Notes under the pieces: generated by a model | Told to the model about the DNA's origin: nothing | Databases searched by the model: none | The model's input: only the letters and a program-made list of their open reading frames with translations | Shown here: piece after piece, positions 1 through 64,000 of the stretch | Numbering within the stretch: position 1 is the first letter of the stretch | How the letters are laid out: each line of letters opens with the position of its first letter | NCBI GenBank assembly: GCA_903970285.1 | Contig: CAJCHN010000014.1 | Coordinates: 1 to 64,000, forward strand | Direction: 5' to 3' | Origin: Rhodanobacteraceae bacterium | Lineage (GTDB): Bacteria; Acidobacteriota; Terriglobia; Terriglobales; Acidobacteriaceae | Length of the DNA: 64,000 nt | Translations under genes and position numbers: made by a program

Positions 1-860
1 CGGGGGCGCCGGCGGCGCAGGCTGCGACTGCGGGGACGGAGGCGACGCCGGCGATGTGGGTGGTGAAGAAAGGGCCGACGACGGTTTATCTGTTTGGAAC
101 GGTGCACGTGATGAAGAAGGATGTGCACTGGGAGACGCCGAAGGTGGCGGACGCCTTCAAGCAGAGCGGAACACTGTACCTGGAGGTGGCGGATACGAGC
201 CCGGCCGCCGCGGAGAAGCTGCAGCCACTGATCCTGTCGCTGGGGCTTGATCCGGAGCATCCGTTGTCGAGCAAATTGTCGAAGGAGGATGTGGCGACGC
301 TCGACGAAGCGATGAAGAAGATGGGTACGGCGGGCGAAGCCCAGGTGGAGACGATGCAGCCGTGGCTGGTGTACCTGACGTTATCTGTGCTGCCGGCGGT
401 GCAGGCCGGGTACGATCCGGCGAGCGGGATCGATCGCGTGCTGCAGAACCAGGCGGACGCGATCGGCAAGCCGGTCAAGGGGTTCGAGACAGCCGAGCAG
501 CAACTGCACTTCATGGCGGATTTTACCCAGGCGCAGCAGGTGGCGCTGCTGCATGAATCGCTGGAGGAGCTGCCGAAGAGCGTCGAGAAGACCAACGACA
601 TGGTCGCCGATTGGGAAAAGGGCGATGTCGAGAAGATCGGAACCGAAGAGGACGGCGACCTGCGGGCGAAGCATCCGGAGCTCTACCAGAGGCTGCTCGT
701 CGGACGGAATGAAAAGATGGCGGAGACGCTGGCCGGCGTGCTGAAGAATCCGCAGGCAGGGACGGTGTTCGTCGCGGTGGGTGCGGCGCACCTGGCCGGG
801 CCGGACAGCATCCAGAAGATGCTGGAGAAGCAGGGGTTCGTGGTAACCCGGGTGGAGTGA
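1..860 (+). CDS. TraB/GumN family protein (5' end outside window)
   Basis: The reading frame is open from base 3, so the gene starts before the window. The first ATG (54) is internal: before it the frame reads an Ala/Pro/Thr-rich linker ending TPA, directly followed by the family's typical opening (PAMWVVKKG, then TVYLFGTVHV). TraB/GumN proteins carry this GTxH motif near the N-terminus and a C-terminal GxxH element, here VAVGAAHLAG near the end. They resemble the erythromycin-esterase/Tiki fold and are usually exported; the linker suggests a signal peptide or lipoprotein signal upstream. Substrate is unknown for most members. The next gene starts 90 bases downstream on the same strand. Confidence 0.85.
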   Translation, partial: GAPAAQAATAGTEATPAMWVVKKGPTTVYLFGTVHVMKKDVHWETPKVADAFKQSGTLYLEVADTSPAAAEKLQPLILSLGLDPEHPLSSKLSKEDVATLDEAMKKMGTAGEAQVETMQPWLVYLTLSVLPAVQAGYDPASGIDRVLQNQADAIGKPVKGFETAEQQLHFMADFTQAQQVALLHESLEELPKSVEKTNDMVADWEKGDVEKIGTEEDGDLRAKHPELYQRLLVGRNEKMAETLAGVLKNPQAGTVFVAVGAAHLAGPDSIQKMLEKQGFVVTRVE

Positions 861-950
861 AGCTGGTAAGCCGCCAGCTGCCCGGCAGGAAATTCCGGAC
901 GGGCTTGAACCCGGTGAATCGAGAGTTTCGCCCGCGGCATCGAAGGCGCA

Positions 951-1991
951 ATGATGCAGACTGAAGGCATGCAGCTGGAACGGGCGCGCAAGGCGGGTTC
1001 GAAGTTTCTAAATCCGGTGGAGACCGGAATTGGCGGGTTCAGCACCATGTTGAAGGTGCTTCCGCTCTATTTGAAGAACAAGGAAGAGACGGAGCCTCGT
1101 CGACCGCTGGGTCCGTTCCGCACGGATGCGGCTGCGTATGCGCGGGCGCCGGAGACGGGGCTCCGGATCACGTGGTTTGGGCATTCGTCGGAGCTGGTGG
1201 AGATCGACGGCGTGCGCCTGCTGCTGGACCCGGTGTGGGATGAGCGTGCGGCACCGGTGAGCTGGCTGGGGCCGAGGCGGTTCTTTGCGCCGACCCTGCG
1301 CCTGGAAGAGCTTCCGCCAGTGGATGCGGTGCTGATCTCTCACGATCACTACGACCACCTTGGCCGCGAGACGGTGAAGCGGCTGGCGAAACTTCGGCCG
1401 GGGATGCGGTGGATCTGTCCGTTGGGCGTGGCGAAGCTGTTGCGCAATTTTGGCGTGGCTGAAGGCCGGGTGACGGAGCTGGATTGGACCCAGGAGACGG
1501 TGGTTCGGGGGTGTGAATTGGGAGCGGAGGTGAGCGTGACCGCGCTGCCGACGCGGCACTTTTCCGGCCGTGCGCCGTGGAACCGGTTTGAGACGCTGTG
1601 GACCTCGTATGCCCTGCAAGGATCGAAGCACAAGGTGTACTTCGGCGCGGATTCCGGGCTTTGGGATGGCTTTGAGGCTATCGGAAAGCAGTTCGGTCCA
1701 TTCGACCTGACTCTGCTGGAGATTGGCGCCTTCAACCAGCTTTGGCACCAGATCCACCTGGGTCCGGAGGGCGCGGCCAAGGCCTTCGAGTTGCTCGGTG
1801 GGGGCGTGCTGATGCCGATCCACTGGGGCCTGTTCAACCTTGCATTGCACGCCTGGCGGCAGCCGATCGAGCGCATGGAGGAGCTGGCTCGGGAGCGCGG
1901 AGTGACGATGTTCGTTCCCGAGCCTGGCCAGCCCACCGAGGTGTGCCGCGGGGAGGCGGTACGCAGCGTCTGGTGGAAGCTGCCGGGCTGA
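951..1991 (+). CDS. MBL-fold metal-dependent hydrolase (UlaG/NAPE-PLD-like)
   Basis: A 346-residue metallo-beta-lactamase-fold hydrolase. The zinc motif HxHxDH is present as SHDHYDHLG near residue 127, preceded by ITWFGHSSELVEIDG and LLLDPVWDERAAP, the arrangement seen in NAPE-hydrolysing phospholipase D-like and UlaG-like members. Further metal or active-site histidines lie in LPTRHFSGR, FGADSGLWDG and MPIHWGLFNLA. No signal peptide is evident, so it is probably cytoplasmic or inner-membrane associated. Two adjacent ATGs (951 and 954) could start it; GAAGG at 942-946 slightly favours the second by spacing. The physiological substrate (phospholipid, lactone or other ester) cannot be read from sequence. 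Confidence 0.85.
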   Translation: MMQTEGMQLERARKAGSKFLNPVETGIGGFSTMLKVLPLYLKNKEETEPRRPLGPFRTDAAAYARAPETGLRITWFGHSSELVEIDGVRLLLDPVWDERAAPVSWLGPRRFFAPTLRLEELPPVDAVLISHDHYDHLGRETVKRLAKLRPGMRWICPLGVAKLLRNFGVAEGRVTELDWTQETVVRGCELGAEVSVTALPTRHFSGRAPWNRFETLWTSYALQGSKHKVYFGADSGLWDGFEAIGKQFGPFDLTLLEIGAFNQLWHQIHLGPEGAAKAFELLGGGVLMPIHWGLFNLALHAWRQPIERMEELARERGVTMFVPEPGQPTEVCRGEAVRSVWWKLPG

Positions 1992-2105
1992 GAGCGGCCT
2001 GCTGAGGATACTGGCGCGATGTTGACGTGCTGGTTAAGACGCAAAACAAGCTATTGTCTCCCGCGGCTAAAGCCGGTACAAAGGGTTTTGCTGGCGGAGG
2101 ATGCG

Positions 2106-2369
2106 ATGGCGAACGCGGTGCAGCAGATGTTGCGCGAGGTGATGGACATCCGGCAGGCGTCGGAGTATCTCGGCATCAGCGGCGATACGCTGTATCGGTA
2201 TGCGAGCGAAGGGTTTATTCCGGCGTTCAAGCTGGGAAACCGGTGGCGCTTCAAGCGCAGTCTGCTCGATTCCTGGATGGTGGAGAAGAGCGGCACGCGG
2301 GCTTCCCATGAAGACGCCGGGGTGACCGTCATGCCCAAGCAGAAGAAGCCGGTGCGCCGGGTGCGTTAG
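2106..2369 (+). CDS. Small helix-turn-helix (excisionase/MerR-type) DNA-binding protein
   Basis: An 87-residue protein with the excisionase-family winged helix-turn-helix: DIRQASEYLGISGDTLYRYA, then GFIPAFKLGNRWRFKRSLLDSWM, the classic pattern for DNA-binding excisionase-like and phage-like regulators. The C-terminus is short and basic. The open frame continues upstream to 2019, but GGCGGAGG at 2093-2100 sits five bases before the ATG at 2106, so that start is chosen. Nothing nearby suggests a mobile element, and many free-living bacteria have stand-alone regulators of this kind. The target is unknown. Confidence 0.75.
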   Translation: MANAVQQMLREVMDIRQASEYLGISGDTLYRYASEGFIPAFKLGNRWRFKRSLLDSWMVEKSGTRASHEDAGVTVMPKQKKPVRRVR

Positions 2370-2457
2370 AGCTTCTTGCGCCGGGGGTCGGGGTTAGAAA
2401 CGCAGCTTCCCTTGCGGAATTACAAAGAAGAAGGAACGACGAACCAGCGGGGAATTC

Positions 2458-3345
2458 CTACGCCCGGCGGAGCGTGGCCAGCGTGATCTCGGGTGGGCAG
2501 TTCAGGCGGAAGGGAATGCCTACCGTGCCGATGCCGCGATTGACGTAAAGCTGGGAGCTGCCTACGAGGTAGTGTCCCTCGGGATAGAGCTGGCCATGCG
2601 GAGGCAGGGCCAGCGGGCGGATTCCCGGGAGTCGGATTTGCCCGCCGTGAGTGTGGCCGGAGAGAATCAGGTCGACGTTCGGGCCGCGCGGGTGGGTGGC
2701 GATGGTATCGGCATAGTCCGGCTCATGGGCGAGGAGGATGACCGGGGCATCCGGGCGGGCGGGGACGGCGAGATTCAGGTCGGGCTTGCCAAACGAGATG
2801 TCGTCCAGCCCGCCCAGGTAGAGGTATTGGCCGCCGCGTTCGATGCGGACGAACTGGTTGACCAGCAGCGGCAGGCCGTTGCTTTCCATGTGGTCGCGAA
2901 CGATGCGCGAGCCGACCATCCAATCGTGATTGCCGAGCACGCCATAGCGAACCGGGCACTGCAGCTCGCGCAGCAGCTCCGCGCATCGCCCGACGGCGGC
3001 GTAGGAGATCGCCAAGGAGAACGGTCCACGGCTGACGAAGTCGCCGGTGACCAGCACCATGTCCGGCTTCATCTGGTTGACGTGGCGCACGATGCGGCGC
3101 AGGAAATAGTCCTCGGTATATTCCTCCAGGTGGAGGTCGGAGATCTGCGCATAGCGGAAGCCTTCGAACGCCGGCGGCAGGCGGGGGATGGCGAAGACCG
3201 GGTGGGTCACCGATACCTCGTGGCGGGCGATGTCGTTTGAATAGACCGCGAGGCCGGCCGCGGCGGAGGCTGCGCCAAACAGGAAGTTGCGCCGGGTGAG
3301 CACGGCTTGTGCAGGGCGCTGGGGAGGTGCCTGGATCGCTGGCAT
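2458..3345 (-). CDS. Exported metallophosphoesterase
   Basis: A 295-residue calcineurin-like phosphoesterase with all metal-binding blocks: ISDLHLEEY (DxH), VTGDFVSRG (GD), LGNHDW (GNHD), LLAHEPDY and LSGHTHGGQ (GHxH). The N-terminus has a twin-arginine-like segment, LTRRNFLFGAASAAAGLAV, as in YkuE/YaeI-type enzymes that follow a Tat signal or an N-terminal membrane anchor. The frame stays open far upstream (to 4380), but that stretch lies antisense to the peptidase gene and has no family similarity; the ATG at 3345 giving MPAIQAPPQRPAQ is the sensible start, although no strong ribosome site precedes it. YaeI-type members act on UDP-glucosamine lipids or other phosphoesters; the substrate here is not determined. 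Confidence 0.85.
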   Translation of the reverse strand: MPAIQAPPQRPAQAVLTRRNFLFGAASAAAGLAVYSNDIARHEVSVTHPVFAIPRLPPAFEGFRYAQISDLHLEEYTEDYFLRRIVRHVNQMKPDMVLVTGDFVSRGPFSLAISYAAVGRCAELLRELQCPVRYGVLGNHDWMVGSRIVRDHMESNGLPLLVNQFVRIERGGQYLYLGGLDDISFGKPDLNLAVPARPDAPVILLAHEPDYADTIATHPRGPNVDLILSGHTHGGQIRLPGIRPLALPPHGQLYPEGHYLVGSSQLYVNRGIGTVGIPFRLNCPPEITLATLRRA

Positions 3346-3450
3346 AGTCCATGATACAGTTCGCGGGCTTATGCCTGCAGGCCGTGATGGAGGGCAAAGC
3401 GTCCTATGATCCGGTGAGGCGCGGCGCGAAACCTGTCTGCCTCCGGTAAG

Positions 3451-4572
3451 ATGGTGCGGATGAGTGAGATAGCAGTGGTTCCCGCCGCGCGTCGGCGCAA
3501 GCTTGCGGCCGCGGTAAAGAGGACTGGCGCCGAGGCTTTGCTGGTCACGCATCTGCCGGATGTCCGCTACGCGACCGGGTTCACCGGATCTTCTGCGGCA
3601 TTGATGGCGATCGGCTCGAAGCTCACGCTCTTCACGGATGGACGCTACGCCACCCAGGCGGCGGCCGAGGTGGATGGCGCCAGGGTGGTGATCGTCGAGA
3701 AGCCGGCCGCGGTTGCAGCTTGTGACTTTGCGGTGGAGCAGGGCGTCACGGCGTGCGCCTTTGACGCCGCGCAGACCTCGGTCGAGACGCTCGAAAAGCT
3801 GACGGCTGCGCTTCCGCGGCGGGGGCGCAAGGGCTGGTTTATTTCCACCTCCGGCGTGATGGCTGGGCTGCGCGAGATCAAGGACGAGGTGGAGCAGGAC
3901 AAGATGCGCGAGGCCGCGGCGCTGGGCTCCCGGCTCTTCGACCAGGTGCTCGATGAGATTCACGCCGGCGCGACCGAGATGGAGGTTGCGCTGGCGCTGG
4001 AGTTCATGGCGCGGCTGGCCGGGGCGGAGCGGATGGCGTTCGAGACGATTGTGGCCGGCGGCGAACGCAGCGCGCTGCCCCATGGACGGGCGACGAATGC
4101 CAAACTGCCGCGGCGCGGCTTCGTGACGCTGGATTTCGGCGTGGTGTTGGACGGCTACTGCTCGGACATGACGCGCACCGTGCACCTGGGAGCGGCGCGA
4201 AAAGGCGAATACGAGCTGTATGAAGCGGTGCTGGACGCGCAGCTGGCCGGCATTGCTGCGGTGCAGGCGGGAGTGACCGGCGCGGAGGTGGATGCGGCGG
4301 CGCGTGGTGTTCTGGAGGCTGCGGGCTACGGAGAGTTCTTCACCCATGCCACCGGGCACGGGGTGGGCCTCGAGATCCACGAGGCGCCGCGTCTGGGCAA
4401 GCCCCGCGAAGGCATTGAAGAGACCAGGCTGAAAGCCGGGATGATCGTTACAATTGAACCCGGTGCGTACCTTCCGGGACAGTTCGGGGTGCGAATTGAA
4501 GATACGGTGATGGTGACGGCGACCGGATGCGAGATTCTGACGCCGACGACCAAAGCCTGGATCGAGCTTTAG
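3451..4572 (+). CDS. Xaa-Pro aminopeptidase (M24 family)
   Basis: A 373-residue cytoplasmic metallopeptidase. The N-terminal creatinase-like domain (about 1-140) is followed by a pita-bread catalytic domain with the M24 metal ligands in [18 protein letters not shown] (two Asp), [13 protein letters not shown] (His), IEPGAYLPG (Glu) and [10 protein letters not shown] (Glu). It removes N-terminal residues preceding proline. Start is uncertain: ATG at 3451 or ATG at 3460 three codons later. It lies just ahead of accB and accC; a peptidase of this family next to accBC is a recurring arrangement (in Bacillus, yqhT-efp-accB-accC), but efp is absent between them here. Confidence 0.9.
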
Positions 4573-4632
4573 TCCGGCTGAGTTCGATGGAAAGATTTCG
4601 AGCGCTCCGAGCGGGGCGCGGGAAGAGATGTG

Positions 4633-5151
4633 ATGGATTCGAATGAGTTAAAGGAATTGCGGGAGCTGGTCGAGTTCCTGAAGGCGAACGACATTGCGGA
4701 GTTCGACCTGGAACAGAATGACCTGAAAGTGCGGTTGAAGTTCATGGGCGCGGTGAAGGCCGAAGCGGCTCCGCCGCCGGCCTTCGACATGGGTCAGCTT
4801 GCCCGGCTGATGGCCTCTTCCGCTCCGCCGGTAGCGACTGTGCCGGCGCAGGTCGCGCATGTTCATGCGGATCCCGCGCCTGCTCCGGCGGCAGCGCCGG
4901 CCGCGGAGAAGCTGCACGTGGTGAAATCACCCATCGTGGGCACGTTCTACGAGTCGCCTTCGCCCGGCGCGCCGGCATTCGTGAAAATCGGCGACACGGT
5001 CGAGGTCGGGCAGGTGCTTTGCATCGTAGAGGCGATGAAGCTGATGAACGAGATTGAAGCGGACGCTGCCGGAGAGATCGTCGAGCGGATCGCCGCCAGC
5101 GGCCAGCCGGTGGAGTACGGGCAGGCGCTGTTCAGCATCCGCGCCAAGTGA
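4633..5151 (+). CDS. accB: Biotin carboxyl carrier protein of acetyl-CoA carboxylase
   Basis: A 172-residue BCCP. The N-terminal segment (LKELRELVEFLKANDIAEFDLEQ) matches AccB; a Pro/Ala-rich linker (about 70-92) leads to the C-terminal biotinyl domain with the biotinylation motif EAMKLMNE, acceptor lysine near residue 136. It carries CO2 from biotin carboxylase to the carboxyltransferase in the first step of fatty-acid synthesis. GTG at 4630 and ATG at 4633 are adjacent; GGAAGAG at 4621-4627 supports the ATG. It is followed by accC after 163 bases on the same strand. Confidence 0.95.
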   Translation: MDSNELKELRELVEFLKANDIAEFDLEQNDLKVRLKFMGAVKAEAAPPPAFDMGQLARLMASSAPPVATVPAQVAHVHADPAPAPAAAPAAEKLHVVKSPIVGTFYESPSPGAPAFVKIGDTVEVGQVLCIVEAMKLMNEIEADAAGEIVERIAASGQPVEYGQALFSIRAK

Positions 5152-5314
5152 AGAGGCAGAGACGAAACACGGATCAAGGCCGATCAAGGCGGGATTACGA
5201 CCGGCTCGACAGAGACAAGGCAAGCGCGGCCAGGATGAAGACGTGATTGTTTCTATCCCGCGTGTTCCCCGGTCTTATCCGTGTTACGCAGTTCGATCTT
5301 TGGGAAGGGTTTGA

Positions 5315-6673
5315 ATGTTTCGTAAGGTATTGATTGCCAATCGGGGAGAGATCGCGTTGCGGGTCATCTCCGCGTGTAAGGAGATGGGGATTCGCACGGT
5401 CGCCGTCTACAGCGAGGCGGACCGGAACTCGCTGCATGTGCGCTTCGCGGACGAGGCGATCTGCATCGGGCCGCCGCGCTCGAGCGAGAGCTATCTGAAT
5501 GTGCCGGCGGTGATCTCGGCGGCGGAGATCGCGGACGTGGACGCGATTCACCCCGGGTACGGTCTGCTGAGTGAGAACGCGAACTTTGCCGAGGTATGCC
5601 GTGCGTCCAATATCAAGTTCATCGGCCCGCCGCCGGAAGTGACCCGCATGATGGGCGAAAAATCCACCGCGCGGCAGACGATGAAGAAGGCGAAGGTGCC
5701 GATCCTGCCAGGCTCCGACGGCGTGATCGCGGGTGAAGACGAAGCGCTGGCATGGGCGAAGTCGGTGGGTTATCCGGTGATCCTGAAGGCAGTGGCGGGC
5801 GGAGGTGGACGCGGCATGCGCATCGTGCGCATGCCCGAGGAGCTGCCCGCGCTGTACAACCAGGCGTCCACCGAAGCCGCCAACGCCTTCGGCAACGGCG
5901 ACATGTACATGGAGAAGTTCATTGAACGTCCGCGCCACATCGAGTTCCAGGTGCTGGCCGATGAGCATGGCAACGTCATGAGCCTGGGCGAGCGCGAGTG
6001 CTCCATCCAGCGCCGCCACCAGAAGCTGATTGAAGAGGCGCCGAGCCTGCAGGTCTCGCCCAAACTGCGGGCGGAACTGGGCAAGACGATCGAGCGCTCG
6101 TTGAAAGAGATCGGCTACTGGAATGCGGGAACCATCGAATTCCTGATGGACGAGGACGGAAAGATCTACTTCATCGAGATGAACACCCGCATCCAGGTGG
6201 AGCACTGCGTGACCGAGATGGTGACGGGCGTCGATCTGGTCAAGTCGCAGCTTCGCATCGCCTCCGGCGAGAAGCTGTCGGAGATTGTGCCCAAGGTGCC
6301 GGAGATTCGCGGCCACGCGATCGAATGCCGCATCAATGCTGAGCATCCGGAGAAGTTCACCCCGTCCGCCGGGCGCATCACGGCGTACAATCTGCCCGGC
6401 GGAAACGGCGTTCGCGTGGATACCGCGCAGTATGCCGAGGGCGTCGTGCCGCCCTACTATGACTCGCTGATCGCCAAGTTGATCTGTCATGGCAAAGATC
6501 GCGAAGAGGCGATGAACAAGATGCAGCGAGCGCTCAGCCAGTTTGTCGTCGAAGGCATCCACACCACGATCCCGCTGCACCAGAAGATTTTTGCGGACGC
6601 GGAGTTTCGCTCGGGCGCGTTCGATACCAAGTTCATGGAGAGATTTTTCGAGCGGCAGGGAACCAAGGCGTAA
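5315..6673 (+). CDS. accC: Biotin carboxylase subunit of acetyl-CoA carboxylase
   Basis: A 452-residue, full-length biotin carboxylase. Domains run in the usual order: N-terminal [20 protein letters not shown]-grasp with the glycine-rich loop [15 protein letters not shown], catalytic block [15 protein letters not shown] and the C-terminal biotin carboxylase domain ending [13 protein letters not shown]. It carboxylates biotin on AccB using ATP and bicarbonate. A GGGAAGGG ribosome site precedes the ATG. The position after EH is Cys where E. coli has Pro, a small deviation near but not in the catalytic residues. No accA or accD is in the window. Confidence 0.96.
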
Positions 6674-6759
6674 CAACGCGCTGCGCGGGCGGGCGGTCAC
6701 TTCTTCACGAAAGCCTGCTCGCCTTGTCCTCCCGTTGGCCCGGCATCGACTTCGCCGGA

Positions 6760-7677
6760 TTACTCCACTGCCGGCAGGATCCTTGACGTCACATGGGTCA
6801 TCTCGAAGTTTCTGTTCTCCGCCGCGATGGTGATCTCGCGGTTGAAGAAGAACAGCACATGCATCTTGAACTCTGTGCCAAAACTCACCGGGAACCAGAC
6901 GGCTCCTGGCTTATCCGCGGGTTGCGGCGCGTAGATGACGGTAAAGCCAAGGCCGGGCACGCTGGTGCCCAGCAGTGTCCGCACGGCAAACGGAACGTTC
7001 TTCGCAAGCCTGGTGCGCACCACCACCGGTTCATAGGCAGTGGTGTCGATGTACGCGTCGCCCTTCCAGTCGTAGTCGGACTTGTCCTTGGGCGCGAAGG
7101 TGATGTGAAAGACATCACGGCCGTTCATCTTCTCCTGATTAACGAAGTGGAAGACGTAATTGGCCTGGGCTTTGGACGAGAGAGGAAACAGTCCGGCGCG
7201 AATGCCGTCCTTCGAGTCGTCGTTGGTGACGTTGTGCCGCATGTTCTCAACCAGGTCTCGATCCGTGGTGGACGAGTCGTCGATCGAGATGTTGAGGTCC
7301 TGCTCGCCCGCATCCATGTTGCTCATCGCCCTCTGATCCGGCGGCGGCAGCTTGTCGTAGGAGACATACTTCCCCTTGACGAGCAGCTTGCCTTCGAGCT
7401 TCAGCAATTGCTCGGTGTAGCCGGACTCCGACGGCACGATGCGGGTGTCGGTCACCTCTTCACAGCGGATGGTCTTACCCTTTCGCGAGCTCACCCGCGC
7501 ATGCTGAACATAGATATATTGCCGCCGCCCGGCGATGGCGCGGTCCTGGTTCGCCGCGACCTGCGCCATGATGGCGGTTGCGTCCGGCTGCTGTACCTGC
7601 GGAGCCCAGGACGCCAGAAGAATGAGTTCGAGGAAGAGCATGCCTTCTGTACGCGCTTTGCGGGCGATTGGTTCCAT
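6760..7677 (-). CDS. Secreted LolA-like protein of unknown function
   Basis: Up to 305 residues. The N-terminus carries a hydrophobic export signal (MLFLELILLASWAPQ); the in-frame Met at 7641 just before it is an alternative, perhaps better, start than 7677. The body (DRAIAGRRQYIYVQHARV, then a charged region, then YVFHFVNQEKMNGRDVFHITFAPKD and GDAYIDTTAYEPVVVRTRL) resembles a group of Acidobacteriota proteins usually labelled outer-membrane lipoprotein-sorting or LolA-like, thought to be periplasmic and to bind lipids or lipoproteins. No catalytic motif is seen. It is convergent with accC and divergent from thiE. Function is inference only. Confidence 0.7.
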   Translation of the reverse strand: MEPIARKARTEGMLFLELILLASWAPQVQQPDATAIMAQVAANQDRAIAGRRQYIYVQHARVSSRKGKTIRCEEVTDTRIVPSESGYTEQLLKLEGKLLVKGKYVSYDKLPPPDQRAMSNMDAGEQDLNISIDDSSTTDRDLVENMRHNVTNDDSKDGIRAGLFPLSSKAQANYVFHFVNQEKMNGRDVFHITFAPKDKSDYDWKGDAYIDTTAYEPVVVRTRLAKNVPFAVRTLLGTSVPGLGFTVIYAPQPADKPGAVWFPVSFGTEFKMHVLFFFNREITIAAENRNFEMTHVTSRILPAVE

Positions 7678-7730
7678 GCGCCGGTGCGGCGCCGAAGCTG
7701 CGGAAAAGCCGGTTGTGGCAACATGCTGAG

Positions 7731-8357
7731 ATGGCTATCCGCGGGCTCTATGCCATCGCAGACATGGCAACACTCTCCGCCCGAGGCATCAGTCTGCGTG
7801 CCTACGCCGAAGACCTGCGCGCGGCGGGCGTGATGCTCGTCCAGTATCGCGATAAGGACGCCGACGATGAGGTGGCGCTGTACCGCGCGGAGGAGATTGG
7901 CGCGGTCTTCGACGGATCAGGTGCGACCCTGATCGTCAACGACCGTATCGACGTGATGCTGCTGGCGGGGTGGGATGGCGTGCACGTTGGCCAGGAAGAC
8001 ATGGCCGCAGCCGATGCCCGCGTCATCGCCGGCGATGGACGCGTGATCGGCGTTTCGACCCATACCATGCAGCAGGTGTGGGAGGCGGAGCAGGGGGTCG
8101 CCGACTACGTCGCCATTGGCCCGGTCTTCGTGACCTCCTCCAAGGCCGATGCGGCAGAGCCTGTCGGCCTTGATGGTGTGCGTCAGGCGCGCGAACGAAC
8201 ATCGAAGCCGCTGGTGGCGATCGGCGGAATTACCCGCACCAACGCAGCCAGTGTGATCGCGGCCGGCGCGGACTCTGTAGCCGTGATCTCCGGGCTGCTC
8301 TCCAGGGGCGAGCCGGTCCAGAAGGTTGCGCGGGACTTTCTCGACATTCTGCGTTAG
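7731..8357 (+). CDS. thiE: Thiamine-phosphate synthase
   Basis: A 208-residue TIM-barrel enzyme that joins hydroxymethylpyrimidine pyrophosphate and thiazole phosphate to make thiamine phosphate. Recognisable blocks: GLYAIAD, VQYRDKDADD (the family's Q-x-R/K-x-K pyrophosphate-binding strand), LIVNDRIDVML, DGVHVGQEDM, IGVSTHT, YVAIGPVFVTSSK and LVAIGGITRTNA near the end. The frame extends upstream to 7668, but the conserved N-terminus begins at MAIRGLYAIAD, so 7731 is used. No thiamine riboswitch is apparent in the short space before it. Confidence 0.92.
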   Translation: MAIRGLYAIADMATLSARGISLRAYAEDLRAAGVMLVQYRDKDADDEVALYRAEEIGAVFDGSGATLIVNDRIDVMLLAGWDGVHVGQEDMAAADARVIAGDGRVIGVSTHTMQQVWEAEQGVADYVAIGPVFVTSSKADAAEPVGLDGVRQARERTSKPLVAIGGITRTNAASVIAAGADSVAVISGLLSRGEPVQKVARDFLDILR

Positions 8358-8369
8358 TTTGGAAAAAAC

Positions 8370-9890
8370 GTGAATATTGCGAAAACGGAAGTGGGCCACG
8401 AAACTGCGCAAGGGGTGGAAGCACAGGCTCCGCACCTGGTGCAGGGCATGGGCCTGTTCTCCGCGACCGCGATCGTCATGGGCTCAATGATCGGTTCGGG
8501 AATTTTTATTGTCTCGGCCGATATGAGCCGCACGCTCGGCTCGCCAGGCCTGCTGATTGGCGCGTGGCTGCTGACGGCGGCGATGACCATCATCGGCGCG
8601 CTGAGCTACGGCGAACTGGCGGCGATGATGCCCAAAGCGGGCGGCCAGTATGTGTACCTGCGCGAGGCGCTCGGGCCACTGTGGGGTTTTCTCTATGGCT
8701 GGACCCTGTTCCTGGTGATCCAGACGGGAACGATCGCGGCAGTTGGCGTGGCTTTCGGCAAGTTTCTCGGCGTGTTCTTTCCCGCGATCAGCGCCGGCCG
8801 ATGGATTGTGCACGCCGGCTCCGGCAACATCGGCCTGAACACGGCGAACCTGGCCGCGATCGTTATTATCACGTTGCTGACCGTCCTCAACACGCTGGGG
8901 GTAAAGCTGGGCGCGGCGGTGCAGAATGTCTTCACCTCGGCTAAGGTGCTGGCGCTGCTGGCGGTGATCTCGGTCGGCGTGGTGGCGAAGAACGCCGCCG
9001 CCGTGGCCGCAAACTTCGGTGCAGGCTGGCATCACTTCTGGGCGGGTTCAGGCTGGCAGACCACGCATGCGGTGCAGGTCGGCGTCGGTGGCCCGGTCGT
9101 GTTCGCCGGCGCGCTCACGGTCGTCGCCGTGGTGCAAGTTGGTTCGCTGTTTTCTTCGGACGCCTGGAACAACGTCACCTTCACCGCGGGCGAGATCAAG
9201 AACCCGAGGCGAAACCTTCCGCTTTCGCTGGCGGTCGGCACCGGTGTGGTGCTGCTGCTGTACGTCCTCTGCAACTTCGTGTATCTAAGCGTGCTTCCGC
9301 TGCCGCAGATCCAGAGCGCGGCGCAGGACCGCGTCGCCACCGCCGTGATGGAGCAGGCGTTTGGCGGCGTCGGCGCCAAGCTGATGGCGGGCGCCATCCT
9401 CATCTCGACCTTCGGTTGCGTGAACGGGATGCTGCTGGCGGGGGCTCGCGTTTACTACGCGATGAGCCTGGATGGACTCTTCTTCAAAGGCGTGGGTAAG
9501 CTCTCGAAGGGCGGCGTTCCGGTGAATTCACTGTGGCTGCAATGGGCGTGGACCTGCCTGCTGTGCCTGAGCGGAAGTTACGGTCAGCTGCTGGATTACG
9601 TCATCTTCGCAGTGCTGATCTTCTACATTCTGACGATTTCCGGCCTGTTCGTTCTCAGGCGCACGCGTCCGGAAGCTCCGCGGCCGTACAAAGCCTTTGG
9701 TTACCCGCTGCTGCCGGCTCTCTATATCGTCATGGCGGCGTGGATTTCTGTTGTACTCTTGCGATACAAACCGCAGTACACGTGGCCGGGGCTCATCCTG
9801 GTTCTGCTGGGAGTTCCGGTATACCTGCTGTGGCGCAGGTCCGCCGCGCGTGCCACCGATCGAGACAGAACCATCCCCACCCCGGGTTAG
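8370..9890 (+). CDS. APC-family amino acid permease
   Basis: A 506-residue polytopic membrane protein, about 12 transmembrane helices, of the amino acid-polyamine-organocation superfamily. The first helix has the substrate-binding GSGIF motif (AIVMGSMIGSGIFIVSADM), and AGARVYYAMSLDGLFFKGVG is the conserved loop. It starts with GTG at 8370, twelve bases after thiE, so it may be cotranscribed with thiE. The substrate is probably a neutral or aromatic amino acid but is not determined. A second permease of a different APC branch follows after 16 bases. Confidence 0.88.
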   Translation: MNIAKTEVGHETAQGVEAQAPHLVQGMGLFSATAIVMGSMIGSGIFIVSADMSRTLGSPGLLIGAWLLTAAMTIIGALSYGELAAMMPKAGGQYVYLREALGPLWGFLYGWTLFLVIQTGTIAAVGVAFGKFLGVFFPAISAGRWIVHAGSGNIGLNTANLAAIVIITLLTVLNTLGVKLGAAVQNVFTSAKVLALLAVISVGVVAKNAAAVAANFGAGWHHFWAGSGWQTTHAVQVGVGGPVVFAGALTVVAVVQVGSLFSSDAWNNVTFTAGEIKNPRRNLPLSLAVGTGVVLLLYVLCNFVYLSVLPLPQIQSAAQDRVATAVMEQAFGGVGAKLMAGAILISTFGCVNGMLLAGARVYYAMSLDGLFFKGVGKLSKGGVPVNSLWLQWAWTCLLCLSGSYGQLLDYVIFAVLIFYILTISGLFVLRRTRPEAPRPYKAFGYPLLPALYIVMAAWISVVLLRYKPQYTWPGLILVLLGVPVYLLWRRSAARATDRDRTIPTPG

Positions 9891-9906
9891 AGGAGCAAGC
9901 GAACGC

Positions 9907-11562
9907 ATGTCCAATCTTCTGGCGAAGAAAACCATGAACGTGCTGATGGCTGAGGCGAGCATCGAGAATACGCACACGCTGAAGCGCACCTTGGGGCCCT
10001 TCCAACTCACGGCTCTGGGCATCGGTGCGGTGATCGGCGCCGGAATTTTCGTGATCTCCGGCATCGGAGCTCAGAAAGCCGGCCCTGCACTCATGCTTTC
10101 GTTCATCCTTTCGGGTCTGGGCTGCGCCTTCGCCGGCCTGTGCTATGCCGAGTTTGCCGCCATGATCCCGCTTGCCGGCTCGGCCTACACCTACGCGTAT
10201 GCTACCCTCGGCGAGATCTTCGCCTGGATTATCGGCTGGGACCTCACGCTCGAGTACGCCATGGGCGCGAGCACGGTCTCCTCCGGCTGGTCGAACAACT
10301 TCATCGAGTTCCTCAACATCTTCCACATCCATTTTCCGCTGTGGCTCGCGTACGACCACTGGACCGGCATCCGGCGCTCCATCGACATCATCGCGCGCAA
10401 CCAGGTCACTTCAACCAATCCCGGACTCGCACCGGGATCCAAGCCCTTTGCCGACGCTGTGCTCGCACTTACCTCTCATCCCTCGCAGGGGCTTCTGGCG
10501 CAGGCGCACGCGCTTCTCAATGCGCCGCACATCTTCGGGATCGACATCGGATTCAACCTGCCCGCGTTCCTCATCGCGCTCTGCATCACAAGCGTCCTGG
10601 TGATCGGCATTCAGGAGTCCGCGCGCTTCAACTCGGCCATCGTCGTCGTCAAGGTGACGGTCGTGCTCTTCGTGATCGCGCTGGGATCGCATTTCATCGA
10701 TAAGGCGAACTGGGGCACCAGCTGGCACACCTATGCGCCGATGGGTTTCAGCGGCATCGGCCTGGCCGCGGGGCTCGTCTTCTTCTCCTACATCGGGTTC
10801 GACGCCGTCTCCACCACCGCGCAGGAGGCAAAGAACCCCAAGCGCGATCTGCCCATCGGTATTATCCTCTCGCTCATCATCTGCACCATCCTGTATATCG
10901 CAGTCGCCGCCGTGCTCACCGGGATGGTGTACTGGCCGCAGATCAATATCGAAGCGCCACTTTCGCACGCATTCCTCGATCACAACATGCCCATCGCATC
11001 CGACATCATTGTGCTTGGCGCACTTGCCGGTCTCACCAGTGTGATGCTCGTCATGCTGCTTGGGCAGTCGCGCATTCTTTACGCCATGGCCAACGACGGG
11101 CTGCTGCCAAAGAAGTTTTTCGCGGATGTCCACCCCCGCTTTCGCACTCCCTGGAAGGGCACCATCCTCGCCGGATCGGTTGCCGCCATCGTCGGCTCGG
11201 TCACGCCCATCGATGACATCGGCAAGATGGTCAATATCGGCACACTGCTCGCGTTTGTGATTGTGTGCGCCGCCGTGATCATTCTGCGTCGCATCGATCC
11301 CGATCGTCCGCGCCCATTCGCGACGCCGCTGGTGCCGCTGGTGCCGATCCTCGGCATCGTTTTCAACGGCTACATGATGGTCGAACTCGGCCTGGCCAAC
11401 TGGATCCGGCTCATCGGCTGGTTGATCGTGGGGCTCTTCGTCTACTTTCTCTATGGGAAAAAGAACAGCCGCGTCCAGCGCGGTCTGCTGCCGGGCGAAC
11501 TGGATACCGGCAATGCGCCGGTGCTGGAGCCGAAGATTACGAGCACTGGTGATCTACTCTAA
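9907..11562 (+). CDS. APC-family amino acid permease, cationic amino acid transporter-like
   Basis: A 551-residue permease with the CAT/YfnA-type signature: LTALGIGAVIGAGIFVISGI in helix 1, then GLCYAEFAAMIPLAGSAYTY and SYIGFDAVSTTAQEAKNPKRD. Members import basic or other amino acids. A hydrophilic loop of about 80 residues between helices 4 and 5 (DHWTGIRRSID to AHALLNAPHIFG) is longer than in many homologues. AGAGGAG at 9890-9896 supports the ATG at 9907; the open frame to 9697 overlaps the previous gene and is ignored. Its TAA stop lies in the first copy of a 28-bp tandem repeat. Confidence 0.9.
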   Translation: MSNLLAKKTMNVLMAEASIENTHTLKRTLGPFQLTALGIGAVIGAGIFVISGIGAQKAGPALMLSFILSGLGCAFAGLCYAEFAAMIPLAGSAYTYAYATLGEIFAWIIGWDLTLEYAMGASTVSSGWSNNFIEFLNIFHIHFPLWLAYDHWTGIRRSIDIIARNQVTSTNPGLAPGSKPFADAVLALTSHPSQGLLAQAHALLNAPHIFGIDIGFNLPAFLIALCITSVLVIGIQESARFNSAIVVVKVTVVLFVIALGSHFIDKANWGTSWHTYAPMGFSGIGLAAGLVFFSYIGFDAVSTTAQEAKNPKRDLPIGIILSLIICTILYIAVAAVLTGMVYWPQINIEAPLSHAFLDHNMPIASDIIVLGALAGLTSVMLVMLLGQSRILYAMANDGLLPKKFFADVHPRFRTPWKGTILAGSVAAIVGSVTPIDDIGKMVNIGTLLAFVIVCAAVIILRRIDPDRPRPFATPLVPLVPILGIVFNGYMMVELGLANWIRLIGWLIVGLFVYFLYGKKNSRVQRGLLPGELDTGNAPVLEPKITSTGDLL

Positions 11563-11614
11563 GGTTCCGACGGACTTTCAGCCGGTCTAAGGTGCCGACG
11601 GACTTTCAGCCGGC
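11559..11614. repeat. Two adjacent copies of a 28-bp direct repeat at convergent gene ends
   Basis: Copy 1 (11559-11586) and copy 2 (11587-11614) are head-to-tail and differ at two positions. Both begin CTAAGG and contain CGACGGACTTTCAGCCGG. The plus-strand TAA in copy 1 ends the permease; the minus-strand TAG in copy 2 ends lspA. Thus the last residues of LspA (ESPSAP) are encoded by the antisense of one repeat unit. A simple tandem duplication is the likely origin. Confidence 0.9.
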
Positions 11615-12144
11615 TGGGTTGGCGGCTGTGACTCGGCCGGCGACGAGCGGAATATCTCGATCAGCAGAAGGCACGCACCGATCACGATGCACGAGTCGGC
11701 CACGTTGAAGTCGGGCCAGTGATAGTGCACGATCTTGACCTCGAGGAAGTCGACCACGTAGGAATACCGGACGCGGTCGTACAGGTTGCCGATGGCGCCT
11801 CCAAGGATCAGCGCCAGGGCGACGCCGGTCGGGGTCAGGCGCCGGCCCACCTGCCAGATCATTCCGAGCACCACGACGACGGCGACGATCGAGAATCCGA
11901 TCAGCACGTCACGCACAATGCGCGGCGAAAGTGATTCCGCAAACAGCGAAAAGGCTGCGCCGGTATTGAACACGTGCGAGATGCGGAAGAAGCCCGGGAC
12001 GACGGTGATGAAGTGTCCGCTCGGCACATGCAGGTCGACCCAAAGCTTGCTCAGGCGGTCCAGCAGAATCACTGCCGCCGCAATCAGCAGCAACCACGGA
12101 CGCGAATCGCGTCCACTCCGATGCACAATCTGTAACTCCGACAT
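11587..12144 (-). CDS. lspA: Lipoprotein signal peptidase (signal peptidase II)
   Basis: A 185-residue inner-membrane aspartyl protease that removes the signal peptide of diacylated prolipoproteins. The two catalytic Asp blocks are GGAIGNLYDRVRYSYVVDF and FNVADSCIVIGA; four hydrophobic helices are visible, the first containing LLDRLSKLWVD. AGGAG just upstream of the ATG at 12144 sets the start. The Pro/Ser/Gln-rich tail (residues about 166-185) is longer than usual and its end comes from a duplicated 28-bp unit. It lies 22 bases after ileS, the widespread ileS-lspA pair. Confidence 0.95.
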   Translation of the reverse strand: MSELQIVHRSGRDSRPWLLLIAAAVILLDRLSKLWVDLHVPSGHFITVVPGFFRISHVFNTGAAFSLFAESLSPRIVRDVLIGFSIVAVVVVLGMIWQVGRRLTPTGVALALILGGAIGNLYDRVRYSYVVDFLEVKIVHYHWPDFNVADSCIVIGACLLLIEIFRSSPAESQPPTQPAESPSAP

Positions 12145-12166
12145 CACTCTCCTGAATTTGTTGTGT

Positions 12167-15058
12167 TTAGGCGGCTTGGCCCGCGGAATACGGCGGGAAG
12201 CCGATCTCTTCGAGGGCATCCGCGCAGCGCAGGCAGACGGTGGGGAAGCGATGGTCGCGGCCCACCTCTTCGACATATCGCCAGCAGCGTTCGCACTTCG
12301 GCTGCTCGCTCTTCATGGCGAACATCGCGTCGAGATTCAAGCTCGACTGACTGACTGTGACCTTCGAGACGTTGAACAGTTCGGCCAGCGAGCCTTCGTA
12401 TTTCAGCAGCAGGCGTTCGTCGGCGGAGCCCGGCTCAGCCACCAGGTTGACCTCCGCTTCCAGTGCCTTGCCGATCGTCTTTTCCGCCCGAAGCCTCTCC
12501 AGCAGGAAGAGCACCTCGGTTCGCACCTGCAGCAGGCGCTCCCAATCCGCCTCCAGTTCGGCCTCGCTTCCCGGCACGATGTCCGCTAAATCCGGGAACA
12601 GAGCCAGGTGCACGCTGGTCTCGCGTCCCGCGACCTTCGGCAGATAGCCCCAGACCTCGTCCGCGGTGAAGCTCAGGATGGGCGCGATCAGCCGGGTCAG
12701 CGCCTCGGCGATGCGCCACAGCGCGGTCTGCGCGCTGCGCCGCGCCGGAGCGTTCGGCGCGAAGGTGTACAGACGGTCCTTCAGCACATCGAGATACAGC
12801 GCCGACAGGTCGGTGTTCACAAACTCGTTCAGCGCGTGGTACGCCCGGTGAAACTCGAAGTCGTCATACGCCTGGCGGATCCTGGCATCGAGCTCCGCGG
12901 TCCGCGCCAGGATGTACTGGTCGAGCGGCTCCATCTGGGCGAACGCGACCGCATGCACAGCCGGGTCGAAGTCCGAGAGGTTCCCCAGCAGGAAGCGCAG
13001 GGTGTTGCGCAGCTTGCGATAGTTGTCGCTCACCCGCTGCATCAGGTTCTCGCTGGCGGCGACATCCTCGCGGAAGTCCACCGACGCCACCCAGAGCCGG
13101 ACGATCTCCGCGCCCAGGCGCTTGGCGACATCCACCGGGTCGACGCCATTGCCGAGCGACTTCGAAAACGCCCGGCCCTGCTCGTCGAGCGTCCAGCCGG
13201 AGGTCGCGACCATGCGATACGGCGCAATGCCGCGCAGCGCCACCGAGTTGAGCAGCGACGAATGGAACCAGCCGCGATGCTGGTCTCCGCCCTCGGTGTA
13301 GAGGTCGGCCGGAAAGCGCTGGCCCGGCTCCTGTTCGAGCACCGCGTGCCAGCTCGCGCCGCTCTCGAACCACACATCGAGGATGTCCATTTCCTTGCGA
13401 AACGCGGCCCGATCGGAGTTGCCGCAGGCGCAGGTCGTTCCCTCGGGCAGCATCTGCTCCGGCGTTTTCACGTACCAGGCGTCGGCGGATTCGCGCTTGA
13501 ACAACTCGACCACGCTCGCGTTCACCGCCTCATCCAGCAGCGGCTGATGGCACTTGTTGCACAGGAAGACTGCGATCGGGACGCCCCAGATTCTCTGGCG
13601 GGAGATGCACCAGTCAGGCCGCGTGGCGATCATGTTCGAGATGCGCTCCTCACCCCATGCCGGATCCCAGGCGACCGTCTTGATGGCGTCGAGCGCGGCC
13701 CGGCGAAAGGTAGTCTCGGTGCCGTCGTCATTGGGGATCGGCGTCTCCATGCCGATAAACCACTGCTCCGTCGCACGCACGATGACCGGGTTGTGGCAGC
13801 GCCAGCAGTGTGGATAGCTATGCTCGAAGTCGCTTGCACTCAGCAGCGCGCCGCGCTCGCGCAGCAGGTCGATGATCACGCGGTTCGACTTGAAGACGGT
13901 CAGTCCCTCGTACGGCTGGCCGCCGGTATTGCTCTGCACACCGGCGTGGTCGACGAACTGGATCTCCGGCAGGTTGTACTTCCGGCCGGTGTAGAAGTCA
14001 TCGACGCCGTGGGCGGGAGCCGTATGCACCGCGCCGGTGCCCTGATCGGCGGTCACATACTCTGCGTTGACTCCGACCACGGTGCGGTCGAGAAAAGGGT
14101 GCTCAAACCGCGTTTCATTCAGGCGGATGCCGTTGAAGCGTGCGAGCGGCTCGGGAGTGGTGATCAGACAGCAGCGCTTCTCCACCTCTTCGCGCAGCGC
14201 CCCGGCGATCAGATAAACAGGCTCGCCCAGGCCCGCGGAGACCGCCACGTATTCCATCTCCGGGTTGAACGCGATCGCCTGGCTGGCTGGCAGGGTCCAC
14301 GGCGTCGTGGTCCAGATGATGCTGTAGACTTCGCGCCCGGCGAGCGCGCCGTCTAGCAGCGAAGCATCGGAGATCAACCTGTAGCGCACATAGACGCTTG
14401 GCGAAGTATGCGTCTCGTACTCGACCTCAGCCTCCGCCAGTGCGGTCTGGTCGTGGATGCACCAGAAGACCGGCTTCAGCCCTTTGTATACGAACCCCTG
14501 TTCAAAAAACTCGTAAAACGTCTCGACAATGCGCGCCTCGTACTCGAACGACATGGTCAGGTAGGGATCGTTCCAGCGGCCGAAGACGCCGATGCGCTCG
14601 AACTGCGAGCGCTGCAGGTCGACATACTTCTGCGCGTATTCGCGGCAGGCGCGGCGTACGCTCACCGCCGGCATCTCCAGCTTCTTGCGGCCAAGCTGCT
14701 CGTCCACCTTGATCTCGATGGGCAGGCCGTGGCAGTCCCAGCCTGGGATGTAGGGTGCGTCGAAGCCGGCCATCGTCTTGGTCTTGACGACAAAGTCCTT
14801 GATGCACTTGTTGAGCGCGTGGCCCAGGTGAATGGCACCGTTCGCGTAGGGCGGCCCGTCGTGCAGGATGTACCTGGGCGATCCCTCCCGGGCCGCGCGG
14901 ATCTTCCCGTAAAGGTCCTGCGCGTTCCACAGCGCCAGCCGCGCGGGCTCATTCTGCGGCAGGTTCGCCTTCATGGCAAACGCCGTCTCCGGCAGGTTCA
15001 ACGTCGCCTTCAGCGGTTTTGCGGCCAGAACTCCTGCCCCAGACGTCACTTCAGCCAT
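12167..15058 (-). CDS. ileS: Isoleucyl-tRNA synthetase
   Basis: A 963-residue class I aminoacyl-tRNA synthetase of the bacterial type. HIGH motif: YANGAIHLGHALNK; the editing domain follows (WTTTPWTLPAS near residue 240); the C-terminus has the zinc ribbon CERCWRYVEEVG with CLRCADAL. The KMSKS loop reads GRAFSKSLGN, so lysine-methionine is replaced by Ala-Phe (Phe near residue 631) while the catalytic second Lys is kept. The start at 15058 (MAEVTSGAG) is the first Met that makes family sense; the open frame upstream is antisense to the TonB-family gene. Transcribed with lspA, divergent from the TonB-family protein. Confidence 0.95.
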   Translation of the reverse strand: MAEVTSGAGVLAAKPLKATLNLPETAFAMKANLPQNEPARLALWNAQDLYGKIRAAREGSPRYILHDGPPYANGAIHLGHALNKCIKDFVVKTKTMAGFDAPYIPGWDCHGLPIEIKVDEQLGRKKLEMPAVSVRRACREYAQKYVDLQRSQFERIGVFGRWNDPYLTMSFEYEARIVETFYEFFEQGFVYKGLKPVFWCIHDQTALAEAEVEYETHTSPSVYVRYRLISDASLLDGALAGREVYSIIWTTTPWTLPASQAIAFNPEMEYVAVSAGLGEPVYLIAGALREEVEKRCCLITTPEPLARFNGIRLNETRFEHPFLDRTVVGVNAEYVTADQGTGAVHTAPAHGVDDFYTGRKYNLPEIQFVDHAGVQSNTGGQPYEGLTVFKSNRVIIDLLRERGALLSASDFEHSYPHCWRCHNPVIVRATEQWFIGMETPIPNDDGTETTFRRAALDAIKTVAWDPAWGEERISNMIATRPDWCISRQRIWGVPIAVFLCNKCHQPLLDEAVNASVVELFKRESADAWYVKTPEQMLPEGTTCACGNSDRAAFRKEMDILDVWFESGASWHAVLEQEPGQRFPADLYTEGGDQHRGWFHSSLLNSVALRGIAPYRMVATSGWTLDEQGRAFSKSLGNGVDPVDVAKRLGAEIVRLWVASVDFREDVAASENLMQRVSDNYRKLRNTLRFLLGNLSDFDPAVHAVAFAQMEPLDQYILARTAELDARIRQAYDDFEFHRAYHALNEFVNTDLSALYLDVLKDRLYTFAPNAPARRSAQTALWRIAEALTRLIAPILSFTADEVWGYLPKVAGRETSVHLALFPDLADIVPGSEAELEADWERLLQVRTEVLFLLERLRAEKTIGKALEAEVNLVAEPGSADERLLLKYEGSLAELFNVSKVTVSQSSLNLDAMFAMKSEQPKCERCWRYVEEVGRDHRFPTVCLRCADALEEIGFPPYSAGQAA

Positions 15059-15286
15059 TCCGGTACACGCTCCAAACCACCATTGTATCGGGGTCAACAT
15101 CCGAGCCCAAATCCTCAGCAGAAACTTGGGCCGGGTCAGGAACCTCTTTCGCACCCCGCACGTCAAACCACACAGACGACAGGTCCGTGTGAATGTTTGT
15201 AAAATGTGGATTGGCCAGAGTACGCGCGTACACGATTCGCGGCGCAGCACAAAACCGGCGTCAGACCGGGCACGTATCCTGAAGAG

Positions 15287-16321
15287 ATGAAGGCGAGCAC
15301 GCCAGGCTTCATTCCGGCGGCCGAGGCACTCCAAGTTATGGCGAACAGCGTACTCCTGCCCCCTGAAGAACAGACCGGCCAGCCCTCCCAGGTGCTGCGT
15401 CCGCTCGACAACGTGACCCTCCACGGCGATCTCGGCGAGGCCGACCAGGGAGTTTTCCAGTCGCTGCTCGCCAGCATTCAGGACGTCTTCTTCCCCAAGA
15501 AGCTGCCGCCGCTCGAACTCACGTCCACGCCCATTCCGGTCGTGGACCGGATGGCGGTCAAGCGCGATCCTGTTTCGGCCATCATCTCCACCGTGATCAA
15601 CGTTGCCGTGGTTGCCTTCGTGCTGTGGTTCGCCGCGCGGCAGACCGGCATCATCGCGCCGCCCAAGGCTGCGCCGGTGATCGCACTGGTCGAGCCGCCT
15701 CCACCTCCACCCATCACCCCACCCAAGGCAGTCACCATGGGCGGTGGCGGCGGCCAGAAGGGTCCGACTCCGGTGTCGAAGGGCAATCCGCCCAAGTTTT
15801 CGCCGCAGCAGCTGAATCCCCCGAAGATCGCGGTGGAAGACGCAAAGCTTCACCCGCCAGTTACCATCAACGTTCAACCTGACCTGAAGATGGCGAAGAC
15901 GGACCTGCCCAACTTCGGCATGCCCAACTCGCCGAATGTCGGCACCAGCCTGGGGAACGGAAGCGGCACCGGCATCGGCTCCGGCAACGGGAACGGCATG
16001 GGGCCGGGCTCGGGAGGCAACTTCGGCGGGGGCCTGCGGCGCATCGGCGGCGGAGTTTCGGCGCCGGTTGTCCTGTTCGCCCCGGAACCGGAGTTCTCAG
16101 AGGAGGCTCGCAAGGCCAAGGTCGCCGGCAATGTGCTGGTATATCTCCAGGTGGATACCTCCGGCCATCCCACCCATGTGCATGTGTTGCGCGGCATCGG
16201 GCTGGGGCTGGACGAAAAGGCGATCGACGCCGTTCGCCAGTACAAGTTCAAGCCTGCCATGGAGAACGGCCATCCGGTTCCGGTAGAGATGCAGGTGGAA
16301 GTGAACTTCCAGATCTTCTAG
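15287..16321 (+). CDS. TonB-family energy transducer with N-terminal cytoplasmic extension
   Basis: A 344-residue protein. About 90 polar residues precede a single transmembrane helix (SAIISTVINVAVVAFVLWFA), followed by a Pro-rich periplasmic stretch (EPPPPPPITPPKA), a Gly/Asn-rich segment (GNGSGTGIGSGNGNGMGPG) and the C-terminal TonB domain (EFSEEARKAKVAGNVLVYLQ to KPAMENGHPVPVEMQVEVNF). TonB links the proton motive force to outer-membrane receptors such as the one at 27.8 kb. GAAGAG precedes the ATG at 15287. No exbB or exbD is nearby. The N-terminal extension before the helix is unlike E. coli TonB. Confidence 0.85.
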   Translation: MKASTPGFIPAAEALQVMANSVLLPPEEQTGQPSQVLRPLDNVTLHGDLGEADQGVFQSLLASIQDVFFPKKLPPLELTSTPIPVVDRMAVKRDPVSAIISTVINVAVVAFVLWFAARQTGIIAPPKAAPVIALVEPPPPPPITPPKAVTMGGGGGQKGPTPVSKGNPPKFSPQQLNPPKIAVEDAKLHPPVTINVQPDLKMAKTDLPNFGMPNSPNVGTSLGNGSGTGIGSGNGNGMGPGSGGNFGGGLRRIGGGVSAPVVLFAPEPEFSEEARKAKVAGNVLVYLQVDTSGHPTHVHVLRGIGLGLDEKAIDAVRQYKFKPAMENGHPVPVEMQVEVNFQIF

Positions 16322-16477
16322 AGTGTCGCTCCGGTTTCTGTGCCGTGGGGAACGATGCAAGTTGCCTTCTCAATGCGGACGCACTTGGGTCGGGACAGCG
16401 GCAGGGTCGCGATAGCGGCAGGGTAGCCGGCTGCAGGCTGATTGCACATCCGAATTCGGGCCACACTGGAGCTTCCC

Positions 16478-17077
16478 ATGGCAGACTTCGACATTGCTCT
16501 TCCTATCACTCTAAAATTCGAAGGCGGTTGGTGCGACAATCCAGCCGACCCCGGGGGTGCCACCAACCTGGGGATCACCATGGCAACCTTCGCCCACTGC
16601 GCGCACCCTCTGCTGGGTATCGATCCGACAGTCGATAATCTTCGCGCATTGACTCCGGCGCAGGCCGGCATTATCTACAAGGCAAACTACTGGGCTCCCA
16701 TCAAGGCAGACAGCTACCCCTTGCAGGAGTTGTCCAACATCGTCTTCGACTTCTATGTCAACGCCGGAACCCATGCCTCGAGCCTGCTGCAGCGGGTGCT
16801 GAACAGCATGGGCGTCGACCCGCCGCTGGTGGTCGATGGCTCGATCGGCGCCGGCACGCTGGCTGCGCTGGCAAAGTTTCCGGCGACAGAGGTGTACAGC
16901 GCCTACAAGCAGGGACGCATCGACTACTACACCGCGCTCGGAAGAAACTATCCGGCGTTTCTCGACGGATGGCTGAATCGCGTCCATGCCTTTCCGGACC
17001 TGCCCGGAGCGATCGAGGCTACTGCACCGGTTCCGCAGGTTGTAAATGGCGCGGCTGCGGCGCCGCCCGCGCCCTGA
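16478..17077 (+). CDS. GH108-family muramidase (endolysin-like)
   Basis: A 199-residue protein with the glycosyl hydrolase 108 N-terminal domain: KFEGGWCDNPADPGGATNLGIT, catalytic Glu near residue 15, followed by the predicted peptidoglycan-binding domain (IVFDFYVNAGTHASSLLQRVLN, VDGSIGAGTLAAL). Such proteins cleave the glycan of peptidoglycan and are common as phage endolysins and bacterial lytic enzymes. There is no signal peptide, so it would need a holin or another release route, and none is nearby. The Ala/Pro-rich tail is short. GGAG before the ATG at 16478 favours this start over an in-frame Met at 16442. It converges with the amylase gene four bases away. Confidence 0.82.
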   Translation: MADFDIALPITLKFEGGWCDNPADPGGATNLGITMATFAHCAHPLLGIDPTVDNLRALTPAQAGIIYKANYWAPIKADSYPLQELSNIVFDFYVNAGTHASSLLQRVLNSMGVDPPLVVDGSIGAGTLAALAKFPATEVYSAYKQGRIDYYTALGRNYPAFLDGWLNRVHAFPDLPGAIEATAPVPQVVNGAAAAPPAP

Positions 17078-17081
17078 GTCC

Positions 17082-19016
17082 CTATACCGGCGTTAGAATC
17101 TGCACCTCCCACGGCTTGAGCGAAACCCGCACGGAGGCGATCTGGAGCGTGGCTGAGGGCGATCCCGCCGAGTAGATTGTTCCGGCTGCGATCGAGGTTG
17201 GCTGGCTGCCTGCCGAGCCCTGGTTGCTGTAGGCGATCTTCATGGTTTTGCCTTGGCGATTGATGTCGATATCGACCAGCACGGAGCCGTCGAAAGTGTT
17301 CGAGCCGCTGGTATTCGCAATGACCACCACCTCGCGGCTGGAAAGCACACGCGAGAAGCAGATGAGGCCGCCGGCGCCGGTCGACTGACCAAAGTCGCTG
17401 CCGTTTCCTGATACCTCGCGGAAGTAGAGCCGCCCGTAGCGCAGGGTGCTCTCCGCCATCCGCAGCGCGACGATCTTCTTCAGCTCGGTATAGAACACGC
17501 CCTGAGTGGCGAAGGCATTGGCTCCGACACCCCACAGCGCCTCCCGCACCGACTCGCATGCATCCAGGCCGTCCACCGTTCCCTGCAAGCCCTGCTCGGT
17601 TCCGTAGTAGACACACGGAATGCCCTGCAGGCTGAAGAGCAGGGCCAGGCCCATCGTCACCTGCTCCGGCGGCGTGCCCGGGGTGTTGAAGCGGTTGTTC
17701 TGATCGTGGTTGTCGAGGAAGCTGACGAAGTACTGCCCCGCTTCGCCATGAGACGAGATCTTTCCGGCTTCGGCAAGCTTGCGATTCTGAAAGACGGCGG
17801 CGATCGACTCTACGCCGGGAGGATTCGATCCCAGCGCTTTGATGACGGTGGGGAGCTGGAAGAAGAGTGGAAAGTCGAGTGCCGAGTCGATGCCAAACCC
17901 TTCGCCGTCCGGGCCGTCGCGTCCGACGAACTCGTCGATGGTACCGTCGGAGTCGTAGATTTCGCCGAAGGTGAAGAAGTTTCGCTTTCCGGCGCTCTGG
18001 GCAAACTCGCGCATGGCATTGCCGAAGGTCTCGATCATGTCCGCCCGGACGTACTTGACGGTGTCGATGCGGAAGCCGTCGATGTCGTACTTCGCCATCA
18101 GGTACTGGTACGCGCGGATGAGGATGCTAAGCACCGGGTTGATGCCGTACTGCGCGCGAAACTGTTCCTGTCCGGGCGCGGTTGCGTCGTACTCCACCAC
18201 CAGCTGCCGCATCACGCTGAAGTCGCCGGGAACGTAATTCTGCGGAGGCGCGGGCGTGTCCGACACCTTCGAGCCGCGCCGCCGGAAGAAGACCGGCTGC
18301 TGCAGGTCGACCGGCCAGACTGCGTCATCGGCCCCGGCGCCTGCGGGGTGGACGGCGTTCTGCCAGTCCGGGCGTGGATTGCCGAAGCCGTTCATCCACT
18401 GGACGGGCGGCTCGTTGTCGGGTGGGCCGTAGAGCAGCGTATCGTCGGTGAACGAAGACTGGACCTGGCCCTGCCAGACGTAGTCGAAGACCCGGCCGGC
18501 GTGGTTCAGCACGATATCGATGACGACGTTCATGCCGCGCGCGTGCGCTTCGTCAACCAGTTCTGTCAGCTCGATCTCGGCTGTAGCCTCTTGTCCGTCA
18601 GAGGCGAAGCGACCTTCGAGCTGAAAGAAATCCTGCGTGTTGTAGCCGGGGTAGGCGTAGGCGAAGCCATCAATCTCCGGCCGCGTGTTCTTCAGTACCG
18701 GCGAGAGCCAGATCGCATTCACGCCGAGCTGCTGCAGATAGCCGAGCTGCGCCTGCACACCCTTGAAAGTGCCTCCCTGGCGGAAGCCGTACTTCTTGTT
18801 CCAGGTGAAGGCCGGCGCCGCGTCGGGATTGTTGAAGCGATCGATCATCAGAAAGTAGATCCAGCAGTCGCGCCAGTCCGCCGGCGAAGGGTAGGGGTAC
18901 GGGACGTTCACCTTGTTTCCGTCGACCGGCACTTGCCGGGTTGAGGGCAGCGCGGCGGCGGCCAGATAGGCATCGAGCGTGGCCTGGACCTGGGGCGAAA
19001 AGGCTTGGGTGGGCAT
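17082..19016 (-). CDS. GH13 alpha-amylase, cytoplasmic
   Basis: A 644-residue alpha-amylase-family enzyme without a signal peptide. The (beta/alpha)8 motifs are present: VVIDIVLNHAGR, GFRIDTVKYVR (nucleophile Asp), FTFGEIYDSD (acid/base Glu) and FLDNHDQNNRF (third Asp). It likely hydrolyses or rearranges alpha-1,4 glucans, such as glycogen or malto-oligosaccharides, in the cytoplasm. The C-terminal beta-domain includes DINRQGKTMKIAYSNQ. GGAGGA shortly before the ATG at 19016 fixes the start; the frame upstream to 19166 is discarded. Confidence 0.92.
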   Translation of the reverse strand: MPTQAFSPQVQATLDAYLAAAALPSTRQVPVDGNKVNVPYPYPSPADWRDCWIYFLMIDRFNNPDAAPAFTWNKKYGFRQGGTFKGVQAQLGYLQQLGVNAIWLSPVLKNTRPEIDGFAYAYPGYNTQDFFQLEGRFASDGQEATAEIELTELVDEAHARGMNVVIDIVLNHAGRVFDYVWQGQVQSSFTDDTLLYGPPDNEPPVQWMNGFGNPRPDWQNAVHPAGAGADDAVWPVDLQQPVFFRRRGSKVSDTPAPPQNYVPGDFSVMRQLVVEYDATAPGQEQFRAQYGINPVLSILIRAYQYLMAKYDIDGFRIDTVKYVRADMIETFGNAMREFAQSAGKRNFFTFGEIYDSDGTIDEFVGRDGPDGEGFGIDSALDFPLFFQLPTVIKALGSNPPGVESIAAVFQNRKLAEAGKISSHGEAGQYFVSFLDNHDQNNRFNTPGTPPEQVTMGLALLFSLQGIPCVYYGTEQGLQGTVDGLDACESVREALWGVGANAFATQGVFYTELKKIVALRMAESTLRYGRLYFREVSGNGSDFGQSTGAGGLICFSRVLSSREVVVIANTSGSNTFDGSVLVDIDINRQGKTMKIAYSNQGSAGSQPTSIAAGTIYSAGSPSATLQIASVRVSLKPWEVQILTPV

Positions 19017-19257
19017 GGAGTTCCTCCGGCAATGGCATGCCGCGTGGGGATAGGATCGGGAGCCCGTCTGGGAGAAGCAGAGCCGTAGGCGCTTGAAGGG
19101 AATGATCAGGTGCAGCGCTCGATCGCCCCGCGCCGCGTCCAGCCATGATGGGACCGAAGCGATCATGAGGCAAGAGAAATCTCAGGCTGCAGTGGCGACA
19201 GGCGGCGACGGCCGGTTGCCGGTTGCCCGGGCACGGCCAGCGGAAGAGAATGGAGGG

Positions 19258-20385
19258 ATGAGCCGAGCGCAGCCTGCAAACGTCTGGCCCGCGGTGAAGC
19301 GAGTGCTGATCTATCGCATGGGCAGCCTGGGCGACACGGTGGTGGCGCTGCCGTCGCTGCACCTGATCGCGCGCGCGTTTCCGAACGCGGAGCGGAGGAT
19401 GCTCACCAACTTTCCGGTGAGCGTGAAGGCTCCGGCGGCAGCGGCGGTGCTTGCGGACAACGGTCTGGTTCACGGGTACTTCCGCTACACGGTGGCCACG
19501 CGCAGCCCGATGGAGCTGCTGCGGCTCTGGTCGATGCTGTGGCGCTGGCGGCCGGAGGTGCTGGTGTATCTTGGCCCGCGGCGAGGAGTGGCGGCGGCGG
19601 TGCGCGACGCCCGCTTCTTCCACTTGTGCGGGATGAGGTGGCAGGTCGGGGTTCCGCTGACCGAGGACATGCAGGCGCATCTTTTGCAGCCAGAGACTGG
19701 CGAGTTGGAGCCGGAGTGTGAGCGGCTGGCGCGCAACCTCGGCGAGCTGGGCGATGCTCAGCTGCACACGCGGGAGGCGTGGGACCTGGGCCTTACGGTG
19801 GCCGAGATGATACGGGCGGCCGAGGTGCTGGAGCCCGTGGGCGGGCGCCCGATTCTAGCGGTGAGTGTAGGCACCAAGGTGCAGGCGAAGGACTGGGGAC
19901 GGGAAAACTGGCGGGCGCTGCTGGAGCGGCTGGGCGGCCTGTACGGGGATCATGCCCTGGTGCTGGCCGGGGTGAAGGAGGAGAGCGAGGCGAGCGAGTA
20001 TGCGGCCGATGGCTGGCGAGTCGCTGCCGGGGCGGACAGTCTGGTGGTGAACCTGTGCGGGGTGCTGACGCCCCGCGAGAGTGCGGCGGTGTTTGGCCGG
20101 GCGCAGATTTTCGTGGGTCACGACTCCGGGCCGATGCACCTGGCTGCGGTGGTGGGGACGCCGTGCGTGGCGATCTTCGCGGCGCGGAATCTTCCGCGGG
20201 TGTGGTTTCCGTATGGCAGCCAGCATCGGGTTCTGTATCACCGGGTCGATTGCGCGGGTTGCGGCCTTGAGACCTGCATTGTCGAACGCAAGAAGTGTCT
20301 GACCAGCATCAGCGTGGATGAGGTGTCGGATGCGGTGGTTGAGGCGATGTCTTCAAAGCGGTCTCTGCTGCCAATCCAGGGCTGA
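19258..20385 (+). CDS. Glycosyltransferase family 9 (LPS heptosyltransferase-like)
   Basis: About 375 residues with the two-Rossmann GT9 fold: VKRVLIYRMGSLGDTVVALPS at the N-terminus and IFVGHDSGPMHLAAVVGTPC in the C-terminal half, the pattern of ADP-heptose:LPS heptosyltransferases. A Cys cluster (CAGCGLETCIVERKKC) near the C-terminus is typical of the family. It would add heptose or a related sugar to the lipid A-core. The start is unsure: ATG at 19258 (GGAAGAG ahead) or 19165. It is followed by hldE and hldD, which make the ADP-heptose donor. Confidence 0.85.
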   Translation: MSRAQPANVWPAVKRVLIYRMGSLGDTVVALPSLHLIARAFPNAERRMLTNFPVSVKAPAAAAVLADNGLVHGYFRYTVATRSPMELLRLWSMLWRWRPEVLVYLGPRRGVAAAVRDARFFHLCGMRWQVGVPLTEDMQAHLLQPETGELEPECERLARNLGELGDAQLHTREAWDLGLTVAEMIRAAEVLEPVGGRPILAVSVGTKVQAKDWGRENWRALLERLGGLYGDHALVLAGVKEESEASEYAADGWRVAAGADSLVVNLCGVLTPRESAAVFGRAQIFVGHDSGPMHLAAVVGTPCVAIFAARNLPRVWFPYGSQHRVLYHRVDCAGCGLETCIVERKKCLTSISVDEVSDAVVEAMSSKRSLLPIQG

Positions 20386-20554
20386 CCGTGGGTTGTCTAC
20401 CCCTCAGTCTACCCCTCCCCCGGATTGTTGCTTATATTCTTCAAACCAAACAGCTTAGCTCTGGTACTGAATACTTCACTGCACCAATGAATGTGCGCAT
20501 GTGAGGGACGGTTTCTGGCCCAATTCACGCTCTGCTATCTTCAAGGGACTGACT

Positions 20555-22102
20555 ATGCTGGAAGAACTTCATGCTGTGCTCGGCCTCCTGGAGAGTGGAT
20601 TCCGCCAGGTGAAAATCCTGGTGGTGGGCGACCTGATGCTGGACCGGTACATCGTGGGGGAGGTGGATCGCATCTCGCCCGAGGCCCCGGTGCCGGTGCT
20701 GCGGCATGCGCAGCGGTACGAGCGGCCGGGCGGCGCGGCGAATGTTGCCATGAACCTGGCCGGGCTGGGCTGCCAGGCGTTTCTAGCGGGCTTCTGGGGC
20801 GCGGATGGGGAGCAGGCGGAGCTGGCGCGCCTGCTGGACGCGGCGAAGATCGACACCGCAGGCGTGGTGACGAGCTCGCTGCCCACCATCTCGAAGACGC
20901 GGATTGTGGCGCGGACGCAACAGCTGTTGCGGCTGGATATCGAAAGCCGCGGGGCGGTTCCGGCGGAGCAGCTCGAGCGGCTGGAGGCTCGGGCAGTCGC
21001 GCTGGTGGAGAAGGTGCACGCGGTGATCCTCTCAGATTATGCGAAGGGTGCGCTGACAACGGGGATGTGCGAGGCGGTGATCCGGGCGGCGCGGCGGGCC
21101 GGGGTGCCGGTGCTGGTGGATCCGAAGGCGAGGGATTTGAGCAAGTATTCGGGCGCGACGACCGTATGTCCGAACCTGGCGGAGCTCTCGCTGGCCACCG
21201 GGGTCGCGGCGGAAGAATCGGAAGAGTTGTTGAAGGTAGCGCGGCAGCAGATGGTTGAACACGACTTTCGCTTCCTGACTGTAACCATGAGCGAGAAAGG
21301 CATTCGCATTCTGGGGCTGGCGGCGGATGGCTCGGGCGACTTCTACTCGCCGGCCCGGGCGCGGGAGGTTTTCGACGTGTCGGGTGCCGGGGATACGGTG
21401 ATCGCGACGCTGGCCGCTTCGCTGGCGGGCGGGCTTCAGCTGCACACAGCGGTGGAACTGGCCAACCTCGCGGCCGGCATCGTGGTGGGGAAGATCGGGA
21501 CGGTTCCGATTGCGCAGCATGAGCTGGTGCAGGCGTTGACTCCGAGCTCGGGAATCACTTCGACCGAAAAGATCCTGGACTTTGCAGGGGTGCAGCGGCG
21601 GGTGGCGGAATGGCGGAACGCGGGGGAGACGGTGGTGTTTACCAACGGATGCTTCGACCTGCTGCATGTGGGCCACATCACGCTGCTGGAGGATAGCCGC
21701 CGATTTGGCTCGAAGCTGGTGCTGGGACTGAATACGGATGCCTCGGTGAGCCGGCTGAAGGGTCCGAGCCGGCCGATTGTGGGTGAGCGCGAGCGGGCGC
21801 GGGTGATGGCCGCGCTGGCGGCGGTGGACGCGGTGGTGCTGTTCGACGAGGACACGCCGCTGGAGCTGATCCGGGCGCTGAAGCCGAACGTGCTGGTAAA
21901 GGGCGGTGACTACACTGTGGAGACGGTGGTGGGCCATGAGGACGTCGCGGCCTATGGCGGCCGGGTGGAACTTGTGCCAACGGTACCGGGCTTTTCCACG
22001 ACGAAGATTGTGCAGAAGATGGCGGCTCCAATTGTTCAGAAGCCGGTTGGTCCTGCGCGCACGCCAGAGGCGGAGTTGGCCGGAGAGGAACGGGACGCTT
22101 GA
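20555..22102 (+). CDS. hldE: Bifunctional heptose-7-phosphate kinase / heptose-1-phosphate adenylyltransferase
   Basis: A 515-residue protein with an N-terminal ribokinase-family kinase (about 1-320; VVGDLMLDRYIVGEVDRISPE, RPGGAANVAMNLA, and catalytic DVSGAGDTVIATLA) and a C-terminal nucleotidyltransferase (about 340-480; FTNGCFDLLHVGHITLLEDS with the HxGH motif). It phosphorylates D-glycero-D-manno-heptose 7-phosphate and then adenylylates heptose 1-phosphate for LPS inner-core synthesis. Both activities are fused here as in E. coli. The start codon is the ATG at 20555 after AAGGGA. Its TGA overlaps the TTG start of hldD by four bases (TTGA). Confidence 0.95.
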   Translation: MLEELHAVLGLLESGFRQVKILVVGDLMLDRYIVGEVDRISPEAPVPVLRHAQRYERPGGAANVAMNLAGLGCQAFLAGFWGADGEQAELARLLDAAKIDTAGVVTSSLPTISKTRIVARTQQLLRLDIESRGAVPAEQLERLEARAVALVEKVHAVILSDYAKGALTTGMCEAVIRAARRAGVPVLVDPKARDLSKYSGATTVCPNLAELSLATGVAAEESEELLKVARQQMVEHDFRFLTVTMSEKGIRILGLAADGSGDFYSPARAREVFDVSGAGDTVIATLAASLAGGLQLHTAVELANLAAGIVVGKIGTVPIAQHELVQALTPSSGITSTEKILDFAGVQRRVAEWRNAGETVVFTNGCFDLLHVGHITLLEDSRRFGSKLVLGLNTDASVSRLKGPSRPIVGERERARVMAALAAVDAVVLFDEDTPLELIRALKPNVLVKGGDYTVETVVGHEDVAAYGGRVELVPTVPGFSTTKIVQKMAAPIVQKPVGPARTPEAELAGEERDA

Positions 22103-23106
22103 TTATCGTGACTGGCGGCGCGGGATTTATCGGGAGCAACCTGGTTCATGAGCTGAACCGGATGGGCGAACGGGAGATCCTGGTGGTGGACAACCTGGCT
22201 CCGGCGGCGAACTTATCCGGGGCGAACCCGGCTGGACCAAAGTTTGTGAATCTGCGGGGGGCCGAGTACGCCGACTATATGGATAAGGTGGAGTTCCGCC
22301 GGGCGGTGGCGGCGGGGGACTTCGATCGGATGTCCATCCGGGCAATTTTCCACCAGGGCGCCTGCTCGAATACGCTCGAAGACGACGGGCGCTACATGAT
22401 GGACAACAACTTCACCTACTCGAAGGAGGTGCTGGCGTTCGCCACCCGGTTCGGCATTCCGCTGGTGTATGCCTCGACGGCGGCGGTGTACGGGCTGAGC
22501 GAGGAGTTTGCTCCGGTGGCGGCGAACGAGCGTCCGCTGAACGTGTATGGGTACTCGAAGCTGGTTTTCGACAACTATGTGCGCAGGCTGATGGCGGAGA
22601 AGTCGCTGGGGAGCACGGTGGTGGGGATGCGCTACTTCAACGTGTACGGGCCGCGGGAGCAGCACAAGGGACGCATGGCGTCAGTGATCCATCACTTCAC
22701 CCGGGAGCTGCGGGAGACCGGCGTGATCCGCATGTTTCGGGGCTCGGGCGGATTCGCCGATGGCGAGCAGCGGCGGGATTTTGTCTTCGTGAAGGATCTT
22801 TGCCGCATCAACCTGTACTTCGCGGGGTTATTGCCGGAGCGTCCGGCACCTGCGGTGCAGGCGGTGGTGAACGCGGGGACCGGCGAGGCGCGGACCTTCA
22901 AGGCGGTGGCCGAGGCGCTGATGCAGGTGCATGGCGCGGGGCGGATCGAGTTTATTCCGTTTCCGGGCGACCTGAAGAATCGCTACCAGCACTTTACCGA
23001 GGCGGATGTGGAGGGGTTGCGCGGGGCGGGGTATGCGGCTCCTTTCACGACGCTCGAAGAAGGCGTGAAGGAGACGTTTGCCGATCCCTCCATGCAGGCA
23101 GTGTAG
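22099..23106 (+). CDS. hldD: ADP-L-glycero-D-manno-heptose 6-epimerase
   Basis: A 335-residue extended SDR enzyme. TGGAGFIGSN binds the cofactor, YASTAAVYG and NVYGYSKLVFDN supply Ser/Thr and the YxxxK catalytic pair, and FNVYGPREQHKGRMAS is typical of HldD. It converts ADP-D-glycero-D-manno-heptose to the L-glycero form, the substrate for heptosyltransferases. Its start is an unusual TTG at 22099, translationally coupled to hldE by a four-base overlap; MIIVTGGAGFIG aligns with the family N-terminus. Confidence 0.94.
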   Translation: MIIVTGGAGFIGSNLVHELNRMGEREILVVDNLAPAANLSGANPAGPKFVNLRGAEYADYMDKVEFRRAVAAGDFDRMSIRAIFHQGACSNTLEDDGRYMMDNNFTYSKEVLAFATRFGIPLVYASTAAVYGLSEEFAPVAANERPLNVYGYSKLVFDNYVRRLMAEKSLGSTVVGMRYFNVYGPREQHKGRMASVIHHFTRELRETGVIRMFRGSGGFADGEQRRDFVFVKDLCRINLYFAGLLPERPAPAVQAVVNAGTGEARTFKAVAEALMQVHGAGRIEFIPFPGDLKNRYQHFTEADVEGLRGAGYAAPFTTLEEGVKETFADPSMQAV

Positions 23107-23221
23107 GATGCAGCGAGGACAGGCTGGGTGCGGGTTCGCGTTCGGTCTCAGATTTTGCTGGGCGACGCTGTAATCGGGGAACGAAACTCAGCATGGAGAG
23201 TGGCATCGGGAGAGACCAAAC

Positions 23222-23355
23222 ATGACCATCGATGAGCGCATCGAAGCATTGAGGAGAACGTCGAATCGGCTGCCGTGCAGGGACAAGTGAACGACAGGCG
23301 GATTGAGCAGATGACCAGCATGATCCGCGAAGTGGCTGCGGGATCACCGGACTGA
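23222..23355 (+). pseudogene. Frameshifted remnant of a small MTIDERIEAL-type protein
   Basis: An ATG at 23222 starts MTIDERIEAL, a beginning seen on small coiled-coil proteins in Acidobacteriota, but the frame soon becomes nonsense and stops. In another frame, from about 23254, the sequence continues ENVESAAVQGQVNDRRIEQ, then MTSMIREVAAGSPD and a TGA at 23353-23355, which reads like the missing second half. A single frameshift near 23250 would join them. It could be a decayed gene or a sequencing error. The rest of the 376-base gap between hldD and the ATP-grasp gene holds nothing else I can identify. Confidence 0.45.
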
Positions 23356-23482
23356 CGTGTATCGTTCGCAGCCATGAACGACTTTGGACGAACTCGGAAC
23401 GAAAAGGCGGACGGGCAAGCGTCCGCATCAACCAGAAGCCTGCACCCAACCATCGGTCGCCGACGTACCTCCAGGAGTGTGG

Positions 23483-24694
23483 ATGTCCGAGTCGAAGCGT
23501 CGTCCGTCTCTTTTCTGCATCAGCACGTATGAGAAAGGCCAGGACTTTCTGCGCGAGGCAGCGCGCCTGGGATGCGATGTCCGCCTGCTGACGGTGGACA
23601 AACTTGCGGGCGCGGACTGGCCGCGCGAATCGCTGACCGAACTGCTGACCATGCCGTGCGGGCTGACTTGCGAGCAGCTTCTGAATACGGTGATGTACAT
23701 GGCGCGGTCCCGGCCGATCGACCGGATTGTGGCCTTGGACGAGTTCGACCTGGCGGCGGCGGCGCTGCTGCGCGAGCACATGCGATTGCCCGGGATGGGA
23801 GAGAGCGCGACTCGTTTTTTCCGCGACAAGCTGGCGATGCGGGTACAGGCGCGGTCCGCGGGGCTGCCGGTGCCGGAGTTTACCGGGATCTTTACGCATG
23901 CGGATGTGGCTGCCTGGATGCGCGAGACGCCTGGACCCTGGCTGCTGAAGCCGCGCATGAATGCGTCGGCGATCGGCATCAAGCGGATTTCGCAGGATGA
24001 GGAGTTGTGGCCGCTGCTGGAGCAACTGGGCGACCTGCAGAGCCACTACCTGCTGGAGCGATTCGTGCCCGGGGATGTGTTTCATTGCGAAGGCGTGACC
24101 TGGCGGGGGAAGCTGCTGTTCAGCCAGCCGTTTCAGTATGGACGGCCGCCGATGCAGACCATGCACCAGGGCGGAGTGTTTACGACACGGACACTGGGGA
24201 TCGACTCGGCGGAGGCGGCGGGCATTCTGGATCTGCACGAACGCCTGCTGCCGGCGCTGCACATGGATTGCGGGGTGTCACACTCGGAGTTTATCCGGGC
24301 GGCGTCGGATGGGCAGGTTTACTTTCTGGAGACAGCAGCGCGGGTGGGTGGGGCATACATCGCAGAGGCCTGCGAACTGGCGACCGGGATCAACCCGTGG
24401 AAGGAATGGGCGGGGATCGAGAAGGCGCTGGCTGCCGGGGAAGAGTATCGCCTGCCCGAGGTGCGGCGGCAGTTTGTGGGCAGCGTGATCTCGCTTGCGA
24501 GGCAGGACGAGCCCGATCTGGCGGGGTATACGGATGCGGAGATTGTGCTGCGGTTGCACAAGCCGCACCATGCGGGGATCGTGCTGCGGTCGGCGGAGGA
24601 AGCCCGGATGAGGAGCCTGCTCGATCAGTATGCGCTGCGCTTTCTCGAGGATTTCTGCGCGGTGATGCCGGCGCCGGAGAAGCCCACGTCGTGA
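23483..24694 (+). CDS. ATP-grasp ligase of unknown substrate
   Basis: A 403-residue ATP-grasp protein. Blocks visible: RFFRDKLAMRVQARSAGLPV (start of the ATP-binding lobe), PWLLKPRMNASAIGIKRI (ATP-binding lysine), YLLERFVPGDVFHCEG (adenine loop) and VYFLETAARVGGAYIAEA (metal-binding Glu). Such enzymes join a carboxylate to an amine or thiol via an acyl-phosphate. The C-terminal 80 residues carry a further alpha/beta domain. AGGAG seven bases before the ATG at 23483 supports the start; the upstream open frame lacks similarity. It follows the LPS heptose genes on the same strand but is separated by 376 bases, so a shared role is only a guess. Confidence 0.75.
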   Translation: MSESKRRPSLFCISTYEKGQDFLREAARLGCDVRLLTVDKLAGADWPRESLTELLTMPCGLTCEQLLNTVMYMARSRPIDRIVALDEFDLAAAALLREHMRLPGMGESATRFFRDKLAMRVQARSAGLPVPEFTGIFTHADVAAWMRETPGPWLLKPRMNASAIGIKRISQDEELWPLLEQLGDLQSHYLLERFVPGDVFHCEGVTWRGKLLFSQPFQYGRPPMQTMHQGGVFTTRTLGIDSAEAAGILDLHERLLPALHMDCGVSHSEFIRAASDGQVYFLETAARVGGAYIAEACELATGINPWKEWAGIEKALAAGEEYRLPEVRRQFVGSVISLARQDEPDLAGYTDAEIVLRLHKPHHAGIVLRSAEEARMRSLLDQYALRFLEDFCAVMPAPEKPTS

Positions 24695-24732
24695 TGGGTG
24701 CGGTTGAACCACCTGTCAGGGGAGTTGTCTGA

Positions 24733-26340
24733 TCAGCTCTTAGGGTCCGGCTTAGGCGAGGCTTTTGCAGGAGTCCGTGCACCGGAGCGTTGTTGTTCCA
24801 GCAGCGCCTGCAGCGCGGAGAGGACTTCCTTCGCCTTGTCAGGCTGGCCGAGGTGACGGTAAGCGACGGCGAGATGCGAGTAGGCAGAGTTCTCGCCCGG
24901 GTCGATGGCACGCGCAGCTTCGAACTGCGCGGCGGCCTCCTGATAGCGCTCCTCGCGCAGGTAAATGGTTCCGAGCGAGATGTGCGGCAGGCAGAGCGCA
25001 GGGTTCAGCTTGACTGATTTTTCGAGCGCTTGCTGGGCTTCGGCATAAGCGGGCTGGCCGGGTGCTGCGCCGGCTGAAAGCAGGCCTTCGCCGAGCAGAT
25101 AGAGGAGACTTGGATCGTTGGGCTTCTGGCGGAGCTCGGCTCGCGTGACCTTGAGGGCCTGGGCGGAGTCTCCGTGCTGCAGGTAAGCCGAGCCCAGGCC
25201 GACGGCCCCGAGATCGTGTTGCGGGTTGAGCAGCGAGGCCTGCTGGAAGTCATTCTCGGCGAGGTCGAAGTTGTCCTCGGATGCCTCGACGACTCCGCGC
25301 ATGAAGAGGAGCCGCTCGGATCGAGGATGGGTTTGGAGGCCCAGGGCAAGTACCTTCAGGGCATCGTCGAAGCCGCGGTGATCGAGGCAAACGGAGGCGT
25401 AATCGAGGTAGTTGTCTTCGTCGGCAGGATCGATGGCGATCGCTCTGCGAAACGCATCGAGAGCATCTCGGGTCGCTCCGTTGGCTGCGAATGCCTCCCC
25501 CAGCAGGTTTTCGAGTTCTGAGGAATCGTGACCGCGGCCGATCAGCTCCTGCAGGGTGGCGATAGCGGTTGGGTACTGCCGGTCGCGGAGGCAGGCGAGG
25601 GCGAGGTCGAAGCCGATGTCGTAGGAATCGGGATCGTGCTTGAACGCCTCGGCGAGATAGGGAATCGCCTGCTCATTGCTGTCGGATTCGGCGAGGGTGA
25701 CGCCGAGCGTGAGTTGCGACTGAGGATCGAAGCCGGCGGGCGTGGTCTGGCTGAGCAGTTCGAGCGCCTGCTGCTTCTGGCCGCTCCGCAGCAGGCTTAC
25801 GGCGAGGTGTGCGGTGAGGCTTCCGTTGCGGGTTACAAGCTGGCTGGCGCGGTTCAGGCGCTCCGCGGCCAGGCTGTAGTGCTGCTGGTTGTAGGCAATC
25901 TCGCCGAGGTAGATGTTGATGGTGGGATCGTCGGGAAGCTGTTGCTGCGCCGCGAGGAGATGCTTCTCGGCAAGCGAGTATTGATGGGCGTTGAACTCGC
26001 TGACGGAGAGATTCTTGAGCGCGGGCAGGAAGTGCGGGTCCAGCTTGAGGGCGCGTTCGAAGTAGCGGTCGGCCTGCGTACTTTCGCCCTTGCCGGAGCA
26101 GGCGATGCCAGCCAGGTTGAGCGCCTTGAGATTGCGCGGGTCGGCTGCCAGAACGCGGTTGACGGCCGCGAGACCTTCGTCCCAGCGGCGGCTGCGGACG
26201 AGCGACTCGGCGCGGTCGTACTCGGCCTGGATGTTGGCTGGCGTCTGACCGGGGACGAGTTTCGCGTCAAGCTGAAGGGCGAGGAGGAGCAAGACACAAC
26301 GGACTGCTTTGCTCCAGCCGACGGATGTAAGGCTTCTCAT
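24733..26340 (-). CDS. Exported TPR-repeat protein
   Basis: A 535-residue protein with a signal peptide (MRSLTSVGWSKAVRCVLLLLALQLDAKLVPGQ) and then about twelve tetratricopeptide repeats, for example LAAVNRVLAADPRNLKALNLAG, YFERALKLDPHFLPALKNLS and AAQFEAARAIDPGENSAYSHLA. TPR arrays bind other proteins, and exported ones often act in envelope assembly or in glycan export. No catalytic motif is visible. It is 20 bases downstream of the AraR-type regulator on the same strand and may be cotranscribed with it, suggesting a link to the sugar-use genes on the other side. Confidence 0.85.
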   Translation of the reverse strand: MRSLTSVGWSKAVRCVLLLLALQLDAKLVPGQTPANIQAEYDRAESLVRSRRWDEGLAAVNRVLAADPRNLKALNLAGIACSGKGESTQADRYFERALKLDPHFLPALKNLSVSEFNAHQYSLAEKHLLAAQQQLPDDPTINIYLGEIAYNQQHYSLAAERLNRASQLVTRNGSLTAHLAVSLLRSGQKQQALELLSQTTPAGFDPQSQLTLGVTLAESDSNEQAIPYLAEAFKHDPDSYDIGFDLALACLRDRQYPTAIATLQELIGRGHDSSELENLLGEAFAANGATRDALDAFRRAIAIDPADEDNYLDYASVCLDHRGFDDALKVLALGLQTHPRSERLLFMRGVVEASEDNFDLAENDFQQASLLNPQHDLGAVGLGSAYLQHGDSAQALKVTRAELRQKPNDPSLLYLLGEGLLSAGAAPGQPAYAEAQQALEKSVKLNPALCLPHISLGTIYLREERYQEAAAQFEAARAIDPGENSAYSHLAVAYRHLGQPDKAKEVLSALQALLEQQRSGARTPAKASPKPDPKS

Positions 26341-26360
26341 GCTCGGCCTTCGACAGCGGA

Positions 26361-27467
26361 TCAGCGGGTGGATTCCCTGACGACGAGATGGAAATTTACG
26401 TTCACGTCGCGGGCCGGCATCTGGGGATTGGAGGCGCGGTCCAGCATGGCTCCCAGAGCCGCGGCGCCGAGATCAAGGCAGGGCTGGTGAATGGTGGTGA
26501 GCGGGGTCTGCAGGATGGTGGCGTAGCGGATGTCGTCCATGCCGGCTACTTTGACCTGGGACGGGACGCGGAAGCCGAGCGAACTGAGCGAGGTCATGAG
26601 CTGGCCGGCGGTGAAGTCGTTGGCGCAGACCACGCCGTCGGGCTGAATGCGATCCATCATGTCGCGAACCAGCGGGAGATCGGTGGGGTCGCTGAGGACG
26701 ACGGATTCCTCAAGATGGAGGTCGGGATGCTTGCGAATGGCGTCTCCGTAGCCCATGGCTCTCGCGCTGACTGTGGGGGCGGAGTTTGGCCGGCCCAAGA
26801 AGGCGATGCGCCTGGCGCCGGACTCGATAAGATGCTCGGTCACGACGAAGCCGGCGCGCCGATTGTCGATGCCGACGAGGTCGTAGCGGCTGCGGTCGGG
26901 GAAGTCGCAGATATCGCGGTCCAAGAGGACGATGGGGATGTTTGCTGCGTCGAGCGCGGCGGTGATGCGCCGGTTGACCTCGTCCTTGGCCTGGGTGAGT
27001 TCCATTGGAGCGAAGAAGACTCCGGTGACGCCGCGCTGAATGTAGTAGCGGCAGAGATCCTCGGCCTGGGCTTCTTCGGAGGCTCCGGGCGAGAAGGTCG
27101 GTCCCCAGAGCAGATCATGGTGGCCTCCGACGCGCGCCATGGAGATGCCCCGGCAGATGGGCTCAAAGATCTCGGTGGCGCCAAGCTCGGGGATGAGCAG
27201 GCCGAAGATGAAACCGTCGCGGCGCTCGGGGACGCGGGCGAAGGTTCCGGAGCCGGCGCGCCGCTCGACCAGGCCCTCGGTTTCAAGCTGCGCCAGGGCG
27301 CGCCCGACGGTAGGGCGACTCGCGCCGAACTGCTCGACGAGTTCGTTTTCACTCGGGAGCTTGCTTCCAGCCTCATATTCCCCGTTGCGGAGAGACTTGA
27401 GGAGCGTGGTGTAGATGAACTTGTACTTGGGACCGGAGTCCAGACGTTTTGTCGTTGCCACAAGCAT
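26361..27467 (-). CDS. AraR-type transcriptional regulator (GntR DNA-binding plus LacI sensor domain)
   Basis: A 368-residue repressor with an N-terminal GntR winged helix (about 15-80; KYKFIYTTLLKSLRNGEYEAG, LPSENELVEQFGASRPTVGR, LVERRAGSGTFARV) and a C-terminal periplasmic-binding-like sugar sensor (FIFGLLIPELGATEIFEPIC, IPIVLLDRDI, LVGIDNRRAG, DGVVCANDFTAGQL). This is the fold of AraR, which responds to sugars. GGGGAGAG lies close ahead of the ATG at 27467; a GTG two codons later is an alternative start. It is divergent from the TonB-dependent receptor and GH32 genes and probably controls them. Confidence 0.9.
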   Translation of the reverse strand: MLVATTKRLDSGPKYKFIYTTLLKSLRNGEYEAGSKLPSENELVEQFGASRPTVGRALAQLETEGLVERRAGSGTFARVPERRDGFIFGLLIPELGATEIFEPICRGISMARVGGHHDLLWGPTFSPGASEEAQAEDLCRYYIQRGVTGVFFAPMELTQAKDEVNRRITAALDAANIPIVLLDRDICDFPDRSRYDLVGIDNRRAGFVVTEHLIESGARRIAFLGRPNSAPTVSARAMGYGDAIRKHPDLHLEESVVLSDPTDLPLVRDMMDRIQPDGVVCANDFTAGQLMTSLSSLGFRVPSQVKVAGMDDIRYATILQTPLTTIHQPCLDLGAAALGAMLDRASNPQMPARDVNVNFHLVVRESTR

Positions 27468-27518
27468 CTCTCCCCACGAGTATGGCGGGCCTTTGAAGCA
27501 TTTGTCTATACCGATTTA

Positions 27519-27558
27519 CGTAGATTGCTTGCTTACTTAGCGTAGATTGCCTGCTCAC
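27519..27558. promoter_or_regulatory. Tandem direct repeats, probable operator
   Basis: CGTAGATTGCTTGCTTAC (27519-27536) and CGTAGATTGCCTGCTCAC (27541-27558) match at 16 of 18 positions and start exactly 22 bases apart, about two helical turns, so bound proteins would sit on the same face of the DNA. They lie 52-91 bases ahead of the regulator start codon. Binding by the regulator is inference; the sequence is not the inverted AraR operator known from Bacillus. Confidence 0.55.
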
Positions 27559-27712
27559 CAAAGATGCGAAACAAATCGGGAATTCCTCTGCTTCTGACGA
27601 TTTCGGTACTCTTGGACCGCTTTGGGGTGCTGTGATCCGGCCACAGTCTCCGTTATCTCGGCTTGTCAAGGCAACCTGCTCGCGTGTGCTTTACAGGAAG
27701 CGATAAATTATG

Positions 27713-27742
27713 TTGACAGCCTCATCTCCGCATGTCTAGGAT
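27713..27742 (+). promoter_or_regulatory. Candidate sigma-70 promoter for the TonB-dependent receptor
   Basis: A perfect TTGACA (27713-27718) is followed after 18 bases by TAGGAT (27737-27742), four of six to TATAAT. Transcription would begin near 27749, leaving a leader of roughly 85 bases before the ATG at 27836. Confidence 0.4.
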
Positions 27743-27835
27743 TGCGGTTCGAATCAGAACTACAAGTTTCCCTGTTTGTGAAGTTTTCGTGACCGGCATA
27801 ACCCTGCCCGCCGCGAGATTTTGAGGAGGTCGTCC

Positions 27836-30800
27836 ATGCGCCGTTTCAGAAGTCTATTTTTCACCATCCTTTGCGGAATGCTTCTCTCAACCGCCGCCGC
27901 CCTCGGCCAGTTCAGCAGCTCGATCGAGGGCACCGTAACCGACAGTTCGGGCGCGATCGTGCCCAACGCGAAGGTGGTGCTGACCGGTATAGCGACCGGA
28001 GCCGAGAACACCACCAAGTCGAATTCGTCCGGATATTACAAGTTTCCTTCGCTCGGGCCGGGAAGCTACCGGGTGACGGTGACCGCGCCGGGGTTCGGGA
28101 CGCAGACGGTCGATCAGATCCTGTTGATCGCGGAGCAGACCCGCGGTGTGGCGATCACGCTGCGGCCGGCATCGGAGACCCAGACGGTTACGGTTCAGGC
28201 GTCCGAGCTGCAGGTGGATACGGACGAGGCGAAGATCAGCTCCGTCACCACGGAACGAGAGATTGAAGAGCTCCCTTTGCAGGGGCGCGACGTCTTCAAC
28301 GTGGCCAACCAGGCACCGGGGGTCACCGGGACCGGGCTGATGGGAACACCGTCGCAGAACCAGGACATCTTCCAGGACACGACGACTCCGGCGGTGGTCG
28401 CCAATGGCGCGCCGAACCACAGCAACACCTATCTGCTCGACGGCATTTCGCTGGACGACTCGCCTTCGGGCGGCGACTCGAAGCTGGTGCCGAGTCCGGA
28501 CGCGCTGCAATCAGTGGTGATCTCGACCAGCGACTACTCGGCGCAATTCGGCAAGGCAGCCAGCCTGGTGCTGCAGATGACGACCAAGGCTGGAACCAAC
28601 CAGTTTCATGGCAATCTCTTCGAGGCTTACCAGAGCAGCGGACTGACAGCGCGCCGGTTTACCGACAACTTCAAGCTTCCGCAGTTCGGCGGGAAGTACC
28701 TTCCTCCACTCACACGAAACGAGTTTGGCGGGTCGTTCGGCGGCCCCATCTTCAAGGACAGGACGTTCTTCTTCGTTACCTACGACCAGGTGATCCAGCA
28801 GACTTCAAACGACGGCCAGGTGCAATTTGAAGATCCTGCCTTCGTTGCGTTCGAGGCTGCGAACTATCCCAACACGCTGACTTATCAGTTGATGAAGGCT
28901 TACCCGGTCACCAACTTCAACCCGACACCGAACCGCATTATTACTGTCGCTGAAGAGCAAGCGAATGACGGGTTTATCCCCAGCCCGGCGCAGAACTGCG
29001 CGAAACCGACGACCGATCCCAACCAAGTGGGGCCACTGAATATGCCCTGCAACATGCCCCTGCTGGATAATTCGAACACCACCACGATTTTCCCGCATAA
29101 CGGGTTCCAGGATCATTTCCGGATCGATCACGACTTTGCCAACCAGAAGGACCGCATCTACGCGAACATGTTCGCAGGGAAGCTGACCGGCGCGGGAGAC
29201 ACCAACCCGCGGACGGCGTTCGATACGGACGGCGTTCAGGGCCAGTGGTACGGCGCGATGAACTATACCCATACCTTCTCCCCGACCCTGTTGAATGACG
29301 TGTCGTTCGGCTTCAGCCGCATCAATTTCAACCAGCCGTGCACCCATTGCAATCTGCTTTACGTGGGTGCTCCTGACGAGGACAACTACGGAAACGGCGG
29401 AAGTCCGGTCAGCTTCGCGCAGAACGACTTCCATTTCCGCGACATGGTCTCGATCGTTCGCGGACGGCACGCGATAAAGACCGGCTTCGAGATGTTCCAC
29501 AACCAGGACCAGGCGCCTTTCAGCCCGAACGACAATCGCAACCAGGGCTGGGGCTTCTTCAATCCGTGGGACTTCGCCATTGGGCAGGTTGATGAGTATG
29601 GCACCGTGATCGTGAATCCGCTTACGGGCGGGGTCGCCAACGGAGACCACTACTTCCGTGACAGCACCTACGGCGCTTACGTCCAGGATGACTGGAAGGT
29701 GCGCCGAAACCTTTCACTCAACATTGGATTGCGCTGGGACGCGACCTCGAACCCGACAGAAGCGCACGGCAACCTGAATCCGCTGATTGTGCCGCAGGGC
29801 GTACCGCTGATGGAGCAGATCGCCGGAGTAGCGGTGAACGTGACACCGGGTATCCATCACCCGTTTATCGATCACAAGAAGAGCTACTTCGCACCGCGGT
29901 TCGGTTTCTCCTACGAGGTGGCTCCGCAGTGGTCCATTCGCGGCGGCGCAGGCATCTTCTTCGATCGCGGCGGCAACACCAACTGGAGCGACACCGAGGC
30001 CAACAATCCTCCGGGTATCGACAACGTGAGCACGGCGACGAACATCCCGGGTCCGCAGCCTCCAAGCACCTTCCAGCTGTGCGCCAGCAGTACCTTCCCG
30101 TATGGGTGCCCGGTTCCCGCCGGTATTCTGGCGACGCTGGCGCAGCCCAATGGGCGGGGCGGCTATGGGACTACCAGCAACATCGGCGGTACCGATCCGC
30201 ACCTGAAGATGGCGTATCTCGAGAACATCTTCCTGGGCGTGCAGCATGCGTTCAAGTCGCACTGGCTGGTCGAGGCGGATGGGACCCACGCCGCATCCGT
30301 GCATGAGTACAGCATCACCAACCTCAATCGGCGGGACGGAGAGAACAACATCGCCGCCGGCTTTACTGGTGTGTCGTACGGCGCATTCAACAGCATGCCG
30401 AATTACATCAACCAGGCCGATCTTCCAAACCCCTACTTTGGCGCCATCACCTACACCACAAACGCGGCGTGGTCGCAATACGATGGCTTCGTGGCCCTGC
30501 TGCGCAAGACCTACTCCAAGGGCAATTCATTCCAGGTCGCCTACACCTTCGAGAAGACAATCGATGACATCAGCACCGCTCCCGGCGCACAGAAGGGGGC
30601 TGAATACTCCGTGGTGGTGGATGCTTACAACACCTCGGCGCAGCGCGGATTGTCGAGCCAGAACATTCCGCAGCAGGTCTCCGCGAACGGCGTAGTCGAG
30701 CTCCCGACGCCTTTCCTGCACGATGGCCTGCTGAAGAACATCATTGGTGGTTTCCAGGTCAGCGCCCTGAGCGCGTGGATGAAGGGCATTCCGACCTCCA

Positions 30801-31327
30801 TCTTCAGCTCCAGGCAGCAGGACGACTTCAATGAGGACGGACAATATTACGACTTTCCCAACCGTCCGGTTCCCGGCACCAAGCTGAAGAACTATACCCA
30901 CCAGGAGTTCTTCAACGGCACCTTCAGTCAGAACATTACGCAGAGTACAACCGGGCCAAGCTGGCCGTTTACCATCTTCCCGCTGCCGGTCAACCAAAAC
31001 GGCGTGCCGCTGGGCGTAGAAGGCAACGGAGGGCGCAATACGGTGGAGGGTCCGGGCTTCTTCCAGATCGACACCGCTTTGGAAAAGAACACACAGATTC
31101 CCTGGTTCCAGCAGGAGCACGCGAAGCTGCAGTTCCGGGTAGACCTCTACAACATTCTCAATCACAAGAACCTGCAGGGCTGGGACACCAACCTTGCGGA
31201 CAGTCAAGTCGGGCATGCGAATCCCGCCGATCCGACCAGTCCGCTGGTCGAAACCGGCAGCTTCGGCAAGATCAACGGTCAGGGGCAGGCTAGAACGCTG
31301 CAGCTTCAGGCGCAACTCCGCTTCTAG
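27836..31327 (+). CDS. Oar-like TonB-dependent receptor with N-terminal carboxypeptidase regulatory-like domain
   Basis: A 1163-residue outer-membrane protein. After a signal peptide ending near ALGQFSS comes a Cna-B/carboxypeptidase regulatory-like domain (EGTVTDSSGAIVPNAKVVLTG, YKFPSLGPGSYRVTV), then a plug domain (RDVFNVANQAPGV, NGAPNHSNTYLLDG) and a long beta-barrel (GAYVQDDWKVRRNLSLNIGL near residue 620; C-terminal strand QGQARTLQLQAQLRF ending in Phe). It imports a large ligand, probably an oligosaccharide given its neighbours, using TonB. GAGGAGGT at 27823-27830 fixes the ATG at 27836. A terminator follows at 31395. Confidence 0.92.
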   Translation: MRRFRSLFFTILCGMLLSTAAALGQFSSSIEGTVTDSSGAIVPNAKVVLTGIATGAENTTKSNSSGYYKFPSLGPGSYRVTVTAPGFGTQTVDQILLIAEQTRGVAITLRPASETQTVTVQASELQVDTDEAKISSVTTEREIEELPLQGRDVFNVANQAPGVTGTGLMGTPSQNQDIFQDTTTPAVVANGAPNHSNTYLLDGISLDDSPSGGDSKLVPSPDALQSVVISTSDYSAQFGKAASLVLQMTTKAGTNQFHGNLFEAYQSSGLTARRFTDNFKLPQFGGKYLPPLTRNEFGGSFGGPIFKDRTFFFVTYDQVIQQTSNDGQVQFEDPAFVAFEAANYPNTLTYQLMKAYPVTNFNPTPNRIITVAEEQANDGFIPSPAQNCAKPTTDPNQVGPLNMPCNMPLLDNSNTTTIFPHNGFQDHFRIDHDFANQKDRIYANMFAGKLTGAGDTNPRTAFDTDGVQGQWYGAMNYTHTFSPTLLNDVSFGFSRINFNQPCTHCNLLYVGAPDEDNYGNGGSPVSFAQNDFHFRDMVSIVRGRHAIKTGFEMFHNQDQAPFSPNDNRNQGWGFFNPWDFAIGQVDEYGTVIVNPLTGGVANGDHYFRDSTYGAYVQDDWKVRRNLSLNIGLRWDATSNPTEAHGNLNPLIVPQGVPLMEQIAGVAVNVTPGIHHPFIDHKKSYFAPRFGFSYEVAPQWSIRGGAGIFFDRGGNTNWSDTEANNPPGIDNVSTATNIPGPQPPSTFQLCASSTFPYGCPVPAGILATLAQPNGRGGYGTTSNIGGTDPHLKMAYLENIFLGVQHAFKSHWLVEADGTHAASVHEYSITNLNRRDGENNIAAGFTGVSYGAFNSMPNYINQADLPNPYFGAITYTTNAAWSQYDGFVALLRKTYSKGNSFQVAYTFEKTIDDISTAPGAQKGAEYSVVVDAYNTSAQRGLSSQNIPQQVSANGVVELPTPFLHDGLLKNIIGGFQVSALSAWMKGIPTSIFSSRQQDDFNEDGQYYDFPNRPVPGTKLKNYTHQEFFNGTFSQNITQSTTGPSWPFTIFPLPVNQNGVPLGVEGNGGRNTVEGPGFFQIDTALEKNTQIPWFQQEHAKLQFRVDLYNILNHKNLQGWDTNLADSQVGHANPADPTSPLVETGSFGKINGQGQARTLQLQAQLRF

Positions 31328-31394
31328 AGCCATGGCCAGAGGGTGAGCGATTGCCCCGTGGCCGAGGTTTAGAGGAGGATTCCTTTAGTAGATG

Positions 31395-31430
31395 GAAGGA
31401 CACCGGAGATGATCCGGTGTCCTTCTTTTT
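31395..31430 (+). terminator. Rho-independent terminator after the TonB-dependent receptor
   Basis: A perfect 13-bp stem (GAAGGACACCGGA with its complement, loop GATGA) is followed by five T residues. It lies 68 bases after the receptor stop and 39 bases before the GH32 start, so it would reduce read-through into the GH32 gene, which may have its own promoter or be expressed at a lower level. Confidence 0.88.
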
Positions 31431-31468
31431 CAGGCGGTGGACGGAATTAAGGTTTCGATACGAGGCAC

Positions 31469-33688
31469 ATGGAAGACAACGGAAAGACCAGGCAGACCAG
31501 CATTCCCACCGGGCTGGCGGTTACACCGGGCGAGGGGTTCGCTCTATCGCGACGGTCTCTGCTGGCGGCGGCTGGCGTGATGTGGTTTCCGCGCTGGATG
31601 CGGGCCGACTCGGACGCGGCGCCGGTGCTGCACTGGAAGCTCGGGGAGGGTGGCGACTTTGCGGTCGAAGCGGTCAGCGGGACGAGCGACGCCATCTCGT
31701 CGCGGACGGGGCACGCCATCTGGGTTGGGCAGGGCAGCAGCCGCGGGCTGCGATTCGATGGCTACTCGGTCTGGTTCCGGCACGCTCCGCAGGCAGGCAT
31801 CGCTCTCGGAGAAGCGATCACCGTGATGGCGTGGGTTGCGCTCGAGGCGTATCCGGTGAGCGAGGCAGCCCTGCTGCAGATGGACGCAGTGGCTGGAACG
31901 GAATTCCGCTTCTCGATCGATCGGTTCGGCTACCTGCAATGCGGGCGGCATCCAGGCGATGCGGAGAGCGTCTGCAGGTCGACCGAGCCTGTCGCCAAAG
32001 GGAAGTGGGTTCATCTGGCCGCCAGCATGGGCAGGAGCGGCATCACGCTCTATCGCGATGGAGCGGCGTCCGGGCATCTGGCCAATCCGATCGGCGACCT
32101 CAAAGCTGCGGAGGGCGTCAGCTTCGTGGTCGGAGAATCGCCTGACTGTGAGGTGATCGCGAGGGTATTTCCAACCGGTGTGCTGAATGGTCTGGTGCGC
32201 GAGGTGCAGGTGTTCGGCCGGGAGCTTTCGCCGGGCGAACTGACGTCGATCATGGCCGTGTCGCGTCCGCAGGGTGTGGCCGATCTCCAGATCAACGGCG
32301 CGTGGTGCGTCGATGATCCGCAGCGTCCGGTGTGCCACGCGCAGCCTCCGCGAGCCTGGACCAATGAGCCGCACGGCCTCATCCACTGGAAAGGGCAATA
32401 CCACATCTTCTACCAGAAGAATCCGGATGGGCCGTATTGGAGCCGCCTGAACTGGGGCCACATGACGAGTCCGGACCTGCTGCGCTGGACCGAGATGCCC
32501 GTGGCGATAAGCCCGGAATTGCCCTACGAGAGCAAGGGCTGCTGGTCGGGCAGCGTGATCGATCATGCGGGCAAGCTGACGCTGGTCTACACCGGTGTGG
32601 ACGAGGTGAAGGCGGGGATTTCAGTCGCGCACAGCGACGATGGGATACGTTTCACGAAGTATGCGGGGAACCCTGTGATTCCGTCACCGCCTGGGCGTGA
32701 CTACCTCGACTTCCGGGATCCGTTTGTCTGGCGCGAAGGCGAGGTCTACTACCTGATCGTCGGCTCCGGGCTGAAGGATGTCGGAGGCACCGCTCTGCTC
32801 TACCGTTCGAAGGATCTGATGGGCTGGGAGTTCCTGCATCCGATCTTCACCGGGGACAAGCAGAGCTCCGGCTCATTCTTTGAGATGCCCATCTTCGTGA
32901 AGGATGGAGACCGCCACGCACTGATCGTGAGCGAATTGCCGGGACGAGCGTCCTACTGGGTGGGGGAGTGGAAGAATGAGATCTTTACTCCCATGTCTGC
33001 CGCACCGCGGCACCTGGAGCTGTTCAATCACCTGCTGAGTCCGACGCCGATGATCGAAGCGGATGGGCAGATTGTCGTGATGGGCATCATCCCCGACGAA
33101 CGATCGGCGAAGGAGATGTGGCGTGCGGGCTGGGCGCACCTCTACTCCTTGCCCCGGGTGCTTACGATCGATGCGAGTGGCCAGGTTCTGCAGAGACCGC
33201 ACCCGAGCCTTGAGGCGCTGTGCAAGCCGCTGCAAACGGTCCCGGAGATGAACCTGGACGCCGGCTCGGTGCGCGATGTGCCCGGGCTGGCCGAGACCAG
33301 CCTGCGGGTTCGCGCGACCTTGAAGCGCGGTCAATCCACATCGGTTTCGTTGCTGCTCAGGCGCTCTCCGGACGGCCGGGAGCAGACCGAGATTCGGTAC
33401 GACTGGGAGCAGGGAAGTCTGACGCTCGACCGGACGCAATCCAGCCTCGATCCCAGGGTGAGGCGCGACCGGCAGGAGACGCAGTATGCCTCGGCGGAGA
33501 AGGATTCGATTCACCTCGACGCGTTCGTGGATCGCTCGGTTCTCGAAGTCTTCGTGGATGGGCGCGCCGCGTTTGCCGCGCGCATTTACCCTACGCTGAA
33601 AGAAAGCGTGGGCGTCGCGTTTTCCGCCGCGGGTGCGGGAGCCCGGGCTGAGGGAGTCAGCCTTGCACGGCTACAGCGGCCAGGCTGA
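31469..33688 (+). CDS. GH32-type fructan/sucrose hydrolase with LamG-like N-terminal domain
   Basis: A 739-residue exported enzyme. A twin-arginine-like signal (LSRRSLLAAAGVMWFP) leads to a concanavalin A/LamG-like domain (about 50-250), a five-bladed propeller of GH32 (about 285-560) and a C-terminal beta-sandwich (IHLDAFVDRSVLEVFVDGRA). Propeller motifs: AWTNEPHGLIHWKGQYHIFY where GH32 normally has WMNDPNG, so the nucleophile position is Glu (about residue 300); LDFRDPFVW (RDP, Asp about 417); and SFFEMPIFV, aligned with the ECP motif, acid/base Glu about 472. It would cut fructose-containing glycans such as levan, inulin or sucrose. The Asp-to-Glu change is discussed in the findings. Confidence 0.85.
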   Translation: MEDNGKTRQTSIPTGLAVTPGEGFALSRRSLLAAAGVMWFPRWMRADSDAAPVLHWKLGEGGDFAVEAVSGTSDAISSRTGHAIWVGQGSSRGLRFDGYSVWFRHAPQAGIALGEAITVMAWVALEAYPVSEAALLQMDAVAGTEFRFSIDRFGYLQCGRHPGDAESVCRSTEPVAKGKWVHLAASMGRSGITLYRDGAASGHLANPIGDLKAAEGVSFVVGESPDCEVIARVFPTGVLNGLVREVQVFGRELSPGELTSIMAVSRPQGVADLQINGAWCVDDPQRPVCHAQPPRAWTNEPHGLIHWKGQYHIFYQKNPDGPYWSRLNWGHMTSPDLLRWTEMPVAISPELPYESKGCWSGSVIDHAGKLTLVYTGVDEVKAGISVAHSDDGIRFTKYAGNPVIPSPPGRDYLDFRDPFVWREGEVYYLIVGSGLKDVGGTALLYRSKDLMGWEFLHPIFTGDKQSSGSFFEMPIFVKDGDRHALIVSELPGRASYWVGEWKNEIFTPMSAAPRHLELFNHLLSPTPMIEADGQIVVMGIIPDERSAKEMWRAGWAHLYSLPRVLTIDASGQVLQRPHPSLEALCKPLQTVPEMNLDAGSVRDVPGLAETSLRVRATLKRGQSTSVSLLLRRSPDGREQTEIRYDWEQGSLTLDRTQSSLDPRVRRDRQETQYASAEKDSIHLDAFVDRSVLEVFVDGRAAFAARIYPTLKESVGVAFSAAGAGARAEGVSLARLQRPG

Positions 33689-33758
33689 GGACGGGTGACC
33701 CTGGGGAGAGGAAGCATGGTTGGCCCATGTGTCGCCCAGGAGTCACAATGCGTGCGGC

Positions 33759-33790
33759 AAAAGGGAGAGAGCCTGCGCAGGCAGGCTCTC
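33759..33790 (-). terminator. Terminator downstream of tRNA-Lys
   Basis: On the minus strand, GAGAGCCTGC, loop CTGC, then GCAGGCTCTC form a perfect 10-bp stem (33767-33790), followed by TCCC and four T residues. It begins 23 bases after the tRNA 3' end. The same inverted repeat has no T run in the plus direction. Confidence 0.7.
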
Positions 33791-33813
33791 GTGAGCTGTT
33801 GATGAGGAGATTT

Positions 33814-33889
33814 TGGTGAGCCCGCTGGGGCTCGAACCCAGGACCAACGCCTTAAAAGGGCGATGCTCTACCGACTGAGCTACAGGCTC
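33814..33889 (-). tRNA. tRNA-Lys (anticodon UUU)
   Basis: A complete 76-nt tRNA on the minus strand with encoded CCA. Acceptor stem GAGCCTG pairs with CGGGCTC (one T-G pair), D-arm GCTC/GAGC, anticodon loop CTTTTAA with TTT at 33856-33854, and T-arm CTGGG-TTCGAGC-CCCAG. The TTT anticodon reads AAA and AAG lysine codons. It stands alone between the GH32 gene and the cellulose genes. Confidence 0.96.
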
Positions 33890-34351
33890 TTTCCACCTCT
33901 TTGAAATTACCACATGCGGGATGGAGGAACTAAGGTGGACCCGGACACGCTCGGTCACCGAGCGTCGCGGTGATGGTGCCGAGTGCGGGTGTGTCTTCGC
34001 GCTCGATTTCAACCGCTTCGTCGGTTATGCTCTCGGGAGCCACGCAGCAGGACATTTGTGCCTGCTCTGGTAAATTTGTACCGCAAAATCCTCCGCTTAC
34101 CACTAAAGTGGCAGCAGGGACACATTGACTTGGTGATAGACGATCAGTAGCCTTCATGTATTGCATTGAAAAGTGTGCATTGCAGGCTCCTCGTGCGGGG
34201 AGATACCGGGTGCTGGCATGAGGGAGATCGTTCGAACCGGAGGTTTGGATCGGGATCTGAGCCGTGCGTGCGATCGCGACTGGCCGGGATGCAACAGCAA
34301 CGCAGGGCAAGCAGCGGTCGAGCAGAAAGCCTTCGATCGGGAAGCGACAAG
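33890..34351. other. Intergenic region ahead of the cellulose synthesis genes
   Basis: A 462-base gap between tRNA-Lys and the BcsQ-like gene. Reading frames here show no family similarity, and the open frame from 34166 that continues into the BcsQ-like gene lacks protein-like character. The element TGCATTG occurs twice at about 34160-34192. I see no recognisable c-di-GMP riboswitch or strong terminator. The cellulose gene promoter presumably lies here. Confidence 0.5.
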
Positions 34352-36184
34352 ATGGACATGCACATGACTGATCATCCCGAAGAACCGGTTCCGGAGACTC
34401 CGGAAGATGTGGCGATCCTCTATTCGTGGGCCAATCTACATGGAGCCAAGTATCGGGATTTTTCTGCTTCGCGCCGGGAGTACCGGGCGCAGCTTCGGCA
34501 CCGTGCCGCCGAGGAGCTTCGCCAGGCTGAATTGAGGGCGCAGGCGGAGGCGGAAGCCGCAGCGGCGGAGGCTGAGCGGATAGCGCGTGACGCGGAACGG
34601 GCGGCCCGCGGCACGGAACGATACGAGAGTGCAAGCGACCGCGAGCGGGCTCTGCGCGAGGCCGAAGAGGCTGCGCGGCGAGCATCTGCGGAGCGGGTGG
34701 AGGCGGCGCGGCGGGCGGAAGCGGCTGCCATGGCGGAGGCGGCCGCCCGGCGCGAAGAGCGGGAGATTGCCGAGGCGCACGCCTCCGCGCAGCGACAGGC
34801 GGCGCGCTGGAACGACTCGGAGATCCGGCGGAGGAGTCTGGCCGGGCCGCAGCCGGTGCGTGCTCCGTCTGCGCCTGGCGATCCCTATGTAGTGGCCCAG
34901 GGCTCGACCGTGGATGGCTATCTGCCGACTCCGAACGAGGCGCTGGAATATACCCAGCCGATGCGGTATCGCGATGAGGAACGCCCGGTCTTTCGCCAGC
35001 CCGAGCCGGACGTGCGGCGTCCGCGCGGCTACCGTCCGGATCAATCGTCGGGGATTCGCCCAGCCTATGTGGCTCCGCCGCAGGAACCTGCAGGCCGCCC
35101 GCGGGGCCAATCGCCGGCGGAGAGGCTGCGCGAGGCAGGTGAGGAAGCGCAGGACCTGGCGTCGGGCGGGCAGGGGCAAACCTACAATCCGCCGCCTTCG
35201 GGGCCAGCCTATGACGCCGGTCCGGCGCCCGCCTGGTTGTATGGCGCGAATGCCGCTGCGGCGGGTGCGGGGAGCAATCCGGGGCTGCGATCCGCGGGTA
35301 CCACGGGAGCGGACACGCTGCAGAGCTCGCGGGAGCGGGTGGCGGCACGCTGGTACGCGTTGAAGGGAGTCTTTGAAGCGGGGCCTGCGCGGGCTCAGGA
35401 GTCTCAAGGACCGCAGGCGGAGACCAGGACCCCGGTGCTGGCGATCTTCTCGCTGGCTGGGGGCGTGGGGAAGACCAGCATGGTCGCCACGCTGGGCCGG
35501 GCGCTGTCCTCGCTGGGCGAAAAGGTGCTTCTGGCGGATACCACGTCGCATGGTCTGCTGCCCTACTATTTCGGGGCGACGGAGCTGAAGCACGGGGTGA
35601 TTCGCACATTTTCGCCGCCCAGCGGCAGCGTCGACGCGCCCATTCACTTGGTGAGCTACGACGGCGAGCAGACGGGAAGCAGCCCGGCCGGGCAGCAGGA
35701 GCTCGCAGAGGAACTGACCCGCGCGGCGGCCACGGCACAGCGGGTGCTGATCGACATGAATGCGCCGATGGGGTGGCTGATCCGGCGGCTTGGCGGGATG
35801 AATGCCACGGTGCTGGTACCGGTGGCTCCGGACATGAATTCCGTGATCAGCCTGCAGGCGGTGGAACGCTACTTCACCGGGGCGGTGGATGCGGACGGCC
35901 GTCCGCTGCTGCCGTACTATGTGTTGAACCAGTTCGATGCCTCGCTCCCGCTTCACCTGGACGTCCGCGAGGTGTTGCGGCGGCAGCTTGCAGATCGGCT
36001 GCTGCCGTTCGTCATCCGCCGTGCTCCCGCAGTCAGCGAAGCCCTGGCCGAGGGAATGACCGTCGTCGACTATCAGCCCGAGAGCGCGGTCGCGGAAGAC
36101 CATCTGAATATCGCCAACTGGCTTCGCGGCTTCTCCGCACCGGTATCCCAAGGTTTCCGAACCATTCGATGGAGTGAACGATGA
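34352..36184 (+). CDS. bcsQ: BcsQ-like ParA/MinD-type ATPase with long N-terminal extension
   Basis: A 610-residue protein. Residues about 365-610 form a MinD/ParA-type ATPase of the YhjQ/BcsQ group: LAIFSLAGGVGKTSMVATLG (Walker A, Lys about 374), VLIDMNAPMGWLIRRLGG and VLVPVAPDMNSVISLQAVER. BcsQ guides polar localisation of cellulose synthase in enterobacteria. BcsQ is usually about 250 residues; here roughly 360 residues come first: a conserved-looking piece (DVAILYSWANLHGAKYRDF), an Ala/Glu/Arg-rich coiled coil (about 45-150) and a Pro/Arg-rich linker. The start codon is the ATG at 34352, with GGGAAG ahead. Its TGA overlaps the next ATG by four bases (ATGA). Confidence 0.82.
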   Translation: MDMHMTDHPEEPVPETPEDVAILYSWANLHGAKYRDFSASRREYRAQLRHRAAEELRQAELRAQAEAEAAAAEAERIARDAERAARGTERYESASDRERALREAEEAARRASAERVEAARRAEAAAMAEAAARREEREIAEAHASAQRQAARWNDSEIRRRSLAGPQPVRAPSAPGDPYVVAQGSTVDGYLPTPNEALEYTQPMRYRDEERPVFRQPEPDVRRPRGYRPDQSSGIRPAYVAPPQEPAGRPRGQSPAERLREAGEEAQDLASGGQGQTYNPPPSGPAYDAGPAPAWLYGANAAAAGAGSNPGLRSAGTTGADTLQSSRERVAARWYALKGVFEAGPARAQESQGPQAETRTPVLAIFSLAGGVGKTSMVATLGRALSSLGEKVLLADTTSHGLLPYYFGATELKHGVIRTFSPPSGSVDAPIHLVSYDGEQTGSSPAGQQELAEELTRAAATAQRVLIDMNAPMGWLIRRLGGMNATVLVPVAPDMNSVISLQAVERYFTGAVDADGRPLLPYYVLNQFDASLPLHLDVREVLRRQLADRLLPFVIRRAPAVSEALAEGMTVVDYQPESAVAEDHLNIANWLRGFSAPVSQGFRTIRWSER

Positions 36185-39100
36185 CAAGGTCTCCGCTGTG
36201 GAGAGAGTTTGAGTCCGGCGACAGTTTCCTGCTGGTCCTGATCCGCTGGACGATTATGCTGGGCGGGCTGCTGCTGCTGTTTTTTACCGGCATCCTGGAG
36301 CTGACCTGGCCGCAGCAGGCGGTACTCGGCCTGCTGATGGTACTGATTGCGATCTGGATGGACAAAAGCTCCAGCTCATACCTGGTGACGTTGACGCTGA
36401 TGCTGGTCTCCTGCTTCTCCACCTTCCGTTATGGATGGTGGAGAATCTCGACCGTCATCCGGTTCTTCCGCGATCCGGGAAGCAACTGGACGTGGCTCGA
36501 CTTCTTTTTCATCATCCTGCTGGTACTGGCGGAGACGTACGCTTTCATTATTCTGTTCCTCGGTTATCTGCAGACGTTGTGGCCGCTGCGCCGCACACCG
36601 GTGCCGCTGCCGGATGATCCGGAGCTGTGGCCGGCCGTCGATCTGCTGATTCCCACCTACAACGAGCCGCTTTCGGTGGTGAAGTACACGGCGCTGGCGG
36701 CGATGAACATCGACTGGCCGGCAGACAAGCTGAACGTCTACATTCTGGACGACGGCAAGCGGGAGGAGTTCCGCAGCTTTGCCGAAGAGGCGGGCATCGG
36801 CTACATGACCCGCGAGGACAACAAGCACGCCAAGGCGGGCAACATCAACCGGGCGCTGGAGCGCCTGGACGCGCCGTTCGTGGCCATCTTTGACTCCGAT
36901 CACGTGCCCACGCGCAGCTTTCTGCAGGTGACGCTGGGCTGGTTCCTGCGCGACCGCAAGCTGGGCATGCTGCAGACGCCGCATCACTTCTACTCGCCCG
37001 ACCCGTTCGAGCGGAACCTGAACCAGTTCCGTGTGATTCCGAACGAGGGTGAGCTCTTCTACGGCGTGGTGCAGGATGGCAACGACTTCTGGAACGCGAC
37101 GTTCTTCTGCGGGTCCTGTGCGGTGCTGCGCCGGACCGCGCTGGACGAGGTGGGCGGCATTGCGGTCGAGACGGTGACCGAAGATGCGCATACGTCGTTG
37201 CGGATGCAGATGCGCGGCTGGAACACCGCGTACATCAATATTCCGCAGGCCGCGGGCCTGGCGACGGAGCGTCTGAGCGGCCACGTGAAGCAGCGCATCC
37301 GCTGGGCGCGCGGGATGATCCAGATTCTGCGCATCGAAAATCCGCTGTTTGCCCCGGGCCTGCGGGCAGCGCAGCGCCTGTGCTACTTCAACGCGATGAC
37401 GCACTTTCTGTACGCGCTGCCGCGCCTGATCTTTTTGACTGCGCCGCTGATCTACCTGATCCTCGGGCACACCAACGTTCCGGGGTACTGGGCGGCGATC
37501 CTGGCTTATGCGTTCCCGCACCTGGTGCTTTCATCGCTGACCAACTCGCGGATTCAGGGGCAGCACCGGCACTCGTTCTGGAACGAGATTTATGAGACCG
37601 TGCTGGCGCCGTACATCTTCATTCCGACCATGCTGGCGCTGATCAATCCCAAGCTGGGCAGCTTCAACGTGACGGCCAAGGGCGGCGTGGTCAATCGCAG
37701 CTTCTTCGACACGCGCATCGCCCAGCCGTTTCTGCTGATGCTCTTCCTCAACGTGGTCGGGGTGCTGATGGCGATCCCACGGTACTTCCACTTCCCGGGT
37801 TGGCCGCTCGATATGTTCTACGACGGCAGCCATCCTGGAACGATCGTGATGAACCTGTTCTGGGCCTTCTTCAACATCACCGTGCTGGGGGTCGCGACCG
37901 CGGTGGCGTGGGAGAGCCAGCAGCGCCGCCAGACGGTGCGCGTGGCGATGAGCGTGCCTGCTGACGTCATCCTTGCGGACGAAAGCGTGGTGCAGGGGCT
38001 TACGGCCGATCTTTCGAGCGGCGGCGTGATGCTGCATATCGATCGCGCCTTTACGGCGCTGCCGGGCGAGAGCGTGAAGCTGGTGTTCCCGGTGCTGGAT
38101 GGAGACGCGACGTTGCCGGCGACTGTGATCAGCGCGACCGGCGGTACGCTGCGGGCGCAGTTCGAAGGGTTGAATCTGCAGGAGGAAGAGGCGCTGACGA
38201 TGATTCTGTACTCGCGCGCCGACACCTGGCTGGGCTGGGGCGAAGCCCGCGAGGCGGACCGTCCGCTGGCCAGCCTGGGACGGATCTTCCAGCTTTCCTT
38301 CCATGGGCTTAGCCAAACCATTCGCGGGCTGATGACCTCCAGAAAACAGAGAACACCGAAGGGCCGGCTGGCGACGACGATTGTGCGGCTGATTCTGCTG
38401 GGGGTGGCCGTTGGTCTGCTGTACCATTCCGCATTCGCGCAGCCGGTTCCAGTCCAGCCGGTGCCGATGCAGAGCGCCGGCGCTGCGACCTCCGCCGGAC
38501 CGGCGCCCACGGCAACGTTCGCGGCGCTGCAGCGGGATGGCGGAGTGCCGATGCGGCCGATGCCGCCGGGCGAGTTCGACAACCGATTTACGCTGGCCGA
38601 CGTCGGCGTCAGCGACACCATCGTGCTGCGCGGCGTCGATGCCTACCACTCGGTTTTTTTTTCCATCCCGCAGACGCAGTTGGTAAAAACCGCGGTGATG
38701 CACATCCGCTATCACTTCTCACCGGGTCTGCTGCCGGACATCAGCCACATCAAGGTGAGCTTGAACGGCACGCTGTTCGCGACGCTGCCGGTGACGACGC
38801 GGCCGGCGTTCGTCGCCCCGCCGGGTGATATTACGCCGGAGCAGAAGCTGGCCGAGGAGCAGTCGCTGGCCTTGGCGCGCAACGAGACTGGCGCGATGCT
38901 CGAAGCCAATCTGGTGATGCCCGCCGAGATGCTGGTGCACAATAACGAGCTGACGTTCGAGTTTATCGGCCACTACACGTTCCAGTGCGAAGACCCCTCT
39001 CACTCCACGCTGTGGAGTCACGTCGACAATACAACGACGCTGGAGTTTACAGGCTCCCTGATCACGTTGCCGAACGACCTCAGCCTGTTGCCGCTGCCAT

Positions 39101-40746
39101 TCTACGATTCGGCGGTGAACCTGCATCCGGTGATCCCGATCGTCTTTCTCACCCAGCCCTCGCCCCAGGCGTTGAAGGCGGCCGGCATCATCGCATCTTA
39201 TTTCGGCATTCTGACGGATTATCGTCCCGTCCATTTTCCGGTCTCAATCGGCAGCATACCGGCCGGCAATGCGGTGGTCATCGCCGAGTCGTCCACGCAA
39301 CTTGGGCCGCTGGGCGTGACCTCGGTAGCCGGCCCGACCCTCGCCATGCGGCCCAACCCATCCGACCGCTTTTCGAAGCTGCTGGTGGTGACGGGGGGCA
39401 CGCCGGATGAGCTGGTTGCGGCGGCGCAGGCGCTGGTGGTTCCGCACGGCGATATCTATCAGGGCGAGCAGGCGCAGGTCCATCTGCCGTCGCATCTGCC
39501 CGAGCGCAGGCCGGATGATGCACCGCGCTGGCTGAGCACCGACCACATTACGCCCATCGGCCAGATCAGCCAGACCGGCGATCTGCAGGGCGACGGCAGT
39601 GAACCGGTCAACGTGTATCTGCGGGTTCCGCCCGACCTCTATACGGCTTCGCTGCAAAATCTGAGCTATCACCTGAGCTACCGGTACAACGGCATTCCGC
39701 TGGCGAACGAAAGCTCCTTGCAGGTCTTCGTGAATACCGCGTACGTCAGCTCCACGCCGATGCCGCATACGGAGAAGGCGTCGGCGGTGCTTTCGACGGT
39801 GGTGCCGATCCCGAAGTACGACATGCGTCCGTTTTCGAATACGCTGATGCAGCGTTTTATCTTTCAGATAGCGAAGAAGGGCAAGTGTCAGGACACCGCT
39901 CCGCTGAATCTGCAGGGTGCGATCCTGAAAGAGTCGTACCTCGATATCACCGGGATTCCGCACTGGGTGATCCTGCCGGAGCTGGAGATCTTCGCCAACG
40001 CCGGCTACCCGTTCACCCGCAAGGCGGACCTGTCCGACACGGCGGTCGTGCTTCCGGACGCGCCGACCGCGGACGAAGTGGAGATGTACCTGACGCTGAT
40101 GGGACACTTCGGCGCGCAGACCGGCTACCCGGTGCTGAACGTGACCGTGACCAACAACGACGGAATGAAATCGGACCACTCGAAGGATTACCTGGTGATG
40201 GGTACGGTGGACGATCAGCCGGCGCTGACCACCCTCGGTCGTTCGCTGCCGGTCATGATCTCTCCCGATGGGCTGAAGGTGCAGGATACGCGCGGCTTCT
40301 TTGCCCCGCTGCAGCAGGCGTGGTGGAAGGTGCGCAGCTCGGACCGCGTGGAGACCAACCAGCTGGAGGTTGCGGGCGGAATGCCGGACGCCATGATCGA
40401 AGGGCTGGAATGGCCGAGCGGGTCCAAGCGTTCGGTGGTTGTGATTGCGCTGCGTGATCACAACGTGGTTCCGAAGTTTCTGAACGCGTTCCTGAAGTAC
40501 TCGCAGTCGTCGCACATCTCGCAATCGGTCAGCGTTTTGCACGATGAGGACTTCACCTCGTATCGCATCGGGAACGATGCCTACAGGGTGGGTTCGCTGC
40601 CTTTCTGGATTCAGCTGAGTATGCTGGCTTCGCAGTATCCGTGGTTGATGGTGATTGTGGCGATCGTTATCTGCGTGCTCATGGCCGCGCTCATCCGCGC
40701 GTTCCTCCGGCGCAGAGCGCGGGTGCGGCTGCAGGGCACGGAGTAG
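36181..40746 (+). CDS. bcsA: Cellulose synthase, fused catalytic (BcsA) and periplasmic (BcsB) subunits
   Basis: A 1521-residue fusion. The BcsA half has several membrane helices and a GT2 domain (about 155-400) with ILDDGKR (DDG about 190), FDSDHVP (DxD about 238), VTEDAHTS (TED about 333) and QRIRWARG (QxxRW about 371), then a PilZ c-di-GMP domain (RRQTVRVAM, then DLSSGGVMLH, about 582-690). After a hydrophobic segment near 735 the BcsB half (about 760-1480) carries carbohydrate-binding modules and ends with a membrane helix (WLMVIVAIVICVLMAALI). It polymerises UDP-glucose to beta-1,4-glucan and passes it through the inner membrane. A similar AcsAB fusion is known in Komagataeibacter. Coupled to bcsQ by ATGA. 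Confidence 0.95.
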   Translation: MTRSPLWREFESGDSFLLVLIRWTIMLGGLLLLFFTGILELTWPQQAVLGLLMVLIAIWMDKSSSSYLVTLTLMLVSCFSTFRYGWWRISTVIRFFRDPGSNWTWLDFFFIILLVLAETYAFIILFLGYLQTLWPLRRTPVPLPDDPELWPAVDLLIPTYNEPLSVVKYTALAAMNIDWPADKLNVYILDDGKREEFRSFAEEAGIGYMTREDNKHAKAGNINRALERLDAPFVAIFDSDHVPTRSFLQVTLGWFLRDRKLGMLQTPHHFYSPDPFERNLNQFRVIPNEGELFYGVVQDGNDFWNATFFCGSCAVLRRTALDEVGGIAVETVTEDAHTSLRMQMRGWNTAYINIPQAAGLATERLSGHVKQRIRWARGMIQILRIENPLFAPGLRAAQRLCYFNAMTHFLYALPRLIFLTAPLIYLILGHTNVPGYWAAILAYAFPHLVLSSLTNSRIQGQHRHSFWNEIYETVLAPYIFIPTMLALINPKLGSFNVTAKGGVVNRSFFDTRIAQPFLLMLFLNVVGVLMAIPRYFHFPGWPLDMFYDGSHPGTIVMNLFWAFFNITVLGVATAVAWESQQRRQTVRVAMSVPADVILADESVVQGLTADLSSGGVMLHIDRAFTALPGESVKLVFPVLDGDATLPATVISATGGTLRAQFEGLNLQEEEALTMILYSRADTWLGWGEAREADRPLASLGRIFQLSFHGLSQTIRGLMTSRKQRTPKGRLATTIVRLILLGVAVGLLYHSAFAQPVPVQPVPMQSAGAATSAGPAPTATFAALQRDGGVPMRPMPPGEFDNRFTLADVGVSDTIVLRGVDAYHSVFFSIPQTQLVKTAVMHIRYHFSPGLLPDISHIKVSLNGTLFATLPVTTRPAFVAPPGDITPEQKLAEEQSLALARNETGAMLEANLVMPAEMLVHNNELTFEFIGHYTFQCEDPSHSTLWSHVDNTTTLEFTGSLITLPNDLSLLPLPFYDSAVNLHPVIPIVFLTQPSPQALKAAGIIASYFGILTDYRPVHFPVSIGSIPAGNAVVIAESSTQLGPLGVTSVAGPTLAMRPNPSDRFSKLLVVTGGTPDELVAAAQALVVPHGDIYQGEQAQVHLPSHLPERRPDDAPRWLSTDHITPIGQISQTGDLQGDGSEPVNVYLRVPPDLYTASLQNLSYHLSYRYNGIPLANESSLQVFVNTAYVSSTPMPHTEKASAVLSTVVPIPKYDMRPFSNTLMQRFIFQIAKKGKCQDTAPLNLQGAILKESYLDITGIPHWVILPELEIFANAGYPFTRKADLSDTAVVLPDAPTADEVEMYLTLMGHFGAQTGYPVLNVTVTNNDGMKSDHSKDYLVMGTVDDQPALTTLGRSLPVMISPDGLKVQDTRGFFAPLQQAWWKVRSSDRVETNQLEVAGGMPDAMIEGLEWPSGSKRSVVVIALRDHNVVPKFLNAFLKYSQSSHISQSVSVLHDEDFTSYRIGNDAYRVGSLPFWIQLSMLASQYPWLMVIVAIVICVLMAALIRAFLRRRARVRLQGTE

Positions 40747-40754
40747 ACCTACTT

Positions 40755-43700
40755 ATGAAGAGAGCTTCCACATTTCGCCTCTGGGCACCGGCAGTGCTGC
40801 TGGCTGTATCCGCAATCTCGCCTGTGGTGTGCCTCTCGGCTGCGGGCCAGACACCTCAGTCCAATGTCCGGCCGTTCCTGGAGAAGGCGCACGACCTGGA
40901 GGTGCGCGGCAGGCTAGATCTGGCCGCTCAGACCTGGCAACAGGTGCTGCTGAGCGACCCTAACAACACCGAAGCGTTGGGCGGCCTGGCCCGCGCCGCC
41001 AAGTACAGCGGCGACCTGGCGCTCTCAAATACCTACATCAGCCGTCTGCGCGCGATCAACCCGAACGACCCCGGCATCGCCCGCGCCGAGGCGATGACCA
41101 CGCAGGTGGAGAACAACCAGCAACTGCGCCAGGCTGGCAGGCTGGCCGAACAGGGGCAGTACGGCCAGGCGATGACCACCTACCGCCAGCTCTACGGGGA
41201 CACGCCGCCACCGGGCGACACCGCGCTGGCTTATTACGAGACCGAAGCCGCGACCGAAGAGGGACGTCCGCACGCGGTCGCCGGCCTGCGGGCGCTGGCG
41301 CAACGCTTCCCCACGGATGCGCGGTACCAGATCGCGCTGGGCCGGATATTGACCTACAATCCGCGCACGCGTCCGGAAGGGCGGCATCTTCTGGAGCATT
41401 ATCCGAACGATCCCGAGGCGACCGAGGCCCTGCGCCAGTCCCTGCTTTGGGACTCGCAGAACCCTGCAACCGCGGCGCAGATTCGCGCATACCTGTTGCG
41501 GCACCCGGATCAGACGCTCGAAACCGCTTTGCGCGAGGAGCGCAGCCGCCGCCGCCCGATGACCGAGGCGGAGCGCGCCGAGGCCGCGGTCAACGCGACG
41601 CGGACGGCGGAAGATCGACTGGCCTACCGTGAGCTGAACGCCAGGCGGCTGGAGCAGGCGGAGTCGCGATTCAAGGAGATCCTGGCCAAGCATCCCGATG
41701 ATCCCAACGCGCTCGCCGGCATGGGCTACATCCGCATGCAACAGGCAAACTTCGGCGGCGCCATCAGCTTTCTGGTGCAGGCGCGGCAGGATGGCTCGAA
41801 GGATCCCGCGCTTGAGGGCGCGCTGGCCACCTCGCGCTTCTGGTACACCATGGGCGAGGGCGCGATCGCGCTGAACGAGGATAATCTGCCGGCAGCCGAA
41901 CGCCAATATCGCGCCGCCCTGCAGATGCGTCCGGCGAGTCCAGAGGCGCTCGAGGGACTTGGAGGGGCGCTGCTAAAAGCTGAGCAGCCGGAAGCGGCGG
42001 TTCCGGTCTTCAACGCGTACGTGAAGCTGAAGCCCTCGGCGGCGCACGCCTGGCGCGGTTTGTTTCTGGCCCAGTACGGGTCCGGCAACGCCAGGCTAGC
42101 GCTCGATACGGAGCGGCAGGCGCCCGCAGCGGTGCGCGCTGAACTCTCGAAGGACCCGCTTTACCTGGTGTCCTTGGCGTCGGCGCTGACCGATGTCGGC
42201 CGCGACGCCGACGCGCAGCGGGTTCTGCGCAGCGCGCTTGACCTGCCGTTCTCGGTCGACGATCGCAAGGTGGAGAGCGACACGCGCCTGCAATATGCTG
42301 CGTTGCTGCAGCGTGCGAATCATCTGGATCAGGCTGCCGGGCTGTATCGCCAGGTGCTGGCCAAGGAGCCGAATAACGTCGCCGCGTACCAGGGTTTGGT
42401 GCGGGTGCAGCATGCCCAGGGACGCGACGATCTGGCGCTGCAGACCATCGAAGCCATGCCGCAGGCGGTCTATGGCAAGGCCATGCACGACTCCGGCTTC
42501 GACCTGACCGTGGCTTCGATCTACCAGGCCGACAATCGGCTCGATGTTGCCCAGGACATCCTCGAAAAGACGCTGCAGGTGCAGGCCGCACAGGGCGAGA
42601 AGCCGGCCGTCAACGTGCAGATTGAACTGGCTGGAATTTACCTGCAGCGCGAAGACACGCAGCGTGCGTTCGCTCTCTATCAGCAGATTCTGGCGCAGCA
42701 TCCGGACAACCTGAACGCCTGGAAGGGTTTGCTCGACACGCTGCACACCACCGGCCGCGACCAGGAGGCGCTGGCGCAGGTGCAGGTCATCGCTCCGGCG
42801 GTTCGGCAGAAGCTTGAAGGCGACGTCAACTACCTGCAGACGGTCGCCGCCGTGTACAACGGGCTGGGACAGCCGCGCGAGGCAGAGGTCTTCCTGCGCC
42901 GGGTGCAGGAGCACTACGCGGCGGAGCATACCGCTCCGCCGGCCGACGTCGATATCCAGAACGCCTGGCTGCTCTACAACGGCATGAACGATGCCGGGCT
43001 GTATCGGCAACTGATGTACCTGGGCGCGCGCACCGATCTTACCGAAGCGCAGCGCAGAACCATCCAGACCATCTGGGCGAACTGGGCGGTGCGGCGTGCC
43101 AGCCAGGCCGCCGCCGCCGGCAACACGCAGCGCGCGCTGGCCATTCTGAACGCGACTGCGCGCGCTTTTCCGGGCAATCCAGCGGTCATCAAGGCACTCG
43201 CCGGCGGCTACACCAGCGCCGGAATGGGCAAGCAGGCTGTCGCTATCTGGAAGGCGATGGACCTGAAGTCCGCGCCCGTCGAAGACTACAAGGGAGCGAT
43301 CGGCGCGGCACTGGCCGCAAACGACGAGAAGGATGCGGAGACGTGGCTGCGCTTCGCGCTCAACCAGTACCCTTCGAACCCTGACATTCTGCTGCTCGGC
43401 GCCAAGTTTGAGGAGCAGCGCGGCGACACCAATCGCGCCGCCGACTACTACCGCGCCTCGCTCAAGCGGATGCCCGCCGACGATCCCGGCGCCGGTCTCG
43501 CCACCGAATTGAGCAACCCGGCGCCCAACGCCGATCTGCCGGGATCGCTGCGTGGCGGGCAGGATCTGCCCACGCTGCTGGCCCCGGGCACCGATCGGCC
43601 CGCGAAAAGTCAGCCCGAGGTGCCCTACCTGCCGGGCGGCTACGGCGCTTATGGGCCGCCGGTGCCGCTAGCTGATCCCAACCTGTATCTTCCGTCGGCG

Positions 43701-46313
43701 AACCCGGCGCCGGCGCAGCCTCCGTACCCCGCCACTCAGCCCGCCACGCCGCCGCGTCTGCGCGACTACGTGCCGCAGGCCGCGCTGGAGCTACCGCAGC
43801 AGAATCTGCCGCGTGCGGACGCCGCCAACCTTCCGGCCTTCGTGGCTCAAGTGATCTCCCAGGAGGATCAGCCCGTGCTTTCGGCCGTCAGCTTCCAGCA
43901 TCAACAGATCGTCCGCCTCACCCAGCAGGCGCAGCGGCACGGTGTGATTCTGACCCAGCAGCCCAGTCTGCAGATCGACGGCGTGCAAGTTGCTCGGGCT
44001 GTACAGTCCGAGCCCGAACTCAGCCAGGGCGCAAGCTTCCGCGGCGCAAGCTTCCACGCGTCCCTCCCGCAGCAGCAAACCGCGCAAACGCTCACCCAGC
44101 AGCCCTCCGGGCAAACCGCTCAAGACACCCAGAATGCCCAGCCGGCAGGGCAGACCGTCAACACTTCGACGCCGCCGGCCAACGGCGTTGTCTACGGTCC
44201 CTACGTGCCCTATGTGCCCTTGGCGAAGCCGGCACCGATCGCCCCTGCGGCGCAACAGCCGAGTCAGCCCCAGGTTCAGCAGCCGCAGACGTCCAATCCG
44301 CTGACTGCCCCAGCCGCCGCTCCACAGACGGCTCAGCCGGCGAACGGCACGTCGGCCAACGGCATCGTCTACGGACCATACGTACCTTATATTCCGCCGC
44401 CGCCCGCACCCAAGCCAGTGCAGCTCGGGGCGACCCCCTCGGCAAATCAGGTGAAGCAGCCCGAGGTCACCGACGTGCTCCCGAAGGCGAAGTACGCCCA
44501 CGCCAGCCGCGCCAGATCGCGTGCCCAGGCGCGTGCCGCCGAGGCCGCGCGTCATCGCGAAGCTGCTGCGGCTGCCGCAGAAGCGGCCACCGGCCAAAGC
44601 CGTCCCCCTGCCGAAGACATCAATGTAGCTCCGGCCGAGCCAGCGTACACGCAAACTCCCTCTCTCACCATCACTCCAGCACAGTATCCTGGTGCGGCCG
44701 GCAGCCCGATGGTGCCGCAACCCTCGAACTCCTCCGCAGCAGCCCCGCAGCAGAGAGGCGACAGCTACGGCCAGCAGTATCCGCAGCCGGGAAGCGCCGA
44801 AGCTCCCTCGAACCGGGTGGTCGCGCATCGCCGCAGCCGCGCCGTTCGTCCTGCGCCCGAGCCCGGCAGCGGGCCCGCACCTGCGCAAGCCGAGCAGCCG
44901 CAGCCCTCGCTCAGCTATCCCGGCGTCGGTTCGGCACTGGGCTATCAGCCCTATCCGCTGATCGGGCCGGCCTATCCGCTGCCCCCGGCGCCCACCGATC
45001 AGGACCTGATCGACAGGCAGCTGCCTCCGCTGCGTGGCGGGTATGGCGGCGTGCTCCCGTCGGCGCCGCTGACTCCGCGCCAGCAGGCCGAGCGTGACCT
45101 CGCCACACTCGAAGCCTCCTACAGCGGCTGGCTGGGCGGCACCGCAAGCGCCCGCTACCGCAGCGGCATCGTCGGCTACGATCGCCTGACAGATCTTGAA
45201 ACCAGCTTCGAAGCCTCGTATACCGCGGCCAACAACGTCCGCTTCACCGTGGTTCCGAAAGCGGTCTTTCTCAACTCCGGCCAGCTGAACGTCTTCAACT
45301 TCAACGGGCTGGCGAACTCGCCCATCATCGGCACGTACAACACCGAAACCGCCTCGAACAACCCGCCCGAGCAGTCGGCCAACGGCATCGGCGGCGAACT
45401 GCAGGTGACGGCGCGCAACTTCGCGGTGGCAGTGGGCTACACGCCTTATGAATTCCTGGTGCAGAACGTCACCGGGCGCGCACTCTTCCGCCCCAACGAA
45501 CACTTCACCCTCTTCTTCAATCGGGACGCGGTGACCGAGACGCAGCTCTCCTACGCGGGATTGCGCGACCCTGGCAGCGCGACTGCGGTCTACGGAGGAA
45601 ACATCTGGGGTGGCGTGGTCCAGACCGGAGGCGGCGCACGCTTCGACGCCGGAAATGAAAAGGCCGGCTTCTATATCAGCGCCGATGGCGGCGACCTCTC
45701 CGGCTACCACGTGCTCGACAACACCAAGTTCGAAGCTACGGCTGGCGCCTACTTCCTGGCCCACACCTTCCCGGGGTACGGGCGGCTCAATATCGGCGGA
45801 TCGATCTTCGGCATGCACTACTCGCACAACGAGCGTCCGCTCTCCTACGGGCTCGGCGGATACTTCAGTCCGGACGCGTATGTCCTCGCCACCGTGCCGG
45901 TGACGTTCACCGGACGCTACGGCCCCGACTTCCACTACACCATCGCCGGTGCGGTGGGGGTGCAGACCTTCCAGGAAGACAATCAGCTCTACTTCCCGCT
46001 CGATCGCGGACTCGAAACCTCGTTCACCACCAGCGCCGCCTGCACCGCACCCAGCCTCGCCAACCACACCTGCGGCCAGTACCCCACCAACAGCAATACC
46101 GGCGGCAACTACTCCATCAACACCGAAGGCGCGTACCGCATCTCCGAGCACTGGTTCGGCGGCGGCTTCCTCTCCGCGAACAACACCAACAACTACAACA
46201 CAGTGACCGGCGGGTTCTTCGTTCGTTATCTCTTCCGTCCGCAGGTCTCGACCGAGGACTATCCCACCGGCCTGTTCCCGGTGGAAGGCTTCCGTCCGCT
46301 GCGCGTACCGTAG
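40755..46313 (+). CDS. bcsC: Cellulose synthase outer-membrane channel subunit with TPR array
   Basis: An 1852-residue protein. A signal peptide (MKRASTFRLWAPAVLLAVSA to CLSAAGQ) is followed by about 900 residues of TPR-like repeats (LAAQTWQQVLLSDPNNTEALGG and many more), a Pro/Gln/Ala-rich linker of about 500 residues (920-1440) and the BcsC C-terminal beta-barrel (LTDLETSFEASYTAANNVRF, then FFVRYLFRPQVS). It spans the periplasm and exports cellulose. The linker has two copies of VYGPYVPY 59 residues apart. It starts eight bases after the bcsA stop without a clear ribosome site, so coupling is likely. No bcsZ endoglucanase or bcsD follows. Confidence 0.93.
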   Translation: MKRASTFRLWAPAVLLAVSAISPVVCLSAAGQTPQSNVRPFLEKAHDLEVRGRLDLAAQTWQQVLLSDPNNTEALGGLARAAKYSGDLALSNTYISRLRAINPNDPGIARAEAMTTQVENNQQLRQAGRLAEQGQYGQAMTTYRQLYGDTPPPGDTALAYYETEAATEEGRPHAVAGLRALAQRFPTDARYQIALGRILTYNPRTRPEGRHLLEHYPNDPEATEALRQSLLWDSQNPATAAQIRAYLLRHPDQTLETALREERSRRRPMTEAERAEAAVNATRTAEDRLAYRELNARRLEQAESRFKEILAKHPDDPNALAGMGYIRMQQANFGGAISFLVQARQDGSKDPALEGALATSRFWYTMGEGAIALNEDNLPAAERQYRAALQMRPASPEALEGLGGALLKAEQPEAAVPVFNAYVKLKPSAAHAWRGLFLAQYGSGNARLALDTERQAPAAVRAELSKDPLYLVSLASALTDVGRDADAQRVLRSALDLPFSVDDRKVESDTRLQYAALLQRANHLDQAAGLYRQVLAKEPNNVAAYQGLVRVQHAQGRDDLALQTIEAMPQAVYGKAMHDSGFDLTVASIYQADNRLDVAQDILEKTLQVQAAQGEKPAVNVQIELAGIYLQREDTQRAFALYQQILAQHPDNLNAWKGLLDTLHTTGRDQEALAQVQVIAPAVRQKLEGDVNYLQTVAAVYNGLGQPREAEVFLRRVQEHYAAEHTAPPADVDIQNAWLLYNGMNDAGLYRQLMYLGARTDLTEAQRRTIQTIWANWAVRRASQAAAAGNTQRALAILNATARAFPGNPAVIKALAGGYTSAGMGKQAVAIWKAMDLKSAPVEDYKGAIGAALAANDEKDAETWLRFALNQYPSNPDILLLGAKFEEQRGDTNRAADYYRASLKRMPADDPGAGLATELSNPAPNADLPGSLRGGQDLPTLLAPGTDRPAKSQPEVPYLPGGYGAYGPPVPLADPNLYLPSANPAPAQPPYPATQPATPPRLRDYVPQAALELPQQNLPRADAANLPAFVAQVISQEDQPVLSAVSFQHQQIVRLTQQAQRHGVILTQQPSLQIDGVQVARAVQSEPELSQGASFRGASFHASLPQQQTAQTLTQQPSGQTAQDTQNAQPAGQTVNTSTPPANGVVYGPYVPYVPLAKPAPIAPAAQQPSQPQVQQPQTSNPLTAPAAAPQTAQPANGTSANGIVYGPYVPYIPPPPAPKPVQLGATPSANQVKQPEVTDVLPKAKYAHASRARSRAQARAAEAARHREAAAAAAEAATGQSRPPAEDINVAPAEPAYTQTPSLTITPAQYPGAAGSPMVPQPSNSSAAAPQQRGDSYGQQYPQPGSAEAPSNRVVAHRRSRAVRPAPEPGSGPAPAQAEQPQPSLSYPGVGSALGYQPYPLIGPAYPLPPAPTDQDLIDRQLPPLRGGYGGVLPSAPLTPRQQAERDLATLEASYSGWLGGTASARYRSGIVGYDRLTDLETSFEASYTAANNVRFTVVPKAVFLNSGQLNVFNFNGLANSPIIGTYNTETASNNPPEQSANGIGGELQVTARNFAVAVGYTPYEFLVQNVTGRALFRPNEHFTLFFNRDAVTETQLSYAGLRDPGSATAVYGGNIWGGVVQTGGGARFDAGNEKAGFYISADGGDLSGYHVLDNTKFEATAGAYFLAHTFPGYGRLNIGGSIFGMHYSHNERPLSYGLGGYFSPDAYVLATVPVTFTGRYGPDFHYTIAGAVGVQTFQEDNQLYFPLDRGLETSFTTSAACTAPSLANHTCGQYPTNSNTGGNYSINTEGAYRISEHWFGGGFLSANNTNNYNTVTGGFFVRYLFRPQVSTEDYPTGLFPVEGFRPLRVP

Positions 46314-46579
46314 AAAGCTGCTCCGACTCCGCTCAGAAACCGTTCGACCGGGCGCGGCTCTCCGTTCGCTTGCGGACCCGCTTACGGTGTAAACCGAAGG
46401 GACACATCCCGTCGTCCGGTGCGGCATGACGGTCCCTCCTGCGCCGAAATAGGCGTTGCGCAAGCCGCGCTACGTCCGTATAAGAAAGGGACAGACCTCA
46501 TCTCTGCCTTTGGGACCGCCCCCGCGCGTTCTGCCGCCGTTTTGCTGCTTGCCGAGAAAGTCGCAGTCTGGAAGGCCTC

Positions 46580-48577
46580 ATGTCGCGTTTCTCTCCCCTT
46601 CGCTCGTGTCTCCGTCCATGTTCACTCGCTTCTGCCTTGGCCTTTTACTCGCTCGCCGTCTCTGCTTCAAGCGCCTTCGCTTCGCACGACTCAGTGCCCG
46701 ACTGGGTGCGGGCAGCGGCCGCTGAGCCCGCTGCAGTTTATGCCCTGGACACCCGCGCGGTGGTTCTCCTCGACGAGATTACGTTGACCGTCGGCCAGGA
46801 TGGCAAGGCGGTCGAACATCGCCGCCGTGTGATCAAGATCCTGCGTCCCAACGGACGTGACGAGGGCAAGGTCGGCGTCTGGTTCGACAAAGACACCAAG
46901 ATCCTGTCCATGCATGTCTGGAGCATCGGTCCTGATGGGCACGAGTACACCGTCAAGGACAACGAAATGGCCGAGATCGGCGCCGAGCCCGAGGGCAACT
47001 TCCTGTTTGCGGATGAGCGGATCAGGGCCGCGAATCCCCCGGGCCGCGACCCCGGCGGAGTGGTCGCCTACGAGTATGACCAACGCCTTGCGCCCTACCG
47101 GCATGAGGCCGAATGGTTCTTCCAGGACGGGATGCCGCGCGTCAAGCAGAGCTTTACCCTCGAGCTTCCGCAGAATTACGCCTTCGTCAGCGTCTTTGCT
47201 CATCATGGAGCGGTGAAGACGATCGACCTCGAACATCAGCGCTACCGCTGGGAGGCGGACGGGACTCCCGCCATCGACCTTGAACAGGTGGCGATGGCGC
47301 CCGACGTGGAGGCGCTCAGCGGACGGATGACCGTCCACTTCGCGCCTGCGGGCGACCCCTCGCTTGGAACCTGGAAGGGAGTCGGCGCCTACTACGATCA
47401 GATCGCTCACGATCGCATGACCGCCAACCCCGAGATCGCCGCCAAGGCTGCCGAACTGACCGCGGGCAAGACCGACTTCTATGACAAGACCGAGGCCATC
47501 GCCGAGTTTGTGCAGAAGCAGATCCGCTACTTCGTGATCGAAAAGGGAATTGGAGGCCTGCAGCCGCATCCCGCGGCCGACATCTTCCACAACCGCTTCG
47601 GCGACTGCAAGGACAAGTCGACGCTGCTCTCCGCCATGCTTTCGAGTGTCGGCATCCACTCGGCAATTGTGCTGGTCGATTCCCACCGCGGCTTCGTCGA
47701 CCCGGCCGCGCCCTCCATGCTGGGCAATCACGCCATCGCCGCCGTGCAGATTCCCGAGGGTTACAACTCACCGCGCCTGCGCAGCGTCGTCACCACCCAC
47801 GGCGGGCGGCGCTATCTGATCGTCGATCCCACCTCCGAAAAGACCGCTTTTGGCCAGCTCGAACATGATCTGCAGGGCGGCTACGCGGTGTTGGTGGAAG
47901 GCCAGCAAAGCGAGATCGTGCAGATTCCGGTGCTCAAACCGGAACTCAACACCATTCACCGGACGGCCGACCTGCAGCTTGAGCCGGATGGCTCGATGAA
48001 AGGAAGCTTCGTCGAAAAGCGCTTTGGCGATCTCTCCGAATACCGGCGTTATCTCTACACCTCGGCCGACGTGAAGGAGCAGAACACCTTTCTCAACCGG
48101 GTGCTCAGCCACGACTTCGTCTCCTTCACCGTCTCTGATCTCAAGGTCGAGAACGTGCAGGCGCTGAATCGGGACCTTACCACCTCCTTCCACCTCTCGG
48201 CTGACCGTTTCGCTCGCAGCGCCGGTCCGCTGCTGATGGTGCGGCCGCGGGTGATCGGCTCCGAGGGTTTGCAGCCCGACCGCAAACCCCGGCACGTGCC
48301 GGTCGATCTCGAAGAGACCATGCAGGAGCAGGATGACTTCACCATCCACCTGCCCGCGGGCTACGCCCCGGATGAACTGCCCGATCCGGTCAAACTCGAC
48401 CTTGGCTTTGCCGCCTACGAGAGCGCCACCAGTGTCACCGGCAACGATCTCCACTACACCCGCACCTACACTGTCCGCCAGGTGACCTTACCCGCCGATC
48501 GCTATCAGGATCTGCAGAAGCTGGCCGACGCCATCGCAGCCGACGAACAGAGCCGCGCCGTGCTGAAGAGGAAGTAG
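46580..48577 (+). CDS. Exported DUF3857/transglutaminase-like protein with intact triad
   Basis: A 665-residue protein. After a signal peptide ending near ASSAFAS, it has the N-terminal DUF3857 domain (VVLLDEITLTVGQDGKAVEH, WSIGPDGHEYTVKDNEM), then a transglutaminase-like fold with the Cys-His-Asp triad: FGDCKDKSTLL (Cys about 343), GNHAIAAVQ (His about 384) and LIVDPTSEK (Asp about 416). Such proteins occur widely in Bacteroidota and Acidobacteriota; their reaction is not established. A related gene with a degenerate active site follows after 100 bases. Its 3' end is part of a 15-base tandem repeat. Confidence 0.85.
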   Translation: MSRFSPLRSCLRPCSLASALAFYSLAVSASSAFASHDSVPDWVRAAAAEPAAVYALDTRAVVLLDEITLTVGQDGKAVEHRRRVIKILRPNGRDEGKVGVWFDKDTKILSMHVWSIGPDGHEYTVKDNEMAEIGAEPEGNFLFADERIRAANPPGRDPGGVVAYEYDQRLAPYRHEAEWFFQDGMPRVKQSFTLELPQNYAFVSVFAHHGAVKTIDLEHQRYRWEADGTPAIDLEQVAMAPDVEALSGRMTVHFAPAGDPSLGTWKGVGAYYDQIAHDRMTANPEIAAKAAELTAGKTDFYDKTEAIAEFVQKQIRYFVIEKGIGGLQPHPAADIFHNRFGDCKDKSTLLSAMLSSVGIHSAIVLVDSHRGFVDPAAPSMLGNHAIAAVQIPEGYNSPRLRSVVTTHGGRRYLIVDPTSEKTAFGQLEHDLQGGYAVLVEGQQSEIVQIPVLKPELNTIHRTADLQLEPDGSMKGSFVEKRFGDLSEYRRYLYTSADVKEQNTFLNRVLSHDFVSFTVSDLKVENVQALNRDLTTSFHLSADRFARSAGPLLMVRPRVIGSEGLQPDRKPRHVPVDLEETMQEQDDFTIHLPAGYAPDELPDPVKLDLGFAAYESATSVTGNDLHYTRTYTVRQVTLPADRYQDLQKLADAIAADEQSRAVLKRK

Positions 48578-48621
48578 CTGAAGAAGAAGTAGCTCAAGAA
48601 GAAGTGGCTGAGAAGAAGTAG
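48563..48621 (+). repeat. Four tandem 15-base units including the stop codon
   Basis: CTGAAGAGGAAGTAG (48563-48577) is followed by CTGAAGAAGAAGTAG, CTCAAGAAGAAGTGG and CTGAGAAGAAGTAG. The first unit holds the last four codons and the stop of the upstream gene; the next ones are imperfect copies (the fourth lacks one base) in its untranslated tail, so in-frame stops are repeated. Slippage is the likely origin. Confidence 0.9.
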
Positions 48622-48677
48622 CAGTAGGCGCAAGTGGCAGCAGCTTGCCGAAGCGACAGATCAAAGGATCACGCCTG

Positions 48678-50684
48678 ATGAATACCCCCCGCACCGTCCT
48701 CGCCATCGCCTTGATACTCTTTGCTGCACCCATTCTGCGTGCCCAGCAGTGGACCGCTCCCACGCCGGAAGAACTCTCGATGACCTCGATCCCCGAGGTT
48801 CCCGGCGCGCCTGCCGTCTATCTCTACCGGGAGCAGACCACCGACGACACCATGCACATGTACAGCTACTATGTGCGGCTGAAGGTGCTGACCGATGCCG
48901 GCAAGGACAACGCCAACGTCGAGTTGCCCTACTTCGTCGGCGAGAACGGCAACTCGATCGACAACATCGGCGGCCGCACCATTCATCCGGATGGCTCGAT
49001 CATTCCATTCACCGGCAAGCCCTACGACAAGCTGATCATGAAGGCAGCCGGGGTCCAGGAGAAGGCCAAGGTCTTCACCCTGCCCGGGGTCGATGTCGGC
49101 AGCATCATCGAGTACCGCTACAAGCTGCGCTACAACGACGACATCGTCTCCAGCCCTGACTGGTACGTCCAGTCCGATCTCTATGTGCGCAAGGCGCACT
49201 ACATGTGGCGGCCAACCGAGCGTTACGTGATCGATGAGAAGGGAAACTCGATCGCTGGCCGGGTCGCCTACATGCCCCTGCTTCCCGAGGGAGCCAAGGT
49301 GCAGACTCTCATCGCGCCAGGCCATGGCACCGACTACACGCTGGACATCGCCAACGTTCCGCCCATCCCACGGGCCGACTACATGCTGCCCCAGGCCAGC
49401 GTCAGCTACCGGGTGCTGTTCTACTACACTGCTTTCCAGACGGTCAACGAGTATTGGACTTCCAAGGGAAAGGATTGGTCCAAGCAGCAGGATAAGTTCA
49501 TCGGCCCGAACGGCGCGGTGGCCGATTACGTCAGGACGCTGATTACACCAGCCGACCCGGAAGACCAGAAGGCGCGCAAGCTCTACGCCGCGGTCATGAC
49601 CTTCGACAACACCCGCTACTCCCGCGAACATACCTCGCGTGAAGACCGCGAAGCCGGCTTCAAAAATCTCAAGTCTACGGACGATGTCCTCAAGCGCAAG
49701 CGCGGCGGCGACGACGAGCTGACCCAGCTCTTCATCGCCATGGCGCGCGCCGCGGGCCTGAAGGCTTACGTGATGGGCGTCGCCAGCCGCGACGAACGCG
49801 TCTTTCTGCCCGGCTACCTCAGCACCCGGCAGCTCGACGACCTGATCGCCATCGTCGTCATCGACGGCAAGGAAGTCTACTTCGATCCCGGCCAGCGATT
49901 CTGCGAGGCCGAACACCTCTCCTGGAAGCATAGCGGAACCACTGGCCTGCGGCAGACCGACAAGGGCACGGCGATCGCTGACACCCCGCCCGAATCCTAC
50001 AAGTTCTCCACCGTCAAGCGCATCGGCGATCTCAAACTCGACGAGCATGGCCGCGCGGAGGGCACCGTTACCCTTACGTTCACCGGCGATCCCGCCCTCA
50101 GCTGGCGCCACAAGGCGCTCGAAGGGGACGGGACCAGCCTGAAGACGAATCTGCACGACGAACTGACCAGGATGCTTCCCGGCGGCATGGAGGTGACGGT
50201 CGACAAGATTGAAAACCTGCAGGAGTTCGAGCAGCCGCTGAAGATCACCTTCAAGGCGGAGGGTCCGGTCGGCTCTCCCACGGGCAAGCGCCTGCTGGTT
50301 CCGGCCAATCTCTTCGAAGCCAACTCCAAGCCGATCTTCACCGAGCCGAAGCGCGATATCGCCGTGGATATGCACTACGCCTGCGATATTCGCGACGCCG
50401 TTCGTTTCACCTTTCCGCCGACCGTCAGCATTGAATCTGCGCCGGAGCCGGCCAAGGCGATGATGGACAAGTCGGCGCTGTTCACCACAAACGTCAAGCA
50501 GACCCCCACATCCATCACCACCTTCCGCAACCTCACCCTGGGGCACGCGCTCTTTGCCGCCGGGGAATATCCCGACCTGCACGACTTCTACACCAAGGTC
50601 GCCTCCAAGGACCAGGAGACTCTAATCCTCACTCACGCACCCACCACGACCACAGCCACGGAGTCCAAGCCAACCGGCAATTAG
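48678..50684 (+). CDS. Exported DUF3857/transglutaminase-like protein lacking the catalytic triad
   Basis: A 668-residue paralogue-like protein with a signal peptide (MNTPRTVLAIALILFAAPILRAQ), DUF3857 domain (VKVFTLPGVDVGSIIEYRYK type block) and transglutaminase-like domain. Where the neighbour has FGDCKDKS, this one reads RGGDDELTQLF, so Cys becomes Asp (about 345); the His position reads LDDLIAIV (Asp about 388); the last Asp is kept in VYFDPGQRF (about 403). The fold is probably retained for binding. AAGGA at 48663 supports the ATG at 48678 rather than the in-frame ATG at 48645. Confidence 0.82.
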   Translation: MNTPRTVLAIALILFAAPILRAQQWTAPTPEELSMTSIPEVPGAPAVYLYREQTTDDTMHMYSYYVRLKVLTDAGKDNANVELPYFVGENGNSIDNIGGRTIHPDGSIIPFTGKPYDKLIMKAAGVQEKAKVFTLPGVDVGSIIEYRYKLRYNDDIVSSPDWYVQSDLYVRKAHYMWRPTERYVIDEKGNSIAGRVAYMPLLPEGAKVQTLIAPGHGTDYTLDIANVPPIPRADYMLPQASVSYRVLFYYTAFQTVNEYWTSKGKDWSKQQDKFIGPNGAVADYVRTLITPADPEDQKARKLYAAVMTFDNTRYSREHTSREDREAGFKNLKSTDDVLKRKRGGDDELTQLFIAMARAAGLKAYVMGVASRDERVFLPGYLSTRQLDDLIAIVVIDGKEVYFDPGQRFCEAEHLSWKHSGTTGLRQTDKGTAIADTPPESYKFSTVKRIGDLKLDEHGRAEGTVTLTFTGDPALSWRHKALEGDGTSLKTNLHDELTRMLPGGMEVTVDKIENLQEFEQPLKITFKAEGPVGSPTGKRLLVPANLFEANSKPIFTEPKRDIAVDMHYACDIRDAVRFTFPPTVSIESAPEPAKAMMDKSALFTTNVKQTPTSITTFRNLTLGHALFAAGEYPDLHDFYTKVASKDQETLILTHAPTTTTATESKPTGN

Positions 50685-50756
50685 CCTGTTCGTGCAGCCC
50701 TGGCCTGCATCCGGCATACTGGAAGCCGCAGCGAATACAAGCCAGGAGCCGAAGCC

Positions 50757-52223
50757 ATGCCGCGCACCCACGTTCGCAAGCTCATCGTCCTCCTCGTGTT
50801 GCTGCTCACTCCCCCCGCCTTCGCTCACGTAGGCTCGAAGGACGTATTTCAGACGGTGCATGCCGGCCCCTACGTTCTTTACGTAACCGTCCGCCCCCCG
50901 AACGTCATCCCCGGCGTCGCCACCGTCGAAGTACGCAGCTCCGGCGCGCCCGTCACCAGCCTGAAGATCACGCCGCTGCCGGTGACCGGCGAAGCTTCCC
51001 GTCATCCGCCGGCCTCGGACACCATGCAGCAGAACCCCACCGACCGGGCGTTCTTCACCGGCGCCGTCTGGATGATGGCACCCGGCGCGTGGCAGGTGCG
51101 CATCGAGGCCGATGGCCCGTCCGGGGTGCAGACGACGACGGTTCCGGTGCTTGCCGTTCCGGTGGCGACGCTGCACATGCAGAAGACCATGGGTCTGGCG
51201 CTCGGCGCTCTCGGGCTTTTCCTGGTGCTGTCGATGGCTGGTGTCGTCGCCGCATCGGTTCGCGAGGCGCGGCTTCCGCCCGGCGTTCAACCGCCGCCCC
51301 GGTTGCGCCGCCGCGCTTGGATCGCCATGGCTGGTTCGCTCGTCGTGATGTCGCTGCTCGTCTGGCTGGGGGGCAAGTGGTGGGACGTCTCCGCCGCGGA
51401 GTACGCCGGCAACATCTTCGCGCCCGCGCCAACCACCGCCAGCCTCGCCGGCAACCAGCTTGACCTGAGGGTCGAGAGCCTGCACCCCGTCGACAAGCGC
51501 CGCACCCGCCTGAACAACGACTATCTGCCCGACCACGGCCACCTCATGCACCTCTACGCCATCCGCGAGCACGAGATGGACGCCGCTTTTCACCTGCATC
51601 CGGCGCTGGTGGCCGATGGCGACTTCCGTGATATGCTCCCGGCCATGCCGTCCGGCCACTACAAGCTCTACGGCGATGTCGTCCACGCCAACGGCCTGCC
51701 CGAGACGCTGCTTGCCTCGATCGATATTCCCCCCGGCATGGCCGGCACCGCGCTCTCGCCCGAGGACGCCGAGGCCAGGCCTGCGCCGTTGAGCGCAGGC
51801 ATGCTCGGCCCCACTTACAAGCTCCCCGATGGATACACCATGGTGTGGGAGAAGCCGGTCACCCTCACCGCCAGCACCGCCTACGACTTCCGCTTCACCC
51901 TGCTCGACGCGTCCGGCAAACCGGCGACCGACATGCAGCCCTACCTCGGCATGGCGGGCCACGCCGCCTTCGTCAAAACCGACGGCACCGTCTTCGCCCA
52001 CACCCACCCCGGAGGTTCGGCTGCGATGGCGGACGTGATGCTCGCCAACCAGAGTCTGTCTCCAGATGCCGCGCCGCCCATGGCGATGGACGCGCCGGCC
52101 CACGTGGACCCCTCCGTCGACTTCCCCTACGGCTTCCCCGGCCCTGGCCGTTACCGCATCTTCATCCAGATGAAGCATGCCGGAACCGTCGAAACCGGCG
52201 TCTTCGACGCGCAGGTGCAGTAG
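50757..52223 (+). CDS. Membrane protein of unknown function, His/Met-rich
   Basis: A 488-residue protein with a signal peptide (LIVLLVLLLTPPAFAHVG) that leaves an N-terminal His after processing, a beta-rich region of about 120 residues resembling CopC/YtkA-type domains, two transmembrane helices (MGLALGALGLFLVLSMAGVVAA; WIAMAGSLVVMSLLVWLGG) and a C-terminal periplasmic part with His-rich strands (HGHLMHLYAIREHEMDAAFH about 259-278; GMAGHAAFVK and FAHTHPGG about 400-420; FIQMKHAGTVETGVF). The arrangement suggests binding of copper or another metal, but that is inference; I do not recognise a characterised homologue. Confidence 0.65.
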   Translation: MPRTHVRKLIVLLVLLLTPPAFAHVGSKDVFQTVHAGPYVLYVTVRPPNVIPGVATVEVRSSGAPVTSLKITPLPVTGEASRHPPASDTMQQNPTDRAFFTGAVWMMAPGAWQVRIEADGPSGVQTTTVPVLAVPVATLHMQKTMGLALGALGLFLVLSMAGVVAASVREARLPPGVQPPPRLRRRAWIAMAGSLVVMSLLVWLGGKWWDVSAAEYAGNIFAPAPTTASLAGNQLDLRVESLHPVDKRRTRLNNDYLPDHGHLMHLYAIREHEMDAAFHLHPALVADGDFRDMLPAMPSGHYKLYGDVVHANGLPETLLASIDIPPGMAGTALSPEDAEARPAPLSAGMLGPTYKLPDGYTMVWEKPVTLTASTAYDFRFTLLDASGKPATDMQPYLGMAGHAAFVKTDGTVFAHTHPGGSAAMADVMLANQSLSPDAAPPMAMDAPAHVDPSVDFPYGFPGPGRYRIFIQMKHAGTVETGVFDAQVQ

Positions 52224-52251
52224 CCTGCTGCGCCTTCCCGCCTAATGCAGG

Positions 52252-53046
52252 CTAACGTGTGAAAAAGTCCTTCACCTGCTGCAGCACCACGTCCCGGCTG
52301 ACATCGGAGATCGCCTCGATCAGCGGAAGCTGCTTCGGGCAGGCCGCGACGCAGTTTTGCGCCATGCCGCACTCCTGCACGCCGCCATCGCCTGCCAGCG
52401 CTCGCAGCCGCTCTTCCTTCAGAACCGCGCCCGCCGGATCCATGTTGAACAGCTTCACCTGTGCAATCGTCGCCGCGCCCACAAAGCTAGTGGAATCATT
52501 GAATTGCGGGCAAACCTCCATGCAGATGGTGCAGGAAATGCAGTTCGAGAGCGGATAGCGCTGCTCCTGAATCTGCGGAAACTGCCGCGGTCCCGCGCCC
52601 AGGTCGTAGCTGCCATCGATCGGCACCCACGCCTTCACCGCCTTCAGGTTCTGAAACAGAACGCTGCGATCGACCGCAAGGTCGCGCACCACGGGAAACT
52701 TCGACAGCGGCGCCAGCGTAATCGGCTGCTCGAGCTTATCTACCAGCGTCGAACACGCCATGCGCGCCCTGCCGTTGATCAGCATCGCGCACGATCCGCA
52801 AATCTCCTCCAGACAGTTGGCGTCGTAGGCGATCGCGGTGGTCTCGTGCCCGTCGGCGGTGACCGGTTCGGCCGCAATCTCCCCCAGGATCGACGTCACG
52901 TTCATTCCCGGCCGGTATGCAATCTCAAACCTTTCCGTGCGCGCCGGTGCATCGGGCGTGGCCTGGCGCTTGACCTCAACCTGAATTGTCTTCTGCGAGC
53001 GCCGGGCTGCGGTCTCAGCCGGCGTCGGGAGCGTTGCGGTGGCCAT
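52252..53046 (-). CDS. sdhB: Succinate dehydrogenase/fumarate reductase iron-sulfur subunit
   Basis: A 264-residue protein. The plant-type 2Fe-2S domain has CLEEICGSCAMLINGRARMAC; the C-terminal ferredoxin-type domain has CISCTICMEVCPQFN and CVAACPKQLP, ligating the 4Fe-4S and 3Fe-4S clusters. It passes electrons from the flavoprotein SdhA to the cytochrome b subunit. The motifs resemble the Bacillus/epsilon-proteobacterial class of complex II. Last gene in the sdhC-sdhA-small protein-sdhB order on the minus strand. Confidence 0.94.
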   Translation of the reverse strand: MATATLPTPAETAARRSQKTIQVEVKRQATPDAPARTERFEIAYRPGMNVTSILGEIAAEPVTADGHETTAIAYDANCLEEICGSCAMLINGRARMACSTLVDKLEQPITLAPLSKFPVVRDLAVDRSVLFQNLKAVKAWVPIDGSYDLGAGPRQFPQIQEQRYPLSNCISCTICMEVCPQFNDSTSFVGAATIAQVKLFNMDPAGAVLKEERLRALAGDGGVQECGMAQNCVAACPKQLPLIEAISDVSRDVVLQQVKDFFTR

Positions 53047-53162
53047 GCGATTTTGCCCTCGGTTGTATGTGATTCAGGCCGGACACACGTGCAGACAGGT
53101 GAGTCCGACAGGTGGTGCAGATTGCCGCGGGCAGGCTTGCGTCGCTTTCGACTCCCCGATCC

Positions 53163-53372
53163 TCAGGGCCGGGGAACCTGCCGATGCTCCTTCTCGCGGG
53201 TTGCGATGGCGATGCCTTCTTCCGGAACCATCGGCGCCCGGCCCTTCAACTCCTCGGTGCGCTTCCGGTCCTTCAGGCGGCTGCTGTAAACGAACATCCA
53301 GGTCAACATTCCGACAAAGATGAGCGCGGCTACGACGTAAACGGTGTACGTGAGTTGTGGGTGCATCGGCAT
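53163..53372 (-). CDS. Small single-helix membrane protein inside the sdh cluster
   Basis: A 69-residue protein with one clear transmembrane helix (TVYVVAALIFVGMLTWMFVY) and a basic, charged C-terminal tail (SRLKDRKRTEELKGR) that should stay in the cytoplasm. It sits 63 bases after sdhA and 116 bases before sdhB on the same strand. It does not match a standard complex II subunit (the b-type cytochrome is SdhC). An assembly factor or a helper of the complex is possible. Start may instead be the third codon (Met). Confidence 0.6.
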   Translation of the reverse strand: MPMHPQLTYTVYVVAALIFVGMLTWMFVYSSRLKDRKRTEELKGRAPMVPEEGIAIATREKEHRQVPRP

Positions 53373-53435
53373 AATATTCGTTTGGATGGCCGATGGGGGT
53401 TCTGGGGTGATCCAGCGATAACTTCCCGCTGGCCT

Positions 53436-55211
53436 CTACGCCGTCGCCGCGTACGTCCTTGGTCTGGGCTTGATGTACTGAATATCCACCTCTTCCCACT
53501 CGATCTTCGGTGCGCCGTCCACGAAGGAAACCTTCGTCGTCTTCAGGAATTTCTCATCGTTCCTCTCCGGGAAATCCGGCTTGTAGTGCGCGCCGCGGCT
53601 CTCATCGCGAGCCAGCGCGCCCTGCACCACCACCCGCGAGAGTTCCAGCATGTTCCAAAGCTGCCGCGCAAAGGCGAAGCTGGTATTCGCCCACTGGCTC
53701 TTATCCGAAAGATTGATCTTCCGATATCGGCCCTGCAGTTCGACGATCTTCGCGTCCGCATCCTGCAGCCCGCAGTTGTGCCGGATAATCGTCGCGTGGC
53801 GCGTCATCGTATCGCCCAGTTCGCGCCACAGCTTGAACGGATTCTCGCTCCCGGTCGAACTCATCAGCGCGGAGTTGAGCGCCAACTGCCGCGTGCGCTC
53901 CGCCGCATGGCCGCCATCCCCCACCGCCGCCGCCAGCGCCCTGGCATGGGCCATCGCCTGCGGACCCGCCACAAACCCGCCATAGATGCAGGACAGCAGC
54001 GAGTTCGCACCCAGCCGGTTTGCCCCGTGGATCGAGTAATCGGCCTCTCCTGCGGCGAACAAGCCTGGAATATTCGTCTGCTGGTTGAAGTCCACCCACA
54101 GCCCGCCCATGGTGTAGTGCATGCCAGGGAAGATCTTCATCGGCACCTCGCGCGGATCGTCGCCGACAAACTTCTCGTAGATCTCCAGAATCCCTTCCAG
54201 CTTCCGGTTTAGCGTCTCCCTGTCGATGTGCGTCAGGTCCAGATACACCATCGGCTGCCCGTCAATGCCCATCCCCAGCTCGTACACCACCCGGTGAATG
54301 GCGCGCGTGGCGATATCGCGCGGCACCAGATTGCCGTACTTCGGGTACCACTCTTCGAGGAAGTAAAACCGCTCCGCCTCCGGAATCGTCTTGGCTGCGC
54401 GCCTCTCGTTCTTGTCGCGCGGCACCCACACCCGGCCGCCCTCACCGCGTGCCGACTCCGACATCAGCCGCAGCTTGTCTTCTCCCGGAATCGCGGTCGG
54501 ATGAACCTGTATGAACTCGCCATTAGCATAGAAGGCACCTTGCTGATAAAGCGCTGCTTGAGCTGATCCAGTGCAAACCACTGAATTGGTTGATTTTCCG
54601 AAGATTGCCCCGATGCCGCCCGTGCAGATGATCACCGCGTCCGCGGCAAACGTCCGTACCTCCATACTGCGCAGGTCCATCGCGCAGATGCCGCGCGTGA
54701 CTCCATTCTCGTCCAGCACCGCGGAGAGAAACTCCCACCCCTCGTACTTGGTCACCTTGCCTTCAGACTCATGCCGCCGCACCTGCTCATCGAGCGCATA
54801 CAGCAGTTGCTGGCCGGTCGTAGCTCCTGCAAAGGCGGTCCGGTGATACAGCGTTCCACCAAACCGCCGAAAGTCCAGCAGCCCCTCCGGCGTCCGGTTG
54901 AACGGAACCCCCATCCGGTCCAGCAGGTCGATGATCGCCGGCCCCTGCGCCGTCATCTGCTTGATCGGCGTCTGGTTTGCCAGGAAGTCGCCGCCATAAA
55001 CGGTGTCGTCGAAGTGCTTCCAGACGTCGTCGCCCTCGCCCTTCAGGTTCTTGGCCGCGTTGATGCCGCCCTGCGCGCAGACCGAGTGCGACCGCTTCAC
55101 CGGCACGATCGAAAACAGGTCGACCTTGCCGCCGGCTTCGGCGATCTTGATGACGGACGAAAGGCCGGCGAGACCTCCTCCTACGACGATGATGCGGGGC
55201 GTTGCTGCCAT
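53436..55211 (-). CDS. sdhA: Succinate dehydrogenase/fumarate reductase flavoprotein subunit
   Basis: A 591-residue flavoprotein. Rossmann GxGxxG (IIVVGGGLAGLSS), the covalent-FAD block SHSVCAQGGIN (His about 42) and capping-domain blocks including HYTMGGLWVDFNQQTN, FAAGEADYSIHGANRLGANS are present. It oxidises succinate to fumarate. The sequence follows the Bacillus-type class rather than the E. coli Sdh class. The leader has a purine-rich stretch of 16-base repeats. Confidence 0.95.
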   Translation of the reverse strand: MAATPRIIVVGGGLAGLSSVIKIAEAGGKVDLFSIVPVKRSHSVCAQGGINAAKNLKGEGDDVWKHFDDTVYGGDFLANQTPIKQMTAQGPAIIDLLDRMGVPFNRTPEGLLDFRRFGGTLYHRTAFAGATTGQQLLYALDEQVRRHESEGKVTKYEGWEFLSAVLDENGVTRGICAMDLRSMEVRTFAADAVIICTGGIGAIFGKSTNSVVCTGSAQAALYQQGAFYANGEFIQVHPTAIPGEDKLRLMSESARGEGGRVWVPRDKNERRAAKTIPEAERFYFLEEWYPKYGNLVPRDIATRAIHRVVYELGMGIDGQPMVYLDLTHIDRETLNRKLEGILEIYEKFVGDDPREVPMKIFPGMHYTMGGLWVDFNQQTNIPGLFAAGEADYSIHGANRLGANSLLSCIYGGFVAGPQAMAHARALAAAVGDGGHAAERTRQLALNSALMSSTGSENPFKLWRELGDTMTRHATIIRHNCGLQDADAKIVELQGRYRKINLSDKSQWANTSFAFARQLWNMLELSRVVVQGALARDESRGAHYKPDFPERNDEKFLKTTKVSFVDGAPKIEWEEVDIQYIKPRPRTYAATA

Positions 55212-55234
55212 TGCGCGCTCTCTCTTAACTCTCT

Positions 55235-55282
55235 ACTTCCAAACTTCTCAACTTCCAAAACCCTTCACTTCCAAACTCTCAA
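55235..55282 (-). repeat. Three 16-base tandem repeats in the sdhA leader
   Basis: On the plus strand ACTTCCAAAC or ACTTCCAAAA starts at 55235, 55251 and 55267, exactly 16 bases apart; on the transcribed strand this gives a purine-rich GTTTGGAAGT series shortly ahead of the sdhA start (55211). The repeats could affect translation initiation or mark slippage. Function unknown. Confidence 0.75.
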
Positions 55283-55334
55283 CTCTCGAAATCCACACCT
55301 CACTCGGTCACGCGTCCAGGGCCACACCCTAAAG

Positions 55335-55354
55335 GGCACGACGTAAGTCGTGCC
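55335..55354. repeat. Short perfect inverted repeat between sdhC and sdhA
   Basis: GGCACGAC, loop GTAA, GTCGTGCC form an 8-bp perfect hairpin 23 bases after the sdhC stop. No T run follows on either strand, so it is more likely an mRNA-stabilising hairpin or a REP-like extragenic element than a terminator. Confidence 0.6.
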
Positions 55355-55377
55355 GTAGAGGATGGCGCGCAAGATAT

Positions 55378-56190
55378 TCACCGCACCTCACCCGGCTGCG
55401 CAGGGTTCGTCGTCCCCGGAGCCACCGTCGTCGGAGCAGGAAGCGTAATCCCCGCGGGCTGAGCCGGCATCACATCCGCCGGGGCATTCGGATACTTGTA
55501 AACCACCGCATAGATACTGATCAGCCCCATCAAACAGAGCGCCGTCCCAAACGCCCCGCAAACGTAGCCGAACCGCTTCCGCGCACGGTCGCCGGGCGTA
55601 ATGCCCCACTTCACCGCAAACAGCCAAATCCCGTAAGCAAAATGCCAGGTGGTCGCGACCATCGCGATGACGTAAATGGCGAGCATCCACGGATTCGAAA
55701 GCTCAACCTGCACCTTGTGGAAGGCCGCGCCGGGATGCTCCGGCAGCTGCACCCCCATAAATCGCTGCCGCACCACGTGCTGAATGATGTACGCAAACGC
55801 AATCAGCCCGGTCACCCGCTGTGTGATGTACATCCAGTTCAAAGCCCACGGATAAACATTGACGTTCACCCGTCCGCGAAACGCAATCCAGACCCCGTAA
55901 AGAGCATGAAACGCTAGCGGAATGAAGATCAACCCCCACTCCAGCACCCGCACCAGCGGCAGCGAGTTGAGGAACTTCACCTGCTGCGCATACGCCAGCG
56001 GCCCGTTCCACGTCTCGAAGTTCGAAAGAATATGCTCGATCAGGAATGCGCCGATCGGCACGATCCCGGAGAGCGAATGCAGCCGGCGCCACAGAAACGA
56101 GTGGCCCTGTCCCGCGCGCAGCGGCACAACACCCTTCTTCTCTGACGATTTGTGGAGATCGGGCGGTGCAACGGGTGCGGCGGCGGCCAT
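55378..56190 (-). CDS. sdhC: Succinate dehydrogenase cytochrome b558 subunit
   Basis: A 270-residue membrane protein with five helices, of the single-subunit diheme type found in Bacillus. Candidate heme histidines lie in [37 protein letters not shown] and [10 protein letters not shown]. It anchors SdhAB and reduces quinone. GGAG eight bases before the ATG at 56190 sets the start; the tail ([20 protein letters not shown]) is a low-complexity Pro/Thr stretch that is longer than usual. First gene of the sdh cluster. Confidence 0.92.
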
Positions 56191-56328
56191 GTTCGTCACT
56201 CCAGGTGCGGCAGTGTGATTATTCCGCTGCAGTTGGACAAGGGTCAAGGATTCGGTGCGGTTATCGGCATACTTGTGCGATTTTGGTTCGTGCCCACCGA
56301 AGGGACGACTCTGCAAAGCGAGCGAAAT

Positions 56329-56982
56329 TCACGAAGGCACCGCCCCACGCGCAGCGGGCCCGTCCAGCAGGACTTGCAGGGCCTTCAGCAGCTTCACCAG
56401 CGCCCGCCCCCGGTGCGAAATCTGCAGCCGAATCTCCGGCTCGATCTGCGCCATCGTCCGGCTCAGTTCCAGCACCTCGAAGATCGGGTCATAGCCAAAT
56501 CCCTCATCGCCGTGCGGCTCCAGCGCAAGCCTGCCCTGCAACTCACCGGTCGCCGTCGCCAGCAACTCGCCGTTCCGCACTGCGGCCAGAACACAGAAGT
56601 AGCTGACATCCCGGTACCGCAGCTTCGCCGCCCGCTCGAGCAGACACGCATTGTTCCGCTCATCGAGATTCGCATCCGGCTTTCCGGGAAGGAAGAACCC
56701 CTCATCCTCGGCATAACGAGCCGACCGTACCCCCGGCGCCCCACCCAGCCCGCGCACCGCAATCCCGGAGTCGTCGGCAACCACAATCTCATCCGGCGCA
56801 AGCTCGCCATACGCCAGCGCCTTGATCAGCGCATTGCCCTCAAACGTGTCCGCGGTCTCTTCCGGCGGAGCCATCCGCTCGATCCCCGGAAGCGGCAGAA
56901 TCTCCACCTCAGGAAAGGCCCTGGCAGCATAAGCAAAATCCCGCAGTTTGCCAGGATTCGACGTGGCAACAAACAGCTTCAT
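56329..56982 (-). CDS. rdgB: Non-canonical purine NTP pyrophosphatase (RdgB/HAM1)
   Basis: A 217-residue enzyme that hydrolyses dITP, ITP and XTP to the monophosphates, keeping them out of DNA. Family blocks: [36 protein letters not shown] (catalytic Asp), [19 protein letters not shown] and [13 protein letters not shown] complete single domain. It lies 138 bases upstream of sdhC on the same strand. Confidence 0.94.
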
Positions 56983-57234
56983 GCCTCAAGGCTAACGGAA
57001 TGTGGCTTCAGCAAAAAGCCGGGGGTGAAGCCTCCGCTTCGCTTCAGTTTCTTCCGCCAACAACGCATAACAAATGGTGCAGCCATGTTGGGTGGTCCGA
57101 CTGAAGTCAAACCTCAACTCTCCTCGAATGAATACTTTGCATCTTTTCAGGCGGGGTGGAGGGTCCACACCTGCACTGCACGCGTTCGCATCGAACTACA
57201 CGCGGAGAGTAGATTCAAGCCCACGGAGGGCGCG

Positions 57235-57663
<429 letters not shown>

Positions 57664-58473
57664 CTGCTGCGATTGCAGGCTCTTGCGTGGCCGCGGCGGG
57701 CGCGGAGACCTTTGCCGGATTAAGAAGGATGATGTCCACGCGACGGTTCTGCTGGCGTCCAAGGTCGGTCTTGTTGTCCGCGACCGGGTGGAATTCGGCG
57801 TAGCCGGTGGCCGAAATCTGGCTCGGCTCGACGGCAGCTTCGGCGATCAGCATGCGTGTGATGTCGGCTGCCCGCGCGGTTGAAAGCTCCCAGTTGGTGG
57901 CGAATTGCGCAGTGTGGATCGGCACGTTGTCGGTGTGTCCTTCAATGCGCATGGGCTGATGCGGCAGCGTGGCGGCGATCGCCTTCAGCACCGGCAGCGC
58001 CTCCGGGCGCACCTCCGCCGAACCCGAGTCGAAGAATCCCGCCTCGCGCAGCGAGATCACCAGCCCCGCATCCGAATCGTGCACGTTGATGGACGTGGCA
58101 CCCACCTGCTTGAGCGCAACCTGGTGATGCACCAGGTCCTCGATGCGAGCTTCTACCTTGGCCTTGATCTGCGCCGTGATGACCTTCTCCTGCTCGATGG
58201 CCGAGGGCACCGGCAGCATCAGCGGCGAAGGGACCGCCGCGGGCGCGGTGGCAGGATCGTCCGAGAGCGGGGGGGTCTTGGCATGCTGGTCGAAGATGCC
58301 GTTGTACTGGAAGGCGGACTGCATCGCCTGCGCCAGCTTGAGCGTCTTGCGCTTGTCGTTCTGGCCCGAAGCGAACAGCACGACGAAGAAGGCGAAGAGC
58401 AGCGTGATGAAGTCCGCGTAGGAGACCAGCCAGCGCTCGTGGTTGACGTGTTCGGGATGTTTCTTCTTCTTGC

Positions 58474-59250
58474 TCATGCCGACTCCGCAGAGGCTTCAGG
58501 AGCCTTGGAGTCGAAGAGGAAGGTGCGCAGCTTGGTCTCGATCATGCGCGGGTTCATGCCTTCGAGGATGGAGATTACGCCTTCTATCATCATTTCCTGG
58601 ATCATGGTGTGCTCGCGATGGCGGAACTTGAGCTTGGCGGCGGCCGGAAGACAGATCAGGTTGGCGATGGCCACGCCATAGATGGTGGCGACGAACGCCG
58701 TGGCAATACCGCGTCCCACTTCGTCGATGTCGGAGAGGTTCTTCATCACCTGGATAAGACCCATCACCGCGCCGATGATGCCGACCGTCGGAGAGTAGCC
58801 GCCGGCCGCCTCGAAGACCGCCGGAATCTTCTCCTCGATCTCAGATTTGTTCGACAATTCGAGCTCCATGATCTTGCGCACCTCGGAAGATTCGGTGCCG
58901 TCTACGGCAAGCATCAAGGCTTGTTTGAGGAATGGATCGTGAATGTTCTTGAGTTCGGCGTCGAGCGAGACGATGCCGCTCTTGCGCGCGATATTGGCGA
59001 AGCCGACGATCTGCTGCACGATGGCTTCGCCGTCGTGGCCCTTGTGCAGAAAGACCTTGACGATGTCTTTGCAGGCGGCGATGAAGATGCTGAGCGGAAA
59101 CTGCAGCATGCAGGCTCCGGCAGTGCCCCCGATCACGATCATCGCGGCAGTGGGCTTCATGATTTCGACCGGGTTTCCCCCTTCGATCATCATGCCGCCG
59201 AGGATGCCGACGAGTGCGAGGATGATGCCGCCAATGCTGGCGAGATCCAT
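58474..59250 (-). CDS. motA: Flagellar motor stator protein MotA
   Basis: A 258-residue membrane protein with four helices. GGYSPTVGIIGAVMGLIQVM contains the conserved channel Pro near residue 150; the cytoplasmic loop has HDPFLKQALMLAVDGTESSE. Length and sequence resemble the shorter PomA/MotP-like MotA proteins. Whether it conducts protons or sodium is not decided from sequence. AGGAG precedes the ATG at 59250, 11 bases after the flbD end. Confidence 0.94.
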   Translation of the reverse strand: MDLASIGGIILALVGILGGMMIEGGNPVEIMKPTAAMIVIGGTAGACMLQFPLSIFIAACKDIVKVFLHKGHDGEAIVQQIVGFANIARKSGIVSLDAELKNIHDPFLKQALMLAVDGTESSEVRKIMELELSNKSEIEEKIPAVFEAAGGYSPTVGIIGAVMGLIQVMKNLSDIDEVGRGIATAFVATIYGVAIANLICLPAAAKLKFRHREHTMIQEMMIEGVISILEGMNPRMIETKLRTFLFDSKAPEASAESA

Positions 59251-59261
59251 GGGATGCTCCT

Positions 59262-59546
59262 TTATTCCTGGTGAGCAGAATCTTTGGTGGGCCCGGCTTC
59301 GAAGCGCCGGATGGCTTCTCTGCTGGAGCTTGCGGTGAGAGCCTGCAGGCCGTCGGGCCACGTGCGCTGCAGGATGCCGGAGCGCCAGTCGGCGACCGCA
59401 TCGACCACGTGTTCACAGCTTTCGCGCACGATCAGCCGTTCTCCTGTGAGCAGTGTCAGCGTTGTGTCTGGCGTGGCCTCGACGAACTTGATGAGGTCGC
59501 TGTTGACGAACAGCCGATGTCCATTGAGGCGGGTGAGATCAATCAT
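59262..59546 (-). CDS. flbD: Flagellar protein FlbD/SwrD-like
   Basis: A 94-residue protein beginning MIDLTRLNGHRLFVNSDLIK, the hallmark of the FlbD (SwrD) family, followed by VEATPDTTLTLLTGERLIV and an extra C-terminal 40 residues. In Bacillus subtilis SwrD raises stator power; its place immediately before motA fits that role. The family is normally 60-75 residues, so the C-terminal tail is longer. The frame upstream to 59975 is antisense to the flagellin start and ignored; GGAGA precedes the ATG at 59546. Confidence 0.85.
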   Translation of the reverse strand: MIDLTRLNGHRLFVNSDLIKFVEATPDTTLTLLTGERLIVRESCEHVVDAVADWRSGILQRTWPDGLQALTASSSREAIRRFEAGPTKDSAHQE

Positions 59547-59639
59547 GGCGGTTACGTCTCCAATAAGGAGTTCATCGGCATTCACACGCGGCGCGATAGA
59601 AAGGCACCCCGCGAAGAAAGCAAGAGAAATGTTCCAGCC

Positions 59640-59666
59640 TAAAGTTACTTTGGACCCCGCCGATGG
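59640..59666 (+). promoter_or_regulatory. Sigma-28 (FliA) flagellar promoter for fliC
   Basis: TAAAGTTA (59640-59647), an 11-base spacer, then GCCGATGG (59659-59666) closely matches the flagellar class-3 consensus TAAAGTTT-N11-GCCGATAA: seven of eight and six of eight. Transcription would start near 59673, leaving a leader of about 115 bases before fliC. Confidence 0.9.
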
Positions 59667-59786
59667 AGTGAGGGAACGCGAAGCCTTCCGCATGTTGAGC
59701 AGTTGGGTCTCACAGGACCGGACTGGGGTCAACAGCCCGGGACAGGCGGCGCGGAACCTCAAATTGCAGTACAGGAGCGGAACAAA

Positions 59787-61028
59787 ATGTCCTTGGGTGT
59801 CCTTAATAACATCGCAGCTATCTACGCGGAAAATAACCTCAACCAGACGCAGAGCAGTCTGCAGAACACCTTGACCCAGTTGTCCTCGGGATCGCGAATC
59901 AATAGCGGCGCCGATGATGCAGCAGGTCTGTCGGTTGCGAACGGCCTGCAGGCGAACGTGGCTGCGCTGAGCCAATCGTCGCAGAACGCCAGCGCCGGCA
60001 TTGGACTGTTGCAGACCGCTGACGGCGCGCTATCGCAGGTGACCAACCTGCTCAACCGTGCGGTGACGCTTGCCACCGAAGCAGCCAACGGGACGCTGAA
60101 CACCAACCAGGTGAGCTCGGCCAACCAGGAGTACCAGAACATTTTGACCGAGATCGGCAACATCGGATCGACGACGAATTTCAACGGGAATTCGGTGTTT
60201 ACGTCGGCGGCCAAGACGGTGTTCGTATCCGATGGAACCGCTTCGGGCGCGACCAGCTTCTCGGAGACGGTCGGCACGTTGGGTGCATCGGGCGTCGGTG
60301 TCTCGGCTCCGAGTGCGGGCACAACCGTGAACTCGGCGATCACCAATCCGACTCCTACCACGTCAACTGGCTCGGCCGGTAGCACGGCAACTTTCACGCT
60401 GGGCGCGTCAACCGACACCATTTCAGGCACGTTGAGCATCACCAATCCGGGTGTGGCCAGCGGCGCTGCGGTGACTTCCACGCTCGCTGCCGGGACCACC
60501 ATTGCTCAGGCGGTTTCGCAGCTGAATACGCAGTATGGAAGCAACGGACTGGTGGCGAGTGAGAGCTCCGACCACAAGTCGCTGATCATCACCGGACCAG
60601 TGGATGGTGGGACCGCCGGAACCAACACGACCGATGTGACGGGTACGTCGCTGTCCCAGGGCGTGACCACCGGAGCCACGACCGTGGCGGGCGCGGGCGT
60701 CGACTTCTCGTCGACGGCCACAGTGAACGTGTCGCAGCTGTCCGCTGCGACCGCATCCACCGTACTGACGAGTGTGACGACGGCGATCGGCGATGTCGCT
60801 TATCAGCGCGGCAACATTGGCGCCGACGTGAACGAACTGACGGCGGCCTCGAACGTGGCGTCGGCGGAGTCGGTCAACCTTACCTCGGCGCAGTCAAGCG
60901 TGCAGTCTACGGACTATGGCGCGGCGACGAGCAACCTTGCCAAGTTCCAGGTACTGAGCCAAACGGGCATCAGCGCACTGGCGCAGGCAAACAGCGTGCA
61001 GCAGGAAGTGCTGAAGCTCCTCCAATAA
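59787..61028 (+). CDS. fliC: Flagellin
   Basis: A 413-residue flagellin. The conserved N-terminal D0/D1 (NNLNQTQSSLQNTLTQLSSG, INSGADDAAGLSVANGLQAN) and C-terminal D1/D0 (AYQRGNIGADVNELTAASNV type, then FQVLSQTGISALAQANSV and QQEVLKLLQ) are complete, and the centre (about 150-330) is a Thr/Ser/Ala/Gly-rich variable domain exposed on the filament. AGGAG nine bases before the ATG at 59787 fixes the start. It is driven by the sigma-28 promoter and ends at a strong terminator. Confidence 0.95.
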   Translation: MSLGVLNNIAAIYAENNLNQTQSSLQNTLTQLSSGSRINSGADDAAGLSVANGLQANVAALSQSSQNASAGIGLLQTADGALSQVTNLLNRAVTLATEAANGTLNTNQVSSANQEYQNILTEIGNIGSTTNFNGNSVFTSAAKTVFVSDGTASGATSFSETVGTLGASGVGVSAPSAGTTVNSAITNPTPTTSTGSAGSTATFTLGASTDTISGTLSITNPGVASGAAVTSTLAAGTTIAQAVSQLNTQYGSNGLVASESSDHKSLIITGPVDGGTAGTNTTDVTGTSLSQGVTTGATTVAGAGVDFSSTATVNVSQLSAATASTVLTSVTTAIGDVAYQRGNIGADVNELTAASNVASAESVNLTSAQSSVQSTDYGAATSNLAKFQVLSQTGISALAQANSVQQEVLKLLQ

Positions 61029-61096
61029 GAAGCTGAGTTGCGCGCGCCAACCAGCGGCGGAACAGCTTTGAAGAGGATGTGGCGTTGTCGTGGGAG

Positions 61097-61130
61097 GCAG
61101 GTTCGGGAACCCGGACCTGCTTTCTCTTTT
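61097..61130 (+). terminator. Rho-independent terminator after fliC
   Basis: GCAGGT-T-CGGG-AA-CCCG-G-ACCTGC forms an 11-pair stem (one T-G pair) followed by TTTCTCTTTT. It starts 69 bases after the flagellin stop and separates it from fliD, allowing high fliC expression alone. Confidence 0.88.
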
Positions 61131-61225
61131 GGGGAAGAAAAGAGACTTCTTATGCCAAGGCTCACCGCGTTGGCGGTTGAAATGCAAACAGTCTGGTTGT
61201 GCAGCCAGGTTGACGAAGGGAAACG

Positions 61226-62659
61226 ATGGGAACGGTTGGCATCAACTTCGGAGCGGCGACGAGTGGAGCGGGCTTCGACGTGACGTCCACGGTGAGCGCG
61301 ATTTTGGCACTTTCATCAACGATTGAGACGCCGTGGAAATCGCAGTTGACGAGCCTGGCCGCGCAGGACACCGCTCTGAGCGGAATTGGGACTGATCTGG
61401 CAACGCTTTCGAGCGCGGTGACCGCGCTCACCAACTTTGACGGGGTGCTGGCGTCCAAGCAGGGTTCAAGTTCGAACACCAACATCTTGACTTTGACAGC
61501 GGCGAGCAGTGGGGCCATTGCGGGCAGTCACACGGTGGACGTGACGTCGCTGGCATCGACATCCTCGGAATATTCGGATGAAGTGACGAACGCGGGCGAT
61601 ACGCTAAGCGGCAGCTTGAGTATCCAGATTGGGACCGCCGCTTCGACAAATGGTGTTGCAGCCACGTCCGCGCAGACGATCACCATTGGGTCGACCAACA
61701 ATACATTGGCTACGCTGGCGACCTACATCAACGACGGATCGTACGGGGTGACGGCGAGCGTGGTGACGGATAGTAAGGGGTCACGGCTTTCGTTGGTCAG
61801 TCAATCGAGCGGCCTTGCCGGACAGATCAAGATAGGCGGAACGTTGACGGACCAGACCACGACCGATGCCGCAGTGAACGCTTCTGCCCCGGCTCCGCCT
61901 CCGGTGGGCTTCCATCAAGGACAGGCCGGAGCGGATGCGATTTTCACCGTGGATGGGCTGCCCACCACGAGCGCCTCGAACACTGTTACCGGAGCAATTC
62001 CTGGAGTGACGTTCCAGCTGTTGTCGTCTCCGGTGACGGATACACCGGTTCAAGTGCAGATCACGAACGATAACGGCTCAGTGGAGACCGCAGTGCAGGC
62101 GCTGGTGACGGCCTATAACACGGTGACGGCTGACATCAAGACGCAAGAGGGAAATACGGCTACCGGAGCGGCGGAACCGCTGTACGGAGATCCGACACTC
62201 TCTTTGCTGCAAAGCCAGCTCTCCGCAAGCTTGTTTGGCGCAGCGGCGAGCGGCAAGATCAGCAATATTCAGCAGCTCGGCATCTCGACCAACCCGGACG
62301 GTACTCTTTCGCTGGACGTCCCGACGCTGGACAGCGCCCTGAACTCCAGCTTTTCGGATGTTGTAGGTTTTTTTCAGAATACCGGGAGCTTTGGAGACAA
62401 CCTGTCAACCGCGCTGAATACCCTTGGATCGGGCTCACCAAACGGCGCGATCAGCCTGCAACTGGCAGAGAACTCCGGCATCGAAAAGGCGCTCAATACG
62501 AACATCGCAAACGAAGAATTGCTGTTGGCAACGATGAAGACAAACTTGACGGCAGAGCTGAATACCGCGAACCAGGAACTCCAAGCAATCCCGCAGCAGC
62601 TGAACGAAGTCAACGAGATTTATAGCGCGGTTACGGGCTATAACACCGGAAACGGATAA
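61226..62659 (+). CDS. fliD: Flagellar filament cap protein FliD
   Basis: A 477-residue cap protein (hook-associated protein 2). The N-terminus has the FliD pattern (DVTSTVSAILALSSTIETPW, then TDLATLSSAVTALTNFDGVL) and the C-terminal coiled region (ITNDNGSVETAVQALVTAYN, NLTAELNTANQELQAIPQQL). It sits on the filament tip and helps flagellin fold. The central variable part is Ser/Thr-rich. AAGGG precedes the ATG at 61226; fliS follows 12 bases after its stop. Confidence 0.93.
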   Translation: MGTVGINFGAATSGAGFDVTSTVSAILALSSTIETPWKSQLTSLAAQDTALSGIGTDLATLSSAVTALTNFDGVLASKQGSSSNTNILTLTAASSGAIAGSHTVDVTSLASTSSEYSDEVTNAGDTLSGSLSIQIGTAASTNGVAATSAQTITIGSTNNTLATLATYINDGSYGVTASVVTDSKGSRLSLVSQSSGLAGQIKIGGTLTDQTTTDAAVNASAPAPPPVGFHQGQAGADAIFTVDGLPTTSASNTVTGAIPGVTFQLLSSPVTDTPVQVQITNDNGSVETAVQALVTAYNTVTADIKTQEGNTATGAAEPLYGDPTLSLLQSQLSASLFGAAASGKISNIQQLGISTNPDGTLSLDVPTLDSALNSSFSDVVGFFQNTGSFGDNLSTALNTLGSGSPNGAISLQLAENSGIEKALNTNIANEELLLATMKTNLTAELNTANQELQAIPQQLNEVNEIYSAVTGYNTGNG

Positions 62660-62671
62660 GGGAGCAAGGCG

Positions 62672-63148
62672 ATGGAGCAGATGACGTATCAGCAGCAAGC
62701 GACAGTTGGGGCTACGGGGATCGAACTGGTGGTGGCGCTGTATGACGGGGCGCTGCGGGCGCTGTATCGCGCGAAACAGTGCGTCATCGAAGATGATCAG
62801 ATCGGGCGGCGCGTGGCGGTGAAGAAGGTTGTCGACATCCTGATGTATCTTCAGGCGCGGCTGCGGCCCGATGTTGGCGGGGCACCAGCGGCTGCGCTCT
62901 CGGATTTCTACGCGGCTATGTTTACGATGGTGCTTGAAGCTTCGAGCCTCGCGGCAGTGGAGGGGTTCGACGAAGTGATTGCGTGCGTTCGCAACGTACG
63001 CGACGCGTGGGCAATTGCGGCAAAAGATCCTGAAGCCGGCAAAGTGTTGCCACGGGAGTTGCGGACGCGGGAAGAAAAGTTTGTAAAGGCGATGCCGGTG
63101 AGGAAAGACGATGCGGAGCCCGGAGCGCCGATGCGCTGGAGCGCATAG
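62672..63148 (+). CDS. fliS: Flagellin export chaperone FliS
   Basis: A 158-residue FliS: TGIELVVALYDGALRALYRA (the conserved LYDG helix) and KKVVDILMYLQARLRPDVGG. It binds flagellin C-termini to prevent premature assembly. The last about 25 residues are a polar tail beyond the usual helical bundle. It is translated after fliD with a 12-base gap and a GGGAG ribosome site. Confidence 0.92.
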   Translation: MEQMTYQQQATVGATGIELVVALYDGALRALYRAKQCVIEDDQIGRRVAVKKVVDILMYLQARLRPDVGGAPAAALSDFYAAMFTMVLEASSLAAVEGFDEVIACVRNVRDAWAIAAKDPEAGKVLPRELRTREEKFVKAMPVRKDDAEPGAPMRWSA

Positions 63149-63170
63149 AGTTCGTCAAGATCAACGGCAC

Positions 63171-63193
63171 GGGCGCCCTGATCGCGGGCGCCC
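63171..63193. terminator. Possible bidirectional hairpin between fliS and the ABC exporter
   Basis: GGGCGCCC, loop TGATCGC, GGGCGCCC form an 8-bp perfect stem in the gap between convergent genes. No T run follows on either strand, so termination is unproven. Confidence 0.35.
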
Positions 63194-63238
63194 ACTACTT
63201 CGTGGGGTGATGACGCTGCGCGTGTTCAGCGGCGCTCG

Positions 63239-64000
63239 TTATTGAGCGACAGCGATTTCTTCTTCGAGCTGCTGCTTCTCGTAGAGCTTGGTGTAGTAGC
63301 CGCCGCGGGCGAGCAGTTCGTCGTGAGTTCCGCGTTCGGTGATGCGGCCGGCGATCAGAACGGCGATCTGATCGGCGTGGCGCGCGGTGGATGTCCGGTG
63401 GGAGATGAGGATGGTGGTGCGACCTTCCATCACTTTGCGCAGACCGGAGAGAATCTGCTCCTCGGTGAAGGTGTCGACGCTGGCGAGCGCATCGTCGAGG
63501 ATCAGGATGCGCGGATCGCGGAGCACGGCGCGGGCGATGGCGGTGCGCTGCTTCTGACCGCCTGAGAGGGTCACACCGCGCTCGCCGACCATGGTTGCGA
63601 ATCCTTTTGGAAACTCCAGAATCTCGGTGCGGATGTGAGCGATGGAGGCGGCGTCCTCAACTTGCTGCTCGGTCGCATCAGGGACGCCGAAGGCGATGTT
63701 CTGGGCAACGCTTTCGGAGAAGAGGAATGTCTCCTGGGGCACGAAGCCGATGTTGCTGCGGAGCTCTGCCAGCGGCCAGTGGGTGATGGGCCGGCCGTCG
63801 ATCAGGACGGATCCCGGGGACGCGTCGTAGATGCGGGGAATAAGGTTGACGAGGGTCGATTTTCCGGAGCCGGTAGGACCTACGATGGCGAGGGATGACC
63901 CGGCGGGAATTTCGAGGTTGATGTGGTGGACAACTTCGGTTCCGTCAGGGTAGGCAAAACTGAGATCATGGAAGGCGATGGCGCCCTGGACTGCTGGGTC
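63239..64000 (-). CDS. ABC exporter, ATP-binding domain (5' end outside window)
   Basis: The frame is open to the window end, so only the C-terminal nucleotide-binding domain is visible. Walker A GPTGSGKSTLVNL, Q-loop GFVPQETFLFS, signature TLSGGQKQRTAIARAVL, Walker B ILILDDALASVD and the H-loop LISHRTST are complete. This order is that of MsbA/MdlB-type half transporters, whose membrane domain would be encoded beyond the edge. The GTG at 63742 is internal. Confidence 0.9.
   Translation of the reverse strand, partial: DPAVQGAIAFHDLSFAYPDGTEVVHHINLEIPAGSSLAIVGPTGSGKSTLVNLIPRIYDASPGSVLIDGRPITHWPLAELRSNIGFVPQETFLFSESVAQNIAFGVPDATEQQVEDAASIAHIRTEILEFPKGFATMVGERGVTLSGGQKQRTAIARAVLRDPRILILDDALASVDTFTEEQILSGLRKVMEGRTTILISHRTSTARHADQIAVLIAGRITERGTHDELLARGGYYTKLYEKQQLEEEIAVAQ

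Follow-up and report, generated by a model that had tools for sequence, protein, structure and literature searches.

A GH32 protein of the Acidobacteriota with glutamate at the nucleophile position, a probable endo-inulinase

The GH32 gene and its surroundings

The window, which here means the whole stretch of 64,000 nucleotides that was analysed, harbours a GH32 gene preceded by genes for a TPR protein, a likely regulator and a TonB-dependent-receptor-type protein (Table 1), and a cellulose-synthesis operon (BcsQ, BcsA-BcsB) begins downstream of the GH32 gene. The Pfam models Glyco_hydro_32N and Glyco_hydro_32C scored 208.6 and 87.1 bits in the encoded protein (cut-offs of 22.1 and 21.9, respectively), and the NCBIfam models for ScrB (TIGR01322) and BfrA (NF041092) scored 226.3 and 175.2, below their cut-offs of 356.4 and 900, respectively. 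The LamG domain and the Tat-like signal announced in the initial annotation were both found, the former by Pfam and the latter as the twin-arginine, signal-like stretch LSRRSLLAAAG at about residues 27-37, in which the arginine pair is kept by the three intact acidobacterial homologues (SRRSFL, SRRFLL and TRRSFV). Judging from its sequence, the protein is probably exported. A sequencing error or a pseudogene was ruled out, because the 739-residue frame is open and the three homologues (43-56% identity) keep the motif.

Table 1. Positions of genes, domains and residues in the window. Glu-type and Asp-type refer to aligned GH32 domains (rows) with Glu or Asp at the nucleophile position.
Feature	Position	Strand	Basis or remark
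TPR protein	24733..26340	-	similar protein (by eye) beside the regulator in G388 (L042)
GntR-type DNA-binding and LacI-type sugar-binding fusion, likely regulator	26361..27467	-	
TonB-dependent-receptor-type outer membrane protein, carboxypeptidase regulatory-like domain	27821..31327	+	
GH32 gene, Glu at nucleophile position, predicted endo-inulinase type, 739 aa	31469..33688	+	LamG + GH32N + GH32C
N-terminal signal-like region with twin-arginine motif SRRSLL, residues 1-46	31469..31606	+	sequence
Laminin_G_3 (concanavalin-A-like) domain, residues 111-258	31799..32242	+	Pfam
GH32 N-terminal catalytic (propeller) domain, residues 290-577	32336..33199	+	Pfam, model, fold search
Glu300, nucleophile position in WTNEPHG	32366..32368	+	alignment to solved GH32
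Asp417 of RDP (FRDP), transition-state stabiliser by homology	32717..32719	+	alignment to solved GH32
Glu472 of EMP (FEMP), acid/base by homology	32882..32884	+	alignment to solved GH32
Met473, after the acid/base Glu	32885..32887	+	Cys in 100/104 Asp-type; M/L/V in 85/85 Glu-type
Leu523	33035..33037	+	Tyr in 103/104 Asp-type; L 58, T 20, I 5, others in Glu-type
Ile540	33086..33088	+	Trp in 104/104 Asp-type; I/V/M/F in 85/85 Glu-type
GH32 C-terminal beta-sandwich, residues 607-724	33287..33640	+	Pfam

The AF2 model of the protein, built from a 32-sequence alignment (pLDDT of 88.3), showed the five-bladed propeller and beta-sandwich fold of GH32, and all 50 matches listed in a fold search with this model were GH32 and related fructan enzymes. 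The best of those listed was the Thermotoga maritima beta-fructosidase BfrA (1uyp/1w2t; Z of 45.2, rmsd of 2.2, 422 aligned residues), which shares 29% identity with the window protein but differs from it in having WMNDPNG and ECP (1uyp). The endo-inulinase 3sc7 also matched (Z of 41.3, rmsd of 2.3, 444 aligned), as did the endo-levanase BT1760 (Z of 33.6). Since the T. maritima beta-fructosidase and 3sc7 reached Z of 45.2 and 41.3, respectively, the fold search is no guide to endo versus exo action.

Catalytic residues and coupled active-site positions

The motif W-T-N-E-P-H-G is encoded by TGGACCAATGAGCCGCACGG at 32357-32376 (+), in frame within the open reading frame 31469-33688, and it was the single match of the degenerate motif pattern in the window, with none in 100 shuffles. 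In the T. maritima enzyme (1uyp/1w2t), the residues aligned with Glu300 and Glu472 are the Asp of WMNDPNG and the Glu of ECP, respectively, which we take to be the catalytic residues of that enzyme. The GH32 carboxylate nucleophile of WxN(D/E)P, which is Asp in most members of the family and Glu in endo-inulinases (PMC6042768, PMC13416181, PMC5245892), takes the form of Glu300 in the window protein. The initial annotation had placed a Glu at the nucleophile position near residue 300, read EMP in place of ECP and regarded RDP as intact, and the alignment to solved enzymes bears out all three points, with Glu472-Met473 falling on ECP and Asp417 on the Asp of RDP. The interval 32357-32884 spans residues W297 to E472.

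The possibility that a neighbouring Asp takes the nucleophile role, which had been raised as a caveat, is unlikely. In an alignment of 32 full-length Glu-type proteins, no acid in the catalytic domain apart from E300, D417 and E472 was the same in every sequence, and D417 and E472 were retained in all 85 bacterial Glu-type rows. Other acids are kept as well, D283 and D336 being nearly invariant in Glu-type proteins and position 517 (E517 in the window protein) being acidic in 84 of the 85 rows. However, these are not specific substitutes, because Asp-type rows often or mostly carry an acid there too: of the 104 rows, 103 have Asp at position 336 and 99 at position 517, and 67 have D or E at position 283.

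The two types were compared over 195 aligned GH32 domains, with 85 bacterial Glu-type and 104 Asp-type rows. Four rows without the nucleophile column were excluded from the counts (87 Glu-type and 104 Asp-type), and two further Glu rows, L063 and L074, were kept out of the 85. The Asp-type rows came from the Acidobacteriota, the families of two Glu-type genomes and the neighbourhoods of Glu-type genes, while the Glu-type rows were gathered mostly by the Glu motif, so that the presence of Glu in 85 of 85 follows from selection. The three columns of Cys, Tyr and Trp (positions 473, 523 and 540) were under no such selection, but were chosen from all columns after the comparison. In these, all three residues were lost together in 85 of 85 bacterial Glu-type rows and kept together in 99 of 104 Asp-type rows, the other five having each lost one only; among the Asp-type rows, L201 carried EMP. 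Moreover, position 302, a His in the window protein, was His in 82 of 85 Glu-type rows versus Asn in 91 of 104 Asp-type rows. Searches with proteins and profiles in genomes or families with a Glu-type gene, from which loci were taken for the best matches only, yielded 51 further distinct rows, of which 48 had Asp, two had Glu and one was without the column.

A further Trp, Trp335, is reported to narrow the pocket of exo-inulinase (PMC6560043). Counted by hand on the alignment, this residue falls on Glu544 of the window protein, which on this count lacks the pocket-narrowing side chain. Of the 104 Asp-type rows, 76 had Trp at this position, while the 85 Glu-type rows had R (38), K (16), E (6) or others.

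Distribution and phylogeny of the Glu-type branch

Within the family of the organism, 398 genomes were scanned with the pattern, and five of them, its own genome among these, had the motif. The Glu was kept in the homologues of three genomes (G388, G621 and G573) and in a broken copy, split into two frames, of a fourth (G592), and the three full-length homologues all had a LamG-like region, WTNEPHG and WEMP. The other Acidobacteriota GH32 domains of the comparison set that covered the position all had Asp. At the level of the phylum, a protein search matched 61 of the 396 genomes sampled, with matches of at least 65% in G000 and G388 only.

A single scan of an 84,980-species collection with the Glu-motif pattern returned 116 stretches, of which 92 had the motif within a GH32 protein. 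The remaining 24 were under the GH32 score limit, three of them with weak scores (39.1 for L061, 14.3 for L132 and 12.9 for L142). The 92 belonged to Bacteroidota (32), Pseudomonadota (24), Bacillota (14), Actinomycetota (10), Acidobacteriota (3), Rhodothermota (2), Calditrichota (1) and Methanobacteriota (1), with four of no phylum and one, L063, labelled Myxococcota and taken for fungal contamination. Thus, the initial annotation was right in supposing that a branch with NEPH exists, but with 92 of 116 pattern matches in GH32 proteins and at least eight phyla the branch is not minor. A LamG domain was found in 31 of the 32 full-length Glu-type members picked for alignment. Furthermore, two or more GH32-like open reading frames occurred in 44 of the 92 Glu-type loci, and only 24 were accompanied, within a stretch of up to 8 kb, by a nearly complete GH32 of the Asp type. 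Solved structures from the Glu-type branch did not appear in the searches, in which the best match of P0001, L051 and L146 was 7vco. The bacterial motif WTNEPHG was not found in print among the literature matches listed, nor was any title on an acidobacterial endo-inulinase. As a string, NEPHG returned mostly the electrophoresis term NEPHGE, and MNEPNG is printed in fructan-enzyme papers.

Placement in a GH32 tree, which had been proposed as a check, was carried out on 133 of 144 domains with the motif columns removed (three without the column and eight more than 90% identical to a kept one were omitted). The presence of Glu required three changes on this tree, leading to 79 bacterial rows, to L063 and to L074, respectively. 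The 79 bacterial rows formed one side of a branch with an SH-aLRT of 97, and the window protein fell in a 57-row starred set together with L051, L069 and L120. It lay outside a 20-row subclade characterized by WMNEPHG/A and ELP, which includes long Paenibacillus proteins, ELP being found only once elsewhere (L137). On a subset of 49 rows, a single clade of all Glu rows was rejected (AU P-value of 2.8e-42), as was a clade of the bacterial Glu rows with L063 (2.5e-5). For these tests, 36 of the 49 rows were drawn at random from the 133, the trees were of a quick kind, and the groups were chosen once the first tree had been inspected. Overall, a convergent origin of Glu in GH32 is likely rather than proven, since the groups were defined post hoc, the end branch of L063 is long (1.29 vs. 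a median of 0.36) and the Asp rows do not sample all of GH32.

Published endo-inulinases and the predicted function

The initial annotation had presented the branch as awaiting characterisation. However, Glu at the GH32 nucleophile position is an already published mark of endo-inulinases, fungal and bacterial. Glu43, within YWMNEPNG, is given as the nucleophile of the Aspergillus ficuum endo-inulinase INU2 (PMC5245892), E43 is likewise called catalytic and T100, G196, V234 and D298 unique to endo-inulinase (PMC6042768), and work by Park et al. (2003) concerning Glu20 in the A. ficuum enzyme is cited in PMC13416181. In bacteria, Glu323, Asp460 and Glu519 of the endo-inulinase of Arthrobacter sp. 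S37 are reported to have been mutated by Kim et al. (2008); E323A and E519A lowered kcat and left Km unchanged, which fits a nucleophile and an acid/base, D460A was inactive, and Glu323 was designated the putative nucleophile from its mutation (PMC5984348). As Glu is the published nucleophile of endo-inulinases, an ordinary retaining GH32 mechanism is expected for the window protein. Of the change in geometry or chemistry previously suggested for it, an altered pocket is thus still expected and a new chemistry is not.

The S37 enzyme (EnIA, GH32, EC 3.2.1.7) resembles the window protein in several respects, as far as published numbers and printed motifs allow. N322, E323 and Q339 correspond to N299, E300 and Q316 by numbering only, and the pair R459 and Asp460 to R416 and D417 on the same basis (N322, Q339 and R459 from PMC7545266). 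About 300 residues precede the Glu in both, and motif F, printed as ECMP, would be E-M-P in both if so read (PMC5984348). Motif A is printed as 319-WMNDEPNGL-327 (PMC5984348), which we read as a consensus because N322 is numbered elsewhere (PMC7545266), fitting W320-x-N322-E323. On the other hand, motif A is printed with M and N where the window protein has T and H, the spacings between the catalytic residues are 137 and 59 in S37 versus 117 and 55 in the window protein, and the former belongs to the Actinomycetota and the latter to the Acidobacteriota. Spacings of 137 and 59 were found in the Actinomycetota members L051, L069, L083 and L120 of the branch (134 and 59 in L102), and 489 residues follow the Glu in L051 (819 less 330), as computed for S37 from its gene of 2439 bp with the stop codon counted (PMC5984348). 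By these published residue numbers, S37 may belong to the same branch.

INU2 shares with the window protein the Glu nucleophile and the loss of Cys (V234), Tyr (D298) and the loop-4 Trp, but belongs to a separate GH32 branch, judged by its near relative L063, whose best solved relative it is (E-value of 1.3e-216). L063, of fungal type, has E at the nucleophile position, V at 473, D at 523 and V at 540. Counted by hand on the alignment, the residues of L063 at 473 and 523 coincide with V234 and D298, respectively. The same two positions are altered in the window protein to other residues (Met473 and Leu523), and T100 is not common to both, the window protein having Ser360 there, as do most Asp-type rows. 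Moreover, the motif is WMNEPNG in INU2 versus WTNEPHG, and the solved chain of INU2, with 516 residues, is nearly all GH32 and leaves no space for a LamG domain such as that of the window protein.

The surrounding genes fit a fructan-utilisation system, in which outer cleavage would be followed by uptake and then by inner hydrolysis. The gene order was the same in G388 (for the TPR protein as judged by eye), where the receptor and the Glu-type gene were separated by an Asp-type GH32 and a sugar porter. In G573, the Glu-type GH32 was accompanied by two further GH32 genes, one of the Asp type with WTNDPNG and one with SLGDPCA, and by a PfkB kinase, a sugar porter and a DUF2961 gene. The same set included a regulator and a receptor, both recognised by eye, and a psicose-3-epimerase-like gene that scored below the cut-off of its model. 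Another contig of the window's own genome (C132) carried a PfkB kinase along with two GH32 genes, one of the Asp type (WMNDPNG, WECP) and one of the GDPCA type.

Taken with the residue signature, the window protein is probably an endo-hydrolase of inulin of the GH32 kind with a Glu nucleophile, as predicted from sequence comparison. In such an enzyme, Glu300 would attack a mid-chain fructosyl unit of inulin at C2, Glu472 would protonate the leaving group and then activate water, and Asp417 would stabilise the transition state, the configuration being retained. The loss of the Cys, Tyr and Trp side chains would widen the pocket so that several fructosyl units could be taken in and an internal cut made, and the LamG domain would probably bind sugar. 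The oligosaccharides may then enter via the adjoining TonB-type receptor, and their breakdown would be completed by the Asp-type GH32 paralogues and the PfkB sugar kinase that are encoded elsewhere in the genome.

Other readings were weighed against this one. An endo-acting enzyme on another fructan, levan or mixed-linkage, is unlikely, even if the residue signature indicates an open site and not a linkage and a TonB-type receptor is encoded at the locus itself, since both Glu enzymes found described are endo-inulinases (PMC6042768, PMC5984348). Moreover, the endo-levanase BT1760 has Asp62 as nucleophile in the motif GFVGDPMP and keeps ECP (PMC5245892), and differs in both respects from the window protein while sharing with it the GH32 fold and, if the endo-inulinase reading is right, endo action. 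Endo action in general was likewise rejected as the cause of the Glu, given the Asp of BT1760. It is quite improbable that the window protein is a Glu-nucleophile fructanotransferase making cyclic inulo-oligosaccharides or difructose anhydride, in the manner of the Paenibacillus CFTases. Inulin is the substrate of those enzymes according to the literature, long Paenibacillus proteins are included in the ELP subclade of the branch, and in G573 the DUF2961 gene beside the enzyme is of the GH172 kind (PMC8605356); however, the window protein falls outside that subclade and has EMP, as printed for the S37 hydrolase (PMC5984348).

It is also improbable that the window protein is a common exo-acting beta-fructosidase with a simple exchange of Asp for Glu. 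The best solved matches in sequence and fold are Asp beta-fructosidases and invertase-type enzymes, and L074, from a Saprospiraceae MAG, does combine Glu with the kept Cys, Tyr and Trp, but the window protein has lost all three residues and its own genome has the separate Asp-type GH32 on C132. Finally, a catalytically dead fructan-binding protein, which the unusual nucleophile taken alone would allow, is highly improbable, as Glu functions at this position in two published enzymes (PMC6042768, PMC5984348), the three acids are invariant in 32 sequences and D417 and E472 are kept throughout the bacterial Glu-type rows.

The endo-inulinase reading joins an acidobacterial fructan-uptake locus to a GH32 branch for whose chemistry two distant published enzymes serve as guides, and the branch itself spans at least eight phyla. 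For annotation, WxNEPHG with E[ML]P and without the loop-4 Trp would point to a candidate endo-inulinase, and not to a sucrose-6-phosphate hydrolase or an inactive enzyme. The apparent convergence at four active-site positions may be of interest to specialists, the convergent set of four residues offering a testable idea of how a GH32 pocket changes from exo- to endo-acting. The chances are about even that Asp gave way to Glu in two or more separate events, fungal and bacterial, with the same Cys, Tyr and Trp being lost on each occasion, and that the four positions make up one coupled endo-inulinase switch. L074, having Glu with the other three positions unchanged, is a natural single-step test case for it, and such a switch, if true, would allow activity to be predicted from sequence across kingdoms.

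Variants, tandem and broken copies of the Glu-type gene

Within the bacterial GH32 branch having Glu at the nucleophile position (Glu-type), the uncommon motifs WTNECHG and WANEPYG were found in the stretches L157, L107 and L153. The Saprospiraceae enzyme of L074 is, judged by its residues, a single-step Glu variant. The proteins joining an Asp-type and a Glu-type domain came from Bacillota (Fredinandcohnia and Paenibacillus). The Glu-type gene of the acidobacterial genome G592 (L039 / L111) appeared in two frames, with the break directly after WTNEPHGLIHWGG, the split reflecting either an assembly error or decay. The protein of L063 (NYXK01000007.1), on a contig labelled as a Deltaproteobacteria MAG, had a fungal endo-inulinase as its closest solved relative and shared its frame with additional GH32 pieces; this sequence is probably fungal contamination.

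Coordinates of the genes considered
Feature	Location	Strand	Remark
Asp-type + Glu-type GH32 in tandem	L118 1516-6852		one protein
Asp-type + Glu-type GH32 in tandem	L156 1848-8000		one protein
Rare-motif Glu-branch member	L157 150-2534
Rare-motif Glu-branch member	L107 3586-6114
Rare-motif Glu-branch member	L153 1372-3903
Saprospiraceae GH32	L074 1848-3473		Glu nucleophile, but ECP, Tyr, Trp retained
DUF2961 (GH172-kind)	L041 11446-12528		adjoins Glu-type GH32
Psicose-3-epimerase-like TIM barrel	L041 14199-15035		near Glu-type GH32
GDPCA-type GH32	L003 1018-2784 (contig C132, window's genome G000)	-	by motif
GDPCA-type GH32	L041 12567-14126		by motif
BcsQ	window 34166-36184		precedes BcsA-BcsB
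BcsA + BcsB cellulose synthase	window 36181-40746		one 1521-residue frame

Neighbouring genes and cellulose synthesis

The DUF2961 and epimerase-like neighbours in L041 hint, from sequence, at possible unusual ketose products. An epimerase of the same kind also adjoins the Glu-type copy of L040. Among the cellulose-synthesis genes of the window, the BcsQ frame carries about 420 residues N-terminal to its BcsQ domain.

GDPCA-type GH32

A second divergent GH32 branch showed GFLGDPCA or SLGDPCA at the site of the WMNDPNG motif, the Asn being lost and the Asp and ECP retained. Since the motif of the endo-levanase BT1760 is GFVGDPMP, as given in PMC5245892, these enzymes may by analogy be regarded as candidate levan-acting enzymes, as a lead.
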